Shown: one piece after another, positions 1 to 64,000 of the stretch
Position numbering within the stretch: position 1 is the first letter of the stretch
Layout: each line of letters begins with the position of its first letter
NCBI RefSeq assembly: GCF_007745175.1
Contig: NZ_CP036271.1
Coordinates: 1,054,001-1,118,000 of the forward strand
DNA length: 64,000 bases
DNA from: Caulifigura coniformis
Lineage (GTDB): Bacteria > Planctomycetota > Planctomycetia > Planctomycetales > Planctomycetaceae
Direction of reading: 5' to 3'
Program-made: the position numbers and the translations under genes
Notes under the pieces: generated by a model
What the model was told of the DNA's origin: nothing
What the model saw: the letters and a program-made list of their open reading frames with translations, nothing else
Database searches by the model: none

Positions 1-101
1 CGGCCCCCCATGATCAGCAGCGCGTGCACGCTCGGCGTCAGCGACATGACGAGCGCCGCCAGAACCAGCGCTCTCCAGAAACTTCGTCCGGCAGACTCCA
101 T
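1..101 (-). CDS. N-terminus of a secreted protein, cut by window edge
   Basis: An open frame of 33 codons reads leftward from an ATG at 101-99 and runs off the window. A strong Shine-Dalgarno sequence (GGAGGT, complement of 107-112) sits 5 nt upstream and supports this start. The peptide begins MESAGRSFWR, continues with a hydrophobic core (ALVLAALVMSL) and has a plausible signal-peptidase I site after VHA, so the product is probably exported. Too little is visible to assign a family. It starts afresh with its own ribosome site, so it is not the missing C-terminal half of the transketolase gene upstream. Confidence 0.72.
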   Translation of the reverse strand, partial: MESAGRSFWRALVLAALVMSLTPSVHALLIMGG

Positions 102-216
102 CCGCCACCTCCAAACGTCCTGACCGATTCCTCGAAACCCCGTTGGCCCGCCAGCGGGGATGATGCATCGAGCCTCGGGTTCCGGTCAATCCGACGTTCG
201 CCGCCCGGCCTCAACG

Positions 217-247
217 AAAAAAGCCCAGCCGGTGACGGCTGGGCTTT
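217..247 (-). terminator. Intrinsic terminator after transketolase subunit gene
   Basis: A perfect 10-bp stem (221-230 with 237-246, loop GGTGAC) is followed on the minus strand by a run of six T (A at 217-222). It lies 17 nt beyond the stop codon of the transketolase gene and separates it from the next minus-strand gene. Confidence 0.9.
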
Positions 248-263
248 GCGGTGATTCGAGCGA

Positions 264-1106
264 TCACGCCGACTGGCTGAGGAACGCCAGTGCCTTCTCG
301 GCCAGCGCCTTCGACAGCGGCTTGCCGTGGTAGTTGATGTCCCCTTCAGCTTCGAGCAGCGGCAGGATGCCGAAGCCCTTCTGCGTCTTCGAGACGATGG
401 CCGTCGGGCGGTCGGTGACGGCCTTGGCCTTCTTCAGGGCATCGACGACCTGCGACATGTCGTTGCCGTTGATCGTCTGCACATGCCAGCCGAACGATTC
501 GATCTTCGGCTGGAACTGCAGCATGTCGAGCACGTCCTTCGTCGCGCCCGTCTGCTGGAACCCGTTCTGATCGACGATCAGCGTCAGGTTGCCCAGCTTG
601 TACTTCTCGGCCGAGGCGATGGCTTCCCACACCTGGCCTTCACCCATTTCGCCGTCGCCCGTCATGCAGAAGGTGTGATAGCCCTTCTTGTCCATCTTGG
701 CGCCGATGGCGTGTCCGACCGCCAGCGACAGTCCCTGGCCGAGCGAGCCGGTCGAGGCTTCGATGCCGCGGAGCCGCTTCATATTCGGGTGCCCTTCGTA
801 CGGGCTGCCCAGCTTGCGGAGGGTCATGATTTCCTTGACCGGGAAGTAACCGGCCAAAGCCATCGCGGAGTACAGCACCGGGCAGGCGTGCCCCTTGCTG
901 AGAATGAACCGGTCACGGTTCGGATCGGTCGTGTTTTTGACGTCGAAGTTCATGAAACCGCCGAAGTACAGGGCGGTCACAACGTCGCAGGCCGACAGGC
1001 TGCTGGACGGATGGCCGCTGCCCGCTTCGGTCGTGATCTCGATGATCAGCTTCCGGATCTCAAGGGCTTTGGCTTTAAGTTGATCGACGTTGAGAGCTTC
1101 CGGCAC
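264..1106 (-). CDS. Transketolase, N-terminal subunit
   Basis: The 280-residue product matches the thiamine-diphosphate-binding half of split transketolases, which with a separate C-terminal subunit move two-carbon ketol units in the non-oxidative pentose phosphate pathway. Visible family motifs are the early H in GSGHPSSSLSACD, the ThDP/metal motif GDGEMGEGQVWEA and DQNGFQQTG. The length is typical of split N-terminal subunits (about 270-285 aa). The start is GTG, with GAGGAAGG about 8 nt upstream. No C-terminal subunit gene is present: a terminator follows, and the next gene begins with a signal peptide. The partner must lie elsewhere, or the protein is a stand-alone paralogue. Confidence 0.9.
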   Translation of the reverse strand: MPEALNVDQLKAKALEIRKLIIEITTEAGSGHPSSSLSACDVVTALYFGGFMNFDVKNTTDPNRDRFILSKGHACPVLYSAMALAGYFPVKEIMTLRKLGSPYEGHPNMKRLRGIEASTGSLGQGLSLAVGHAIGAKMDKKGYHTFCMTGDGEMGEGQVWEAIASAEKYKLGNLTLIVDQNGFQQTGATKDVLDMLQFQPKIESFGWHVQTINGNDMSQVVDALKKAKAVTDRPTAIVSKTQKGFGILPLLEAEGDINYHGKPLSKALAEKALAFLSQSA

Positions 1107-1342
1107 GGCCAGACCTTCCTCGGTGTTGAATACAAGCAGCTGAAGCGGCGTATGCTAATTCTGGGACCGGGAGGTCGCAACCGGCCGCACACCGGCCTCG
1201 CCAGAGTGTGGAATTTCACGCCCCGGGAGGACCACGCCATTCCGGACCAGGTTCCGAAAGTCCGGCGCAACCCTCCACGGAGGGGGCAGGGGATGATGCC
1301 GGGTGGATGCCGCTCGACCGGTGATCTTCTACGATTGCCGAC

Positions 1343-2167
1343 ATGTCGTTTCGCCCGAACTACGTCCGCGTCTGGCTCACCTTTGTCCGCAACGCGCTCG
1401 TGCGCGAGATGACCTTCCGTGGCAACTTCATTGCCGAGGTGCTGACGATCCTGTTCTGGTTCGCAGCCCAGATCGTCCTGTTCGACGTGATTTACCAGCA
1501 GGCCCCGCTCATCCGGGACTGGTCGAAACACGAATACTTCGCCTTCATGGCGACCGGCATGCTCATCAACGCGATCGTGGAAGGGCTGTTCATGCCCAAC
1601 TGCGCCAATTTCGGGGAGATGATCCGCACGGGAGACCTCGACTTCGCCCTGCTCAAGCCGATTGACGCCCAGTTCCTCATCTCCACCCAGCAGTTCAGCT
1701 GGTCACAGGTCATCGAGGTCCTGCTGGCGCTCGCCCTCCTGGGCCGTTCATTGTGGCAGGCCGGGGCTGAGATCACTCCCGGCAGGGTGCTCGTTTACTT
1801 CAGCCTGGTCGGCTTCGGCGTCGCCTTCTACTACGCGCTGATGCTGATCCTCGCGAGCACGAGCGTCTGGCTCGGCCGGAATCAGAGCCTGTACGACTTC
1901 TGGTTCTACGTCACGTCGTTCGGCCGCTACCCGCAGGGCATCTACCGCAACCAGGGATGGATCGGCGAAACGCTCTGGTTCGGACTGTCGTTCGTGATTC
2001 CATTGCTGCTGGTGGTGACGGTTCCGGCTCGCGTCATCCTGCAGAAGGCGCTCGACCCGGACATCCGGGTCGCCATTCTCGCCCCGATCGGAACGATCAT
2101 CCTGCTCGTGGTCGCCCGCCTGGTGTTCCACAAGGCGCTGTCCCAGTACCGCAGCGCCAGTTCGTAG
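1343..2167 (+). CDS. ABC-2 type transporter permease (DUF990-like)
   Basis: The 274-residue polytopic membrane protein resembles the ABC2_membrane_6 (DUF990) permease family, which pairs with an ATPase, and often a second permease, for export of an unknown substrate. About six hydrophobic segments are visible, with a charged cytoplasmic N-terminus (RNALVREMTFRGN) and the family-typical MIRTGDLDFALLKP loop. The ATG has no strong Shine-Dalgarno. Neither the ATPase nor the second permease adjoins it: the upstream neighbour is the divergent transketolase gene and the downstream one is convergent. Family assignment is good; the substrate is unknown. Confidence 0.85.
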   Translation: MSFRPNYVRVWLTFVRNALVREMTFRGNFIAEVLTILFWFAAQIVLFDVIYQQAPLIRDWSKHEYFAFMATGMLINAIVEGLFMPNCANFGEMIRTGDLDFALLKPIDAQFLISTQQFSWSQVIEVLLALALLGRSLWQAGAEITPGRVLVYFSLVGFGVAFYYALMLILASTSVWLGRNQSLYDFWFYVTSFGRYPQGIYRNQGWIGETLWFGLSFVIPLLLVVTVPARVILQKALDPDIRVAILAPIGTIILLVVARLVFHKALSQYRSASS

Positions 2168-2182
2168 AACGAAACGCCGCGA

Positions 2183-4462
2183 TCACTCCGGTTCGCCCGC
2201 CAGCGCCTTCATCCGCTCACGGACGTCCGGCGTGAGCACCTTGTCGTAGTGACCCAGCTTCAACCACAGCGCATCGAGTTCCAGGGTACTTCGCGCCGCG
2301 GCCCGGGCCTCCTCCCCGCGCCCCGCCGCGACCAGAGCATCGGCCAGCAGTTGCCGGCTCGCTAGCTGATTGGGGTACAGGATCAGTGCCTTCTTCGTGG
2401 CCTCGATCGCCGCTTCCGCATCCTGCGGCCGCTGGTCGACCGCGAAACGTTTCAGATGCAGATCGGCCAGGGCCCGGTAGTCGTGGGCATGCCTGGGATC
2501 CCGGCGGATCACTTCGTGCTGATACTCGATCGCCCGGTCGAACCATTCGCCGTCGCGGGTGCGGGTCCACTGCTGAAACGCCAGCTGGGCCCGATGACGC
2601 CACGGAGTCGGATCGTGCGGATCGGCCGCAGCCGCCTCGCTCAGCTGCCGGTCCGCCAGGTCCGGGCGTCGTCCCGTCATCGAATCCGCAAAGGCGAGGT
2701 CCGTCAGCGATCTCGAATTGAGCGATGGAATCGTCGCGGTCGCGAACTGCCCGAAGAACGCGAGCCCGCAGATCGCGAGGGCAGCGCCCGGAAGCCAGGC
2801 GGGCCAATGCGCCGCGGCGAGGGCCGCCCGGGGCGCGACGATCAGGGACGAGAGACACAACCAGAGTTGGAAGATGGCCGGCATCTCCATTCCCCCCGCC
2901 CCGAGGAGATGGACCGACAGGCCGCACCACGCCGCCTGCGTCGCGATTTCGCGGCCTTCGACGGGCAACACGCTCCCTGAAGCCGTCGTCCGGTTCAGTC
3001 CGATCGCGGCCAGCACTGCCGTCGCGCTGGCGGCGATGAGTTCCCAGTCCGCCTGTCCGCCCAGGTACAAGGCGACAACAGACAGCAGCCCTCCCGCCCC
3101 GAACACGATGGCCGGCGCCGACGACCGCCAGTCCCCGCCGCCCGCGTCCTGCGTGTTCCCGGCCAGCGGTCGCCGGAATGCGGTCAGGCACGCGACGATC
3201 AACAGCACCAGCCCCGCGATGCCCGCCAGTCCGCTCGTCGCCCACGCTTCGAGCAGGAAGTTGTGCGGATCGAGAACCTCCTCGCTCGATTTCGCCAGCT
3301 TGTGAGCCAGGTAATGCTGTCGGAAGTTCCCCGGACCGATCCCGATCCAGGGGTGTTGCTGAATCACCCGCCACGCGCCGATCCAGTACTCGGTCCGGTA
3401 CTCGAGCGACTTCGGGGCCTCCGTGAGCACAAGCCGGTCGAGTCCCCCAGCGGCCCACGTCGCAGCCACCAGGACCGCCATCGCGCCCGCCGCGACGACG
3501 CCCCAGCCGATGACCGACTTCCATCGGCCGCGCGTGCCCACCACCGCGGCCGTCATACCGCCGGCCAGGCATCCCCCCCACGCGGTGCGACTCTTCGTCA
3601 ACAGCAGGACGAACGCGATGAGCAGCGCAGCAATCGTCAACACGATCTTCGAAACGTGCGGATCCGCAGGGCCCTGCGCCGTCGATCGACCGCCGGCCTG
3701 CCAGAGCGTGAAGGCTTCTCCGAGGGAGAGAATCAGGCCGACCAGCAGGAGCGCCGCCAGGCTGTTGGTCAGGGCGAAGCGTCCGAGCGGTTCGCTCGAT
3801 TCCAGCAGCCGTTGCCGCATCGCGCGCCGGCCGTTGGCATCGAGCGAACGGTATTCTCCCAGGGTTCGCTCCAGCGCCCGCAATCGAGTTTCGGCCTGAC
3901 GCCGTTCGCTCCCCTCCAGCGACGGGACCTTCGATTCCAGCTCATCGAACTCGATGACGGCCTGGCCCAGCGCCGGATGCGAGACCCACCGTTGCCAGAT
4001 TCCCAGTGCAGAGAGCCCGACCGCCGAAGCAATCAGCGTGATTCGAAAGGTGCGACGGAACCCGCTCGACGAAGCACGGTGATGAAACCACACGGCCGCG
4101 AGCGCGAGGCTCACCCATTCCCACAATCCATTCAGCGCCGACCGTTTCTGGCCTTCCGTCGCCATCACGGCAACGCCGGCGACGACATGCCCCGCCGCAA
4201 TAAGCCCGAGACCCCACGCCCACAGGCCTCCGCGCTTCGTCCAATGAACCTGTTGTCTCAATGCGGACCACGACGCCAGCACTCCCCAGCCCAGCCAGAG
4301 CTGGGAGATCCAGAGAGTGTCGCCCTGGAAGGTTCCTTCCGTCGGAGTGAACCAGCGAATCGCGATCAGCACCAGTCCGACGATGTCGAGCAGTGGAAGC
4401 CATCCTCGCTGGGCGGGAGGCTCATCACTCGTGAGGACGGGCGTTTTCCGGGGGCGGGCCAT
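2183..4462 (-). CDS. O-antigen ligase family protein with C-terminal TPRs
   Basis: This 759-residue membrane protein has many hydrophobic helices in its first ~580 residues and a Wzy_C/O-antigen ligase signature, with a periplasmic block containing TEYWIGAWRVIQQHPWIGIG followed by GNFRQHYL and DPHNFLLEAWATSGLAG. The last ~170 residues are soluble and TPR-like (DPTPWRHRAQLAFQQW, HAHDYRALADLHLKRF). Such proteins ligate or polymerise undecaprenyl-linked glycans at the outer face of the inner membrane. Its ATG is one base after the stop of the WecA-like gene, so the two are almost certainly co-transcribed. Whether it ligates or polymerises cannot be told from sequence. Confidence 0.85.
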   Translation of the reverse strand: MARPRKTPVLTSDEPPAQRGWLPLLDIVGLVLIAIRWFTPTEGTFQGDTLWISQLWLGWGVLASWSALRQQVHWTKRGGLWAWGLGLIAAGHVVAGVAVMATEGQKRSALNGLWEWVSLALAAVWFHHRASSSGFRRTFRITLIASAVGLSALGIWQRWVSHPALGQAVIEFDELESKVPSLEGSERRQAETRLRALERTLGEYRSLDANGRRAMRQRLLESSEPLGRFALTNSLAALLLVGLILSLGEAFTLWQAGGRSTAQGPADPHVSKIVLTIAALLIAFVLLLTKSRTAWGGCLAGGMTAAVVGTRGRWKSVIGWGVVAAGAMAVLVAATWAAGGLDRLVLTEAPKSLEYRTEYWIGAWRVIQQHPWIGIGPGNFRQHYLAHKLAKSSEEVLDPHNFLLEAWATSGLAGIAGLVLLIVACLTAFRRPLAGNTQDAGGGDWRSSAPAIVFGAGGLLSVVALYLGGQADWELIAASATAVLAAIGLNRTTASGSVLPVEGREIATQAAWCGLSVHLLGAGGMEMPAIFQLWLCLSSLIVAPRAALAAAHWPAWLPGAALAICGLAFFGQFATATIPSLNSRSLTDLAFADSMTGRRPDLADRQLSEAAAADPHDPTPWRHRAQLAFQQWTRTRDGEWFDRAIEYQHEVIRRDPRHAHDYRALADLHLKRFAVDQRPQDAEAAIEATKKALILYPNQLASRQLLADALVAAGRGEEARAAARSTLELDALWLKLGHYDKVLTPDVRERMKALAGEPE

Positions 4463-4463
4463 C

Positions 4464-5624
4464 TCAGGTCTTCGCGTCCTGAGGAAGCGGGGCGGGGGGC
4501 GTCTTGATGGCCGTTTCCCCGTTGGAACTCGATCGGCCGACCGTTTCGAGGATCGCCACGACCGCCAGCAGGCAGAGCACCAGGGCAGTAACGATGGCCG
4601 CCCCGATCCAGTCGGACACGCGATAAAGCAGGAGAGCGCCCAGGCCGGTCGTGATCGTCGTCAGGTGGACGACCAGCACCGCGTTGCGCTTGGTCATTCC
4701 CATCTCCGTCAGGCGATGGGAGAAGTGTTTCTTGTCGGGCTGGAACGGGCTCCGGCCTTCCCGCAGGCGGATCAGGATGACCGACGTGATGTCATAGAGC
4801 GGAATGGCGAGCACGCAGAGCGGCGCGAGCATCACATGCTGCGAACCGAGCTTCTCATCGTAAAAAGTCCCCAGCACCGTTAGACAGGCGAGGTTCAGGC
4901 CGATGAACGTCGATCCCGCATCCCCCATGAAGATCTGGGCGGGAGGCCAGTTGTGGCAGAGAAATCCGGCCAGCGACCCCGCCAGCGCCAGGAGCGCCCC
5001 CCCGACGAACCAGCGCGGTTCGGAAACCATGCCGAGCATCACCGTCGCGAACATCAGCGACGCGATCAGCCCGATGCCGGACGACAGTGCGTCCATGTTG
5101 TCGAGGAAATTGAACGAATTGATCAGCACCACGATCCACAGAACGGTGAGCAGCTGCCCCACCCACGGCTGGCTGACGAACACCGTCGCCTGGATGCCCC
5201 CGGCAAAGACGAGCGCAATCGCCAGCCCGAATTGCACGGCCAGACGCGCCTTCCACGACAACCCGCGGAAATCGTCCCACAGCCCCATGACCGCAAGGAC
5301 CACGCCGGCCACGAGCAGTCCCCACAGCTGCGGCGCGCGCTGCAGAACTCCCGCAAGATGCGGCTGGAGAGATTTCGGAAGCCACTCGGGAGGCGTCGTG
5401 TCACGCGCGAGCAACCACACCGCGAGCGTCGCCAGCGACATCGTCACCACGAATCCGCACACGATCCCCACGCCGCCGCCGAGCGGCGTCGGAGTCGTGT
5501 GCACCTTTCTCGCGGCCGGGCGATCAATCAGCCCGAGTTTTGGAGCGATGACACGCATCAGCGCCGTCGCCCCGGCCGAGATGACGAACGCGGTCAGGAA
5601 GCAGGCGAGGACGAAGATGAGCAC
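4464..5624 (-). CDS. WecA/TagO/MraY-family undecaprenyl-phosphate phosphoglycosyltransferase
   Basis: A 386-residue, roughly 10-TM protein of the MraY/WecA family, which transfers a sugar-1-phosphate from a UDP-sugar to undecaprenyl phosphate, the first membrane step of glycan synthesis. Visible motifs are RPAARKVHTTPTPLGGG near the N-terminus, NFLDNMDALSSGIG, the catalytic FMGDAGSTFIG and the KKHFSHRL loop. The open frame extends to 5897, but the upstream part is arginine-rich and unlike the family; the GTG at 5624 starts right before the first transmembrane helix and is preferred, though no good Shine-Dalgarno is visible. WecA-type is more likely than MraY because the neighbour is an O-antigen ligase, not peptidoglycan genes. 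Confidence 0.85.
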   Translation of the reverse strand: MLIFVLACFLTAFVISAGATALMRVIAPKLGLIDRPAARKVHTTPTPLGGGVGIVCGFVVTMSLATLAVWLLARDTTPPEWLPKSLQPHLAGVLQRAPQLWGLLVAGVVLAVMGLWDDFRGLSWKARLAVQFGLAIALVFAGGIQATVFVSQPWVGQLLTVLWIVVLINSFNFLDNMDALSSGIGLIASLMFATVMLGMVSEPRWFVGGALLALAGSLAGFLCHNWPPAQIFMGDAGSTFIGLNLACLTVLGTFYDEKLGSQHVMLAPLCVLAIPLYDITSVILIRLREGRSPFQPDKKHFSHRLTEMGMTKRNAVLVVHLTTITTGLGALLLYRVSDWIGAAIVTALVLCLLAVVAILETVGRSSSNGETAIKTPPAPLPQDAKT

Positions 5625-5761
5625 AGATGCGACGGCGGCTGAGTGGCGGGACTTCGAGCGCCGACGGTCTCGGCTGCAGCATCGAAATGTGATGGGATCA
5701 ACGAGTCTGTAGAATGTCGCCTCGTCGCGCGGGAAGCAATACGCGAGGCGACGCTCTCCAC

Positions 5762-6982
5762 TTAGGCCGGCAGGCGTCCGGGACTCAGCACTCCGTGCGG
5801 ATCGAGGGCGTTCTTGACCTCCTTCATCCAGCGGCGGGTCGGCTGCGGAGTGCCGAATACGTTGAGCGTCGGCTTCCAGGCATCGTCGCAGTTCCACACG
5901 ACCAGGCTCCCCCCGACCGACTCGGCCGACTTCCGCAGCGGAGTGATGATCTCACTCGCGGCGCCCGCCGTCACGCACTCGTCCGGAAGGTGGCCGATCA
6001 CGATTCCGTTGATGGCGTGCGCCTGCACCGTCACCCCGCGACGCGACGCCTCCATCACGAATGCCGCCACCCGGGATGACGGGACCGAGGCCGAGAATGT
6101 GACAGGATCGTCTCCCGCCGCCTGGAATTCCCCCAGCGCCCGCAGCAGCAGCGCGGACTGTGGATCGGCGAGACGGACGGCCCCCGGAGAGGGCCCGAGT
6201 TCTTTTTCCACGGCGGCCATCTGCCAGTCGCATTCTTCCGTTGAGCCTTCGAAAGCGACGGCCAGCGCGAGTTCCGCGGCGGGAAGATCCACGCGGGATT
6301 CGGCCGCGAGGGAGGCAATGGCGCGGCGATTGACGACCTCCACCACCGTCGGCCGGGTCTCCGACAGTCCCAGCCGCACCAGCCACGCCTCGATTTGCTC
6401 GGCGGTCTCGGCAGTCAGCCAGAGGACGCGCAGTGCTTCCGCAACGGGGCGAAGCTTGAGGGTCACCTGGGTGATGACTGCGAGAGTCCCCAGCGAGCCG
6501 ACAAGCAACTTGCACAGGTCATAACCGGCGACGTTCTTGACGACGCGGCCCCCTGCGGAGAACGGCCGGCCAATTCCGTCGACGGCCGAAATCCCGATGA
6601 CGTAGTCCCGGAACGTGCCCTGTCCGAGTCGCCGTGGCCCCGACGTGTTTGCCGCGATTGCTCCTCCCAGCGTGGCGCGGTGTGCATCCGGAACATCGAT
6701 CGGCAGCCGCTGCCCTTCGGCGGCCAGGATCTTCTGCAGGTCGGCGAACCGGATTCCCGACTCCACAGTGATCGTCATGTCCCGCGCCGGATAGTCGACC
6801 ACTTTCTGCATGGTCGAAATCGAAATCAGTCGCGCCGGAGCGATGACTGGATCCCCCATGCGGAGCGACGTCCGGCCGCCGGCTGGAACAACCGCGGCCC
6901 GCTCTTGCGCCGCATTGGCGGCGAGAAATCTGGCCAGTTCGGAAGTCGATGCGGGAGCGAACTCTTCGGCGGTGGCGGACAT
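5762..6982 (-). CDS. FAD-binding oxidoreductase, glycolate oxidase GlcE-like
   Basis: The 406-residue protein has an N-terminal PCMH-type FAD-binding domain (VVPAGGRTSLRMGDP, MTITVESGIRFADLQKIL, LGGAIAANTSGPRRLGQG, GGRVVKNVAGYDLCKLLVGSLG) and a short C-terminal cap, as in the GlcE subunit of glycolate oxidase. GlcE normally works with the flavoprotein GlcD and the Fe-S subunit GlcF to oxidise glycolate to glyoxylate. Neither partner is nearby. It is transcribed divergently from purE, sharing a 180-bp intergenic region. Confidence 0.85.
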   Translation of the reverse strand: MSATAEEFAPASTSELARFLAANAAQERAAVVPAGGRTSLRMGDPVIAPARLISISTMQKVVDYPARDMTITVESGIRFADLQKILAAEGQRLPIDVPDAHRATLGGAIAANTSGPRRLGQGTFRDYVIGISAVDGIGRPFSAGGRVVKNVAGYDLCKLLVGSLGTLAVITQVTLKLRPVAEALRVLWLTAETAEQIEAWLVRLGLSETRPTVVEVVNRRAIASLAAESRVDLPAAELALAVAFEGSTEECDWQMAAVEKELGPSPGAVRLADPQSALLLRALGEFQAAGDDPVTFSASVPSSRVAAFVMEASRRGVTVQAHAINGIVIGHLPDECVTAGAASEIITPLRKSAESVGGSLVVWNCDDAWKPTLNVFGTPQPTRRWMKEVKNALDPHGVLSPGRLPA

Positions 6983-7162
6983 GCCGCGATGATGAAGGAC
7001 AGCCCGGCCCGACGCAAACGGGCCGCGAACGGCGGCGCCCGCGCCTCTTCCGATCTCGAAAATGAATTCAGACCACGCGCCCGGGCGTCATGCGTGCATT
7101 GGTCGGAAGCCTTCGATCCCCATATCATCGCGGTTCATCGTCGCTAACCCCTGAATCATTTC

Positions 7163-7657
7163 ATGTCCAACGCCGAATCGCCGCTTGTCGGCGTCATCAT
7201 GGGCAGCCGCTCCGACTGGGAAACCATGCAGGCTGCTGCCGAGATCCTCACGCACTTTGGCGTGCCGCACGAGTGCCAGGTCGTCTCGGCCCATCGCATG
7301 CCCGATCGCATGAACGAATACGCGAAGCTGGCGGAAGGCCGCGGGCTGCGCGTCATCATCGCCGGAGCCGGCGGCGCGGCCCACCTCCCCGGCATGGTCG
7401 CCTCCCAGACCATCCTTCCCGTTCTCGGAGTTCCGGTTCAAAGCCGCGCCCTCAGCGGTCTCGATTCGCTGCTGTCGATCGTGCAGATGCCCGGAGGCAT
7501 CCCTGTGGGAACGCTCGCGATCGGCGAAGCAGGGGCGAAGAACGCGGCCCTCCTGGCCGTCCGCATTCTCGCCACGGAACGGCCCGAACTCCGGAAGCTG
7601 CTCCATGACTACTACACGAAGCTGACGCAGGACGTCCTGAAAGACTCGTCCCTATGA
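7163..7657 (+). CDS. purE: N5-carboxyaminoimidazole ribonucleotide mutase
   Basis: The 164-residue protein is a class I PurE, converting N5-CAIR to CAIR in de novo purine synthesis. Clear motifs are the N-terminal [13 protein letters not shown] (phosphate binding), SAHRMPDRM (catalytic His) and [17 protein letters not shown]. The length is normal. Its stop overlaps the purK start (ATGA at 7654-7657), so the pair is translationally coupled, consistent with the two-step PurK-PurE route to CAIR. Confidence 0.97.
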
Positions 7658-8811
7658 GCACGATTCTTCCCGGCGCGACCCTCGGCGTCCTTGGCAGCGG
7701 ACAACTCGGGCGGATGTTTGCGATCGCGGCCCGTCGGCTCGGCTATCGGGTCGAGGTCTACTCGCCCGATCAGAACACCCCGGCCGGAGAGGTTGCCAAC
7801 CACGAGTGGGTCGGCGCCTACGACGACTTCGACCAACTCGCGAAGTTCGCCGAAGCGGTCGACGTCGTCACCCTCGAGTTTGAGAACGTCTCCGTGGCCG
7901 CCGTGAAGGCGATCGAACATTTCGCGCCGGTCCGGCCCGGCGCCAACGTGCTGCACACCGCGCAGCACCGCAGCCGCGAGAAGAACTGGCTCAAGTCGCA
8001 GGGCATTCCCACGGCCCCCTTCGCCATTGTGCGCTCCCGGGAAGAGCTGGCCGACGCGATCGACCGCCCAGGAATCGATGGCCAGGGCATCCTGAAAACC
8101 GCTTCCTGGGGATACGACGGCAAAGGGCAGGTCCGCGTGCGCCGGACGGATGACCTCGCGGCCGCGTGGAACTCGCTGGCCACCGATGAGGCCGTCCTCG
8201 AAGGCATCGTCGATTTCGAGCGCGAGCTGTCGGTCGTCGGAGTTCGCGGGCTCCAGGGCGATTTCCGCGTCTACGGACCCATCCACAACATTCATCGCAA
8301 CCATATTCTCGACGTCTCGATCTGCCCTCCTGCGGTCCTCGACGTTCAGACTCGTGGCCAGGCCGTCCTCCTCTGTCGGCAGATCATGGAAGGGCTCGAC
8401 GCCGTCGGGATCCTGTGCGTCGAACTGTTCGTCCGGAAAAACGGGCAGCTGGTCGTCAACGAACTGGCCCCGCGGCCGCACAACTCCGGACACCTGACGA
8501 TTGATGCTTTCCGTTCGTGCCAGTTCGAGCAGCAGGTGCGGGCCGTCTGCGGGTTGCCGCTCGGGTCGACGGAACAGCTTCGTCCTGCGGCGATGGCGAA
8601 CCTGTTGGGAGACGTCTGGGAAGCCCCCGGCGGTCCCAACTGGACGGCCGCTCTCGGAATGCCCAACGTCAAGCTGCATCTCTACGGCAAGGCCGAGCCG
8701 CGGACGGGACGCAAGATGGGGCATTTGACCGCCCTCGCGGAAACGCCGGAACTGGCCGAGGAGATGGTCCGCAAGGCCCGCGAGCGCCTGTGGACGAAGC
8801 AACGCGACTGA
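7654..8811 (+). CDS. purK: N5-carboxyaminoimidazole ribonucleotide synthase
   Basis: The 385-residue ATP-grasp enzyme carboxylates AIR with bicarbonate and ATP to give N5-CAIR. Features are the N-terminal [21 protein letters not shown] fold motif, the ATP-grasp core ([14 protein letters not shown]) and the metal-binding [17 protein letters not shown]. It begins inside the purE stop codon (4-nt overlap) and is followed 31 nt later by a sulfatase gene, which may share the transcript although it has no purine role. Confidence 0.97.
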
Positions 8812-8842
8812 TTCGAGATTCTCTGACGAGGGAGTGAGCGCA

Positions 8843-10279
8843 ATGAAACTTCCCGTGTGGACGCCCGTCTGGTTTCTGGTCGCCGTTCTGGCATCGCTCT
8901 CCGCGGCGCCGGCGCGGGCTGCCGACAGGCCGAACTTCCTGTGGCTGATCGCCGAAGACTTCGGACCCGAACTCGCGTGCTACGGCACGAAGCAGGTCTT
9001 CAGCCCGAACATCGATGCTCTCGCTGCCTCCGGCATGCGCTACACGCGCGCCTACAGCACGGCGCCGGTTTGCTCCGCCAGCCGGTCGGCCTTCATGACC
9101 GGCATGTACCAGACGACCATCGGCGCACACAACCACCGCTCGCACCGCGACGACGGCTACCAGCTTCCCGCCGGCGTGAAAGTTGTCACGAACTGGTTCC
9201 GCGACGCCGGCTATTTCACCGCGAATGTTCGCAAGCTGCCGGAGTCTTTCGGATTCAAAGGGAGTGGCAAGACGGACTGGAACTTTGCCGACGACGGCAC
9301 GTCGTTTGACAGTGATGCATGGAACGCTTTGAAGGAACACCAGCCCTTCGTCGCTCAGGTCAACTTCCAGGAAACGCACCGGCAGTTTCACGCCCCCGAA
9401 AAAGCCGATCCGGCGCTCGTCGAAATCCCGCCCTACTATCCCGATCACGAAATCACGCGGAAGGACTGGGCCCGGTACCTCGACGCTGCAAGCGAACTCG
9501 ATCGGAAAGTCGGATTGATCCTCGAACAGCTCGAAAAGGACGGACTCGCGAAGAATACGGTCGTCGTGTTCACCGCCGATCATGGCCAGGCGCACGTGCG
9601 CGGCAAGCAGTTCTGCTACGAGGAAGGGCTGCACGTCCCGCTCGTGATTCGCTGGCCGCCCGGAGTCGCAGCCCCCGAGGGGTATCAGGCCGGAACCGTG
9701 ACCGACCGGATCGTGGAATCGATCGACCTGGCGCCGACGATGCTCGCCCTGGCCGGGGCCGACAAGCCGCAAGGCATGCAGGGCCAGGTGTTCCTCGGGA
9801 ATAAGGCCGAGCCGGCGAGGAAGTACGCCTTCGGGGCCCGCGATCGCTGTGACGAAACGGTGTTTCGTCTGCGGACCGTTCGCGACGACCGCTATCGCTA
9901 CATCCGCAACTTCACCCCCGAGCGGCCCTTCCTCCAGACAAACGACTACAAGGAGCGGCAATATCCCGTGTGGAACCTCCTCAAGGAACTCCACGCCCAG
10001 GGCAAACTCACTCCAGTCCAGGAAGTCCTCTGCCGGCCCACCATGCCGGCCGAAGAACTCTACGACCTCGAATCCGATCCGCACCAGATCAAGAACCTGG
10101 CCATTTTTCAGAAGCCGGCGACCTCCGAGAAACTGACGGAACTGCGCGGCGTCCTGGAGCAGTGGATCGAAGAGACGAACGACCAGGGCAAAACGCTCGA
10201 ACCCCCGGAACTCGTCGCCGCGAAAGGCCTGACCAAGCCGCAGGACAAGCCCAAGGCCAATGCGAAACGCAAGAAGTAA
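8843..10279 (+). CDS. Secreted sulfatase (type I, formylglycine)
   Basis: The 478-residue protein begins with a signal peptide (MKLPVWTPVWFL, cleavage around ARAAD) and continues as a type I sulfatase: RPNFLWLIAEDFGPELACYG supplies metal ligands, and PVCSASRSAF holds the C-x-A-S-R motif whose Cys77 is converted to formylglycine. Later FTADHGQAHVRGKQFCYEEG and LYDLESDPHQIKNLA match the family. The ATG at 8843, with GAGGGAG 8-9 nt upstream, is preferred over the in-frame GTG at 8834. Planctomycetes carry many such enzymes for sulfated polysaccharides; the substrate cannot be read from sequence. Confidence 0.93.
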   Translation: MKLPVWTPVWFLVAVLASLSAAPARAADRPNFLWLIAEDFGPELACYGTKQVFSPNIDALAASGMRYTRAYSTAPVCSASRSAFMTGMYQTTIGAHNHRSHRDDGYQLPAGVKVVTNWFRDAGYFTANVRKLPESFGFKGSGKTDWNFADDGTSFDSDAWNALKEHQPFVAQVNFQETHRQFHAPEKADPALVEIPPYYPDHEITRKDWARYLDAASELDRKVGLILEQLEKDGLAKNTVVVFTADHGQAHVRGKQFCYEEGLHVPLVIRWPPGVAAPEGYQAGTVTDRIVESIDLAPTMLALAGADKPQGMQGQVFLGNKAEPARKYAFGARDRCDETVFRLRTVRDDRYRYIRNFTPERPFLQTNDYKERQYPVWNLLKELHAQGKLTPVQEVLCRPTMPAEELYDLESDPHQIKNLAIFQKPATSEKLTELRGVLEQWIEETNDQGKTLEPPELVAAKGLTKPQDKPKANAKRKK

Positions 10280-10359
10280 CCGCCCGGCCCCACGGACAAC
10301 GCCTTCACGCGATCACATTTCTTTTGATCCGTTCAATCCGTCTGATCCGTGGGTCTTCT

Positions 10360-11826
10360 TCAGGGCGAACTCAGCTTGATCCGCGTAATCTCGATGATGC
10401 TCTCGTGCGCTGTCAGGAACAGCCACGGCTTCTCGGGTGTCTTCCATTTTTCGTCGACCTTGAACACGCTCGGATCCCCTTTCCAGTCGACCAGCTCCTT
10501 GCCGTCCGCCTTCAGTGAGACGCTCTGCGGCGTCACCTGGCAGACGAGTTCGACCACCTGGTCCGGCTCCAGCACCCGACCCTTCCGCGTGCTCGGATTC
10601 TGATTGGCCCGCTTGCCGTTCATGAGGTGAAATCCCGTGACCCCGTCGTAGGCGTCCAGCACCAGGAATGCCCGGCTGTCTCCCACCTTCAGTCCCAGCC
10701 CGAAGCTGTCCGTGCCGGAAACCCGCTTCGCCCGGATCGTCAGCGTGTACGCATCTGGGAGGTCATAAGGAATCTGGATTCCGCCGAAGCTCTGCTTGAA
10801 CGATTCGAGCGGCCCGTCGCTGCGGTGCCAGATTCCGCGAAGAGCATCGATCTGCGGATCGATCATCGTGAGCAGATTCACTGAGCCATCGCTCTGGGTG
10901 TCAGGCTCCGGCGCGCGCACACGCCGCGCGCGGGCGAGGCCGACCTGCGACTCGTCCTTCGTCGGACGGAATGCCACCAGGTAGCCCTTCTGCAACTCAT
11001 CAAATCGCAGCTTCCGGCGCGCCACCGGCTGATCGTTGAAGTTCTGGTGGAGGATCTCGATCTCGATCGGCGAGTTCACCTTCTCCACGATCGCCGTGTG
11101 CCGGGTCAGGTTCGAATATCGCTTGCTCTTCTCCTCCTTGAAACGCACCCCCACGAACTGCAGCACATCCCCCGGTGCCCACGGTTCCCCGCGACCAAGT
11201 TCGCGACCGAACCCATACAGCCCTGACCGGACGGCCCCCACCTCCTTCAATGTCTCCGCCACGAATCCCCACGACGATTTGTTCCCCACCCACTGGCCCG
11301 ACTTCCCCGCAGCAGCCGCGACAACCTCCTGGTTCAACACCGGAATGTTCGGAGCCACCGCCAGCGCGGCCGACTCGAGCGGGAATTCTTTGGCCCATGC
11401 CTTCTCCCCCTGGGCATTCCAGAGCGTGAGTGACAGCGCCGGCGCCTGGCCGCTGCGCCTCAACTCACCCAGCAGCAGGAACCCTTCGGGAACAGCCCTT
11501 CGCGCCCGTTCCTGGTCCTTCGAACTGAACGCCGCGGTTCCCTGCCCGAGGAACGCCAGCAGGTTGTCATCCCCCGCGTTGATCGCCTTGACCTTGGCTC
11601 CCGCCAGCCCGGCGACCAGTTCCGACTGGATCGCTTCAGGCAGTTTCCAGGGAGGCGTCAGCCCGGTGAGATTGCGCACTCCCACATGGACGACCTGATC
11701 ACCGATCAGCCTGGCCGGTTCCTCGATCGCCGGAGCGATTCCTTTCTCGAGAGCCGGATACTCGGCCGATGCGCTCGACCAGCTGTACACGAGAATCGCC
11801 GCTGTCACCAGAACTGCCAGCCTCAT
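10360..11826 (-). CDS. Secreted protein with degenerate papain-like fold and C-terminal beta-sandwich
   Basis: The 488-residue product starts at ATG 11826 with a signal peptide (MRLAVLVTAAILVYS, cleavage near ASA). The middle resembles bacterial NlpC/P60-like (permuted papain fold) proteins: WGFVAETLKEVGA, PGDVLQFVGVRFKEEK, RHTAIVEKV, EILHQNFND. In such proteins a Cys stands just before the Trp; here the residues are KSSW, so the catalytic Cys appears to be lost. The last ~150 residues look like a concanavalin-type sandwich similar to DUF1080 (DAYTLTIRAKRVSGTDSFGLGL, KADGKELVDWKGD). It is probably a periplasmic binding or scaffold protein; function unknown. Confidence 0.75.
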   Translation of the reverse strand: MRLAVLVTAAILVYSWSSASAEYPALEKGIAPAIEEPARLIGDQVVHVGVRNLTGLTPPWKLPEAIQSELVAGLAGAKVKAINAGDDNLLAFLGQGTAAFSSKDQERARRAVPEGFLLLGELRRSGQAPALSLTLWNAQGEKAWAKEFPLESAALAVAPNIPVLNQEVVAAAAGKSGQWVGNKSSWGFVAETLKEVGAVRSGLYGFGRELGRGEPWAPGDVLQFVGVRFKEEKSKRYSNLTRHTAIVEKVNSPIEIEILHQNFNDQPVARRKLRFDELQKGYLVAFRPTKDESQVGLARARRVRAPEPDTQSDGSVNLLTMIDPQIDALRGIWHRSDGPLESFKQSFGGIQIPYDLPDAYTLTIRAKRVSGTDSFGLGLKVGDSRAFLVLDAYDGVTGFHLMNGKRANQNPSTRKGRVLEPDQVVELVCQVTPQSVSLKADGKELVDWKGDPSVFKVDEKWKTPEKPWLFLTAHESIIEITRIKLSSP

Positions 11827-11948
11827 TGCACTCGCCCCTGCAACAAGTGAGGAAGAGAGAAGGGACGGCCCATCCCGACCCCTCACACCCGATCGATGAC
11901 CATCATGGCGACCGGCGGCGGCCGTTGACAATCGCCCCACGGAGAGAC

Positions 11949-12905
11949 TCAGCGTGGCGAGGACGCCCGGCGACGAAGCAGCGCGAGGCCGCACAGCGCC
12001 ATGGCGGCCAAGGGCAGCCAAAGCGAGTCGAGAGCTTTGCGGAGGACGCTGCGGACCAGGACGGCCGACCGACTCGGAAGACGGGGAGCATCCCGGTTCA
12101 CGAAATCCATCCTGGCGAGCTCGACCGGATCCAGCGGCGTCGGCGGAACGTCCACCCGCACGAGCGACGCTTCCACGAAGTCGAGCGCCTCGCCCGCGTG
12201 GCCAATCGTCTGCACGACATACCGGGAAGGAAAACGAGGTTCAGACTCGCTGTACGAGAAATCGATCTGCCAGAGCGCCTGGTCCTTCACACGATGGATG
12301 ATGCGCAGCGGTCGCCCCGCGGAGCGGAGGTCGGTCCAAAGTTCCACCAGTCCGCCCGCCCGCTGGTTCGCCGTCACGCGTCGCCAGTCGCTCCCGCCGG
12401 CATTTTCTTCCACCGTCACGCTCGCCGCATCAAGGAACCGCATTGGCTGCATCGACCACAGCGGCGCGACCCCCAGCAGCCGGTCGATCACGCTCAGTTG
12501 CAGTCCCCGTTCCTCACCGTCGGCATGCACGATCAAGGTCGCCGGTTCGATCTGCGGAACCGTCTGCGGTCCGGCAAGTTGTTCTTCCAGCAGGACATTC
12601 CGGAATTCAATCCGCGCGCGATCCGGATTGGCTTCGGCCGGTTGGGTCCGACCATCCCGCCGGACGGCCGTCAGACGGGGGGCGTCCAGCCGATACAGCT
12701 CCGGCGTAAAACGCAGCCGGATCCGTGAGTCATCTGATGTGGCCCGAAGTGCGCCGAACGTCCGGTCGCGCGAGTCACGCTCGATCGACAGTTCGATGTC
12801 GGCCGATTCAATGGCCGGGCGCTCGTTCCATGTCGCAACGATCTCCGTTGCGTTCTTCGGCGCCGGTTGAAATGCGATCACGAACAGGAGGAGCAGGGGA
12901 GTCAC
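11949..12905 (-). CDS. Membrane-anchored protein of unknown function
   Basis: The 318-residue product is predicted from a GTG at 12905 that overlaps the upstream esterase stop (GTGA, 12902-12905), indicating translational coupling. A longer open frame to 13037 lies entirely inside the esterase gene and is not favoured. The N-terminus is a signal sequence (VTPLLLLFVIAFQPAP), and near the C-terminus a single transmembrane helix (SLWLPLAAMALCGLALL) is followed by an arginine-rich tail, as in a secreted protein anchored by its tail. The body is rich in beta-strand patterns and has no motif I recognise. Confidence 0.75.
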   Translation of the reverse strand: MTPLLLLFVIAFQPAPKNATEIVATWNERPAIESADIELSIERDSRDRTFGALRATSDDSRIRLRFTPELYRLDAPRLTAVRRDGRTQPAEANPDRARIEFRNVLLEEQLAGPQTVPQIEPATLIVHADGEERGLQLSVIDRLLGVAPLWSMQPMRFLDAASVTVEENAGGSDWRRVTANQRAGGLVELWTDLRSAGRPLRIIHRVKDQALWQIDFSYSESEPRFPSRYVVQTIGHAGEALDFVEASLVRVDVPPTPLDPVELARMDFVNRDAPRLPSRSAVLVRSVLRKALDSLWLPLAAMALCGLALLRRRASSPR

Positions 12906-14173
12906 CGGTTCGCGCCCTCCATCGCCCCGGAGACGCGCAGGAACCGGAACCGCGTCCGCACGTCGCCCGCCGGCTTCACGAGCGACAACCGCACAGGCCA
13001 GGCCAGCGGCAGGTCGACATCCGTCAGCGCCCGCCACCCGTTCAGCAGCACGGACAACCGCCCCTGCGAACTCTGCAACCGGATGTCATTCCAGCCCCGC
13101 CGCAATGCCCGCTGTGCGGTGGCATCAATGGTGACGGCCGCCTTGCCGGACGATGTCAGTTCGGCAAATCCGTCGCTGCTGAGCACAAGACCCAATTCGG
13201 CGCGTCCCCCCTGGGCGTCCCGCAGCGCCACCGTCGCGGCATGGCCCGGGCCAAGCTGCGCGTCCACGTGGACGGCCCAGTCCCCCGTGAAGGCAGGGGA
13301 GGTCAGTTCTCTTCGGCTGTCGCCCGGCGGAGCAATGAACTCATCGCCATCGGCCAACCAGTGCGAACCCTCCTCGCTCGTCCATTCCGCAATCCCCTTT
13401 TGGGGAGCAAGAAACCGGTAGGGCGCGAACGGATCGGATTGGCCACGCTTTTGTTGCAGGAGCCATTCGTAGAGAGCGGGAGACGAATACGCCGCATCCC
13501 AGGCGTTGTGTCCCCCCTGATTGAACTCCGTGACGAGCGGGCTCATTCCCGCCTCGTACTGTCGTTTCCGCGCGGTCCGGGCCTCCCTCACGAGGATCGA
13601 GGAATCCCCCGCGTTGAAGAAGTTCCAGATCGGAAGAGGCCGGCCCGGGATCGCCTGCGGCGAGATGTGAATGGCCGTGGAGATCGGGAATGCCGCGGCG
13701 AACCGATCGGGATTCGCGACTGCGATATTCAGGGCGCCGGTTCCCCCGGTCGATGCGCCAGTCAGTGACACCCGGTCAGGATCGCCGTTGAACTCGCGGA
13801 TCGCTTCATCGAGAACCCCGAGCGCCAGTTCCGCGTTCTTCGAACCCGGCGTCCATTCGGCGTTGTAGGTGCACTGCGGGCAGACGGCCAGGAACGGAAA
13901 CCAGGCCCGCATCCGCCACATGTCGCCGCCGAAGTTGTTGCTGATCTGCCGGAGCCCGTCGTTTCCGTTCTCGCCCCAGCCGTTGAGGAACAGGATGACC
14001 GGCAGCTTCTCGGCCGGATCGCGATTCGGTGGAACGAACAGCACATAATGTGCGGTGGAACCGTCCGCCGTGCGGTAGGTCCGGGTCAGGAATGGTTGTT
14101 CGCCCGACGGAGGGCCCCCGCAACCCGTGCAGGCAATCGCGAGGGCCAGCAGTAAGACGCAACGCACAGCCAT
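12902..14173 (-). CDS. Alpha/beta-hydrolase fold lipoprotein (esterase/peptidase-like)
   Basis: The 423-residue protein opens with a lipoprotein-type signal (VLLLALAIACTGCGG). An alpha/beta-hydrolase domain of the PHB-depolymerase/prolyl-oligopeptidase-like group follows: HYVLFVPPNRD, LPVILFLNGWGENG, the nucleophile elbow SLTGASTGGTGA (G-A-S-T-G) and a likely catalytic His in QGGHNAWD. The last ~130 residues form a separate beta-rich region (WHVDAQ-like strands, SVLLNGWRALTDVDLP) resembling a carbohydrate-binding sandwich. It is upstream of and coupled to the membrane-anchored unknown protein. Substrate unknown; an ester or peptide of extracellular polymers is plausible. Confidence 0.82.
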   Translation of the reverse strand: MAVRCVLLLALAIACTGCGGPPSGEQPFLTRTYRTADGSTAHYVLFVPPNRDPAEKLPVILFLNGWGENGNDGLRQISNNFGGDMWRMRAWFPFLAVCPQCTYNAEWTPGSKNAELALGVLDEAIREFNGDPDRVSLTGASTGGTGALNIAVANPDRFAAAFPISTAIHISPQAIPGRPLPIWNFFNAGDSSILVREARTARKRQYEAGMSPLVTEFNQGGHNAWDAAYSSPALYEWLLQQKRGQSDPFAPYRFLAPQKGIAEWTSEEGSHWLADGDEFIAPPGDSRRELTSPAFTGDWAVHVDAQLGPGHAATVALRDAQGGRAELGLVLSSDGFAELTSSGKAAVTIDATAQRALRRGWNDIRLQSSQGRLSVLLNGWRALTDVDLPLAWPVRLSLVKPAGDVRTRFRFLRVSGAMEGANR

Positions 14174-14245
14174 GGATCCATCAGAACGGGGTCAGACGCC
14201 TGCTTTCCGCTGTCGTGCCGAAAAGCAAACGAGGATGTTCTGCCG

Positions 14246-15973
14246 CTACTCCGCCGGCGCCTCGTCCGTCGAAGGAGCAAACCCGCGTCGCAGTGTGTTC
14301 TCGCAGACGCTGACGGGAATCATGAACTGGGTGAGGTAGTCCCGTCCCCCTGCCTTCGATCCGATCCCCGACATCTTGTATCCGCCAAACGGATGTCGCT
14401 GGACGACGGCGCCCGTAATCCCGCGATTCAGATACAGGTTTCCGACCTGCATTTCCGCCCTCGCCTTGGCGAGCCGCTGCGGACTCCGACTGAACACCCC
14501 GCCGGTCAGCGCGTATTCCGTGTTGTTGGCGATGTCGAGCGCTTCCTCGAACGTCTTCACCTTCATCACCGCGAGCACCGGCCCGAAGATCTCGTGCTGC
14601 GCGAGGCGGGAACCCGGGTCGACGTCCGTGAAGATGTGCGGGCCCACGAAGTATCCTTCACCCGCAAGTTTCCCCACCTCTTTCGCGACCAGCGGCTTCG
14701 CCTCTTCGTTGCCGATGGCGATGTAGTCGTTGATCCGGTTCAGCGATTCTTCATCGATGACCGGGCCCATCCACGCGGCGGGATTCTCCACGGCCGCGAC
14801 GACAAGGCTCTCCGTCGCTTCTTTCAGCCGGTCGATGAACCGGTCGTAGATCGGCTCCAGAACGATGACCCGCGAGCAGGCCGAGCATTTCTGCCCCGCA
14901 TACCCGAAGGCGCTGTGAATCACGCCGACGACCGCTTCGTCGAGGTCGGCGTCATCATCCACGATGATCGCGTTCTTGCCCCCCATCTCCGAGATTACGC
15001 GGCGGACGGAGTGCTGCTCGGGGGTGGTCCGCGCGGCCGATTCGTTGATCTGCAGGCCAACCGCCCGCGAGCCGGTGAACGCGATGATGTCCACGTCAGG
15101 ATGATTCACGAGGACCGGTCCCACGTCTTCACCAACGCCCGGCAGGAAGTTCACCACGCCGTCGGGAACCCCCGCGTCGCGGATGATCTGCATGAACTTG
15201 GCGGCGATCACCGGCGACTGCTCGGCCGGCTTCATCACGACGGTGTTTCCAGTGACCATCGCGGCCGCCGTCATGCCGCACAGGATTGCCAGCGGAAAAT
15301 TCCACGGGGCAATCACCACCGCCACCCCGCGTGCCCGATAGTGATAGCTGTTCTCTTCGCCGTCGACGTCCGCGTTCAGCGGCTGCGTCAGCTGCCGCAT
15401 CTGATCGGCGTAATACATGCAGAAGTCGATCGCCTCGGCGACGTCCGCGTCCGCATCCGCCCACGGCTTCCCGCATTCGTAAACTTCCCACGCCGCCAGT
15501 TCGTACCGGCGACCGCGCATTTCCGACGCGATGACCTCCAGATACTCCGCCCGCAGGCTCGGATCCATCCGCGACCACGACTTGAACGCCCGCTTCGCGG
15601 CTTCCACCGCCTGGACCGCGTGGTCTTTCGTCGCCGACCCGGAAGTCCCCACCACCTGCTTCTTGTGCGAAGGGTTTCGTGAGGTGAGCTTCGCCCGCGT
15701 CTCGATCAGCTTGCCGTTGATCAGGAGCGGATACTCCTCGCCCAGCGAATCCTCGACGAGCTGCAGCGCCTCCTGCATCGCTTCGAGCTGTTCGTCCTGC
15801 GAGAAATCGGCCAGAGGCTCGTTGAAAAAGATCGTCGGCCGGTTCGACTCGAACGTCGGCGCCAGTCCCGCGGCGATCGTCGCCTGCTGGTCCGCGTCGC
15901 TCCGCTGCTCCGCGGGAATCGGCGCCTTGCGGCTGGAGGTGGTCGATGTCTCAGTCTTCTTCCGTGACGCCAT
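14246..15973 (-). CDS. L-glutamate gamma-semialdehyde (P5C) dehydrogenase
   Basis: The 575-residue aldehyde dehydrogenase oxidises glutamate semialdehyde (from pyrroline-5-carboxylate) to glutamate, the second step of proline catabolism. Visible signatures are APWNFPLAI, KPAEQSPVIAAKF, the NAD-binding FTGSRAVG, catalytic Glu in ISEMGGKNAI and catalytic Cys in GYAGQKCSACSR, the latter typical of P5CDH/PutA. The N-terminal ~35 residues are a charged extension. An in-frame TTG at 15982 exists, but the ATG at 15973 is the better start. No proline dehydrogenase gene adjoins it. Confidence 0.93.
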   Translation of the reverse strand: MASRKKTETSTTSSRKAPIPAEQRSDADQQATIAAGLAPTFESNRPTIFFNEPLADFSQDEQLEAMQEALQLVEDSLGEEYPLLINGKLIETRAKLTSRNPSHKKQVVGTSGSATKDHAVQAVEAAKRAFKSWSRMDPSLRAEYLEVIASEMRGRRYELAAWEVYECGKPWADADADVAEAIDFCMYYADQMRQLTQPLNADVDGEENSYHYRARGVAVVIAPWNFPLAILCGMTAAAMVTGNTVVMKPAEQSPVIAAKFMQIIRDAGVPDGVVNFLPGVGEDVGPVLVNHPDVDIIAFTGSRAVGLQINESAARTTPEQHSVRRVISEMGGKNAIIVDDDADLDEAVVGVIHSAFGYAGQKCSACSRVIVLEPIYDRFIDRLKEATESLVVAAVENPAAWMGPVIDEESLNRINDYIAIGNEEAKPLVAKEVGKLAGEGYFVGPHIFTDVDPGSRLAQHEIFGPVLAVMKVKTFEEALDIANNTEYALTGGVFSRSPQRLAKARAEMQVGNLYLNRGITGAVVQRHPFGGYKMSGIGSKAGGRDYLTQFMIPVSVCENTLRRGFAPSTDEAPAE

Positions 15974-16450
15974 TTTGAACAATCGCCTTACGAATCATGG
16001 TGACCCGGCCTCCCTCTGCGGGCCGGGTCGAGCGCAAACCACAACCATATCGAGCCCCTCGCCAGCAGTCGAATGCAACGGAAGGGCCCGTCTCCTTCAT
16101 GATTCATTTCCAGACGCCCGGACTGATACTCCTCGGGCTCTTCACCTGTGCGGGGCGATTGGGATACCGGCAGACCTTTCTGGACCGAAGCGTGCGCGCC
16201 GGTGGCAGTGAGCCCCGCGAGGGGCGGCACTGAGTAGCCACGGGCGTCAGCCCGTGGAACCTTATGTCAGCCTGAAAAAGCCCCGAGAGGGGCGACACAT
16301 CGCTTCCACTCACCGGCCCCGTTCCGATGAACGCCCCTTCTCCTTGCGATTGAGGTTCCCCTCCCCCTCGCCTACACTACGGGATTCCGCAGCGGGATGG
16401 GCGCAGGGGCGCGTGTTGCCGGCGGAGCGACTTTCGATTCCCGCTGGCTG
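15974..16450. other. 477-bp divergent intergenic region
   Basis: The stretch between the P5C dehydrogenase start and the YhaM-like start holds the cluster of palindromes at 16212-16293. Short open frames here have no ribosome site or recognisable product. An in-frame ATG at 16397 could lengthen the exoribonuclease by 18 residues. Confidence 0.6.
16212..16293. repeat. Cluster of three short palindromes (REP-like)
   Basis: Three GC-rich palindromes lie within 82 bp: GCCCCGCGAGGGGC (16212-16225), CCACGGGCGTCAGCCCGTGG (16238-16257, 8-bp stem with a GTCA loop) and GCCCCGAGAGGGGC (16280-16293). The outer two are near-identical hairpins with 4-nt loops. Such elements are typical of dispersed intergenic repeats; they sit between divergent genes, so a simple terminator role is unlikely. 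Confidence 0.8.
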
Positions 16451-17428
16451 ATGCCCAGGCAATACGTCAATACACTCACGGACGGCACCCCCGTCGACGA
16501 AATCTTTCTCCTCGTCGATAAGCAGCTGCGCGCCAACCGCAACGCCGATCTGTATCTGCTGGCGCAGCTGCGGGACAAAACAGGGCAGGTCAGCGGACTC
16601 CTCTGGAACGTGTCCGAAGATTCGGTCGGGCACATCCGCCAGGGCGACTACGTCAAGGTCCGCGGAAAAGTGCAGGTCTTCCAGGGCAACCTGCAGTTGA
16701 TCCTCCGGGACATCGACCATGTCCCCGACGCCGCCGTCGACCCCAAGGAATTCGAAATGGAGTCGACGGTCAATTCCGATCGCCTCCTCCCCAGGCTGCA
16801 GGAGTTGATCGACTCCATCTCACCGCCGCCCCTCCGGGAAGTCCTCCAGTCATTCATTGACGACACCGAGCTTCGGCCGCTGCTCCTCAAGGCGCCCGCC
16901 GGCATCCGCCTGCACCACGCCTATCACGGCGGTCTGCTCGAGCACATCGTCAGCCTGATGGAAGTCGCCTCTCGCATCAGCGACCTCTATCCCCGCGTCG
17001 ACTTCAACCTCGTTCTCGCCGGCGTCTTTCTGCACGACATCGGCAAGGTCCGTGAACTCGGATTCGAAACCACCTTCCTGTACACCGACGAAGGGCAGCT
17101 GCTCGGGCACCTCTCCATCGGCGTCGAAATGCTGACGGAGAAAATCCGGGCCTGGGAAGACCGCAAGGGAGAGAGCTTCCCCGAAGAAATCGCCCTGCGC
17201 CTCAAACACATGATTCTCAGCCATCACGGCAGTCATGACTTCGGAAGCCCGAAGCTTCCGATGACTCCCGAAGCCGTGGTGCTGCACTATCTCGACACGC
17301 TCGACGCCAAGGTGCACGAGTTCGTCGCCCTCATCGACAGCGATCCCAATTCGCAGTCCAGCTGGACCCCGTTCCAGTCGAGTATTCAGCGGAAGGTGTT
17401 TAAAGGAGTTGTTCCGGGCCGAACCTGA
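16451..17428 (+). CDS. YhaM-like 3'-5' exoribonuclease (OB-fold plus HD domain)
   Basis: The 325-residue protein has an N-terminal OB-fold resembling YhaM (EIFLLVDKQLRANRN, VKVRGKVQVFQGNLQLIL) and a C-terminal HD domain with HHAYHGGLLEHI, VFLHDIGKVREL and MILSHHGSHDFGSP as metal-binding segments. YhaM-type enzymes trim single-stranded RNA or DNA from the 3' end using metal ions. The start at ATG 16451 (MPRQYVNTL) aligns with the family; ATG 16397 is an alternative. Two hairpins follow, then argF. Confidence 0.88.
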   Translation: MPRQYVNTLTDGTPVDEIFLLVDKQLRANRNADLYLLAQLRDKTGQVSGLLWNVSEDSVGHIRQGDYVKVRGKVQVFQGNLQLILRDIDHVPDAAVDPKEFEMESTVNSDRLLPRLQELIDSISPPPLREVLQSFIDDTELRPLLLKAPAGIRLHHAYHGGLLEHIVSLMEVASRISDLYPRVDFNLVLAGVFLHDIGKVRELGFETTFLYTDEGQLLGHLSIGVEMLTEKIRAWEDRKGESFPEEIALRLKHMILSHHGSHDFGSPKLPMTPEAVVLHYLDTLDAKVHEFVALIDSDPNSQSSWTPFQSSIQRKVFKGVVPGRT

Positions 17429-17437
17429 TACTTCGGC

Positions 17438-17487
17438 GAAGTGTCAGAGGACACTTCTCATCGAGCCTTCAGCGATGTGCTGAAGGC
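17438..17487. repeat. Two adjacent hairpins between yhaM-like gene and argF
   Basis: GAAGTGTC-AGAG-GACACTTC (17438-17457, 8-bp stem) is followed by GCCTTCAGC-GATGT-GCTGAAGGC (17465-17487, 9-bp stem). Neither has a T-tract, so they are not classical terminators. They may protect the 3' end of the upstream transcript or act in the argF leader. Confidence 0.6.
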
Positions 17488-17598
17488 ATTGGCGTTTCTG
17501 GTGGGAGCGCGGGTTGCCGGGCGCGGGCAGGGCCATTGAGCCCCGCCATGCTTCCCGGTTGCCCCAGTTTCCCACAACCCATTGAGTGAGGCACTGAG

Positions 17599-18522
17599 AT
17601 GAAGAATCTCACGACGATGTCGTCGCTGGAACCGAAGGATACCGCCCGGTTGCTCGAGCTCGCGGCCGGGTTGAAGCAGAAATGGGCGAAGGGCGAACGT
17701 CCGGCCCTGCTGGAAAACCGCGTTCTGACGCAGGTCTTCGAAAAACCGTCGCTTCGCACGCGAGTCAGCTTTGAAGCCGCCATGCAGCAGCTCGGTGGCA
17801 GCTCCATCTTCCTCAGTTCGGCCGACGCTGGCCTCAATGGACGGGAATCGACCGCCGACGTCGCCCGGGTGCTCGGCAGCTACTCCGACGCGATCGTCCT
17901 GCGCACTTTCAAGCAGGATCTCATCGAAGACTTTGCAAAGTACTCACGCAGTCCGGTCATCAACGGACTGTCGGATGACGACCACCCCTGTCAGGCGCTC
18001 ACCGACCTGTTCACGATGCAGGAACACTTCGGCCCTGTGAAAGGTCTGACGCTGGCCTACGTGGGAGACGGCAACAACGTCGCGCGCTCTCTGGCGATTG
18101 CGTGCGCCCAGCTGGGCGTCCACTTCCACATCGGCGCTCCCCAGGGCTACCAGCTCTCCGAGCAGTTCGAGAAAGATCTGAAGGCCAGGTACCCGTCGTT
18201 CGTCTACATGCAGACCGACGACGCGAAGGCCGCCGTCAAAGGCGCCCAGATCGTCTACACCGATGTCTGGGCCAGCATGGGCCAGGAAGCCGAGAAGGAG
18301 CACCGGGCCAGGGTCTTCGCCTCCTACCAGGTGAACTCCGACCTGATGAAAGCCGCGGGACCGAAGGCGAAGTTCATGCACTGCCTCCCCGCGCGGCGCG
18401 GGCTCGAAGTGACCGATGAAGTCATGGAGTCGCCCGCCAGCATCGTGTTTCCGCAGGCGGAGAACCGGATGCACCTCGCCAAGGCCGTCCTGGTTGACCT
18501 GATCCTGCCCAGGAAGACCTGA
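17599..18522 (+). CDS. argF: Ornithine carbamoyltransferase
   Basis: The 307-residue enzyme makes citrulline from ornithine and carbamoyl phosphate in arginine biosynthesis. Family motifs are EKPSLRTRVSFE (carbamoyl-phosphate binding), GRESTADVARVL, INGLSDDDHPCQAL, YVGDGNNVARSL, DVWASMGQE and the ornithine-binding HCLPARRG. The length is standard. It stands alone; no other arginine genes are in the window. Confidence 0.96.
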   Translation: MKNLTTMSSLEPKDTARLLELAAGLKQKWAKGERPALLENRVLTQVFEKPSLRTRVSFEAAMQQLGGSSIFLSSADAGLNGRESTADVARVLGSYSDAIVLRTFKQDLIEDFAKYSRSPVINGLSDDDHPCQALTDLFTMQEHFGPVKGLTLAYVGDGNNVARSLAIACAQLGVHFHIGAPQGYQLSEQFEKDLKARYPSFVYMQTDDAKAAVKGAQIVYTDVWASMGQEAEKEHRARVFASYQVNSDLMKAAGPKAKFMHCLPARRGLEVTDEVMESPASIVFPQAENRMHLAKAVLVDLILPRKT

Positions 18523-18841
18523 CATCTTCCTCGCTCCCTCCCGACCAGGGAGGCAGGATGACGATTCGTCGCGGTCCGATCTCGGAGATCCGTGCCCCCC
18601 TGCGCGCAGCCGGCAGGGAAACAGCGCCGGAGCGCTGTCGACGTGATTCCGCTCTCCGACCTGCAAAACTCTGCTGCCCGGACATCTGCGATCTCGCGCC
18701 GACCTCCTGGATTTCTGGACACGCTTCTGGTCCATCCGGGTTCCGCTCATCATGATTGGTCTCGTTGGTATCGCGGCGTTCTTCCGGAAGCACCTGACTC
18801 CTGTCGTCAGTCGGCGTCGGAGGACACTTTGACTGTCGGCC
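18523..18841. other. Intergenic region, possible small membrane ORF inside
   Basis: This 319-bp gap has no confident gene. One frame, open from 18644 to a TGA at 18830-18832, encodes a peptide ending in a hydrophobic helix (PLIMIGLVGIAAFF) and a basic tail (SRRRRTL). Its only ATG is at 18752, giving 26 residues; CTG codons at 18671-18676 could give about 53. No ribosome site supports either, so it is described but not called as a gene. Confidence 0.4.
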
Positions 18842-21706
18842 ATGACTTACGACGAACTCGTTGTCCTCGTCCCCTGCCACAGCCTTGAGGACTTCCCCAC
18901 CGAGCTGGGCGAGGCCCCTGCGGAATCGTTGTTGAATGCCTTCGCGGCTGCGTGGCATCCGGCGCTCCTCTTCCACTCCGGGGCGCTGCCGCAGTGGAAG
19001 CGCGCCGACGACTACTACGACGCCCCGCTCCCTTCCGTGAAGCGGCTGGTCTTCGTCCCCCAGCCGAGCGAAGACTGGCTCGGACATGACGCCCTCGATC
19101 AGCTCCGCGAAGGGGGCTCGATTGTCATCAAGGGCCTGCACAAGCGGTCCGAGTATGTCGACGCCGCGCTCGCGGATGTCGATCCCGTTCCAGCGGCCCT
19201 GGCGTCCGATCCCGAACTCATCGCCGATTTTCATGCGCTCGGCATCACCTGGCTGATGACGGAGTTGCTCACCCGGCACATGCGCAACATCGCGGATGTC
19301 GACCGGACCCGCCTCGAGGCCGAGACGATCGCGGCCGCCAAGGCCGCCATGGCGGGCGACCGGCCAGCCGCCGAACGGCACCTCCAGCGAGCCTTCGAAA
19401 CGCTCCTCGAATGTCGCGAACGGTTCTATCCCGTCGACTGCTGGCTCATCGATCTCTGCCTCATCAGCCCCGCGCAGGCCAATGCGCACTTCGAACGCCT
19501 GTGCTCCCACCCCACCCCCTTCAGCCTGGTGGCCGCCGCGGAAGAGATCGCTCAGATCCAGAAGGAAAACCCCGCGCTCGTCCAGCAGATTCAGGAAGGC
19601 CTGGCCGCCGAACGCATCGGCCTCGTCGGCGGCGATTGGCGCGAAACCGGCGGTGTCCTCCGGTCGATCCAGCATTCCCTCTGGAACATGGAACGCGGCC
19701 GCTCCGAGATGAAGCGCGTGCTCGGCGCGCCGGCGAAAGTCTGGGGACGCCGGCGCTATGGACTGAGCGCCTTCCTGCCGCAACTCGCCCTCCGAAACGG
19801 AGCCGAAGGAGCCCTCCACTTTGTCATGGATGACGGGATCTACCCCGATGACGAACAGACGAAGTTCCGCTGGCAGGGCTGCGATGGCTCGGTGATCGAC
19901 GCCATCAGCCGCATTCCTCTCCCCGGCGACAGTGCCTCCAGCTTCCTCCGCCTCCCCCAGCGGATGGCCGAATCGATGGATAACGACCACGCGGCCGCGC
20001 TCATCTTCGCCCGCTGGCCCGAACTCCGCACCCCCTTCCTCGACGACCTCCGCCGGGCCGATCGCTACAGCCCCGTGCTCGGCCGGTTCACGACGCTCGA
20101 CCGCTTTCTCACGCAGACCGAGATGCCCGGGCGGATGGAGACCTACAGGCCGGGAAGCTACTTCTCCCCATTCCTCGTGCAGGCCGTCGCCCGCCAGCAG
20201 CCCGACCCCATCAGCCGCTACCTGCGCGAATGGAACCTGCGGCACTCCGTCGAGGCAGTCACCTGGTGCGCCGATATGGCGTCCCTGTTGATCACAGGCG
20301 TCCCCGATCGGTCCGAGGCGACCCAGCTCCGCGACTCCCTCGAACTCGTCGACCCGGACGCCGGCCAGGGTGCTCACGACGAACTCGCTTCTCAGGTCGC
20401 CGATCTCGAAGCCACGGCCGCCTCCCGGCTCCGCGACGTGATCGCCCCGGGCGGGCCCGGCGACGCGGGTTGGCTCGTCGTCAACCCGTGGTCCTTCGCC
20501 CGCAAGGCCGTCGTCACCGTCCCGGCTGACGAGGGATTCCTCACGGCCGGCGACGCGGTTTCCCCGGTGCATGCCACCGCCGATGAGTCATCGGCCATCG
20601 TCGAACTCCCTCCCTGTGGTTTCACGTGGATTCCACGGTCCGAACATGCGCCCCCTTCCGGAGAACGCCCGAAGTTCCCCTCCGCGGAAGGCCTCCTGCT
20701 GCGCAACGAGTTTTTCGAAGTGATCCTCAGCGATGCCACCGGCGGGATCGCGCAGATTCGCACGTTTCGCCGCAGCCCCAATCGTCTCAGCCAGCAGCTC
20801 GCCTTCCGCTTCCCGCGGGAACGCACGATCTCAACCGGTGAAGGAGAAGGGGCCGAGAGCTACAAGTCGTACTACACCGAGATGCAGCTCAAGGAGTCGC
20901 GGGTCATCGACGACTCGCCCACTGTCGGCGCGATCGAAACCATCGGCTCGCTGGTCGACCAGGTCTCCGGCGAAGCACTGGCCGATTTCCAGCAGGTCAC
21001 CCGCGTCCGTCGCGGAAGGCCGGTCGTCGAGATCGAGATCGAACTCACCCCGAAGCGCGAACCCGAAGGAGATCCGTGGTCGAACTACTTCGGTGTTCGC
21101 TGGGCCTGGAAGTGGGAGTCGGTCGCTGTCTCCCGCAGCATCTTCCAGACCGCGCATGTCCTCGGCGATGAGCAGCGGTTCGAGTCCCCCCATTTCATCG
21201 AGATCGCCGACGACAACGACCGGACGACCATCGTCACGAACGGTCTCCCGTTTCATCGGAAGATCGGCCCGCGAATGGTCGACACCCTGCTCCTCACGGC
21301 CGGGGAGAACCGTCGCCGGTTCCGCTTCGACATCGCCATCGATGAACGCTACCCCCTGCAGACGGCGCTCGACATCATGTCCCCGCCGCTCGTCCTGCGG
21401 TGTGCGAAGAAACCGGCTGTTCCCGAAGCCTGGCTGATGCACGTCAGCGCCCGGAACGTCGTCGTTCTGGGTATGCGCCCCCTCGACCCCGATGGGCAGG
21501 GAGTCGTTCCGCAGGGCTGCATCGTCCGGCTCCTGGAAACGGAAGGGCGCCACCGCGCGTTTGCCCTGAAAACATTCCGCTCTCCGTCGGCCGCCCGCCA
21601 GCGCGACTTCATCGGTCAGACCATCCAGCAATGCCGTGTCGCCGGCGACGAAACCACCGTCGAAATCGCCCCCTACGAAATCTGCGATATCGAACTGACG
21701 TTCTGA
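18842..21706 (+). CDS. Glycoside hydrolase family 38-like protein
   Basis: The 954-residue protein has an overall plan like alpha-mannosidase-type GH38/GH57 enzymes. An N-terminal (beta/alpha) region contains [44 protein letters not shown] and [17 protein letters not shown]; a C-terminal beta-rich region contains [18 protein letters not shown] and [14 protein letters not shown]. No signal peptide is visible, suggesting a cytoplasmic enzyme. I recognise the fold by pattern only, and the catalytic Asp cannot be fixed with confidence. No strong Shine-Dalgarno precedes ATG 18842 at normal spacing (GGAGGA lies about 17 nt upstream). Confidence 0.62.
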
Positions 21707-21816
21707 TCTTCGAGCTCGCCAGGCGGCGTCGATGTTCATTCGCGGGAAGAGGCCCCCGACCCAGTCTGTGCTACCATCCGCCCGGATTCTCACCGCCTGA
21801 ACGGATTCGCACTTCG

Positions 21817-22449
21817 ATGATCTCCCGCATTACCGGAACCCTCACCCGACTCAACGGCCTGGATGCCTATGTGGAACTCGGCGGGCTCGAGTATCACATC
21901 TACGTCCCCGACTTCGTCCGCCGTCAGCTGCAGACGAAAGTCGGCGAGCCCGTCAGCCTCCGGACCGTCGACTACATCGAGGGCAACCCCCAGAAGGGGG
22001 GACGCATGGTGCCCCGGCTCATCGGATTCCAGAGCGAGGTGGAACTCGAGTTCTTCGAGCTCATCTGCTCGGTCGACGGCGTCGGCGTCAAGAAGGCGCT
22101 CAACGCGATGGTCAAGCCGGTCAAAGATGTCGCCCTCGCCATTGAAGAACAGGACGCACGCCTGCTCGCCGCCCTCCCCGGAATCGGCCCGGCCATGGCC
22201 GAACGCATCATTGCCAAGCTGCGCCGAAAGATGACGCGTTTCGCCCTCATGGTGCAGCGCGACTCCGCCGCCGAGCATGCGACGACTCACGATGTCATCA
22301 ACGATGGTCACGATGCCCTGATCGCCCTGGGGCACTCGGCCGCCGACGCCCGCGAGAAAATCGAGCAGGCCCTCCGCAGTCAGGGTAAGTTCAAGAGCGT
22401 CGACGAACTGATCCAGGCCATCTACCGGAACGAGCGCAAATCGGGCTGA
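21817..22449 (+). CDS. ruvA: Holliday junction branch migration protein RuvA
   Basis: The 210-residue protein has the RuvA layout: an N-terminal OB domain ([31 protein letters not shown] is its first stretch, read here as 16817-independent start evidence by fold), paired helix-hairpin-helix motifs ([35 protein letters not shown]) and a small C-terminal domain that contacts RuvB ([21 protein letters not shown]). RuvA tetramers bind Holliday junctions and load the RuvB motor. The open frame continues upstream to 21400, but the family start is the ATG at 21817. ruvB and ruvC are not in the window. Confidence 0.93.
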
Positions 22450-22481
22450 GTTGCACCAGCCCCGCGCCGGCGAAAAGCGCG

Positions 22482-22518
22482 CAAAAGAAGCCCGGCTTCC
22501 AGGAAGAAACCGGGCTTC
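22482..22518 (-). terminator. Terminator of the PIN-TRAM membrane protein gene
   Basis: AAGCCCGG (22488-22495) pairs with CCGGGCTT (22510-22517), and on the minus strand the stem is followed by CTTTTGC. It lies just past the stop codon at 22529 and also sits beyond the convergent ruvA gene. Confidence 0.75.
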
Positions 22519-22528
22519 GCAGATGTCG

Positions 22529-23578
22529 TCAGGTGCGGACGCTGGAGATCGAATCGGACATTTTGCAGAACAGCATGCGGCCGGCGCTGTTCTGAAGGAC
22601 GCTCGTCACCACGGTGTCGATCTCGTTGCCGATCTGCTTGTTCCCCTGCTCGACGACCACCATCGTCCCGTCGTCGAGGTAGCCCACGCCCTGGCCCGCC
22701 CCTTCCCCTTCTTTGACGACGCGGATCCGCACCTGCTCGCCCGGAAGAAACCGGGGCTTCAGGGCGTTCGCCACGTCGTTCAGATTCACGACGCTCACCC
22801 CCTGCACGCCCGCGAGCTTGTTGAGGTTGAGGTCGTTCGTCACCAGCCGGCCGTTGAACTCCCGCGTGATCTCGATCAGCCGCTGGTCGACCGATTTCCC
22901 CTTCACCGAGTCGGTCTCGTGCACCTTCACGTCGATCTTCGGGTCCTGCTGCAGCTTCCGCAGCACATCCAGCCCTCGGCGGCCGCGGCTGCGACGAACC
23001 TTGTCGTGGCTGTCGGCAATGTCCTGGACTTCATGCAGGATGAACTGCGGCACGAGGATCTGGCCGTCCAGCATGTTCGTGTCGACGACGTCCGCAATCC
23101 GGCCGTCGATCAGCGCGCTCGAATCCAGAACGAGAGGCCGGGCCCCTTTCAGCTCGCGCTGGAACTCGACATAAGGAATGACGAACCGGAACTGGTCCTT
23201 CGTCTGCAGCAGGAAACTGATGCAGATGTAGGGCAGGATGATGACGGTCAGCAAACGCACGCCGTCCTGCAGTTTTCCAAGGTTGGGATTGTCGAACTTG
23301 TCCTCGCTCACAAACGCCGGCTCGAGGGCCAGGTTCAGCAGGTAAGCGAGCAGCACGCCGATCAACAGCCCGAAATAGATCGCCGACATCACCTCGACCC
23401 GCTTGCGCGGGATCAGGATGTCGATCAGCAGGAACGTCATCGGGATCAACAGGAACCCGGCGAAGGCCAGTCCCTGATGATTCGCGATCGACGGCGGCGC
23501 ATTCGATGAAAACACCCAGGCGAGCACCGCACCGGCGCTCACCATGATGTAAAGCATGCGGATGACGAACAGCAACAT
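22529..23578 (-). CDS. YacL-like membrane protein with PIN and TRAM domains
   Basis: The 349-residue protein has about four N-terminal transmembrane helices (roughly residues 1-130: LLFVIRMLYIMVSAGAVLAW, GFLLIPMTFLLIDILI, IYFGLLIGVLLAYLL, ILPYICISFLL). A PIN nuclease-like domain follows (PLVLDSSALIDGRIADV, LVPQFILHEVQDIAD, RLVTNDLNLNKLA), then a TRAM RNA-binding domain (GEQVRIRVVKEGEGAGQGVGYLDDGTMVVVEQG). This order matches YacL-type proteins of unknown cellular role, presumed membrane-bound RNA-binding nucleases. ATG 23578 is preferred to TTG 23590. A terminator follows. Confidence 0.9.
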   Translation of the reverse strand: MLLFVIRMLYIMVSAGAVLAWVFSSNAPPSIANHQGLAFAGFLLIPMTFLLIDILIPRKRVEVMSAIYFGLLIGVLLAYLLNLALEPAFVSEDKFDNPNLGKLQDGVRLLTVIILPYICISFLLQTKDQFRFVIPYVEFQRELKGARPLVLDSSALIDGRIADVVDTNMLDGQILVPQFILHEVQDIADSHDKVRRSRGRRGLDVLRKLQQDPKIDVKVHETDSVKGKSVDQRLIEITREFNGRLVTNDLNLNKLAGVQGVSVVNLNDVANALKPRFLPGEQVRIRVVKEGEGAGQGVGYLDDGTMVVVEQGNKQIGNEIDTVVTSVLQNSAGRMLFCKMSDSISSVRT

Positions 23579-23933
23579 AGTTGGATTCAAGCCAGGCAGA
23601 GGAAGTGGGCGCTCGTCACGAAGGAGCGGAGATCAGCCACTCGATGCCCCATTGCCGCCTCAAAGCAGCCCAAGGCAATGGAGTCATCGGTTCTGGTTCT
23701 ACGCCGGCATCCACGCCTCTGGTTGGAGGGCGAGCGACTTGTGGAACGCATACTGTACGCCGCTCAGGATCGGAATTCCACGGACGGATCGCCTCCCGGA
23801 ACGACGTATCTTCCGCATCTGATGACCAAATTTTATCCCGACACAACTTTTGTTTTCTGGACAACCCCGCGTGTGACCTCGCCGACGAAAACGCCTCAGA
23901 CGACACCTCCCGTTCTGCCGATTCTCCCCCGAA
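23579..23933. other. 355-bp divergent intergenic region
   Basis: This lies between divergent genes and must hold promoters for both. It includes an AT-richer patch around 23820-23870 (ATTTTATCC, TTTTGTTTTCT), which stands out from the GC-rich surroundings. Short open frames here lack ribosome sites and look like chance frames. Confidence 0.5.
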
Positions 23934-24863
23934 ATGTCAGATTTCTCTGAAATAGCAGCGAATTCGGCCCCCTGGGTCGCCATTCAGCGAAATCCGTCTT
24001 CCGGGTCGGGGAAGGGGGCCAGGCAGCTCCTGCGTTTGATCCGGGCCCTCAAGAAACACGGTCTCAGGCCGCGGCTCTTTTCGCGCCGGGCCGACCTCGA
24101 GGCCGCCGTCCGCAACCCCCTCCGCCGGCCAGCCCTCAGGGCCATCGTTGCCGCCGGCGGAGACGGAACGGTCATCGATGTCGTGAACCGGTTCCCCGGA
24201 CATCCCATCGCAGTTCTCCCGCTCGGCACCGAAAACCTGTTCGCACGCGCCCTCGGACTGACATGCGATGGCGAACGCCTGGCAGGCATCATCGCAGCCG
24301 GCACAGTCTCCCGGTTCGACTGCGCACGGGCGAACGGCCGCCGGTTCCTGGTGGTCGCCAGCACTGGCTTCGATGCCGAGGTGATCCATCTCGCCCACGC
24401 TCGACGGACCGGACGGATTCGCCGCTGGTTCTACGCCCTGCCAATTACCACCGCGCTCGCCAGGTATCCGTTTCCCCCCGTCACCGTCCAGTTCGACGAC
24501 GACCCGACGCCGCACACCGCCTGCCTGGTTCTGGTCGCCAACCTGTCGCGATACGCGCTCGGCCTGCCGATCGCTCCCCACGCCAGTGGGCACGATGGGC
24601 TCCTCGATGTCTGCCTCTTCCAGTGCCCGGGACGCTGGCGCTTGTTTCGCGATCTCATGGCCGTCCTGCGCGGGACGCACCTGAAAGAGCGGCATGTCGT
24701 CATGCGGCAGGCGAAACGGATCGTCATCGCCGGAGAACAGCCCGTCTGCGTACAGATCGATGGCGATCCGGCCGGCCAGATTCCGGTCACCATCGAAATC
24801 GAGCCATCCGCGATCGAAGTCTTCACGCCCGGAGAAGTGCAGAGCCCGGTTCGGAACAACTGA
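23934..24863 (+). CDS. Diacylglycerol kinase family lipid kinase (YegS/BmrU-like)
   Basis: The 309-residue protein carries the DAGK catalytic domain: IQRNPSSGSGKGARQLL, the nucleotide-binding AAGGDGTVIDVVNRF, VLPLGTENLFARALGL and STGFDAEVIHLAH, plus the C-terminal beta-sandwich (VQIDGDPAGQIPVTIEI). These cytosolic or membrane-peripheral enzymes phosphorylate lipids, commonly diacylglycerol, but specificities vary. The gene is convergent with the RFAP synthase gene, with a 15-bp gap. Confidence 0.9.
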   Translation: MSDFSEIAANSAPWVAIQRNPSSGSGKGARQLLRLIRALKKHGLRPRLFSRRADLEAAVRNPLRRPALRAIVAAGGDGTVIDVVNRFPGHPIAVLPLGTENLFARALGLTCDGERLAGIIAAGTVSRFDCARANGRRFLVVASTGFDAEVIHLAHARRTGRIRRWFYALPITTALARYPFPPVTVQFDDDPTPHTACLVLVANLSRYALGLPIAPHASGHDGLLDVCLFQCPGRWRLFRDLMAVLRGTHLKERHVVMRQAKRIVIAGEQPVCVQIDGDPAGQIPVTIEIEPSAIEVFTPGEVQSPVRNN

Positions 24864-24878
24864 AGGACGTCCGTCACC

Positions 24879-25820
24879 TCACAGGCGACTGATCGTCGCC
24901 CCGTCGTTCTTCGGGCGCGCGATCTGGACGGACGCCGAAGGCGGAATCTGTTGCACCAGCTCTTCCGCGGCTTCGGCGCTGTCGCACACGACGGCGAGCG
25001 TCGGCCCCCAGGACGTCTGGGCAATTCCCTTCACGCCTCGATCGCGAAGCAGCTTCCAGATCGGGAGCGACGCCGGATGGACGACGCCCCCCTGGCACGC
25101 GCTGAACGCTTCCCCGACGAGGACGCCATATTCGTCCAGCGCCTCCGCGAACGCCGGACAATCTCCCTGCCGGACCGACGGAATCACTCCGGTCAGAAGA
25201 ATGCGGGACAGGCGGTCGCTCAGCGCTTCGCTGAACGACGGCAGGCATTCAAAGACCGCCGCTTCCTTCTCCCCCGTGAAGCCTTCAGCGACCGGCGGGC
25301 GAATGAGGACGAACCTCCATCCCGAAGGGATCTCGACGCGTGCCGCGAGCGCCCCGATCGCGTCGCCGGGATGCTTCCCCGCATCGACCAGCAGTCCCCC
25401 CTGGTCAAAACCGTGAATTCCGACCGCCGACCGCAGGCCGCGCCCCACGAGCTCCGCCATCTCCGTCGCCGGTCGACGTGGAAGTCCGGCTAGTTCACTG
25501 GCGCCCGCCGCAACGGCGAGCGCCAGTTGAGTTCCCGACCCGAACCCGCAATGCGGTGGAGGTTCTTCGTCGACGATCACTTGCGGAGGCGCCTCGCCCG
25601 ACTGTGGCAGCAAACCGGCGAGATGTCTCAGGACCTGTTCGGCCCGTCCCTGCGACGCCAGGGCCGCGCCGCGTTCTTCGGAATCGGGCCCGAAATGTCC
25701 GACCCGCACTGCGGTCCGCGGTGTTTCAAGCATCACCCCCCAGCCGCCGAAATCGCGTCCACGACGCGGCTTCCAGGCCAACGGCCCGAAGTGCAGTCGA
25801 CTGCCGGTGATGACCCTCAT
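24879..25820 (-). CDS. Beta-ribofuranosylaminobenzene 5'-phosphate (RFAP) synthase family protein
   Basis: The 313-residue GHMP-kinase-fold protein starts with RVITGSRLHFGPLAW and contains GGWGVMLETPRT, PPHCGFGSGTQLALAVAAG, RGLRSAVGIHGFDQGGLLVDAG and QTSWGPTLAVVCDS, the pattern of RFAP synthases. RFAP synthase joins p-aminobenzoate (or 4-hydroxybenzoate) to PRPP in tetrahydromethanopterin synthesis, the C1 carrier of methanogens, methylotrophs and many planctomycetes. The open frame reaches 25862, but ATG 25820 fits the family start. No other methanopterin or C1 genes are nearby. Confidence 0.85.
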   Translation of the reverse strand: MRVITGSRLHFGPLAWKPRRGRDFGGWGVMLETPRTAVRVGHFGPDSEERGAALASQGRAEQVLRHLAGLLPQSGEAPPQVIVDEEPPPHCGFGSGTQLALAVAAGASELAGLPRRPATEMAELVGRGLRSAVGIHGFDQGGLLVDAGKHPGDAIGALAARVEIPSGWRFVLIRPPVAEGFTGEKEAAVFECLPSFSEALSDRLSRILLTGVIPSVRQGDCPAFAEALDEYGVLVGEAFSACQGGVVHPASLPIWKLLRDRGVKGIAQTSWGPTLAVVCDSAEAAEELVQQIPPSASVQIARPKNDGATISRL

Positions 25821-26009
25821 CGCGCCGGATTTCACGCCTCGGTTTCCTCCCCTGCCGACCACGACAACCTGAACTCAACCGCGACGTCCCCAATCCCCGT
25901 TGAGCGGCCGAACCGACAACTGATACCATGACGTGGTCTGTTTGACACGCCATCTGTTGTCGTCGTCCTTCAACCGGCCTGGCCGTGCGCTCAACCCGCT
26001 TCAATCGCT

Positions 26010-26561
26010 GTGACCGATCGCGTTGCTACTGATCTGATTGTCCATCGCGTGCTGATCGTTGATGACGATCGGAACGAGGCGGAATCGCTGCAGTCGCTTC
26101 TCAGGGAGAGGCGATTCGCTCCGGAACTCGCGCGGGACGGAGGGCAGGCCCATTCCTCGTTTGTCATGCGGCTCCCCGACGCCGTGCTCCTCGACCTGAT
26201 CCTCCCCAACGGAGTGACTGGCTTCGAAGTTTGCGAACGCATGAAACGCGAGAACCGCAATGTGCCGGTCGTGATCGTGTCGGCGATCGATCGGGACGAC
26301 GCCCGTGATCTCGCGGTCCGCGTCGGCGCTGATGCCTACGTCACCAAGCCGTTTGACCCCGACAAACTCGTCGCCGTCATGCTGGAGGCCGCCGAGAAAT
26401 GCTGGCGCCGCAGCCATTCTGACAGTGACGCCCCCTCCTCCGACAAGGTGCGCTTCCCCTGTCCCGGCTGTGGGAAGAAGCTCAAAGTCAGCGTGTCGCA
26501 CCGCGGAAAGACATTGAACTGCCCGGGATGTGCCTATCCCGCCCTGGTGCCCAACGCCTGA
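26010..26561 (+). CDS. Response regulator receiver domain fused to a zinc ribbon
   Basis: The 183-residue protein starts at GTG. Residues ~12-130 form a CheY-like receiver: acidic VLIVDDDRNEAESL, phospho-acceptor Asp in DAVLLDLILPNG, the Ser switch in VIVSAIDRDDA and the Lys in YVTKPFDPDKL. A short linker leads to a C-terminal zinc ribbon with two CxxC pairs (FPCPGCGKKLKV, LNCPGCAYPAL), in place of a DNA-binding or enzymatic output domain. No histidine kinase adjoins it. It heads a plus-strand run with FHA, rsmD and DUF1499 genes. Confidence 0.88.
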   Translation: MTDRVATDLIVHRVLIVDDDRNEAESLQSLLRERRFAPELARDGGQAHSSFVMRLPDAVLLDLILPNGVTGFEVCERMKRENRNVPVVIVSAIDRDDARDLAVRVGADAYVTKPFDPDKLVAVMLEAAEKCWRRSHSDSDAPSSDKVRFPCPGCGKKLKVSVSHRGKTLNCPGCAYPALVPNA

Positions 26562-26631
26562 GGCTTCGGCCCGTTCGACGGCCCTGCCGTCGATGACGTT
26601 TCCACCCGCCTGAAGTCTGTACAATCCAAGC

Positions 26632-27204
26632 ATGTTCTCTCTCACGGTCCAATCCGGCAAACACGCCGGCAAGAAGGTCAAGCTTCAGCCCGGCGAAGTC
26701 ATCGTCGGTCGCGATGAGGCCGCCAGGCTGCGCATCGCCTCCTCCGACGTCAGCCGCCAGCACTGCAAACTGGTTGTCACCGAAGATTCCATCACCGTCG
26801 TCGAACTCGGCAGCCGGAACGGAACCTTCATCGACGGCGTGCCCATCCATCGCTCTCACGTCCTTGATCCGGGCTCGACGCTGACCGTCGGCCCGATGAC
26901 GTTCCGCCTCGAAGGAGGAACGCCCCCCGCGCGGAGGCCCGAAAAAGCTAGGCTCAACGCCTCCGATTCCAAGGCCGCTCAAGGCCTGTCGGACGATGAA
27001 ATCGCCTCGTTGCTGACCGACGAGATTCCGACGCTGGGAACTTCCGACACCACGATCGGCTCGGAGAACCCCACGCCACTTCGAACCTCCGCCCCGAGAA
27101 CCCCCCAGCCTCCGAAAAAGACGTTTCGCACCGTGGCCGAAGAGGCACAGGAGATTATTCGCCTGCATCAGGAATCGTTGGGCAAGGGCGGGGCGGCGAA
27201 CTGA
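26632..27204 (+). CDS. FHA domain protein
   Basis: The 190-residue protein has an N-terminal forkhead-associated domain (residues ~1-95) with the phosphothreonine-binding residues in place: VIVGRDEAARLRI, SSDVSRQHCKLVV and LGSRNGTFIDGVPI. The C-terminal half is polar and low in complexity, with a possible docking segment LSDDEIASLLTDEIPTLG. FHA domains bind Thr-phosphorylated partners, so this may read a Ser/Thr kinase signal. Its TGA shares a base with the rsmD ATG, indicating coupling. Confidence 0.9.
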   Translation: MFSLTVQSGKHAGKKVKLQPGEVIVGRDEAARLRIASSDVSRQHCKLVVTEDSITVVELGSRNGTFIDGVPIHRSHVLDPGSTLTVGPMTFRLEGGTPPARRPEKARLNASDSKAAQGLSDDEIASLLTDEIPTLGTSDTTIGSENPTPLRTSAPRTPQPPKKTFRTVAEEAQEIIRLHQESLGKGGAAN

Positions 27205-27839
27205 TGCGCATCATTGCCGGCGAATTCCGCCATCGAGTGTTGCTGTCCAACCCCGGCGAGACGACCCGTCCCATCACGGATCGCGTCAAGGAGTCGCTCT
27301 TCGCGCGGCTCGAACATGAGCTCCCCGGAAAACGCGTCGCCGACATCTTCTCAGGAACCGGCACCATCGGGTTCGAGGCGATCAGCCGCGGTGCCGCGAC
27401 GGCCGTCTTCATCGACGCCGACAGAAAAGCCTTCGAGCTCCTCCGGGAGAACGTCTCGAAGCTGAAGATCGCTGAGCGCACGTTGTGCTGGATGACCAAT
27501 GCCATCCGTTGCGGATACCGCCCGAAGAACGCCGGACGGTTTACCCCCTTCGACGTGATCTTCTTCGATCCCCCGTACAAGATGGCCGATGACATTCGGC
27601 CGGGCGAACCGATCTACAAGGCGCTCGAACGCCTCGCTCGTCCCGACGTCTCGGCCGACGACGCCCTGCTGGTGCTCCGTGTCCCGGAGTACGCTACCTA
27701 CGAACTCCCGCCCGCCTGGAAAACCGAGTGGCAGCTCACGATGTCGAACATGCTGCTCGACGTCTGTCGCAAGCAGCCGGTCGCCGCGCCGTCGCCCGAT
27801 GACGGACCGTCCACCGAAGAGGAACCGGCCACGTCATGA
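27204..27839 (+). CDS. rsmD: 16S rRNA (guanine(966)-N(2))-methyltransferase RsmD
   Basis: The 211-residue SAM-dependent enzyme begins MRIIAGEFRHRVL, the standard RsmD opening. It has PITDRVKESLFARLEH, the SAM-binding ADIFSGTGTIGFEAISRGA and the catalytic motif VIFFDPPYK (DPPY). It methylates N2 of G966 in 16S rRNA. It overlaps the FHA gene by one base and the DUF1499 gene by four (ATGA), so the three are probably one operon. Confidence 0.95.
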   Translation: MRIIAGEFRHRVLLSNPGETTRPITDRVKESLFARLEHELPGKRVADIFSGTGTIGFEAISRGAATAVFIDADRKAFELLRENVSKLKIAERTLCWMTNAIRCGYRPKNAGRFTPFDVIFFDPPYKMADDIRPGEPIYKALERLARPDVSADDALLVLRVPEYATYELPPAWKTEWQLTMSNMLLDVCRKQPVAAPSPDDGPSTEEEPATS

Positions 27840-28399
27840 CCGCAGGTCCCCGGGGCAGGCGTCCCGTCCCTCTCTCACCGAAGCGGAAGTGGATGCTCCG
27901 CGGCGTGATGCTCTCCGCCGTCTTCCTGTCGCCGTACCTGGTGACCTGGAACCAGCCCGCCCCGTCACTCGGGGCCTCCCTCGGAGGACTCAGTCGCTGT
28001 CCGAGAGGGCAGCACTGCGTCAGCTCCGAATTTTCCTACATCCTCACCTCAAATTTCGCCCGTCAGTTCCAGCAGCCGCTCCCCGAGCGCCCCAGCCACT
28101 TCATCGAGCCCTTCGAACTGGCTGACGATTCCATCGAGGGATGGAAACTGCTCGTCGAAACGGTTCGCAGTCAGCCCGGAGTCACAATCCTCGAAACGAC
28201 CGGCTCCTATCTGCACGCGGTGAGAAGCACGACGATCTACGGTCTGATCGACGACTTCGAACTGTCGCGCCTTCACACCGGAACGGTCCTCGTGCGTTCG
28301 TGTGCCCGCCTCGGCTATTCCGATTTCGGCCGCAACCGGCGGTTCGTCGAAAAGATCCGCTCCGAGTTCGCGAAGCAGCCCCGCGAACAGTGGTTCTGA
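27836..28399 (+). CDS. DUF1499 domain-containing membrane protein
   Basis: The 187-residue protein has an N-terminal hydrophobic helix (GVMLSAVFLSPYLVTW) followed by a DUF1499 domain, recognised by CPRGQHCVSSEF, YLHAVRSTTIYGLIDDFEL and SCARLGYSDFGRNRRFVEKIR. The family is common in bacteria and plant plastids and has no established reaction. It is anchored or exported and coupled to rsmD by a 4-nt overlap; it converges on the next gene with a 12-bp gap. Confidence 0.88.
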   Translation: MTAGPRGRRPVPLSPKRKWMLRGVMLSAVFLSPYLVTWNQPAPSLGASLGGLSRCPRGQHCVSSEFSYILTSNFARQFQQPLPERPSHFIEPFELADDSIEGWKLLVETVRSQPGVTILETTGSYLHAVRSTTIYGLIDDFELSRLHTGTVLVRSCARLGYSDFGRNRRFVEKIRSEFAKQPREQWF

Positions 28400-28411
28400 T
28401 TCGAGCCAGGC

Positions 28412-29548
28412 TCATTTCTCCGGCGATGACCCGACGGCCACTTCGGCGCTTCCCGGGGCGTCATGCCGGACCGGCCGGAGGTCATACGAGAACGCCCCGA
28501 GCAGTGTTTTCTGTGGAACGCTGTGGCACCCCAGGCACGTTTCCGTCGCCCGGACAGCCCCCAGCATCCGAATGACGGTCGGCTCGTCTGAGGTCACGAC
28601 CTCCTGGTCGTTCTCGAGCGCCGCCAGGTGCGTCCGCTCGAACTCGTCCAGCGGCCGGGTCGGCGTCTGTTCAAGTTCGTCCAGGTTCGGAAGGTCGTCG
28701 GAGACGTAAACGCGTGGCTCGTCGTGCCTCAGCAGGCTGACGAGTTCCAGCCGCGCAACCTGCCAGGTCTCGTCGTTCGCCCTGATCGGCGCGGGGGACG
28801 AGGCCACGGCATGCGGCTCAAACCCGATCACGAAATCCGGCCCGCGATCGAACCCCATCCGGTTGTCGTCAATGAACTCCTTCATGCCCGCCAGATGCAG
28901 TTGATTGAGATCACTCTCCGTCGGCTTGGCTCGCCCCGGAACCTCCCGGTTGTCGAAGCAGAGGTCCCGGGAGGCGACAGGGGTGCGGACCAGCTTCGGA
29001 AGCTCCAGCGAAGACCGGCGCACACGAACCATTCGCACCGAACCGAAGCCAGCCGCCGCCACGAAATCCTTGTAGCTCTCGTCGTGGAGCCGTTCCAGCT
29101 TCCATGCCCGCGATGCGTAACGTCTCCCTCCAGAGGTCGCGAAAGACGCGGTGCTGGCCGCCTCCCCGCCTGCCACCGGATGCTCTTCATGGAATCGCAG
29201 TCGCTCCTTGAGTGACTGAACCGGGAAATCCGCCCGCATGGCGTCGATGTCCTGAACGAGGGACCCTACGTGGCGGTGGTGCTGGATGCTTCCGATGGCA
29301 AAGGGAACAACCGCCAGCATGGCGAAGGTCGACCACTTCGCCTCGACCGCCCACGCAAAGAGCGCGAAGAGCAGCAGGCCGACACCCATGATGAACGCAG
29401 TCGGCCCCAGCCCGATGACCGCCAGGAACAGGACTGGGATCGGAACCATCACGGCCGTCGAAAAACGCCGCGAGGCGATCAATCCCACCATCAGGACGGC
29501 GCTGACCGCATAGCCGATGATGGCTGCCGCAGGGAGGAAATGGATCAT
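28412..29548 (-). CDS. Membrane protein with a C-terminal monohaem (CXXCH) motif
   Basis: The 378-residue product from ATG 29548 (GGAAGGG about 6 nt upstream) has three to four N-terminal helices (HFLPAAAIIGYAVSAVLMVG, VPIPVLFLAVIGLG, FALFAWAVEA) and a large soluble domain. It ends with a single haem-binding motif CLGCH near residue 350 (RATETCLGCHSVPQKTLLGAF). The family is unrecognised; a similar VPQ/CXXCH ending is seen in planctomycetal secreted cytochrome-like proteins. It probably transfers electrons at the periplasmic face. An earlier in-frame start at 29611 is possible but has no ribosome site. Confidence 0.75.
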   Translation of the reverse strand: MIHFLPAAAIIGYAVSAVLMVGLIASRRFSTAVMVPIPVLFLAVIGLGPTAFIMGVGLLLFALFAWAVEAKWSTFAMLAVVPFAIGSIQHHRHVGSLVQDIDAMRADFPVQSLKERLRFHEEHPVAGGEAASTASFATSGGRRYASRAWKLERLHDESYKDFVAAAGFGSVRMVRVRRSSLELPKLVRTPVASRDLCFDNREVPGRAKPTESDLNQLHLAGMKEFIDDNRMGFDRGPDFVIGFEPHAVASSPAPIRANDETWQVARLELVSLLRHDEPRVYVSDDLPNLDELEQTPTRPLDEFERTHLAALENDQEVVTSDEPTVIRMLGAVRATETCLGCHSVPQKTLLGAFSYDLRPVRHDAPGSAEVAVGSSPEK

Positions 29549-29697
29549 TTGGGCCCTTCCATCTTTGGTGATAAATCTCGTCCCGCCAGCACTTACGCCG
29601 CCCGTCGTCACCTCATTGGGATTTTCTCCGAATCCATGATCCGCCCGCCGCCCCTCCGCGTTCCCCCTCCACCTCTCCCATCGGAAACGACGGAATC

Positions 29698-29820
29698 ATG
29701 GAGATTTTCGAACTGCTGATCGGCGTCTGCGACATCATCGGGACCACGTTCGAGGTCGTGTCCGGCCTCGTCGATCTGGCGTCGCAACTCTTCGGTCCGG
29801 GCGAGCGACCCCGTCGCTGA
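29698..29820 (+). CDS. Possible 40-residue membrane-associated peptide
   Basis: An ATG at 29698 opens a 40-codon frame encoding a peptide that begins MEIFELLIGVCDIIGTTFEV and continues VSGLVDLASQLFGPGERPRR before a TGA. The sequence is a regular amphipathic or hydrophobic helix with a basic tail, unlike typical GC-rich chance frames. A GGAA stretch lies upstream, at slightly long spacing. It is transcribed towards the DUF885 gene and is followed by two hairpins. I do not recognise it; a real mini-protein or toxin-like peptide is possible. Confidence 0.42.
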   Translation: MEIFELLIGVCDIIGTTFEVVSGLVDLASQLFGPGERPRR

Positions 29821-29865
29821 TCGCTTCACTTGCGACGGCCCCCCCGGTCTGCGACACCTCCCGTC

Positions 29866-29915
29866 ATCCTCTCCTCGTCGTGATGGAGAGGATCGTCGTG
29901 GCCGGTCCACCGGCC
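29866..29915. repeat. Two consecutive hairpins in the leader of the DUF885 gene
   Basis: ATCCTCTCC (29866-29874) pairs with GGAGAGGAT (29885-29893), a 9-bp stem. GGCCGG (29900-29905) pairs with CCGGCC (29910-29915). They end a few bases before the Shine-Dalgarno GGAGG of the next gene, so they may affect its translation or end the small upstream transcript. No T-tract is present. Confidence 0.55.
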
Positions 29916-29932
29916 TGCCTGGAGGTTCCGCG

Positions 29933-31717
29933 ATGTTTCGTCTGCCGGCTCCCGTTCTTGCCCTGGCCCTGCTGGCGACCGCCTTTCTGGGATCCACGTC
30001 CATGCCCGCCTCCGCCGCGGATTCGCCCGAAGATGCCAGGCTCGCGAAGTTCTTCCAGAACTATCTCGATCTCTGGATGGCCCAGCGGCCGCTCGAAGCC
30101 ACCCTTCTCGGCAACCACGATTTCGACGACGTCCTCGAAGACGTTTCTCCCGAGTCACGCAAGAACTGGGAAACCCTCGTCCGCCTCACGCTCGAAGGGC
30201 TTCCGAAAGAAGTCGACTTCCGGAAACTCTCCCGCGGTTCGCAGATCGACTACGAGATCCTGAAGCACCATCTCGAACGGACGCTCTGGGTCTGGGAGAA
30301 CATCAGGCCCTTTGAAACTGATCCGCGGACGTACGGCGAATACATCACCAACAGCATCTTCCTGCCGCTGACCCAGTCGACGCTCCCCCGCGAGCAGAAC
30401 GTCGCCAACGCCGCAGCGCGCATGCGGTATGCCCCTTCCATCATCGAAGCCGCGAAACGCACGATCAGGAACCCGCCCCGCGTGGTCCTCGAAACCGCGA
30501 TCCGGCAGAACAAGGGGGCCATCGCCTTCTTCGAATCGGGCGTCTACGAGGTCTCCGGCGAAACGCCCGGCGTCTCGTCGTTCAAGGCCGCTTCCGCCCC
30601 CGCCATCGCCGCGCTGAAGTCCTACCAGGAGTGGCTCGAGAAAGAAGCACTCCCCAACGCCAGCGGCGAATGGCGCCTCGGCCGCGAACGCTTTGTCCGC
30701 AAGCTCGAACTCGAACTCGAAGGCGCCTTCCCGGCCGATGAAGTCCTCGCCGAGGCCGAAAGCGAATTCGCCCGCGTCCAGCGCGACATGTATGTCATCT
30801 CCCGGCAGCTCTGGTCGCAGCACTTCCCCGACAGCCCCCTCCCTCCGGACGATCAGTCGGGCCGGGCCGAAACGATCCGCAAGGTCATCGCGAAGATCAG
30901 CGAGGATCATTCCCGCCCCGAAACGCTCACCGCGGAAACGCGCGCCACCGTCGACGCCATTAAGGACTTCATTGCGAAGAAGGACATCCTCCGCCTTCCC
31001 GAGCCCGATCGCTGCCAGATCATCGAGATGCCCGAGTTCCAGCGGGGCAATTCTGTCGCCTACCTCAACCCCGCCCCCCCTCTCGACCCCGCCGCGTCGA
31101 GCATGTACGCCGTCAGTCCTCCCCCCTCCGAGTGGGACGACGCCAGAAAGGAAAGCTATCTCGCGGAATACAACCGCAGGATGCTCCTCATCCTCTCGAT
31201 CCACGAAGCCTATCCCGGCCACTACGTCCAGCTCGAATACTCGAACAGGCACCCCTCGCTGATCCGCAGGATCCTCTCGTCAGGCGTCTTCGCCGAAGGC
31301 TGGGCCGTCTACACCGAGCAGATGATGCTCGATCAGGGCTTCCACGAGCGTGATCTCGGCCTCCGCCTGGTCCAGCTCAAGTTCTATCTGCGCACCGTGG
31401 CCAATGCGATTCTCGATCACAAGCTCCACGCACAGAACATGTCCGACGATGAAGCCATGAAGCTCATGGTCGACGGCGCCTACCAGTCGGAAGGGGAAGC
31501 CTTCGGCAAGCTCATCCGCGCCAAGCAGACAAGCTGCCAGCTCTCCACCTACTTCGTCGGACGCATGGCCTTCTATCGCCTGCGCCAGCAGATCCAGCGC
31601 GAGATGGGAGACGACTTCCACCTCGGCCGCTACCACGAAGCCGTCCTCGATCACGGCACGCTGCCCGTGAAATACCTGCCGGAACTCGTCCGCGAGCGAC
31701 TCAAACAGCCGCGGTGA
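29933..31717 (+). CDS. DUF885 family secreted protein (putative zinc peptidase)
   Basis: The 594-residue protein has a signal peptide (LALALLATAFLGS, cleavage near ASAAD) and is DUF885 throughout: LDLWMAQRPLEATLLGNHDFDD, then the HEAYPGH motif at about residues 424-430 (SIHEAYPGHYVQLEYS) and FAEGWAVYTEQMMLDQGF, which together supply likely metal ligands. DUF885 proteins are a poorly characterised group of presumed metallopeptidases. The start is backed by GGAGG 8 nt upstream. It converges on the redoxin gene across a shared hairpin. Confidence 0.92.
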   Translation: MFRLPAPVLALALLATAFLGSTSMPASAADSPEDARLAKFFQNYLDLWMAQRPLEATLLGNHDFDDVLEDVSPESRKNWETLVRLTLEGLPKEVDFRKLSRGSQIDYEILKHHLERTLWVWENIRPFETDPRTYGEYITNSIFLPLTQSTLPREQNVANAAARMRYAPSIIEAAKRTIRNPPRVVLETAIRQNKGAIAFFESGVYEVSGETPGVSSFKAASAPAIAALKSYQEWLEKEALPNASGEWRLGRERFVRKLELELEGAFPADEVLAEAESEFARVQRDMYVISRQLWSQHFPDSPLPPDDQSGRAETIRKVIAKISEDHSRPETLTAETRATVDAIKDFIAKKDILRLPEPDRCQIIEMPEFQRGNSVAYLNPAPPLDPAASSMYAVSPPPSEWDDARKESYLAEYNRRMLLILSIHEAYPGHYVQLEYSNRHPSLIRRILSSGVFAEGWAVYTEQMMLDQGFHERDLGLRLVQLKFYLRTVANAILDHKLHAQNMSDDEAMKLMVDGAYQSEGEAFGKLIRAKQTSCQLSTYFVGRMAFYRLRQQIQREMGDDFHLGRYHEAVLDHGTLPVKYLPELVRERLKQPR

Positions 31718-31748
31718 AATGAAAAGCGGCCGGCAATCGCCGGCCGCT
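31718..31748 (-). terminator. Terminator shared by convergent genes
   Basis: A 10-bp perfect stem (AGCGGCCGGC 31725-31734 with GCCGGCCGCT 31739-31748, loop AATC) lies between the DUF885 stop and the redoxin stop. On the minus strand it is followed by TTTTCATTT, so it best serves the minus-strand gene. Confidence 0.8.
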
Positions 31749-31780
31749 CGGGCCTCCTGCATGGTTCCGCAAATCGCGGG

Positions 31781-33736
31781 CTACTTCTTCGGCTGGCCCC
31801 CCGCCGCCTTGAGCATCTTCAGCGCCTTCCCCAGTTCTTCGATATCGAGGTCGCCGCTCTTGTCGGCGTCCACCACGTCGTAGAACTGGCTGAGAAGCGG
31901 ATGGACCTTCGCTTCGTCACGGCTCACCACGCCATCCTTGTCCACATCCATCTGCGCGAACGGTGTGTCGTCCGGAATTCCCGGGCCGATGATCTTCCCG
32001 GCCGCCTTGTCGGTCCGCGGAACGACGATGTCGAAATACCCGATCATCATCTCGTCCCACGACTGGTCCCCCCATTTCACCCGCTTGGAAGGATCGGGGT
32101 TGTTCAGGTTGTCCTCCGAGTTGTCGAACGACGCCGTGCACACGATCTGCGACCCCGCCGGAAGAGTGATCGGCTCGGCCAGCTCGTAGCTGGTCTGCCA
32201 GTTGAAGTCGAACCGCGGCACATCCAGCAGCGTGTCCAGCGTGCCGTCCGGCTTCTTCAACTGGAAGCGGAACGACTTGCCCCGCAGATGCATGTGCGGC
32301 GACATCGTCAACATCTCCACATCGCGAGGCGACTTCCTTGTCGACGCATGGACGACCTGGTCGTCCTTGAAGGGCTCGAGCTGGAACCGTGTGTTCACCG
32401 CCTCCGTCGTCACCACTTCGTTCGTCACCGTCGCCGGGTCCGCGTAAATCAGCCCCACCTTGCTCTGGTCCAGCGTCGCCGTGCCGTTCGGCGTGTAGTG
32501 CACCTGGAAGCGAAGCTGCGATCCCGCCGGAATCCGCTTGGCATAGCCCGGAGCAATCGGCCGCACGCGCAGCCCCGGCACATAGGCCGTCAGGAACACT
32601 TCCTGCCGCCGGTTCTCCTTGTCCGGATGCATGTACACGATGATGTGGTGCACGACCGCAGGCGCTCCGGGAACGACCTCCGCCTGCGCCAGCCACTTGT
32701 CTTCCGTCAGTTGTGGATCGACCCAGAAGTTCTGGTATTTCACTCCCTGCTTTCCCGCGTCCGCCGGAACCGGATAGGCCTCCGCCATCTGGAACACCGC
32801 GTCCGGTTCGCGGCTCAGCTGCCAGCCCTTGGTGAACGTCCGGGGCTCCGGAAGGTCCGCAGGGTCTCCCTGAGGACACCCTTCCCTCACCCAGGTCAGG
32901 ATCGCCTGCTTTTCCTCGGCCGGCAGCAGGCGCGCGTTCGAGAAATGACCAAACTCCGGGCTCGCATGCCAGGGCGGCATCCGGTTCTCACGGACGACTT
33001 CCCTGATCATGTCTCCCCAGCCTGCGGCCTCTTCGTAGTCGGACAGCGCGAACGGCCCGATGTCTCCCTCACGGTGACATTCCTGGCAACGCTTCTGGAA
33101 GATCCGGACGATCTCCTTCGACCACGTCACCGTCGGCTTTTCCGTCGGCGATTGCGGACGGCCAATCAGGCAGCCGATCGGCGTCGTCTGCGGAACGGCC
33201 ACCGCTTTCCCTGCGAGCAGCGAGTCCAGCGCATCGCGAAGTTCCTGGCGGTCCGCCTTGTCGCGAATCACCCCGATCTGGAACTGGTCATCGATCCGGC
33301 CGCGATAACGAATCGAGCGGTTCTGATCGAGGACGACCACTTCCGGCGTGCGCGTGGCGCCCATCTGCTCTGCCAGCTTGCTTCCCACGTCGATCAGGAA
33401 CGGGTACTCAAGCCCCTGCCGCCGCACGAACGCCGCGATCTCCGTCGGCGCGTCCTGGCTGTTCGCGTCGACGCCCAGAAACGTCACGCCTTTGTCGGCG
33501 TATTCCTTCGCCAGTTCCTGCAACCGCACGGAATACTGCTTCGCGAGCGGGCATTCGATCCCCAGGAATGCCACCACGACGACCGGCTGCTTCTCGAATT
33601 CCGAGAGCTTGTACTCCCGTCCCCGGTAATCGCCGAGCGTGAAGTCGGAAACCACGGAGAGGTTCTCCGCCCCCTCCGCCGGTGACAGGCCCGCCAGGAG
33701 CATCGAGACGGCCAGAAGTGCAAACACTTGACGCAT
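31781..33736 (-). CDS. Secreted redoxin-cytochrome-copper domain mosaic with EF-hands
   Basis: The 651-residue protein begins with a signal peptide ([16 protein letters not shown]). Residues ~25-190 are an AhpC/TSA-type redoxin with a single Cys62 ([11 protein letters not shown]). A haem site CQECH follows at 217-221, with [14 protein letters not shown]. The central part has copper-type II monooxygenase-like motifs: [20 protein letters not shown] and [12 protein letters not shown]. The C-terminus has two EF-hand loops, [12 protein letters not shown] and [12 protein letters not shown]. It probably acts in periplasmic redox chemistry; the reaction is unknown. The open frame extends to 33823, but ATG 33736 fits the signal peptide. 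Confidence 0.88.
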
Positions 33737-33950
33737 CGAAACCGAACTCCAGAAGAGGACCGCCCTTGGAACACCGCAGAGCCGGGATCCGCCCTGCGTT
33801 TTCGTCAGGAACCGGGACGCCAACCGCTCGTCATGTGAGCATGCGCCCGGCCGAGACTGGCCGAGAGAAGTTCTATACGACGGAATCGGCCGCGGCCAGA
33901 TCCATCGCCGATCGTTGCACAGGCAAGGGGAGGGAAGTCACGATGCAACC

Positions 33951-34427
33951 ATGTCTGAACTCACGCATTTCGATGAGACCGGCGCCAGCCGCATGGTCGA
34001 TGTCAGCGCGAAGGCCATCACCGCACGGCGGGCGCTGGCCGAGGCCGTCGTCGAGATGCAGCCGGCCACCCTCGAACTCATTCGCGATCGCAAACACGCC
34101 AAGGGAGACGTCTTCGAAGTCGCCCGGCTCGCCGGCATCCAGGCGGCCAAGATGACCTCCCAGCTGATCCCGCTGTGCCACGTCTTACCGCTCGACGGCG
34201 CGGCTGTCCGATTCGAAGTCCTCGATGCAACCCGCCTCAGGATCGAAACCGAAGTGAAGGTCACGGCGAAAACCGGGGTCGAAATGGAAGCCCTCACGGC
34301 AGCAAGCGTGGCCGCCCTCACGGTTTACGACATGTGCAAGGCCGTCGATCGTGAGATGACCATTGCGTCCGTCCGCCTCCTGGAAAAGGAGGGAGGCCGC
34401 AGCGGACATTTCATTCGCCCCACGTAG
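33951..34427 (+). CDS. moaC: Cyclic pyranopterin monophosphate synthase MoaC
   Basis: The 158-residue enzyme converts the MoaA product to cyclic pyranopterin monophosphate in molybdenum cofactor synthesis. It starts [19 protein letters not shown] and has [44 protein letters not shown] and the C-terminal [10 protein letters not shown]. The purine-rich ribosome site (33928-33937) is somewhat distant from ATG 33951. No other moa genes are nearby; the next gene is a Ser/Thr kinase. Confidence 0.95.
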
Positions 34428-34536
34428 TGCAGGGGGCGGCTCCGTCGGAAAGTCGACTGGCCGCAATCCGCGGGATTGGAAAGAATCCGCGTCCGCGCTG
34501 CCCCTTGCAGCGGATTCTCACACTCCTGATCTCTTC

Positions 34537-36438
34537 ATGTCGGCTTCGCTGCAACAGTTCGCTCGAGGGCTGGAAGACGGTGGCATTGTTTCCGCCGAGG
34601 CGATTCGCAGCAGCCTCTCGTCACTCGACGGAACTCCCGACAGCGAAGGCCTCGTGAAGGAACTTCTTCGCACCAGGAAGCTGACGAAGTTCCAGGCCGA
34701 CGAGATCCTGCACGGCCGCGCTCAATCGCTCGTGCTCGGCAACTACCTGCTGCTCGAACGCATAGGTCAGGGCGGAATGGGCCAGGTGTTCAAGGCCCGC
34801 CATCGTCGCATGGACCGCATTGTCGCGGTGAAGCGGCTGCCGGACGACGTCAGCGGAGACCAGTTGGCCATCGCCCGGTTCGATCGCGAAGTGAGAGCCG
34901 CCGCACGCATCTCGCATCCGAATATCGTCGCCGCGTTCGATGCCGACGACGCAAATGGCGTGCACTTCCTCGTCATGGAGTACGTCCAGGGCGCCGACCT
35001 GGCGAGAGTGATCCGCAAAGTGGGACCTCTGCCGGTAGAGAACGCCGTTGACCTCGTGCGGCAGGCGGCCAGGGGACTCGCAGCCGCCCATGCGGCTGGC
35101 ATCGTTCATCGCGACATCAAGCCCTCCAACCTGCTGCTCGACCGGCATGGCGTCCTCAAGATTCTCGATATGGGGCTGGCCCGCTTCGAATCGATCTCCG
35201 ACGACTCGGCTCCATCCGATCTCACCGGCATCGGGGCCATCATGGGAACGGTCGACTACATGGCCCCCGAGCAGGCTCTTGACTCGAAATCGGCCGATGC
35301 CCGCGCCGACATCTACAGCCTCGGATGTTCACTCTTCACCCTCCTGACGGGCCGGCCCGTCTACGAAGGCGAAACCCCGACGGCCCGGCTCATGGCCCAT
35401 CAGGCCAGTCCCATTCCGGACCTCCGAACGCACCGGCCCGAGGTCCCCGAATCGTTGCAGGCCGTTTTCGTAACGATGGTCCAGAAGGACCTGAATGACC
35501 GCTTTCAGTCGATGACGGATGTCATTCAGTCACTGGAAGGATTCGAGCCGCCGTTGTCGCCGCTGGCAGTCGACCCATTCACCGATCTTTCTCCGCGAAA
35601 CTCCGCCGCCTATGAGTTGGCGGGTGACACGGTGCTCGAGCGGCCTCGCTCGAGCGGCTTTCCCATCCGCGCCGCCCTGGCAGGCATCGCGATCGCCGGA
35701 GCCCTCATTGCGGCCCTCGCGTTCCGCGGAAGTCCTGACGTCACGCCCGCGGGGCCGCCAAGAGTTGCCCCCGCGTCCCCCGATGAGGAAGAGGCCCCGG
35801 TCGCGCACGTCGCCATCGATCCGGTCGTCGCGACCTCGATTCCGCCCCTGATCGATGCCGTCCGCCAGCCGCCCACCGGTTTCATCTCCCTCTTCAACGG
35901 CAGCGACCTCCAGGGCTGGCAGGGTGCGGTTTCCGAGCAGGAGTTGCTGGCGGTTCCCGAAACCAATCGGCCCGCCCTGCAACAAAAGGCCAACGAAGCG
36001 GCCGCGACCCGCTGGACCGTCATCGATGGCCTGCTGAAGTCCGACGGCCAGGCAATCGGCCTCCAGACCATCGCCCACTACCGCGACTGCGAGTTCTCAA
36101 TCGACTGGAAGCTCCCCGCAGACGCCGCCGCAGCCATCACCCTCCGCGGCTCCTCCACGCTCACAATGGCCGAGACGGGTCTCCAGTTGGGCGACCGCCC
36201 GCTCACCGCTGCGCCGCGCCTCACTGCCGGTCAAACGCCCACAGGGTGGAACACCCTCCACATCACCCTTCGTGGCGACAAGGTCACCGTCCGTTCGAAT
36301 GGAATGCTCCTCGTCGACAACCTCCCGCTGAAGAACTCGAACGATCCAGAAAAGATCGTCCCCGCCAGCGGCCCACTCGAACTCCGCCCCCTGAAAGGCA
36401 AAGCCGAGTTCCGGAACATCTTCCTGAAGGTCCTCTAA
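34537..36438 (+). CDS. Ser/Thr protein kinase with transmembrane helix and DUF1080-like domain
   Basis: The 633-residue protein has a planctomycete-type short N-terminal region, then a Pkn-like kinase: glycine loop IGQGGMGQVFKARH starting near residue 76, VAVKRL lysine, HRDIKPSNLLLD (catalytic Asp193), DMGLARFE and MAPEQALDSKSADARADIYSLG. After the kinase come a transmembrane helix (AALAGIAIAGALIAALAF, about 390-410) and an extracytoplasmic DUF1080-type domain (GFISLFNGSDLQGWQG, CEFSIDWKLPADAAAAITLRG). It may sense sugars outside and signal inside. The frame extends upstream to 34363 inside moaC; ATG 34537 is the sensible start. Confidence 0.92.
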   Translation: MSASLQQFARGLEDGGIVSAEAIRSSLSSLDGTPDSEGLVKELLRTRKLTKFQADEILHGRAQSLVLGNYLLLERIGQGGMGQVFKARHRRMDRIVAVKRLPDDVSGDQLAIARFDREVRAAARISHPNIVAAFDADDANGVHFLVMEYVQGADLARVIRKVGPLPVENAVDLVRQAARGLAAAHAAGIVHRDIKPSNLLLDRHGVLKILDMGLARFESISDDSAPSDLTGIGAIMGTVDYMAPEQALDSKSADARADIYSLGCSLFTLLTGRPVYEGETPTARLMAHQASPIPDLRTHRPEVPESLQAVFVTMVQKDLNDRFQSMTDVIQSLEGFEPPLSPLAVDPFTDLSPRNSAAYELAGDTVLERPRSSGFPIRAALAGIAIAGALIAALAFRGSPDVTPAGPPRVAPASPDEEEAPVAHVAIDPVVATSIPPLIDAVRQPPTGFISLFNGSDLQGWQGAVSEQELLAVPETNRPALQQKANEAAATRWTVIDGLLKSDGQAIGLQTIAHYRDCEFSIDWKLPADAAAAITLRGSSTLTMAETGLQLGDRPLTAAPRLTAGQTPTGWNTLHITLRGDKVTVRSNGMLLVDNLPLKNSNDPEKIVPASGPLELRPLKGKAEFRNIFLKVL

Positions 36439-36470
36439 GCGTCGTGTCCCAGCCCCTGATCGCTCCGGAG

Positions 36471-36496
36471 TGGCACTGGCTCCGCCAGTGCAATCG
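36471..36496. repeat. CACTGGC palindromic repeat, copy 1
   Basis: TGGCACTGGCTCCGCCAGTGCAATCG contains the 7-bp stem CACTGGC-TCC-GCCAGTG (36474-36490). The same element recurs at 36721 and, in variants, at 40107-40280. Confidence 0.85.
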
Positions 36497-36720
36497 GCGC
36501 TGGGTGGCATGCCGTCACGCCGCTGAACCCGGCGACACTTCGCAGCCAACGCCCACCCAGCGGCGGGTCGGCATGAACCGGGCACCGCGCTCGTGCCACG
36601 GCTCTGCGAGACGTGCGACCAGAAAGAACGGCAACGCTCCCCACCCAACCCGGCGAGCGGGGGGCGTCGGCCCCCTGTGATCGCCTGACACAAAGCTCCC
36701 CAATCCCCATGAAGTCGGGC

Positions 36721-36745
36721 GGCACTGGCTCCGCCAGTGCAATCG
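36721..36745. repeat. CACTGGC palindromic repeat, copy 2
   Basis: GGCACTGGCTCCGCCAGTGCAATCG is identical over 25 bp to the copy at 36472-36496, 249 bp away. Flanking sequence is only loosely similar. Confidence 0.85.
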
Positions 36746-36920
36746 ATCGGCAGTGGCGCCCGTTGTGGCACCATTCCACCGACGCCATACCTCGAGTGAG
36801 CGGCCGGCGCTGGCCGCCGGTCAGGTCCACGAACGACTCCCGCACGCAAATCACCCCACAACTTGGGGAGTACGCCGTCACGCCGCCAACATTGACGACG
36901 CATCACAGTCAACGCCCGCC

Positions 36921-37409
36921 CTATTTCTTGCCCCTCGATCGCTGCTGCACAAAGAACTGCTTGAGCAGCCCCTTGCACTCCTCCTGCAGAACGCCCCCCA
37001 GCACGGCACAGCGGTGGTTCAGGCGTGGATCGTCGGTGATCCGGTAGAGCGTCGTGCAGGCGCCGGCCTTGGGGTCGGTGGTCCCGAAAATGACCCGCGG
37101 CATCCGCGCCTGAACGATGGCCCCGGCGCACATCGGGCACGGCTCGAGTGTCACGTACAGCGTGCAGCCGGCCAGGCGCCAGTCTCCCAGCGCCTGCGCC
37201 GCCTGCGTGATGGCGATCATCTCCGCATGGGCCGTCGGATCGCTCAGCGTCTCGCGCTGGTTGTATCCCTCGCCAATGATCTCGTCCTGGTGAACGATCA
37301 CGGCCCCGATTGGAACTTCATCGATCTCCATCGCACGACGCGCCTGCTCGAGCGCGGAAAACATCCAGCGCTCGTACGGGGCGAGGGGATTGACGAGGTC
37401 GTCGCTCAT
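36921..37409 (-). CDS. tadA: tRNA adenosine(34) deaminase TadA
   Basis: The 162-residue zinc deaminase converts A34 to inosine in tRNA-Arg(ACG), normally an essential function. It has the HAE zinc/catalytic motif ([13 protein letters not shown]) and PCPMC ([17 protein letters not shown]), followed by [25 protein letters not shown]. The start at ATG 37409 (MSDDLVNP) overlaps the stop of the DUF5615 gene by 4 nt (37406-37409), so it is translationally coupled to a toxin-antitoxin-like pair. The open frame extends upstream, but only inside that gene. Confidence 0.95.
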
Positions 37410-37756
37410 TGAAGACTCGAAGCATGCTCGATGTGATTGTGCATTTCGACCGGGGTGCATGCTCGATGGATCAATTGAAGCACATCCAGCACGCTGCTGA
37501 TGGACATCCCGGCCCGGACAAACACGATTCCCGCGTGGGACTCCACCGACAGCGGTTCCACCAGGAAATCACTGTCCTGCGTGACCACGATGCGCCCCAG
37601 TTCTCGCGCCAGCGCCAGGACGTTCGTATCCTCGATCCCTTTGAGCCGCATCTCGTTGATGCTGGTGAAGTCAATGTTCCGACGCCTGAGACCAGCAAGG
37701 ACAACGTGCGGAATGTGCTCGTCCAGCAGGTACCGTATCTCGGGCTCACTTGTCAT
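37406..37756 (-). CDS. DUF5615 (PIN-like) protein, putative toxin
   Basis: The 116-residue protein belongs to the DUF5615/COG4634 PIN-like group: [47 protein letters not shown] and a C-terminal helical end. The acidic residues in LLDEH and TQDSDF are candidate metal ligands of a PIN nuclease. It is coupled by 4-nt overlaps to DUF433 upstream (37753-37756) and tadA downstream. DUF433-DUF5615 pairs are predicted toxin-antitoxin modules; which member is toxic has not been tested here. Confidence 0.88.
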
Positions 37757-38097
37757 CCGCCAGTTGACCCGCTGTCGGCTGCCGATTCTCGAGACGACTT
37801 GCGGATGATCTCGGGAACGATCGACGGATCCCGGGCTTTCGATTCTTCTTCCAGTTTCAAATCGAGCTGCCAGGAGGCCTCGATCTCTTCGCGATGGTCG
37901 TAGAAGTACGCGAGCGCGGCATGCACGTCGGCGGGAGACAGGTTGAACTCACTGACGATCTGCGTCACCGGCCAGTCATGCTTCGTGTGCCAGCTCGCAA
38001 TCTGAGCCACGGAAATCCGGCGGCCTGCAATTCGCGGCCGTCCCCCTAAGACGTTCGGCGTCGATTCGATATGTCGATCAAGCGACGTCGTCGGCAT
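37753..38097 (-). CDS. DUF433 protein, putative antitoxin
   Basis: The 114-residue protein has a DUF433/COG2442 helix-turn-helix region: RHIESTPNVLGGRPRIAGRRI, ISVAQIASWHTKH, ADVHAALAYFYDHREEIE. The C-terminus is charged (DLKLEEESKARDPS). The family is the usual partner of DUF5615 and probably binds its own promoter. It overlaps the DUF5615 gene by 4 nt and lies 78 bp after the asd stop, so it may be expressed with asd. Confidence 0.88.
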   Translation of the reverse strand: MPTTSLDRHIESTPNVLGGRPRIAGRRISVAQIASWHTKHDWPVTQIVSEFNLSPADVHAALAYFYDHREEIEASWQLDLKLEEESKARDPSIVPEIIRKSSRESAADSGSTGG

Positions 38098-38175
38098 GCT
38101 GATCCTCCCGGGTCGCTGGCAATTCTCCGTTTTCCGCCAACGCCCGGAAAGAGCAGAACGGCCACGACCGCCGAG

Positions 38176-39189
38176 TCACTTCCCGAATCGGTGCTTCGCC
38201 AGCAGTTCTGCGATCTGGATCGCGTTCGTTGCCGCCCCCTTCCGCAGGTTGTCGCTCACGCACCAGAACGAAAGCCCGTTCGGATGCGACAGGTCCTTGC
38301 GGATGCGACCGACGTACACGAGGTCCGAACCGGTGCTGTTGAGCGGCATCGGATACATGCTCGAGCCGATGTCGTCCACGACCTTGATCCCCGGGAAGCT
38401 TTCAAACAGCCCGCGGGCCTCTTCGGGCGAAATGGGTCGTTCGGTCTCCACGGCGATCGTTTCGCTGTGGCAGTTCGCGACCGGGATTCGCACGCAGGTC
38501 GGGCACACAAGAATGCTCTCGTCCCCGAGGATCTTGCGGGTCTCGTACACCATCTTCATTTCTTCGCTGGTGTAGCCCGCTTCCTTCTCCCCGCCGATCT
38601 GCGGAATGCAGTTGAACGCGATCGGATGCTTGAACGCCGTATAGTTGTAGGGCTGCCCATGCAGGTGCATGTGCGTCCCTTCTTCCAGCTCCTTGGTTCC
38701 GGACAGGCCAATCCCGCTGACCGCCTGGTACGTGCTCACCACCACCCGCTTCACCTTCGCCGCGTCATGCAGCGGCTTCAGCGCGACAACCATCTGAGTC
38801 GTCGAGCAGTTCGGGCTGGCGATGATCCCCTTGGCGTTGATCGCATCCTGCGGATTGACCTCTGGAATCACGAGGGCCACCCCCTCCTTCATCCGCCAGT
38901 AGCCCGATTCATCGATCACCGTCGCCCCCGCCTCTACGGCGGATGGCAGATAGTCGCGGGCGATTTCGTCCGGCGTCGTGGCGATGACGAGGTCCGTCCC
39001 GGCGAAGCAGTCCTTCGTCAGCTCTTCGACCTGGTGGTCCTGCCCCCGGAACGTAATGGTCCCCCCCGCGCTCCGCTTCGACGCCAGGAAACGAAACGTC
39101 TTCGCCGGCAGAGGACGTTCCTCGAGCAGCTGACGCATGATGCGGCCGACGGCGCCGGTCGCCCCGACGAGTGCAACAGTGTTAAACAC
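38176..39189 (-). CDS. asd: Aspartate-semialdehyde dehydrogenase
   Basis: The 337-residue enzyme reduces aspartyl phosphate to aspartate semialdehyde on the route to lysine/diaminopimelate, threonine and methionine. Motifs are VALVGATGAVGRIM (NADP binding), the catalytic Cys in IIASPNCSTTQMV, TYQAVSGIGLSGTKELEEG and the His-containing VGRIRKDLSHPNGL. An unusual group of AACGGGC repeats lies in the upstream region. Confidence 0.95.
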   Translation of the reverse strand: MFNTVALVGATGAVGRIMRQLLEERPLPAKTFRFLASKRSAGGTITFRGQDHQVEELTKDCFAGTDLVIATTPDEIARDYLPSAVEAGATVIDESGYWRMKEGVALVIPEVNPQDAINAKGIIASPNCSTTQMVVALKPLHDAAKVKRVVVSTYQAVSGIGLSGTKELEEGTHMHLHGQPYNYTAFKHPIAFNCIPQIGGEKEAGYTSEEMKMVYETRKILGDESILVCPTCVRIPVANCHSETIAVETERPISPEEARGLFESFPGIKVVDDIGSSMYPMPLNSTGSDLVYVGRIRKDLSHPNGLSFWCVSDNLRKGAATNAIQIAELLAKHRFGK

Positions 39190-39258
39190 GACTGGTTCCT
39201 GAAGGAAAACTTAGATTGAAGCCTGGGGATGCCGGTGGGGAACGCATCAATGTACCGC

Positions 39259-39315
39259 CCGAACGGGCAAAAATCACGAAAACGGGCAATCACTGCCGAA
39301 GCCCGGCCCGTTCGG
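39259..39315. promoter_or_regulatory. Operator-like AACGGGC repeats upstream of asd
   Basis: AACGGGCAA occurs twice as direct repeats 19 bp apart (39262-39270, 39281-39289). CCGAACGGGC (39259-39268) has a perfect inverted copy GCCCGTTCGG (39306-39315). The sites lie between divergent asd and methyltransferase genes, 70-126 bp before the asd start, which is compatible with repressor binding. Confidence 0.45.
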
Positions 39316-39415
39316 TGAAATCGACATCATGGAAACCATTTCCACGATGTAGGTTCTGACAAGTCCTTGTCCGGGTCGCTGGGGCTGTTCCCTGTCCCTT
39401 GTGGAGATCAACGCG

Positions 39416-40090
39416 ATGAGCGGTTCACTGACACTTCGCGGAATGACCCCTCCATTCCTGTGGAAAACAGGCCTGAAGCTCGGGCGACGGTTCGGCTTCG
39501 TCGAAAAGTTTCAGTACGGAAAAGAGCAGCCGGCCGCCTACTACGACCAGCGGTTCGACCTCTCCGACCACTGGAAACTCCACTACACCCGGTCGCACTA
39601 CTACCCCTTGTGGACCGTTGTGGCCGACAGGCTCCGACGGGCAAAGGTTCGCACCATTCTCGACATCGGATGCGGGCCAGGGCAGGTCGCCTGCCTCCTC
39701 CGCGATCGCGGCTTCGAGAACTACACCGGGCTCGATTTCAGCCCCAACCGCGTCAAAGCCGCGAAGGACTGCTGCCCGACCCTCAATTTCGTCGTCGCCG
39801 ATATCTTTGCGTCGACAGTCCTTGAAGAGCATCCGTACGACTGTGTCCTGACCATGGAGTTCCTCGAGCACATCGAACGCGACCTCGAGGTGCTCTCACG
39901 GATTCGCCCCGGCACGTTCGTCCTCGCAACCGTCCCCAACTTCCCGGCCGCAGGACACGTCCGCCACTTCCGGGACGTCGACGAAGTCTGCCAGCGGTAC
40001 GAGTCCCTGTTTTCGTCGCTCGAGGTCTACGCGATCCTGGCCGACGAAGGGGGCCGGAGACACTTCGTCATGGAAGGCCGCCGCGCCTAG
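39416..40090 (+). CDS. Class I SAM-dependent methyltransferase
   Basis: The 224-residue protein has the class I SAM motif ILDIGCGPGQVACLLRDRG, then YTGLDFSPNRVKAA (motif II) and CVLTMEFLEHIERDLEVL, of the Methyltransf_25 type. The N-terminus contains a tyrosine-rich stretch (AAYYDQRFDLSDHWKLHYTR). The substrate is unknown. ATG 39416 with GGAG at 39403-39406 is preferred over the in-frame GTG at 39401. It is followed by a cluster of intergenic repeats. Confidence 0.85.
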   Translation: MSGSLTLRGMTPPFLWKTGLKLGRRFGFVEKFQYGKEQPAAYYDQRFDLSDHWKLHYTRSHYYPLWTVVADRLRRAKVRTILDIGCGPGQVACLLRDRGFENYTGLDFSPNRVKAAKDCCPTLNFVVADIFASTVLEEHPYDCVLTMEFLEHIERDLEVLSRIRPGTFVLATVPNFPAAGHVRHFRDVDEVCQRYESLFSSLEVYAILADEGGRRHFVMEGRRA

Positions 40091-40106
40091 GCGGCCCAGA
40101 CGCAGG

Positions 40107-40280
40107 GTGCCACTGGCTCCGCTGGGGTGCCACTGGCTGCTCGCAGCCAGTGCAATCGTTGCCGAGCCCTCCCAACATCCAGGAGTTCCACTGGCTCCAG
40201 CAGAGGTGGCACCTGGTGGCACTGGCTCCCAACTGTGGGTGGCACTGGCTCTGCCAGTGAAAACGTTACCGAGCCCTCCC
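40107..40280. repeat. Cluster of degenerate CACTGGCT palindromic repeats
   Basis: About five variant copies of TGSCACTGGCT lie between convergent genes. The best, at 40126-40173, has the palindrome CACTGGCTG-CTCG-CAGCCAGTG and a tail CGTTGCCGAGCCCTCCC (40157-40173). A second near-complete copy ends with CGTTACCGAGCCCTCCC (40264-40280), one base different. The palindrome core is the same as at 36471 and 36721. Confidence 0.8.
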
Positions 40281-40290
40281 TCCATCCCCC

Positions 40291-41058
40291 TCAGCGAACA
40301 GCCCCACCGTTCGCATTCAGCACCTGCCCGGTGAGATAGCTCGCGTCATCGCTCAACAGGAACCTCGCCAGACGCGCGATGTCCTCCGGCGTCCCCCAGC
40401 GGGCCAGCGGCGTCTCACGCAGAACGCGGTCATGCCAGGCCTGGCTGGTTCCGTCCCCCCACGCAGTCCGGATCCACCCCGGCGCGATGCAGTTCACCCG
40501 GACCTTCGGAGCCAGGCTCACAGCGAGGGAACGCGTGAAACCCATCACCGCGTTCTTCGCCACCGCGAACAACTCGCCACTGTCTCCCTCCATCCCCCGG
40601 TCGGCCTGGTCCCACCCGATCGTGAGGATCGAGCCGTGCCCTTGTTCTTTCATTCGGTCGCCGATGCTTCGGCCCATCACGACCGACGCCCGGACATCCA
40701 CCTTCAGCAGCCGGTCGAGTTTCTCCTCGTAGGGAAGTGAGCGACTCTCTCCGGTCAGCAGGTCCACTCCCGCATTCAGGACGGCGCCGTCCAGACCGCC
40801 CCAGGTCGCCCATGCTTCCTCGGAAAGCAACTCGGCCGCCCCGTCCGCCGTCAGCAGATTCTTCGGTCGAATCTCGACGCGCCCCCCTCGCTTCGCGATC
40901 TCCGCGGCCACGTCCTCAATCGGCCCCGTCGCCTTCCGGCCGTGCAGGATCACATCCGCCCCCGCGTCGGCCAGTTCGAGCGCAACGGCCCGCCCGATCC
41001 CGCTCGACGAACCCGTCACCAGGATCCGCCGCCCGGTCAGATCACCAAACCGCGTCAT
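40291..41058 (-). CDS. SDR family oxidoreductase with Tyr-to-Phe active-site change
   Basis: The 255-residue short-chain dehydrogenase has the NAD(P) motif ILVTGSSSGIGRAVAL, LNAGVDLL in place of NNAG, and PLARWGTPEDIARLARFLLSDDASYLTGQ. The usual YxxxK catalytic pair is replaced by F164-A-V-A-K168 (GELFAVAKNAVMGF), and the preceding Ser position reads TIGW. The classical proton donor is therefore absent, so the activity may be lost or altered. Its ATG overlaps the DUF423 stop (41055-41058), so translation is coupled. Confidence 0.87.
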   Translation of the reverse strand: MTRFGDLTGRRILVTGSSSGIGRAVALELADAGADVILHGRKATGPIEDVAAEIAKRGGRVEIRPKNLLTADGAAELLSEEAWATWGGLDGAVLNAGVDLLTGESRSLPYEEKLDRLLKVDVRASVVMGRSIGDRMKEQGHGSILTIGWDQADRGMEGDSGELFAVAKNAVMGFTRSLAVSLAPKVRVNCIAPGWIRTAWGDGTSQAWHDRVLRETPLARWGTPEDIARLARFLLSDDASYLTGQVLNANGGAVR

Positions 41059-41507
41059 GGCGCTGCTCCCGCAGTCGGGCGTCCTGATCCGGCCGCCCCG
41101 ATCGCCAGCGCGACCCATCCGACGATGAACAGCATCCCCCCGAACGGCGTGATCATCCCCAGCTTCGTCACGCCACGCAGCACCAGCGCGTACAGGCTCC
41201 CCGAAAACAACACCGTTCCCAGCAGGAAACACCAGCCCGCGACATTCAGCGACGCGGCCGGCCGGCGAATCGCCACCAGCCCGCAGGCGATCATCCCCAG
41301 TGCGTGAAACATCTGGTATTCGGCCGCCGTCTTGAAGTCGGCGATGTACTTCCGCGCCGCCGGGACCGTCTCTCCCACAACCACTCGCGTCTGCTCCGCA
41401 TATTGAACGGGCAGTCGCGTATCCAGGCCGTGGGCAGCGAACGCACCAAACACCACGGCCAGCCCCGCCAGCACGCATCCCACCACGATCCACCGCTCGC
41501 CTGACAC
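41055..41507 (-). CDS. DUF423 family membrane protein
   Basis: The 150-residue protein has four hydrophobic helices and the DUF423 hallmarks: VFGAFAAHGL near the start, the mid-protein FKTAAEYQMFHALGMIACGL and SLYALVLRGVTKLGMITPFGGMLFIVGW. The function is unknown. The GTG at 41507 has GGAGG 4 nt upstream and fits family length; the larger open frame to 41870 would overlap the divergent gene. It is coupled to the SDR gene. Confidence 0.87.
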   Translation of the reverse strand: MSGERWIVVGCVLAGLAVVFGAFAAHGLDTRLPVQYAEQTRVVVGETVPAARKYIADFKTAAEYQMFHALGMIACGLVAIRRPAASLNVAGWCFLLGTVLFSGSLYALVLRGVTKLGMITPFGGMLFIVGWVALAIGAAGSGRPTAGAAP

Positions 41508-41630
41508 ATCCCCTCCCGGAAAAACGGGCCCCGTCTCATTCCCGCCGGTTGAACAACCCGGCCTTTTCGCCGGGACAACCCGGCCCTCAAAACGATAGAC
41601 TCCCGGTTCCGAAAAAACGATGCGTGCAGT

Positions 41631-41635
41631 GGAGG
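41631..41635 (+). promoter_or_regulatory. Shine-Dalgarno that favours a TTG start
   Basis: GGAGG at 41631-41635 lies 5 nt before TTG 41641 but inside the reading frame that would begin at ATG 41620. The spacing supports TTG as the true start of the diheme gene. Confidence 0.6.
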
Positions 41636-41640
41636 CAAAC

Positions 41641-43533
41641 TTGAACGCACCCTTCTCTCGTGCTGTCGCCCTCATGGTGATGGTCTGCTCGTCGACGGCC
41701 CTCCAGGCCGGATCGATGAACAGCCTGATGGACCTCTCCTCGGATGGACGGTTCCTCGCCTGTTCCAACCGCGATTCCGGCACCGTCACCGTTCTCGAGC
41801 AGCAGGACGGAACCTGGGCACGCAAGTCGGAACTGCGCATCGGCCGGCATCCGGAAGGAGTCAGCTTCATCGGCGCAACGCATCTCTTCGCCGTCGCCGT
41901 CTACGGCGACGATGTGGTCGCCCTCGTCGACGCCGATCGCGGCGCGGAAACCGCCCGCATCGAAGTCTTCGATGAACCCTACTCCGTCGTCTCCACCCCC
42001 GATGGATCGCGGCTCTTCGTCACGCTCGACTACCCCGGCAGGATCGCCGAGATCGATCCCGCCGCGAAAAAGGTCCTCCGCGAGATCGAGGCCGGTCCGT
42101 TTGCCCGCGGCCTCGCCCTCACCAGCGACGACCGGTTGCTCGTCACCGAGTATTACACCGGCATCATGCACGCGATCGAACGCGCATCCGGCAACCGGCT
42201 CGAGTCCTGGAAAGGAACGAAGGAAGACAACCTCGCCCGCCAGATCACGCTCCATCCGAAGCGGCCGAAGGCCTACCTGCCCCATATCCGTTCAAGAACA
42301 ACCGTCCCGCAGGGCGCCGGCGCCATCTTCCCCTATCTCGCTGTCCTCGACACCGATGCGCCCAAACCGGTCGAGGAAGGCTCGACGCCTCCGTCTCGCC
42401 GCAAGCGCGTGCAGATGGATTCGTTCCGCGGCACGTTCGTCGTCGCCAACCCCTGGGAAGCCTCCGTCTCGCCCGATGGAGCGAAACTCGCCGTCGTCTT
42501 CGCCGGCACCGATGACATGTTCCTCTGCAACATCATCGACGACGACTACCGTGAGTTGAGCTGGTCGGCCACGGCCCGAACCGGTCACAACCCCCGGGCC
42601 GTGCGCTTCACCGCCGATGGCTCGCAACTCCTCGTCTACAACGCCCTCGATTTCGCAGTCTCGGTCCTGGATGCGAAATCGCTCGCCAGGCTTCAGACCG
42701 TCTCCGTCTGCGACTGTCCGCTCGATGAAGAAATGCTGGCCGGCAAACGCCTGTTCTATTCGGCCAACCAGCCGATGGTCGGCCAGCGCTGGATCTCCTG
42801 TTCGAGCTGTCATCCCGACGGCGATTCGGACGGCCGCACCTGGCAGCAGCCGGAGGGACTGCGGCAGACGCAGCCTCTCGGCGGACTCGCGTGGACCCAC
42901 CCGCTCCATTGGTCGGCCGACCGCGATGAAGTTCAGGACTTCGAACATACCATCCGCGGCCCACTCATGCAGGGACGCGGCCTGGTTCGCGGCCCCCTCC
43001 CGGATGCCCTCGGCGAGCCCATCAGCGGGCGATCGAAAGAGGCCGATGCCTTGGCGCTCTATGCCAACTCGCACAAGTTCGATCTCAGCCCCTATGCCCG
43101 CGTGACCGGAACGAACGGAGAGCGACAGGTCGGGCTGACCGAAGCGGCCAGACGCGGACGCGACGTGTTCTTCCGCGACTCCGTCGGGTGCGCCGAGTGT
43201 CACAGCGGTCCCTATTTCTGCGACTCACGGGCGGGATCCCTCACCCGGCACGACGTCGGCACCGGCAACGACGATCCCTCAGAACTGATGGGCCCGAAGT
43301 ACGACACCCCCACGCTGATTGGGCTGTATCGCTCGGCCCCCTATCTTCATCATGGTCGTGCGGCCACCCTCGAGGAGGTCCTGACGAAGTACAACGTCGG
43401 CGAGAAGCACGGCCGGACAAGCCAGCTGACGAAGGAAGAAATCAGCGATCTGGTGGCCTACCTCAATTCGCTGCCCTATGAAGACACGGACGCCCAGGCT
43501 CTCGCCGCGGGTTTGAAGAAGGTGGAGAAATAG
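41641..43533 (+). CDS. Secreted beta-propeller diheme cytochrome c (MauG/peroxidase-like)
   Basis: The 630-residue protein starts (from TTG 41641) with a signal peptide (RAVALMVMVCSSTALQA). Residues ~25-360 form a YVTN-like beta-propeller (MDLSSDGRFLACSNRDSGTV, SVVSTPDGSRLFVT, FTADGSQLLVYNA). The C-terminal ~270 residues have two haem motifs, CSSCH (WISCSSCHPDGDSDG) and CAECH (VGCAECHSGPYFCDS), with the LTRHDVGTGN segment seen in MauG-like oxidases. Such proteins oxidise or sense small molecules in the periplasm. ATG 41620 is an alternative start. It is followed by TlpA- and DUF1579-type genes. Confidence 0.88.
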   Translation: MNAPFSRAVALMVMVCSSTALQAGSMNSLMDLSSDGRFLACSNRDSGTVTVLEQQDGTWARKSELRIGRHPEGVSFIGATHLFAVAVYGDDVVALVDADRGAETARIEVFDEPYSVVSTPDGSRLFVTLDYPGRIAEIDPAAKKVLREIEAGPFARGLALTSDDRLLVTEYYTGIMHAIERASGNRLESWKGTKEDNLARQITLHPKRPKAYLPHIRSRTTVPQGAGAIFPYLAVLDTDAPKPVEEGSTPPSRRKRVQMDSFRGTFVVANPWEASVSPDGAKLAVVFAGTDDMFLCNIIDDDYRELSWSATARTGHNPRAVRFTADGSQLLVYNALDFAVSVLDAKSLARLQTVSVCDCPLDEEMLAGKRLFYSANQPMVGQRWISCSSCHPDGDSDGRTWQQPEGLRQTQPLGGLAWTHPLHWSADRDEVQDFEHTIRGPLMQGRGLVRGPLPDALGEPISGRSKEADALALYANSHKFDLSPYARVTGTNGERQVGLTEAARRGRDVFFRDSVGCAECHSGPYFCDSRAGSLTRHDVGTGNDDPSELMGPKYDTPTLIGLYRSAPYLHHGRAATLEEVLTKYNVGEKHGRTSQLTKEEISDLVAYLNSLPYEDTDAQALAAGLKKVEK

Positions 43534-43574
43534 AACTCATCATGACTGCGACGACCGACAAAGGAGTGCGACGA

Positions 43575-44279
43575 ATGACTCGATGGACCACCGCAGCGCT
43601 GCTTCTGGGAGCGATGATCTGCATCCCGGGCTGCAAGAAGGCGGAAGAGACGCCGCCGCCTGCTCCGCCGTCCCCCGCGACGGTCGATGCCGGACCGGCC
43701 CCCGAAGGGCAGACCGAGCCCGCCACCGAAGAATCCAAACCGGCCGCAACAACCCCGCCGGCCGACGCCGCTCCCCCGCAGTCGCTCCTGCCCGGGCCGG
43801 CCGAACTGCAGCCGGTCGCCTTCTATGCCGCCGATGCCGTCGAAGTGGAAATCACCGACTGGGCCGGCGTCCAGAAGTGGATCGCCTCCCAGAAAGGAAA
43901 GGTGGTCGTCGTCGACATGTGGTCGCTCTCGTGCGAACCCTGCCGTCGCGAGTTTCCCAACCTCGTGAAGCTGCACAACGAGAAAGGGGACAAGGTCGCC
44001 TGCCTCTCCGTCTCGACCGATTACGCCGGCATCAAGTCGAAGCCGCCCAAGTTCTACGAACCCCGCGTTCTGGAGTTCCTCACTTCGCAGAAGGCAACCT
44101 GCAAGAACGTCCTCTGCAGCGTCGAGTCGGAAGAACTGTTCGAAACGCTCGACCTCGCTTCGATTCCAGCCGTCTACGTCTACGGCAAGGATGGCAGGCA
44201 GGCGAAGCGGTTCGCCGGTGAAGAGGTCCACTACGACAAGGAAGTCCTCCCCCTCGTGGACGAGTTGTTGAAGAAGTGA
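43575..44279 (+). CDS. TlpA-family thioredoxin-like lipoprotein
   Basis: The 234-residue protein has a lipoprotein signal with lipobox IPGC and a proline/alanine-rich linker (TPPPAPPSPATVDAGPAP). A thioredoxin fold follows, with C120-E-P-C123 (MWSLSCEPCRREFPNLVKL). It is a membrane-tethered periplasmic thiol oxidoreductase, probably reducing haem-site cysteines, in keeping with the upstream diheme protein. AAGGAG about 9 nt upstream supports ATG 43575. Confidence 0.9.
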   Translation: MTRWTTAALLLGAMICIPGCKKAEETPPPAPPSPATVDAGPAPEGQTEPATEESKPAATTPPADAAPPQSLLPGPAELQPVAFYAADAVEVEITDWAGVQKWIASQKGKVVVVDMWSLSCEPCRREFPNLVKLHNEKGDKVACLSVSTDYAGIKSKPPKFYEPRVLEFLTSQKATCKNVLCSVESEELFETLDLASIPAVYVYGKDGRQAKRFAGEEVHYDKEVLPLVDELLKK

Positions 44280-44332
44280 TCTCTCGCGGCGACGTGCCGC
44301 GCATGCCGATGGCCCTCAATGGAGACGCTCCG

Positions 44333-44854
44333 ATGAATCGTTTCATCTGCCGGTTGGCGGCCTGCGTGGCCGTGGTGCTGGTTGCTGGTGGATCGTTTGC
44401 GCAGGACTTTCCGAAGCCCGGCAAGGAACACCAGGATCTGGCGAAGGCCGTCGGAAAATGGAAACTCACCGTGAAGGAAGGCTTCAACGCAGGCCAGACT
44501 GGAACGTCCGAGTTCAAGGCGGTCTGCAACGGCATGTGGGTCGCCAGCGACTTCAAGATGGATGACGGCTCCTTCACCGGCCAGGGGCTCGATTCCTACG
44601 ACCCGACAAAAAAGAAGTACGTCAGCGTGTGGGTCGATTCGATGAGCGCCACCCCGCTGTTCTTCGAGGGGGACTGGACCGAACCCGGCAAGACGATGGT
44701 GATGACCGCCAAAGGCCCCGGCCCGGACGGAACTCCTGTCGAATACAGGTCGGTCACGAAGCATCCCTCCGAAAAAGCCATGACCTTCGAGCTCTACATG
44801 AAATCCGGCGGCGCCGAGGTCAAACTCATGGTCGTCGAATACGCGAAGATGTAA
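44333..44854 (+). CDS. DUF1579 family secreted protein
   Basis: The 173-residue protein has a signal peptide (FICRLAACVAVVLVAGGSFA) and a DUF1579 domain (GKWKLTVKEGFNAGQTGTSEF, NGMWVASDFKMDDGSFTGQGL, YDPTKKKYVSVWVDSMSATP). The fold is lipocalin-like and the function is unknown. The gene ends the run with the diheme and TlpA-like genes and has a strong terminator. GGAG 8 nt upstream supports the start. Confidence 0.9.
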   Translation: MNRFICRLAACVAVVLVAGGSFAQDFPKPGKEHQDLAKAVGKWKLTVKEGFNAGQTGTSEFKAVCNGMWVASDFKMDDGSFTGQGLDSYDPTKKKYVSVWVDSMSATPLFFEGDWTEPGKTMVMTAKGPGPDGTPVEYRSVTKHPSEKAMTFELYMKSGGAEVKLMVVEYAKM

Positions 44855-44872
44855 TCGCAGCGTTCAGGTCTG

Positions 44873-44906
44873 AAGCCCGGCACGTCCACTCTGCCGGGCT
44901 TTTTTT
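44873..44906 (+). terminator. Intrinsic terminator after DUF1579 gene
   Basis: AGCCCGGC (44874-44881) pairs with GCCGGGCT (44893-44900) and is followed by six further T. It lies 19 nt after the stop codon. Confidence 0.92.
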
Positions 44907-45020
44907 GTGCCCCGATCCGCTCCGCGGCCCGATTTCCCCCCCGATCGCGCTCCCCCGAGGTCATTTCCCGCGGTACGTTCAAACGTCCCACCTGAGCCTG
45001 CATCCTCGCCGACGACTGCA

Positions 45021-47336
45021 ATGCACAGCCTGAATTTCCTCTTCCTTCTCTCGGCCCTCGTTGTCAGCGCCGGACCCGTTCTCGCGGCCGATCAGGCCCC
45101 CGAAACGCCTCCCAGCCCCGAGGCCGCCGCCAAGGCGAAGGCCGAGGCCGAGGCGAAGGCCAAAGAGAAGGCCCAGACCCTCACCATCGACCGCATCTTC
45201 ACCGCGAAAGAATTCGACGGCGAAGCCGCTCCCCGGATCACCTGGAGCAAGCGCCGGCCAGGCTACTACATGTTCGTCAGCGCCAAAGCCGGCGTCGGAC
45301 GCGACCTCGTCTACGTCGACCCCGCCTCAGGCGAACAGGAAGTCATCCTGCCTGGTCACGGATTCATCCCTCCCGGGCAGACGCAGCCGATCGCCATCGA
45401 TGGGTTTGAGTTCTCGAACGACGAGTCGAAGCTTCTGGTCTTCACCAACAGCCGTCGTGTGTGGCGCACCAACACGCGCGGCGACTACTACGTCGTCGAC
45501 ATCGCGGGCCGCGATCTCCGCAAGGTCGGCGGCCCCGCGCTCCCCTCGACGCTGATGTTCGCCCGCTTTTCCCCTGATGGTTCACACGTCGCGTTCGTCC
45601 GCGAGAACAATCTCTACGTGCAGCACCTGCGGTCGTCGAACATCACCCAGCTCACACGCGATGGCTCGGCCACCACCATCAACGGCACGGCCGACTGGGT
45701 CTATGAAGAAGAACTCGCCCTGCGGGAAGGATATCGCTGGAGCCCCGATGGCCTGTCCATCGCCTACTGGCAGTTCGATACGACCGGCGTCCGCAACTTC
45801 TACCTCATCAACAACACCGAAGGCCTCTACGCCACCACGACGCCGATTCCCTATCCGAAAGTCGGGGAACAGAACTCCGCGGTCCGCATCGGCGTCGTCC
45901 CGGCCAGTGGAGGCAAGACCTGCTGGATGAACATCCCGGGAAACAGCCGTGAATATTATCTGGCGCAGATGGAATGGACTCCCTCCTCCGCCTCCCTGGT
46001 GATCCAGCAGTTCAATCGACTTCAGAACAACAACTGCGTGTTCATGGCCGACGCGAAGACGGGCGTGGCGAAGGTCGCGTTCGCCGAAACAGATCCGGCC
46101 TGGCTCGAGAACGAAAACAAGATCGACTGGATCGATGGGAGCGAACGTGACGTCTGGCTCAGTGAACGAACCGGATGGCGACAGGCCTATCTCACCAACC
46201 CGCAGGATGGGTCGCAAACGCCGATCACGCAGGGCGAATCGGATGTGATCAGCGTCCTCTCGGCTGGTGAAAAGCAAGGCGTCTACTACACCGCCTCACC
46301 CGCGAATCCGACGCAGTGCTACCTGTACCACACTCCGCTCGCCGGCGGAGAAGCCAGACGCATCACCCCCGAGGATCAGCCCGGATGGCACGCCTACAAC
46401 ATTTCGCCTGACGGAACTCTCGCGATCCACACCCGCTCCACCTTCGCCGATCCGCCGGTGGTCGATCTGGTGAAGCTCCCGGGCCACGAACGGGTGCGCA
46501 TGCTCGTCGAGAACAAGAAGCTCAACCAGAAACTGGCCGCCCTCAGGAAGCCTTCCACGGAGTTCTTCCGCATCGAGATCGGCGATGGCGTGCTGCTGGA
46601 TGCCTGGGCGATCAAACCCCCCGAAATGGATCTCAACGCGAAGTATCCGGTCCTGTTCTATGTCTACGGGGAGCCGCATGGGCAGACCGTGAAAGACATG
46701 TGGCCCGGCCAGCGCGGGCTCTGGTACTGGATGCTCGCGCAGCAGGGATACATCGTCGTCAGCGTCGACAGCCGCGGAACCCCCGCCCCCCGTGGCCGGG
46801 AATGGCGGAAGTGCGTCTACAGACAGGTCGGCATCCTCCCCCCGCAGGATCAGGCCAGCGCCGCGAAGAAGCTCCTCGGAATGTGGCCCTATGCGGATCC
46901 GGCCCGCCTCGGCATCTGGGGCTACAGCGGCGGTGGAAGTTCGACGCTCCACGCAATGTTCCGCTTCCCGGACGTCTACTCCACCGGCATCGCCGTCGCC
47001 GGTGTCCCCAACCAGCGGCTGTATGATTCGATCTACCAGGAACGCTACATGGGGTCGCCCGGGGACAATGCCGACGGCTATCGCCGCGGCTCCCCGATCA
47101 GTCACGTCGCAGGCCTCAAGGGGAACCTCCTCGTCATTCACGGCACGGGCGACGACAACGTCCACTACCAGGGGGCCGAGGTGCTGATCAACGAACTGGT
47201 CGCGCACAACAAGCCGTTCAGCATGATGGCCTATCCCAACCGCTCGCACTCCCTGTCCGAGGGGCCGGGCACGACGCGCCATTTTTACGACCTGATGACC
47301 CGCTACCTCCACGAGAATCTCCCCGCCAGGAAGTAA
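45021..47336 (+). CDS. Secreted S9B (dipeptidyl peptidase IV-like) peptidase
   Basis: The 771-residue protein has a signal peptide (NFLFLLSALVVSAGPVLA) and a short Ala/Lys/Glu-rich helical linker (AAAKAKAEAEAKAKEKAQ). A DPP4-type propeller follows, then a peptidase domain with the nucleophile in IWGYSGGGSSTLHA, the Asp in GTGDDNVHYQ and the His in NRSHSLSE; DWVYEEELALREGY matches the S9B Glu motif that binds the substrate amino end. It probably releases Xaa-Pro or related dipeptides outside the cell. ATG 45021 is chosen for its signal peptide; the frame extends to 44907. Confidence 0.94.
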   Translation: MHSLNFLFLLSALVVSAGPVLAADQAPETPPSPEAAAKAKAEAEAKAKEKAQTLTIDRIFTAKEFDGEAAPRITWSKRRPGYYMFVSAKAGVGRDLVYVDPASGEQEVILPGHGFIPPGQTQPIAIDGFEFSNDESKLLVFTNSRRVWRTNTRGDYYVVDIAGRDLRKVGGPALPSTLMFARFSPDGSHVAFVRENNLYVQHLRSSNITQLTRDGSATTINGTADWVYEEELALREGYRWSPDGLSIAYWQFDTTGVRNFYLINNTEGLYATTTPIPYPKVGEQNSAVRIGVVPASGGKTCWMNIPGNSREYYLAQMEWTPSSASLVIQQFNRLQNNNCVFMADAKTGVAKVAFAETDPAWLENENKIDWIDGSERDVWLSERTGWRQAYLTNPQDGSQTPITQGESDVISVLSAGEKQGVYYTASPANPTQCYLYHTPLAGGEARRITPEDQPGWHAYNISPDGTLAIHTRSTFADPPVVDLVKLPGHERVRMLVENKKLNQKLAALRKPSTEFFRIEIGDGVLLDAWAIKPPEMDLNAKYPVLFYVYGEPHGQTVKDMWPGQRGLWYWMLAQQGYIVVSVDSRGTPAPRGREWRKCVYRQVGILPPQDQASAAKKLLGMWPYADPARLGIWGYSGGGSSTLHAMFRFPDVYSTGIAVAGVPNQRLYDSIYQERYMGSPGDNADGYRRGSPISHVAGLKGNLLVIHGTGDDNVHYQGAEVLINELVAHNKPFSMMAYPNRSHSLSEGPGTTRHFYDLMTRYLHENLPARK

Positions 47337-47757
47337 CGAAGGCAGTCACAGAGCCCTCCCACTCCCCGCAGTTAGCCTTCATTCTCCCATTCAACCATCA
47401 GCGGGGAGAGGGCCGGGGGCCAGGGCCAGAACCCTTCACGGACGCTCCCGCGCAACCACCCCCGTAGGGTGGAGGGAGGAACGCCATGGTCACGGGAAAC
47501 CTGTCACACACCATTTCACGCGAGCGCGTCTTCAGGACCGGTCATGCAACCGGGGTTCGGCGCGCGCCCTCCCAGGATTTGCAGGGGAGAAGAGGCGAGA
47601 AGTACGGGACCACCCTCACACGCGCCCTCCTCGGTCGCCCTGACCCTTCCGGGGGCCGTCGGGGCCGCGCGGCAGTTTGACCGCGTTACAATCCCCGCCT
47701 AGAGTGAAGTGTTCCCCGCTGCGTTTGGGGAGCAATCCCCGCCGCGTGGAACGATTC
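47337..47757. other. 421-bp intergenic region upstream of ftsH
   Basis: No confident gene is visible. An ATG at 47486 with a good ribosome site (GGAGGAACGCC) opens 64 codons, but the product is arginine-rich, without hydrophobic or structural pattern, and its codon use looks random. Fragments such as AGAGCCCTCCC recall the repeat tail at 40157-40173. Promoter elements for ftsH presumably lie here. Confidence 0.55.
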
Positions 47758-49797
<2,040 letters not shown>

Positions 49798-49826
49798 GAC
49801 GCTTCTACTTCTCCTGACTCTGCACC

Positions 49827-50831
49827 GTGCGCGACCTCGACTCTCTGCTGGCTGACATCGAGCAACTCATCCGCTGCGACCACGCCGGCCGCGGCCTGCT
49901 GTGCAAGGACACCGCGCACTGGCGACAGGGCGATCTCGCCCGCGCCGCCCGCAGCCTGCTCGACCGCCCCGGCGCAGTCGCCATCATCACCGGCTTCGCC
50001 GTCCCGTTCCCCGACGGGCCGATCGCCGAAACCGATGGACCGCTCGGGGCCGCCCTCCTCGGCGAAGTGCTGCATCGCCTTGGACGGAAAGTCGTGCTCG
50101 TGACGGACGATGTCTGTGCTGGAGCCCTCCGTGTGGCGGCGTCCGCGTCCGGCCTGCCGGACGGCTGCGTCGAAGCGATGCCGCTTGCGGAAGAATTCCC
50201 CGATCGTTGGGTCGCCGCCTTCTTCGCGAGGCATTCCCTCGACCACCTGATCGCCATCGAACGCGTCGGCCCCAGCCACACCGTTGCCTCCGTCCTTCGG
50301 CAACCACGTTCGGCCGCCCTCACCGCCGCCGAGTTCGAGCGTCGCGTCCCGCCCGGGCATCGGGATCACTGCCACAACATGCGCGGCGAGATCATCGATC
50401 GACTGACCGCTCCGCTGCATCGCCTCTTTGATCTCGCGGCCGAGTTGCCAGATCCGCCGGCGACAATCGGCGTCGGCGATGGCGGGAACGAAATCGGTTT
50501 GGGCTCTCTTCCGTGGGAAGACATCGCGGGCCGGCTCAAAGGGCCACAGGCCGATTGGCTTCCCTGCCGAATTGCCACTGGCAATACGATCCTCGCGGGT
50601 GTCAGCAACTGGGGCGCAATGGCCCTCGCCGCCGCCGTGGCCGTGATGGCCGGGCGTCCGGAAATCGCCCGGGAATGGACTGTCGAGCGACAGCAACGGG
50701 TACTCGAGACGCTCGTGAGCGATGGGCCGGCCGTGGACGGCGCGACGCGCCTCGCTCAGCCGACGGTCGATGGGCTCACGGTCGACGTCTATCTGGAGCC
50801 GTGGCGTGCGATTGAGCGGCTTTTGACTTGA
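49827..50831 (+). CDS. DUF4392 (D-glutamate cyclase-like) protein
   Basis: The 334-residue protein matches the DUF4392/D-glutamate cyclase C-terminal family: GRGLLCKDTAHWRQGDLARA, VAIITGFAVPF, ETDGPLGAALLGEVLHRLG, GVGDGGNEIGLGSLPWEDI and TGNTILAGVSNWGAMAL. Related mitochondrial enzymes convert D-glutamate to 5-oxo-D-proline; the bacterial substrate is unproven. It starts at GTG, 29 nt after ftsH, and may share its transcript. Confidence 0.85.
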   Translation: MRDLDSLLADIEQLIRCDHAGRGLLCKDTAHWRQGDLARAARSLLDRPGAVAIITGFAVPFPDGPIAETDGPLGAALLGEVLHRLGRKVVLVTDDVCAGALRVAASASGLPDGCVEAMPLAEEFPDRWVAAFFARHSLDHLIAIERVGPSHTVASVLRQPRSAALTAAEFERRVPPGHRDHCHNMRGEIIDRLTAPLHRLFDLAAELPDPPATIGVGDGGNEIGLGSLPWEDIAGRLKGPQADWLPCRIATGNTILAGVSNWGAMALAAAVAVMAGRPEIAREWTVERQQRVLETLVSDGPAVDGATRLAQPTVDGLTVDVYLEPWRAIERLLT

Positions 50832-51002
50832 ACCGCGGTCGTTCCGCCGAGGGGAACGATCGCCCGGCGGAATTCCGGCAGAGACTGGCTTGCACATCAG
50901 TCGTCGATGACCGAGAAAAATGATGTTGGCGGCACTCCGCCGCGCATGGTAGGTTTTCGGCCCCCTGGAGTTCCGGCGGTGGCCCAATGAAGGATGAGTG
51001 AG

Positions 51003-51149
51003 ATGACGGGTTACACGGTTCACACAGGCGCATCGAAGAAATTTGCAACGGGATGGGATCGGGTGTTCGGGAAGGCCGTCAAGAAGACGGCCGCTACCGG
51101 GCCGAAGGCCGCGAAGAAGCCGGCCGCGAAGAAGTCTCGCAGCAAGTAA
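51003..51149 (+). CDS. Small basic protein with histone H1-like tail
   Basis: An ATG at 51003, with GAAGGATGAG just upstream, opens a 48-residue frame. The first half (MTGYTVHTGASKKFATGWDR) looks ordered. The second is Lys/Ala-rich (KKTAATGPKAAKKPAAKKSR) and resembles the tails of histone H1 and bacterial H1-like proteins, suggesting DNA or RNA binding. It is too short for default gene callers but is well placed, 171 nt after the DUF4392 stop and 86 nt before the acidic small protein. A peptide with this opening seems to recur in planctomycetes, but that is from memory. Confidence 0.82.
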   Translation: MTGYTVHTGASKKFATGWDRVFGKAVKKTAATGPKAAKKPAAKKSRSK

Positions 51150-51235
51150 ACAGGAGAGCAGGTCGTCGGCGGCGGAGAACGGACTCCCGTCGCGGGTGAC
51201 AAGCAGAAATTTTTCCCCGGCACGGAGGCTGGAAC

Positions 51236-51460
51236 ATGGCAGACATTCACATCGCTCAGGCAAACGCGGACGAGTACGAAGAAATCACCAGCGAAGAAGT
51301 CGATCGCGTCATCACGGGCCTCGAGGCCCTGATGGGGCAGACGAAGAGCGAAAACATCCGCGCGTATCTCGAAGAGGCGGCCGACCAGATCTTCGAACTG
51401 GTTTACGGCGAAGACGCGGAAGTCGTCGCCGAAGAGACGCCGCTCGAAGAAGCGGCCTGA
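51236..51460 (+). CDS. Small acidic protein of unknown function
   Basis: The 74-residue protein starts at ATG 51236 with GGAGG seven nt upstream. It is strongly acidic (EEITSEEVDRVI, YGEDAEVVAEETPLEEAA) and predicted helical (GLEALMGQTKSENIRAYLEEAA). I do not recognise a family; small acidic proteins often bind partners or act as molecular decoys. It follows the basic mini-protein and is ended by a strong terminator. Confidence 0.85.
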   Translation: MADIHIAQANADEYEEITSEEVDRVITGLEALMGQTKSENIRAYLEEAADQIFELVYGEDAEVVAEETPLEEAA

Positions 51461-51482
51461 TCGCCGCTCTGCGTTGAATCAC

Positions 51483-51513
51483 GAGCCCGCCTTCATGGCG
51501 GGCTCTTTTTTTT
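51483..51513 (+). terminator. Intrinsic terminator after the acidic small protein gene
   Basis: GAGCCCGCC (51483-51491) pairs with GGCGGGCTC (51497-51505), followed by eight T. It lies 22 nt after the stop codon. Confidence 0.93.
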
Positions 51514-51618
51514 CTGCGCCCCTCTCCGCCGTGACCCGCACTCCGTTGCGTCGGATCGCGGCGACAGGTGCAATGAGCGTCGCTGCCCATTCCCTGTTCC
51601 TGCACAGGCGGTTTCCCA

Positions 51619-52737
51619 ATGACGGCCCGGTTCGCTCTCCTGTTTTTTGCAGCCATGGTCGCTCCCGCCCACGCCGAGCGGCCCCGGCTGCAGATCATCA
51701 ACGGCAGCAATCAGACGGTCGACATCTTCTGGATCAAGTCGGACGCCGAACGGGTCCCCAATGGCTCGGTCGCGCCTGGCAAGAACTCGATCATCACCAC
51801 AACGCCTGGGCATCGCTTCGCCATCGTCGGTCAGGCCGACCGCAGGGAAATGATCGTGACAAGCAAGGTTCCGGTTCAGGCCGTGCGGTTCGATCCACGC
51901 ACACCCGATGGGATCCCGCCGTTTTACACCCAGCGCATCTCCGCCGGCGGTTATCCCATCGTCGCCTCCGAAAAGGTCAATCCGTATGCCCTCAAGGAGG
52001 CTGAGTGGCTCGTCGACCTGCTTCTCGCGAAACGGCCCGATCTCCGGGAGGCCATGATTCAGAGTGGCTCGCGGCTCTGCATCCTCGCGCACAACGAGTT
52101 CACGACCGATCAGCCTGAATTCGCGTGGCTGGCAGAGATTCCACGTCCCGAATTTCCTCAGGTCTCGCCGAAAGACTACATCGACGCGCGGGCCCGCGGC
52201 CTCGGCGGCAGTTCATCGGATCCGTTCTGCACCTGTGCCGAGGAAAACCTGCTCGGCTACCCGGGCGATCCGTACTCGACCGAGTGCATCCTGATCCACG
52301 AATTCGCCCACAACATCCACCTTCGCGGGCTGGCGAATGTGGATCCCACGTTCGATTCCCGCCTCAGGTCAGCCTACGACTCGGCCATGAAAGCCGGCCT
52401 CTGGAAGGGGAAGTACGCCTCGACGAACCACCACGAGTATTTCGCGGAAGGCGTGCAGTCATGGTTCGACAACAACCGTCTGAACGATCACGATCACAAC
52501 CAAGTCAATACGCGAGAGTTGCTTCTCGAATACGACCCCGGGCTGGCCGCCCTCTGCCGCGAAGTTTTCGGCGACACCGAGCTCAAATACACGAAGCCGG
52601 CGACTCGCCTGACCGGGCACCTGCAGGGCTACGAGCCCTCGACGGCGCCGAAGTTCGTGTGGCCCGAACGTCTCAAGCTGGCACAGGAATTGATCCGGAA
52701 GTCGGCCGAAGAGAGGAATCGGAAAGCAGGCAACTGA
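51619..52737 (+). CDS. Secreted VHL-beta domain / HExxH metallopeptidase fusion
   Basis: The 372-residue protein has a signal peptide (FALLFFAAMVAPAHA). Residues ~20-80 match the beta domain of von Hippel-Lindau protein: LQIINGSNQTVDIFWIK, SVAPGKNSIITTTPGHRFAIV. The remainder is a zinc-peptidase-like domain with HEFAH at 227-231 (ILIHEFAHNIHLRGL) and a likely third ligand in NHHEYFAEGVQSWFDNN. A VHL-type fold may recruit substrates. I recognise the parts by eye; the combination is unusual. The downstream monoheme gene is convergent. Confidence 0.82.
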   Translation: MTARFALLFFAAMVAPAHAERPRLQIINGSNQTVDIFWIKSDAERVPNGSVAPGKNSIITTTPGHRFAIVGQADRREMIVTSKVPVQAVRFDPRTPDGIPPFYTQRISAGGYPIVASEKVNPYALKEAEWLVDLLLAKRPDLREAMIQSGSRLCILAHNEFTTDQPEFAWLAEIPRPEFPQVSPKDYIDARARGLGGSSSDPFCTCAEENLLGYPGDPYSTECILIHEFAHNIHLRGLANVDPTFDSRLRSAYDSAMKAGLWKGKYASTNHHEYFAEGVQSWFDNNRLNDHDHNQVNTRELLLEYDPGLAALCREVFGDTELKYTKPATRLTGHLQGYEPSTAPKFVWPERLKLAQELIRKSAEERNRKAGN

Positions 52738-52749
52738 TGCGTCCCGCGA

Positions 52750-54057
52750 TCATTCCGTCGAAACGCCGCGCCAGTCCGCAGTTGACTCCGGCTCGGTCTC
52801 GACCAGGATCTCGACGATCGCCTTCCGGTCGTTCGCGGAGAGATGCGCGTACTTCTTCGCATCGTCCCCGTTGACGAGCACTCCGTGGAGCCGACTCCAG
52901 ACGAATCGCAGCATCTCAGCCGGCAACTTCCGGAACGACTCCGATCCGATGAGGTAGCTGCAGGGATGTTTGAACATCCGCGTCGTCAGGTCGAAGTCTC
53001 GCAGCGAGCGTCCTTTGGAATCGCAAGGGCCGCGACGGGAGAACGACTCCCTGAACCCGGAGGTTCCAGTGACCGGAGATGTCAGTCTCGCTTCATCGAC
53101 GAACAGAATTGCTTCCACAAGGTCTTCGCCAGCGTTCTCGATTCGCCGCACCGTGCTGTCGAGCAGTTTGTCCTCCGTCTCGCCAAGGATCTTCCGCATC
53201 TCCGCATCGGCCGCGAGCGCTTGCCGCGTGGTAAAGCTGGCCCTGGTGATGCGATTGTGAACCAGCACCTGGTGATCCAGCACCAGGTGTGCCACGAGGT
53301 CGCTGTGGGGTGAAAGGTAGGCCGATTTCAGGACGCTCGCAGGAACTTCGGCCTGGTTGTGCCCGGTCGAGTTGTCGACGGTCGCCGGCACATCGCTGGT
53401 CGGGACGACCAGATTCCCCAGATGCTTCTGGTCGCCATGCGTCCCCGTGACGTACCACCCGCCCCAGCGGTTCTCGAGAGGTGTCGTGTGGTCGACCGTA
53501 TAGCTCCCACCCGAGTAAATCGGGACGCCGCTCTTGCCGACGAACAGTGACCGCACCAGATGCCCCGGCACGCTCTCGGTGCGCGAAGAATGATGACATT
53601 GCAGACATTGATCCGTCTGCCGGATCATCTGCGGTTTCCCGGCCCGTTGCTGGTTCAAGGTGTAGAACACAGTGCCCAGTCGCGAATCGGCCGTCGAGAT
53701 CTCCAGAACCTCTCCGTTATTGCAGTATCCGAGGTAGACGTCGTCGTTGAAGTAAATCGCCCTGGGAGTTTCGGGAGTGATGAGATGCCGCTGCAGGCTG
53801 GTCTGCGAAAAGACCAGCACCTGGGAATCAACCGGGATCTTCAGTTCGTCAAGCACCGACTGCAGGTAGCCCAGGCGGTCATCGTGATTCATCGCGGCCT
53901 GGCCTGAGTCGATTCGCGTCTGGAGCGCGGTGACAGGATTCTCCGCCGCAGCGGAACTGTAGGAGACCGGCGGCAGGTCAAAGCCTTCCGCCGCGCGCAG
54001 CATCTTGCCCGTCAGAATCGCGAGCGCCAGACAGAGACACGTCGAAATCGTCCGCAT
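52750..54057 (-). CDS. Secreted monohaem protein of unknown function
   Basis: The 435-residue protein begins with a signal peptide (RTISTCLCLALAILTG). Around residue 150 it has one haem motif, CLQCH (IRQTDQCLQCHHSSRTESV). The rest shows repeated sequence of mixed character (LLDSTVRRIENAGEDLVEAI, RFVWSRLHGVLVNGDDAKKY) that I do not recognise. ATG 54057 is backed by GGAGG on the minus strand; an upstream start at 54105 has less support. It is probably periplasmic. Confidence 0.8.
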   Translation of the reverse strand: MRTISTCLCLALAILTGKMLRAAEGFDLPPVSYSSAAAENPVTALQTRIDSGQAAMNHDDRLGYLQSVLDELKIPVDSQVLVFSQTSLQRHLITPETPRAIYFNDDVYLGYCNNGEVLEISTADSRLGTVFYTLNQQRAGKPQMIRQTDQCLQCHHSSRTESVPGHLVRSLFVGKSGVPIYSGGSYTVDHTTPLENRWGGWYVTGTHGDQKHLGNLVVPTSDVPATVDNSTGHNQAEVPASVLKSAYLSPHSDLVAHLVLDHQVLVHNRITRASFTTRQALAADAEMRKILGETEDKLLDSTVRRIENAGEDLVEAILFVDEARLTSPVTGTSGFRESFSRRGPCDSKGRSLRDFDLTTRMFKHPCSYLIGSESFRKLPAEMLRFVWSRLHGVLVNGDDAKKYAHLSANDRKAIVEILVETEPESTADWRGVSTE

Positions 54058-54189
54058 CGTCCCATTCCTCCAGCTCCGGTCGATCGTCCACGAAGGGGAT
54101 CGCATTCACCTCCCGGCCTCCGGGACTCGGTGACACAGGGCCGCGAACGCGATTATCGCCGATCTGAAAGAGGATGTCGTTGTCCAATT

Positions 54190-54939
54190 TTAGTTTTTCG
54201 GCGAAACGCGGGGAATTCCCGCCGCCGGGAGGACAGGCGGCTCGGGGAGTGGAGAGTGTCGCCGGCCCCCCATCAGGCCGATCGCTCCGATGGAAATGAT
54301 TGCTCCCAGCGTCGCGAGGGCCATGTCTTTCTGCCCATCGAACGGGTCTCCCTGCTGCCCGAGAAACGACTCGGCCCAGTCGGGAGCAAAGGTCACCGCA
54401 ACCAGCCATTCGATCAATTCATAGATCGCGCTCATCGCGATGACGAATTCGATCGCCAGCACGCACGACATCGTCAGCGAGAGTTTGAGATATCGCTGTT
54501 CCAGTTCCTGGATCGGCGCCGACATCAACAGGCCGAACGAGAAGTGGACGACGCGGTCGTAGTGATTGCGGGTCAGCCCGAACACTTCGCTGATCGTGTG
54601 CCCCGTCAGCCAGTACGCCCAGCGGTCGTAAGGGGTGTTGGAGTAGAGATACCGCGCGCCGATCGTGTGGAGCACGAGGAACAGGATCGTGAGCGAGTAG
54701 CTCAGCCGGCTGAGGGCGAGGCGATTGACGACATAGACCAGCAACACCAGCGAAGCGATGGTCGGGACATGCTGCATCAGCATGAACTCAACGTTCGGCG
54801 GCGCGATGCAACTTGCGGCGAAGAAAACCAGGAAGCAGGCGAACAGTTGCTTTTGGAAAGGATCACGCGGCAGAAACGTCATGTGCAGCAGCCCCAGGCG
54901 AGAATCGACTTCGAGAGGGTAAGGCCTGTCAGTCGTCAC
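54190..54939 (-). CDS. DUF2238 (YjdF-like) inner membrane protein
   Basis: The 249-residue protein has about six helices and the DUF2238 signature: NTPYDRWAYWLTGHTISEV, NHYDRVVHFSFGLLMSAPIQE, AIYELIEWLVAVTFAPDWAE, LGQQGDPFDGQKDMALATLGA. The role is unknown. It is followed on the minus strand by the monohaem gene, with a 132-bp gap, and lies downstream of an MDR oxidoreductase gene by 25 bp. Confidence 0.9.
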   Translation of the reverse strand: MTTDRPYPLEVDSRLGLLHMTFLPRDPFQKQLFACFLVFFAASCIAPPNVEFMLMQHVPTIASLVLLVYVVNRLALSRLSYSLTILFLVLHTIGARYLYSNTPYDRWAYWLTGHTISEVFGLTRNHYDRVVHFSFGLLMSAPIQELEQRYLKLSLTMSCVLAIEFVIAMSAIYELIEWLVAVTFAPDWAESFLGQQGDPFDGQKDMALATLGAIISIGAIGLMGGRRHSPLPEPPVLPAAGIPRVSPKN

Positions 54940-54964
54940 ACCAAGGTTGCCGCGCTCACGCGCC

Positions 54965-55957
54965 TCAGTTGACCTTCACGACGATCTTCCCGATCTGTGA
55001 GTTGGATTCCATGTAGCGGTGAGCTTCCGCGATCTCGTCGAAGCGGAAGACCCTGGCGATCGTTGGCTTGAGGGCTCCCGAGGCAAGGCCGTCAAAGACG
55101 AATTGCTTCCCTTTTGCCAGGCGGTCCGGATCGGACGTGACCTCGAACAGAAGGTAGCCGCGGATCGTCAGCATCTTCGCCAGCGTCGGGAACAGGGGGA
55201 GAGGAGTCGCCTCCGTGCTGAGGGCGCCGTATTCGAACAGGATGCCGTGCGTTGCAAGGCAGGCCGTCAGCTTCTCGACCATCGGCCCGCCGACCGGGTC
55301 GAATGCAATCCGGGCTCCGTTTCCTCCCGTGATGTCCTGCACTTCTTTGACGACATCCTGCGTCTGCGTTGCGATGACATGCCGCGCGCCGTGCTTGAGG
55401 AGCGCCTCGCGCTTATCGACGGTTCGAGTCAGCGCGACCGGTGTGGCTCCGACCTGGTTGCAGATCTGAATCGCGGCGATCCCCACACTGCTCGACGCGG
55501 CGGGAATCAGCACGACGTCGTCCTTTTTCAGACCGGCGATGTCGACAAGCGCCCCGTAGGCCGTCAGGTACTGCATCCAGATCGATGTGGCTTCTTCCCA
55601 CGACAGCGATGCCGGGTGCTTCGCAACCGCGGTGGCCGGGACGAGGCAGACATCGCCATAGACGCCATACTTGCCCTGGGGGAACGCCGGGATTGTGCTG
55701 ACTGAGTCGCCCACCTTGAACTCACTCACCCCCGGTCCCACGGCCTCGACCGTTCCGGAGGCTTCATACCCGATCTTCGAGGGGAACTGCGGGTCTTCGA
55801 GGTACTGCCCCATGCGGAACATTGCTTCGGCCCGGTTCAGTCCCAGGGCCTTGACCGCGATTCGGACCTCCCCCTTTCCGGGAGCCGGAACGTCGACTTC
55901 GTCGATCTGCAGGACTTCGGGACCTCCAGTGCGATGAAACTGGACAACGCGGGACAT
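54965..55957 (-). CDS. Zinc-independent MDR / quinone oxidoreductase-like enzyme
   Basis: The 330-residue protein has the MDR fold: RTGGPEVLQIDEVDVPAPGKGEV, IGYEASGTVEAVGPGVSEFKVGD, the nucleotide-binding VLIPAASSSVGIAAIQICNQVGA and FDPVGGPMVEKLTACLATHG. The zinc-binding Cys/His set of alcohol dehydrogenases is missing, placing it near quinone oxidoreductases (NADPH-dependent reduction of quinones or enals). The substrate is unknown. The DUF2238 gene follows. Confidence 0.88.
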   Translation of the reverse strand: MSRVVQFHRTGGPEVLQIDEVDVPAPGKGEVRIAVKALGLNRAEAMFRMGQYLEDPQFPSKIGYEASGTVEAVGPGVSEFKVGDSVSTIPAFPQGKYGVYGDVCLVPATAVAKHPASLSWEEATSIWMQYLTAYGALVDIAGLKKDDVVLIPAASSSVGIAAIQICNQVGATPVALTRTVDKREALLKHGARHVIATQTQDVVKEVQDITGGNGARIAFDPVGGPMVEKLTACLATHGILFEYGALSTEATPLPLFPTLAKMLTIRGYLLFEVTSDPDRLAKGKQFVFDGLASGALKPTIARVFRFDEIAEAHRYMESNSQIGKIVVKVN

Positions 55958-56151
55958 CTCGAACTCCTTGGAAGTCGATGACGGGGCACGCTCGCGTTGC
56001 GAGGGGCCGATTCAGGTGGAGTGATTGTAGTCCGCGGCTGCGAAGGAAGCCGGAAATCTCGACGCGGCGGGCGGACGTGCGAACATCCGAGTCTTTCGGC
56101 CTCGCGCGGTGGTGAAGATTCCGGATCGGCGTGAAGTCGGCTCGATAATCA

Positions 56152-56190
56152 GGAGAAGCCGCGATCCGTGAAGTGGACCGCGGCTTCTCC
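56152..56190 (-). terminator. Strong hairpin after the DUF1501 gene
   Basis: A 12-bp perfect stem (GGAGAAGCCGCG 56152-56163 with CGCGGCTTCTCC 56179-56190, 15-nt loop) lies about 50 bp beyond the minus-strand DUF1501 stop. No T-tract follows, so factor-dependent termination or 3' end protection is as likely as intrinsic termination. Confidence 0.6.
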
Positions 56191-56239
56191 GAAGATCTCG
56201 ACGATCAGCGGCCGACGTGAAGCCTGCCTGAGCAATCCT

Positions 56240-57679
56240 CTATGCCAGGAGTTCCTGCACGATTCGTCCCGGCTGGCCGTCCGTGAGCGACTTCTGCTGG
56301 GCGTTCCGTTCGAAGGTCAGTTGCGTGTGATCGATGCCGAACTGGTGCAGCAGCGTGGCGTGATAGTCGTAGTGATTCACGACGTTGTCGACCGCCTTGT
56401 GGCCGAACTCGTCCGTCGCGCCGTGGATGTGGCCTCCTTTGAATCCGCCGCCCGCGACCCACATGCTGAAGCCATAGGTGTTGTGGTCGCGTCCAGCTTT
56501 GGCGAGGCCCTCGTCATGCTCGATGACAGGCAGCCGGCCCATCTCGCCACCCCAGTGCACCACCGTTTCGTCCAGCAGGCCGCGCTGCTTGAGATCGGCC
56601 ACCAGCGCACCCGATCCCTTGTCGACCTGCAGGCACGCCTTCGGGAGCAGGCTGATGATCGAGCCATGATGGTCCCACAGCTGATTCGCCGTATAGACCT
56701 GCACGAACCGCACGCCGCGCTCGATGAGCCGGCGGGCAATCAGGCATCTCGCGCCGAAGTCGGCCGTCGTCTTGTTGGAGTCGTGCATGCCGTACATCTC
56801 CTGCGTCGCCTTCGATTCACGGGAGAGATCGAGCGCCTCGGTCGCGGCCGTCTGCATTTTCGCGGCCAGCGCGTAACTGAAGATTCGGGCCTCAAGGTCA
56901 GTCTGTCCCGGATGCCGTTTCAGGTGGTTGCGGTTCAGGGAATTGAGCAACTCGAGCGAACGCTCCTGCGCCGCCCCCGCAAGCCGGGTCGGGGGAGTCA
57001 GGTCGAGGATCCGGGGCTCTGTCGGGCGGACCACTGTTCCCTGGTACAGGGAGGGCAGGAATCCGTTCTGCCAGTTTTCGACTCCCATGACCGGCAGCTG
57101 GCCCGGGTCGATCAGGGCAACGAACGACGGAAGGTTGTCCGCCTCGCATCCCAGTCCGTACGTCAGCCAAGCACCGAGTGCAGGCCGACCTTCATCGATC
57201 CGTCCCATCTGAAGCGCGCGGATCGACTGCCCGTGATTGTTCACACCAGTCTGCATCGAGCGGATCATGCAGATGTCGTCGGCTGACTGGGCCATGTGCG
57301 GCACCAGTTCCGAGAAATCCATCCCGCTTTCGCCGTGCTTCTTAAATTTCCAGGGCGAATGCAACATCCGCGTGCTGGCTTTGGCGACGTCGTCGAACTT
57401 GAAGTCGCCTTCCACGAGCTTGCCGTCCCACTTCGCCATTTCCGGCTTCGGGTCGAACAGGTCGATATGGCTCGGTCCCCCCTGCATCCAAAGCGAGATC
57501 ATCGCTTTGGCTTTCCCCTGCGTTGTGGGCGACCGGGGAACCGTGTCGAACGTCCGCACTTCCGGCTTCGCGGGCGCTGCAGCCGCGTCCCGCTGCAGCA
57601 TCCACGACAGTGCCGTGGCGCCCAGCCCGAGCGAGCTGCCTGCGAGAAAATGCCGGCGGGTGTGCTGATGAAGATTCAT
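56240..57679 (-). CDS. DUF1501 family protein with twin-arginine signal
   Basis: The 479-residue protein opens MNLHQHTRRHFLAGSSLGLG, a twin-arginine (RRHFL) export signal. It is DUF1501 throughout: MISLWMQGGPSHIDLFDPKPEM, GVNNHGQSIRALQMGR, VVHWGGEMGRLPVIEHD, GRDHNTYGFSMWVAGGGFKGG. The alkaline-phosphatase-like fold is typical, but the function is unknown. It is the usual partner of a PSCyt1/DUF1553 protein, here the gene just upstream. ATG 57679 is the family start; the upstream frame is unsupported. Confidence 0.93.
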   Translation of the reverse strand: MNLHQHTRRHFLAGSSLGLGATALSWMLQRDAAAAPAKPEVRTFDTVPRSPTTQGKAKAMISLWMQGGPSHIDLFDPKPEMAKWDGKLVEGDFKFDDVAKASTRMLHSPWKFKKHGESGMDFSELVPHMAQSADDICMIRSMQTGVNNHGQSIRALQMGRIDEGRPALGAWLTYGLGCEADNLPSFVALIDPGQLPVMGVENWQNGFLPSLYQGTVVRPTEPRILDLTPPTRLAGAAQERSLELLNSLNRNHLKRHPGQTDLEARIFSYALAAKMQTAATEALDLSRESKATQEMYGMHDSNKTTADFGARCLIARRLIERGVRFVQVYTANQLWDHHGSIISLLPKACLQVDKGSGALVADLKQRGLLDETVVHWGGEMGRLPVIEHDEGLAKAGRDHNTYGFSMWVAGGGFKGGHIHGATDEFGHKAVDNVVNHYDYHATLLHQFGIDHTQLTFERNAQQKSLTDGQPGRIVQELLA

Positions 57680-57750
57680 CGGGGAAAACTCCGGTGCAGT
57701 TCTGGCGTCGGGCCTGCATCGAGCGGTCTGCAGACGGAACTCCAGCAAAG

Positions 57751-60345
57751 TCAGTCGACGTACAGGAACTCGTTGGAACTGAGCAGCATCTGGCAGAGAG
57801 ACGTCATTGCCTCGGCCTCGGGCGTCTCGGCGATCGCCTCTCCCTTCTTCGCCGGCTGCTGGCGGAAGTGCTCCGCCTGTTCCGCAAGAAACGTCAGCGC
57901 CGTGGCCGCCTCGACGGCTTGCGGAGGGCGGGAATAGACGAGGCTCCACACATAGGACACCTGGCCGGCCGCGTCATCGGGAGACTTCCCCGCCACGCGG
58001 CTCGCCAGTGCCTTCGAGACGTCAATGACGAAGTCACTGTTCATGAGCAGCAGCGATTGAGGCGGAACCGTTGAGGCCCGCCGCACTTCACAGTTGGGAG
58101 CCATCGAAGGCCAGTCGAACGTATCCAGAACCGCCAGGGGACGACTCCGCCGGGCCTGGACATAAACGCTCCGGCGGAACTCTTCCCCCTTGAGCGGGAT
58201 CACCGGGCCGGGGCGACCTGCACTCAGGTTCTCAATGCCCAGCACCCAGCGTCCTGAATTATCCGCCATCACCGGTACGGGAGCCCCAAATTCCGCCTCA
58301 TTCAGGAGGCCGCTGACCAGAAGCGACGAATCGCGGATGGCTTCTGCCTCGAGCCGGCGGACAGGCGCCCGGCCAAGCAACAAGTTGTCGGGATCAGAAT
58401 CTCGCAGCTTTTCCGGCGCGTCACTGGTCTGACGGTACGCCTGCGACAGCAGGATCACGCGGTGCAGCGATTTCATACTCCAGCCGCTGCTCATGAATTC
58501 ATCAGCCAGCCAGTCGAGCAGTTCAGGATGGGTGGGTTTCGTACCCAGGGCGCCGAAGTCTCCGAGAGTCGAAACGATTCCGCGTCCGAAATGGTGATGC
58601 CAGACGCGATTAACGAGCACCCGCGACGTCAACGGATGCCGGCGATCAACCAGCTGTTGAGCCAGTGCCAGACGCCGGCCTGTCGTCTTCCGTGAAGGAT
58701 CCTTTTCCGGGATGGGCGACATCCCGGTGTTCAGCGAAACGACCGTCAGTCCGCCGGGCTTCAGTTCCTGCTTCGGCTGATCGATGTCGCCTCGATGAAA
58801 CAGGTGTGTCTTCGCTTTCGAATCGGCCGGTTCGACCAGGGCGTGCAGGAACGTCTCAGCCGGCTTCTTCTCGCGAATGGCCTTGGCTTCGTCCTGCATC
58901 TTCTTCAGAGCGTCGGCCGCCTTGCGGTCGTACAGGTACAGAGATCCCGGCGAGATGTTTAGGTTCGGGAACTTCTTGACCAGGGCCTTCTGCTCTGGAG
59001 TTCGCTCCTTGTCGGGAGCATGCGCCGCCTTGCGGGCGGCCTCACGTTCCTCTTCCGGGAACTTTTTCAGCTCCACTTCGATCGTAGCGGCGATGAACTC
59101 TTTCTGTTTTTCGAGCCGTGCGGCCTCGATAGCCTTCGCTTCCGTTTCGATTTTTGCCGCCGCTTCACGATCGGCCGTGGTGTACAGCGAGACGAGCCTC
59201 TGGGCCGGAGTCTTCCAGTTCTTCCAGTCGATGGCCGGTTCGAAGATTGCCCGGAACGCGTGGTAATCCGTGTGGGGAATGGGGTCGTAGCGATGGTCGT
59301 GGCATTGTGCGCAGCCCACCGTCATGCCCATCAGCGAAGTCGAAACGATCTTCAGCGTCTCGGCCATCACTTCGTTGCGCGCCAGGTTCGGGTTATCGAC
59401 TTTGGCCGAAGTGCCGTCGGGAGCCATTCGCAGAAAACCAGTTGCTGCCAACAGCCTTGCGTCCTCGGGCGTGAGGTCCGTCAACGGTGAGGTGATCAGT
59501 TCGTCGCCCGCCAGCTGTTCGGTAATGAACTGGTCGAACGGCAAATCCTTGTTGAACGCTTCGATGACGTAGTCGCGGTAGTGCCACGCGTGCGGCCGCT
59601 GTACGTCTTCCGGACCATAGCCATCGCTGTCGGCGTAACCCGCGACATCCAGCCAGTGACGCCCCCAGCGCTCGCCATACCGGGGACTCGCCAGAAGACG
59701 TTCGACGAGCCGCTCATAGGCGTCGGTCGACGTGTCGGCGAGAAACTCCTGGACCTGTTCGGGCGTCGGCGTGACGCCCCACAGGTCCAGCGTCAGCCGG
59801 CGGATCAACGTCCTTCGGGAGGCCTCATCGGCCAGCGTGAATCCCTCCTTCTCGAGCTTCTCGAGGAGGAAGCGGTCGACCGGCGTCTGAACGCGGGCGA
59901 CATCGTTCACCTTCGGAAGCGACGGCCGGACGATCGGCTGGAAGGACCAGTGGTTGCGTTCTTCCTCGGTGATGAGAGGGCCCGTGAGAACTTCCGGCTC
60001 TGGCCGGGCGGTCTTTGCGCCGCTGTCGATCCACTGGATCAGCGTCTGTTGTTGCTGTTCGGTCAGCGTGCCCTTGTTCTCGGGCGGCATTTCTCCGCTG
60101 ACGATCCGCTGGTAGAGGGAACTTGCCTTGTGATCCCCGGCGACCAGGGCCGGTCCCGAGTCTCCGCCTTTCAGCATCGTTCGGACGAGTCTCAGGTCCA
60201 GATTCGATTCCGGATTCGCCTCTTCACCGTGGCAGTGGAAGCAATGCTGTTTCAGGATCGGCCGGACGTCCCGTTCGAACAGGACTTCATCTGCGCAGCA
60301 TTCGCTACACAGCAATGCGACAATCAGGCCTAGACTCGCGCGCAT
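57751..60345 (-). CDS. PSCyt1/DUF1549/DUF1553 domain cytochrome
   Basis: The 864-residue secreted protein begins MRASLGLIVALLCSECCADEV, followed by a cytochrome c-like region with CFHCH (LKQHCFHCHGEEANPESNLDL) and a DUF1549 block (RFLLEKLEKEGFTLADEASR, LDLWGVTPTPEQVQEFL). A second haem motif CAQCH (TVGCAQCHDHRYDPIPH) and DUF1553 (HPLTSRVLVNRVWHHHFGRG) complete it. This planctomycete-type protein is paired with the DUF1501 gene 71 bp downstream. A coiled-coil, charged insert lies around residues 400-500. ATG 60345 is preferred over GTG and TTG just upstream. Confidence 0.93.
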   Translation of the reverse strand: MRASLGLIVALLCSECCADEVLFERDVRPILKQHCFHCHGEEANPESNLDLRLVRTMLKGGDSGPALVAGDHKASSLYQRIVSGEMPPENKGTLTEQQQQTLIQWIDSGAKTARPEPEVLTGPLITEEERNHWSFQPIVRPSLPKVNDVARVQTPVDRFLLEKLEKEGFTLADEASRRTLIRRLTLDLWGVTPTPEQVQEFLADTSTDAYERLVERLLASPRYGERWGRHWLDVAGYADSDGYGPEDVQRPHAWHYRDYVIEAFNKDLPFDQFITEQLAGDELITSPLTDLTPEDARLLAATGFLRMAPDGTSAKVDNPNLARNEVMAETLKIVSTSLMGMTVGCAQCHDHRYDPIPHTDYHAFRAIFEPAIDWKNWKTPAQRLVSLYTTADREAAAKIETEAKAIEAARLEKQKEFIAATIEVELKKFPEEEREAARKAAHAPDKERTPEQKALVKKFPNLNISPGSLYLYDRKAADALKKMQDEAKAIREKKPAETFLHALVEPADSKAKTHLFHRGDIDQPKQELKPGGLTVVSLNTGMSPIPEKDPSRKTTGRRLALAQQLVDRRHPLTSRVLVNRVWHHHFGRGIVSTLGDFGALGTKPTHPELLDWLADEFMSSGWSMKSLHRVILLSQAYRQTSDAPEKLRDSDPDNLLLGRAPVRRLEAEAIRDSSLLVSGLLNEAEFGAPVPVMADNSGRWVLGIENLSAGRPGPVIPLKGEEFRRSVYVQARRSRPLAVLDTFDWPSMAPNCEVRRASTVPPQSLLLMNSDFVIDVSKALASRVAGKSPDDAAGQVSYVWSLVYSRPPQAVEAATALTFLAEQAEHFRQQPAKKGEAIAETPEAEAMTSLCQMLLSSNEFLYVD

Positions 60346-60616
60346 TTTCACCAATCCCGCAAGGTCTCCAGCGCGTCGGCGGGGGCTGCTTCCCGAAAAC
60401 GCATCAACCGGAGTTTATCTCATTCGTCGACCGAAGTGTGCATGGAACGCACTCTTCATCACGGGCCTGTCTCAAGAGCGACCATTCTGTCAGGAATGCG
60501 ACACCGTCGCGTGATGCCGATTGCGGTCAGATCGCTCCACTCGTTCTATCCGTTGCAGACGGATCAGGCTTTTTCATCGGTGAACCATTCCTGCTGAGCG
60601 CCGAGATCAGATTCGT

Positions 60617-61801
60617 CTATCCCGGCCAGGGAAGCAGGAATGCGTGGTGCTCGAACAACGCCTGCTTGCCGTGCTCGTCGATGAACTGCGTGAAGAAGAG
60701 CAGGAACACGTACAGGCCCAGAAGCGGCAGCAGCAGCGTCCGGCACGCCAGCCGGACGAGGAGATGCGCTCGTTGCCCTTCGGCCTGTTTTCTGACCGCC
60801 CTGCGATAGGCCCATCCCGTCAGAATCCGTGTCGGAAGAATGCTGGCGATGAAGATCAGGGTCACAAACCAGATCGCGTCATCGGGTGGCAGGGCGACTT
60901 TGAAGAGGTACAGCGGCAGGGACAGGACATAGAGCACGATGCAGACGCACAGCCACGCCAGCGGCGCATGACGCCAGAGTTCTCGCACGGATTTCAGCTG
61001 GAACCCTGTTCTCATCCGCTGTTCGGCGGCAAACCGTGCCTGGAGGAAAGGAATCCATCCAAAGACCCAGACCAGCAGCAGTCCGCCGGCGATCGTCGTG
61101 AGGCCTGGGCCGGGCTCGAGTCTTCTGAGGGCTGCGAGCAGGGCGCTCGGAACGAAGAGCCAGGCGAAGGCGACGATAAACCCGCGCACGCCCAGCCACC
61201 AATGCCGGCCGAAGCGGAGTGGTTCCAGGAACTCGTTGACGAGTTCGCCAGCGCGGCTCCAGTACGAACCGGAGCGAAGCTGTTTCCACAGCCAGCGGGC
61301 GTTCCTGATCGGGCGGACGAAACAGCCCGGGCTTCCGCCGCGCGCGAGAGCCAGGCACAGGTGCAGTGAAATCGCTGCCCACAGGATCGTCTGAAGATTG
61401 AGCAGACGTCGATGATGTTCGCCTCCGGGTGCGATCAGCTGCGCATCGGCCACTGCCCCGGCGACGAAACGGAGCGGCAACGTCCAGAGCCACAGGCCCA
61501 GCGCCATCGAGCCGAGTCGCGGGGCGATCTCGAGCAGGGGGACGCCATCGCGGATTCGGCCGCCGCGGGCGACGCGACCTTCGGCCGCCAGCAGGTAGCC
61601 GAGGGCGGCGAAGTTCAGGAGTGGAATCGCGGCCAGGACGGCGAGCAGCACGATCACGCTGGCGAGCCCGAACCCGTCGCGCACGACGCGCCCGGTCCAC
61701 CAGAGCGAACGCTTCCACCAGGCCGGGAGTGGGCTCGCGGCCTCCGGCTTGCCGGTCGCGGATTCGGCAACATCGATCTCGCCGTCGAGTACGAATGACA
61801 T
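60617..61801 (-). CDS. Polytopic membrane protein of unknown function
   Basis: The 394-residue protein has about seven transmembrane segments (VIVLLAVLAAIPLLNFAAL, FIVAFAWLFVPSALLAAL, TIAGGLLLVWVFGWIPFL, APLAWLCVCIVLYVLSLPLY, and others). Its opening (AALGYLLAAEGRVARGGRIRDG) recalls a planctomycete membrane family near DUF4013, but I am not certain. It follows glnA by 67 bp on the same strand, so it may be co-expressed. ATG 61801 is preferred to the far-upstream start at 61915. Confidence 0.72.
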   Translation of the reverse strand: MSFVLDGEIDVAESATGKPEAASPLPAWWKRSLWWTGRVVRDGFGLASVIVLLAVLAAIPLLNFAALGYLLAAEGRVARGGRIRDGVPLLEIAPRLGSMALGLWLWTLPLRFVAGAVADAQLIAPGGEHHRRLLNLQTILWAAISLHLCLALARGGSPGCFVRPIRNARWLWKQLRSGSYWSRAGELVNEFLEPLRFGRHWWLGVRGFIVAFAWLFVPSALLAALRRLEPGPGLTTIAGGLLLVWVFGWIPFLQARFAAEQRMRTGFQLKSVRELWRHAPLAWLCVCIVLYVLSLPLYLFKVALPPDDAIWFVTLIFIASILPTRILTGWAYRRAVRKQAEGQRAHLLVRLACRTLLLPLLGLYVFLLFFTQFIDEHGKQALFEHHAFLLPWPG

Positions 61802-61868
61802 CGAGTTCGCCGGCCCCTTCAGCGGGCCGCCTGTCGGGCCGCGACATCCTGCGAGGTGAGGGGAGTCC

Positions 61869-63278
61869 TCACACGTCGTAGTACATCGCAAATTCCCACG
61901 GATGGGGCCGTTCACGAAGGGCCTGGGCCTCGTGGGTCTGCTTGTACCAGATCCAGGTATCGATCACGTCCTCGGTGAATACGTCGCCCCGCAGCAGAAA
62001 CGCGTGGTCATTCCGGAGCGCCGTGAGCGATTCTTCGAGCGTCGCCGGAACTTTCGGGAAGCTTTCCATTTCGTCCGGCGCGAGGTCGTAGATGTCCTTG
62101 TCGAGCGGCGGGCCGGGGTCGATGCGGTGCTGGATGCCGTCCAGCATGGCCATCAACAGGGCGGACGTCGCCAGGTACGGGTTGCAGGACGAATCCGGGC
62201 ACCGGAACTCGAACCGCTTCGTCGCCGGGCTCGAACTGTGGACAGGAATGCGAATCGCGGCCGAACGATTGCGGAAGCTGTAGGTCAAATTGATCGGCGA
62301 TTCGAAGCCCGGGATGAGGCGCTTGTAGCTGTTGGTCGTCGGGCAGCAGAACGCAAACAGGGCGGGGGAGTGCTTGAGGATACCGCCGATGGCGAACATC
62401 GCCATTTCGGTCAGGCCGCCATAGCCGCTTCCGTGGAACAGGTTCTGCGATTCCTTCCATAGCGACACATGCATGTGGCAGCCCGATCCGCTGTCGTTCC
62501 AGATCGGCTTGGGCATGAAGGTCGCTGTCTTGCCGTGGCGGGCGGCCATGTTCTTGATGACGTACTTCGACCGCAGGATGTGGTCGGCCGTCTGCAGCAG
62601 CGGTGCGAATTTCAGGTCGATTTCACACTGTCCGCCGCTCGCCATTTCGTGGTGCTGAGCCTCGACCTCCACTCCGCATTCCTGCAGCTTGAGCATGATC
62701 TCCGTGCGGAGATTCTGCAGGGTGTCGCCCGGGGGCATGGGAAAATATCCCTCGCGGCGGCGGATGTGATACCCGGTCGACCCTTTTCCGCGGTTCCATT
62801 CCCCTTCGACGCTGTCGAGGTGGTAGAACGCCTCGTGCTCGTTCTGGTCGAACCGCACGCTGTCGAACACAAAGAACTCGGTTTCGACGCCGAACTGGGC
62901 GGCGTCGGCGAACCCGGTCGACTTCATGTAGATCTCGGCCTTGCGGGCCACGTTCCGCGGGTCTTTCGCGTACGCTTCGCGCGTGATCGGATCCTGAATG
63001 TTGCAGGTGATCGCGAGCGTCGACTGCATGAACGGATCGACGTAGGCGGTTTCGGCCTGCGGCACGACGAGCATGTCGCTTTCGTTGATGGCCTGCCATC
63101 CGCGGAGCGACGAGCCGTCAATGCTGAATCCCTCTTCGAAGCTCTTTTCCGTCAGCGCCTTGACGGGAATCGTGAAGTGCTTGTGCGTGCCGGGAAAATC
63201 CATGAACCGGAGGTCGACAGCACGGATTTCATCGCGGCGGCAAAGAGCCAGGACTTCTTTAGGCGTCATGAAGCGCAA
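61869..63278 (-). CDS. glnA: Glutamine synthetase, type I
   Basis: The 469-residue enzyme makes glutamine from glutamate and ammonia. Motifs: FSIDGSSLRGWQAINESDM, FGVETEFFVFD, EVEAQHHEMASGGQCEIDLKF, the Gly/His-rich GSGCHMHVSLWK and NRSAAIRIPVHS. The adenylylation tyrosine sits at residue 397 (KDIYDLAPDE), matching the canonical Tyr397 of GSI-beta enzymes, so it is probably regulated by GlnE. Its first ~80 residues and total length are standard. Confidence 0.96.
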   Translation of the reverse strand: MRFMTPKEVLALCRRDEIRAVDLRFMDFPGTHKHFTIPVKALTEKSFEEGFSIDGSSLRGWQAINESDMLVVPQAETAYVDPFMQSTLAITCNIQDPITREAYAKDPRNVARKAEIYMKSTGFADAAQFGVETEFFVFDSVRFDQNEHEAFYHLDSVEGEWNRGKGSTGYHIRRREGYFPMPPGDTLQNLRTEIMLKLQECGVEVEAQHHEMASGGQCEIDLKFAPLLQTADHILRSKYVIKNMAARHGKTATFMPKPIWNDSGSGCHMHVSLWKESQNLFHGSGYGGLTEMAMFAIGGILKHSPALFAFCCPTTNSYKRLIPGFESPINLTYSFRNRSAAIRIPVHSSSPATKRFEFRCPDSSCNPYLATSALLMAMLDGIQHRIDPGPPLDKDIYDLAPDEMESFPKVPATLEESLTALRNDHAFLLRGDVFTEDVIDTWIWYKQTHEAQALRERPHPWEFAMYYDV

Positions 63279-63836
63279 CAGGTGGAGGGAGCAGTCGGAC
63301 GATGGAGCGGCATCGTAGCAGTCTGTGGTACGGGACGCCGCTCCTGAACGTCAATGCACCGTCCCCCTGGCACGTTCGCCGACGGTCGATCGGACTTTCC
63401 GTTTCTGACCGGCGGACGATGGCTTGAGGCAAGAAGTCCGGTGGCAGGGGGTGGTCTGTCCTTCTCGCCCTTCCTCCCCGGTTCCGGGAAATGATAGCGG
63501 CGGAGTCCTCCGGGCAGCTCCCGGCCTTGCGGGACGCTCTGGCATGCAGCCTCGGGGGTTACGCCGGAGGCTGGAAGCCCTTGTCGCTGAAGAAGAACCG
63601 ACCGAACGGGCCTGATGGACCTCTCGACAGGCCGCGTCGTCGGGCAGCGTGGCTCGGTCAGGAGATCCGGGGCACGCAGATTCCCGGTCTACGGCTGTGG
63701 TGCGTGACGGATTGGATGCGATCGTGTTCATGTTCCCTCCACCCTGCGTGAGTGGTTGCGCGTGCCTTCCGCGCGGGAACCTGAAATGGCGATTCCACCG
63801 TTGTCCAGGGATCCGGACGTCGGATTATTCCGCGAA
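63279..63836. other. 558-bp intergenic region, no gene found
   Basis: The stretch upstream of glnA is GC-rich and holds no open frame with a ribosome site or recognisable product. It should carry the glnA promoter and any nitrogen-control sites, but none could be placed with confidence. A 126-residue minus-strand frame (63351-63731) looks random. Confidence 0.55.
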
Positions 63837-64000
63837 TCACTGAGTCCGGGCGGGGACGGCCGCGGGGGCCGGCTGCGCCTGCAGCAGTCCTTTGACGTTG
63901 GCCAGGACCTGCTCCGAGGCCGAAGTGTGGAGCGCCTGCATCGACTGCGGGTCGACCCCCGATTCCCGCCAGGTCGAGAGCTTGGCAGCCGTCCGCTCGA
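63837..64000 (-). CDS. C-terminus of an unidentified protein, cut by window edge
   Basis: A minus-strand frame enters from the right edge and ends at TGA 63839-63837, giving 53 visible codons. The C-terminal sequence is helical then Ala/Pro-rich (SMQALHTSASEQVLANVKGL, AQPAPAAVPARTQ), which looks like a real protein end. It resembles a tail of a secreted or linker-containing protein, but no family is recognisable. It ends 558 bp upstream of glnA on the same strand. Confidence 0.65.
   Translation of the reverse strand, partial: ERTAAKLSTWRESGVDPQSMQALHTSASEQVLANVKGLLQAQPAPAAVPARTQ

Follow-up and report, generated by a model that had tools for sequence, protein, structure and literature searches.

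Adjacent genes for a basic and an acidic mini-protein in Planctomycetaceae: a conserved small operon whose basic product may act in translation

In the genome of Caulifigura coniformis (6.76 Mb, single contig) two very short open reading frames follow one another on the forward strand, the first coding for a strongly basic protein and the second for a strongly acidic one. The question is whether they are real genes and, if so, whether their products work together, and on what. The original prediction, made from the letters of the sequence, had proposed a nucleoid- or RNA-binding protein with a charge-neutralising partner. The features of the locus are collected in Table 1, in which positions refer to the window, i.e. 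the whole stretch of 64,000 nt that was analysed. The coordinates of the 48-residue and 74-residue frames and the 86-nt gap agreed with that prediction, as did the two ribosome sites, lying 7-8 nt ahead of the respective starts, and the strong terminator after the second gene. The net charges are +12 per 48 residues (pI 11.0) and -18 per 74 residues (pI 4.05). An in-frame ATG is present 9 nt upstream of the basic start (50994, the start in the list of open reading frames), but the start kept in the relatives is that of MTGYTVHTG, at 51003. Rfam gave a single match within the window, an Acido-Lenti-1 RNA (RF01687) at 16211-16257 on the minus strand, with 40.1 bits, above the gathering score.

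Table 1. Features of the two-gene locus, in window coordinates.
Feature	Position	Strand	Basis or remark
D-glutamate cyclase-like gene (PF14336), upstream neighbour	49827..50831	+	also upstream of the pair in 5/20 pair loci
Ribosome-binding site AAGGA, basic gene	50990..50994	+	read from sequence
Basic mini-protein gene (type A), 48 aa, MTGYTVHTG...	51003..51149 (with stop)	+	homologues; start and core conserved
N-terminal core of basic gene, 22 codons, MTGYTVHTGASKKFATGWDRVF	51003..51068	+	conservation; helix predicted at residues 12-22 with moderate confidence
Tail of basic gene, Lys/Ala/Pro-rich	51069..51146	+	length and sequence differ between species
Spacer, 86 nt	51150..51235	+	no convincing terminator; -9.5 kcal/mol for the best local fold ahead of a T run
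Ribosome-binding site GGAGG, acidic gene	51224..51228	+	read from sequence
Acidic mini-protein gene, 74 aa	51236..51460 (with stop)	+	predicted helical hairpin, helices 19-35 and 39-67
C-terminal Ala-Ala codons, acidic gene	51452..51457	+	in 72/72 complete relatives; putative ssrA-like degron
Intrinsic terminator, 9-bp stem, loop of 5, eight T	51483..51513	+	-21.4 kcal/mol, z -6.1

Selection on the two frames was evaluated by comparing homologues codon by codon. In the basic core (22 codons, 20 homologues) 2308 differences fell at the third codon position, against 772 at the first and 524 at the second, and codon pairs with a single difference were synonymous in 1500 cases and non-synonymous in 308; when the same gene was read out of frame the synonymous excess was reversed. 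For the acidic core (21 homologues) the corresponding codon pairs were 2510 synonymous and 1209 not. Since both cores carry this third-position and synonymous bias, the pair of frames is not a product of chance, and we considered both as genuine genes under protein-level selection, their translation being read from the sequence alone. By its codon usage the basic gene did not fall clearly among the ribosomal proteins (P 0.07 versus background, 0.13 versus ribosomal proteins).

Both families were searched for by profile in 297 genomes of the class Planctomycetia. The basic gene was found in 84 of the 84 Planctomycetaceae genomes sampled and the acidic gene in 60 of them, leaving 24 with the basic gene and without the acidic one; outside the Planctomycetaceae the acidic gene was found in 5 genomes, and in three genomes of another family (f4) that carry it the basic gene was undetectable by the profile. 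Among the matches listed, 43 of the 60 genomes, from many genera, carry the acidic gene downstream of its basic neighbour and in the same orientation, at a distance within 900 bases in 42 cases and of 2.1 kb in one. In the remaining 17 the two were not seen together, again among the matches listed: in 3 they are far apart on one contig and in 14 on different contigs, some of which may reflect assembly breaks. In a separate scan of named genomes the basic gene was upstream in 20 of 41 acidic loci, a count in which one basic copy with a GTG start was identified by eye and several unpaired loci lie near contig ends. Conservation of the pair in related genomes had been named by the original prediction as one of the points on which it could fail, and by these counts the pair is conserved.

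Terminators were then compared over 19 pair loci. A strong hairpin followed by T residues (below -18 kcal/mol) was found after the acidic gene in nine of them and between the two genes in none; after the acidic gene, seven loci had no terminator candidate and the remaining three had weak ones only. Because of the tandem order and of the placement of the terminators, and given that unpaired copies also occur, we consider the pair as a small operon that is conserved though not obligatory.

The basic protein belongs to a family defined, as read from its sequences, by an N-terminal motif of about 22 residues (MTGYTVHTG..KF..GWD.IF, the conserved part) and a Lys-rich tail; it is an undescribed family of the Planctomycetia. 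By the profile, more distant copies were found across many further families of Planctomycetia, and a wider profile run on 392 genomes of the phylum gave a match in 36, all in Planctomycetia, so that absence elsewhere holds at the sensitivity of that profile. A second paralogue (type B, MSGPIVRTG...) is present within the Planctomycetaceae; in the source genome it lies at 4.18 Mb on the minus strand (L168, G000:C1:4182537-4182698). In 9 of the 10 Planctomycetaceae loci examined type B adjoins a gene for a large, conserved membrane-protein-like product (524-651 aa). One family member, at L183 4235-4417 (MTGPIIRSGGSEKY...), has a mixed, rather acidic tail instead of a Lys-rich one, and three others (L223 and L229, of family f8, and L256, of G306) have a slightly longer motif, in which SENRKFAEGW or SESKKFAEGY replaces GSxxKF. 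The AlphaFold model of the basic protein is poor, with a mean pLDDT of 63 and a single helix of moderate confidence at residues 12-22.

No convincing Pfam, NCBIfam or solved-structure (PDB) sequence match was obtained for the basic protein. With its Lys/Ala-rich, low-complexity tail it resembles Hc1 and Hc2, although it differs from them in having its own conserved motif at the N-terminus and relatives with translation-factor neighbours; Pfam, Hc2 (PF07382) included, yielded nothing for it up to E 10. The Hc2 model was reached by one of 24 members of the family (E 3e-4), a match best read as composition, and the NCBIfam H1-like Burkholderia model by one member (E 0.0065). Hence, of the H1-like tail originally proposed, a Lys/Ala-rich tail of the nucleic-acid-binding kind stands, whereas a specific nucleoid role is not supported, the Hc2 match being a single one and the neighbourhood described below pointing to the ribosome. 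The accessory ribosomal proteins bTHX and bS22 are very short, strongly basic and lineage-specific, and by this description the basic protein is like them, the difference being that it has no sequence match in Pfam, NCBIfam or PDB. Neither it nor its 24 relatives matched TIGR04137, the PVC signature protein, which we take to be CT421.2 of C. trachomatis; a true TIGR04137 member is encoded elsewhere in the source genome (70.8 bits, cut-off 50). In kind, the nearest comparison is still with small lineage-specific basic proteins such as the PVC signature protein (PMC3444138), which is likewise small, basic, restricted to a lineage and of a function not known.

In the relatives outside the Planctomycetaceae, the neighbouring genes point towards translation. 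In 16 of 30 such basic loci, from four families, the gene is preceded on its own strand by one for EttA, 38-2345 nt away (the one copy tested scored 926 bits to TIGR03719, cut-off 807), and nine, eight of them shared with EttA, have a convergent EF-P gene nearby (identity checked on one copy, PF08207); one or both are beside the basic gene in 17 of the 30. Within families f5 and f11, EttA and the convergent EF-P flank the basic gene on either side (L179, L181, L185, L187, L215, L220, L225 and L228). Genes for GMP synthase and a ProC-like reductase, named by eye, also recur in these loci, so the linkage is in part that of a conserved stretch of chromosome. By itself the adjacency proves no function; what is conserved is a planctomycete translation neighbourhood.

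The linkage to EttA was not found in the Planctomycetaceae: none of the loci examined in that family has EttA beside the basic gene, and in the source genome EttA is at 3.96 Mb versus 1.105 Mb for the pair. EttA is likewise absent next to the six copies that carry the GPI motif. We sorted the copies from outside the Planctomycetaceae by mean BLOSUM score, leaving out two of the 30 loci (L223 and L229) whose motif is one residue longer; of the 17 linked to EttA/EF-P, 11 were A-like and 6 looked nearer to type B, a separation that is only partly clean. In two genomes outside the Planctomycetaceae that have both kinds of copy (G079 and G277) the VLH/VLN-type copy is the A-like one. According to PMC6723617 and PMC11381351, EttA and EF-P are both factors of the ribosomal E site, and, because relatives adjoin their genes, a role in translation is favoured over one in the nucleoid.

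The acidic protein was modelled as a two-helix hairpin with a core pLDDT >90, followed by an acidic tail of variable length. It has no convincing Pfam, NCBIfam or solved-structure sequence match, and in a Foldseek search with the model nothing scored below E 1.5, which is to be expected of a hairpin with two helices. The original prediction was right in taking it for a genuine gene and missed its most constrained feature, namely that all 72 complete proteins (70/70 distinct sequences and two more), with families f3, f4 and f12 represented among them, end in Ala-Ala. Inside the acidic tails (positions -12 to -3) Ala-Ala accounts for 5 of 630 dipeptides, and 0 of 69 background frames of the source genome end in it, these being longer frames chosen by length and codon-position GC and not annotated genes. 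A dipeptide invariant on an otherwise variable tail is difficult to account for other than through recognition of the free C-terminus.

The ssrA tags usually end in di-alanine, which ClpX contacts (PMC9601184). The tmRNA of the source genome encodes the tag ANKQYALAA, and the invariant end of the acidic protein is like that of the tag and of native Ala-Ala degrons of ClpXP. The residue before Ala-Ala differs, being Leu or Val in ssrA and mostly acidic or Gln in the acidic protein (Glu, Asp or Gln in 59/70), which calls for caution. CtrA of Caulobacter is a ClpXP substrate with a native C-terminal Ala-Ala degron. For the end of the acidic protein, a degron of the ClpXP type is the simplest reading and a likely one. 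Being small, acidic and helical, the protein also resembles Pup, whose C-terminal motif is Gly-Gly-Gln/Glu, and 2 of 40 members weakly matched PF05639 (best E 0.033). A Pup-like modifier was ruled out, given that the acidic proteins end in Ala-Ala and that the Pup ligase PafA (PF03136) gave no match in the source genome, where the positive control was found. Neither of the two families was recognised in the literature searched, most subscription papers lying outside that search.

We tentatively propose, as a possible explanation, that the operon codes for a basic protein that binds the ribosome or RNA and for an acidic partner under proteolytic control. The conserved N-terminal motif would anchor the basic protein to its target and the Lys-rich tail would bind RNA; most likely it would act on the ribosome or in translation, since its relatives in other families adjoin the genes of EttA and EF-P. 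The acidic hairpin would probably bind a basic partner, plausibly the product of the adjacent gene. If its Ala-Ala end worked as a degron of the ssrA/ClpXP type, the level of the acidic protein could be lowered quickly and the basic protein would become less available along with it. Ribosome binding, partnership and proteolysis are steps that we infer, the least secure points being the partnership and the extension to the Planctomycetaceae of an EttA/EF-P context seen in other families. A bolder version, which we hold to be rather improbable, is that of a ribosomal or ribosome-associated family specific to the Planctomycetia and working alongside EttA/EF-P, one paralogue of which gained an acidic anti-protein that is removed by way of a tail mimicking ssrA. 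We know of no proteolysis-gated control of a ribosome factor by such an anti-protein in bacteria.

Other explanations were weighed against the same counts. Simple neutralisation of charge within a pair, as in the original prediction, fits neither the 24 Planctomycetaceae genomes with the basic gene only nor the three with the acidic gene only. These same genomes, and the 17 of 60 in which the two genes were not seen together among the matches listed, agree with two independent small housekeeping genes sharing a transcript, the acidic hairpin and its degron serving another target. This is a substantial possibility, though one that we would not call probable: the tandem order in 43 of the 60 (among the matches listed), over many genera and with a spacing of a few hundred bases, is at odds with it, and so is a terminator that follows the second gene with no strong one between the two. 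The basic protein could instead be an H1-like nucleoid protein compacting DNA, with the acidic one as a histone-chaperone-like neutraliser. The Lys/Ala/Pro tail with its high positive charge, the universal presence of the gene in the Planctomycetaceae sample, the single matches to the Hc2 and H1-like Burkholderia models and the condensed nucleoids described in planctomycetes (PMC3440768 and PMC2656463) would all suit such a role; we consider it unlikely, given that the relatives neighbour EttA/EF-P, that it is the N-terminal motif and not the tail that is conserved, and that each gene is found without the other.

Two further readings are far less probable than these. Without ABC-F proteins and EF-P, stretches rich in Lys or in Glu/Asp are hard to translate, and the two frames might report the activity of EttA and EF-P as sensors instead of acting as proteins; the linkage of the basic relatives to these genes and the ABC-F sensitivity of charged stretches (PMC11381351) are in line with this. 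We find it very improbable, however, since both cores are strongly conserved as protein, uncharged residues included, the invariant Ala-Ala is left without explanation and EttA is not beside the Planctomycetaceae copies. A toxin-antitoxin pair, with a basic toxin and an unstable acidic antitoxin, would be consistent with the small size, the adjacency and the likely degron on the acidic partner, but it is hardly credible for a basic gene that occurs in all 84 genomes, 24 of which lack the acidic gene, that lies upstream in the pair and that matches no known family in Pfam or NCBIfam.

The basic protein of the proposed operon occurs in every Planctomycetaceae genome sampled and yet falls outside convincing coverage by Pfam, NCBIfam and PDB. 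Should it sit on the ribosome, translation in a phylum on which little molecular work has been done would have a lineage-specific component, and, if the proposed explanation is true, the invariant degron on its conserved acidic partner would open a clear way to study its regulation.
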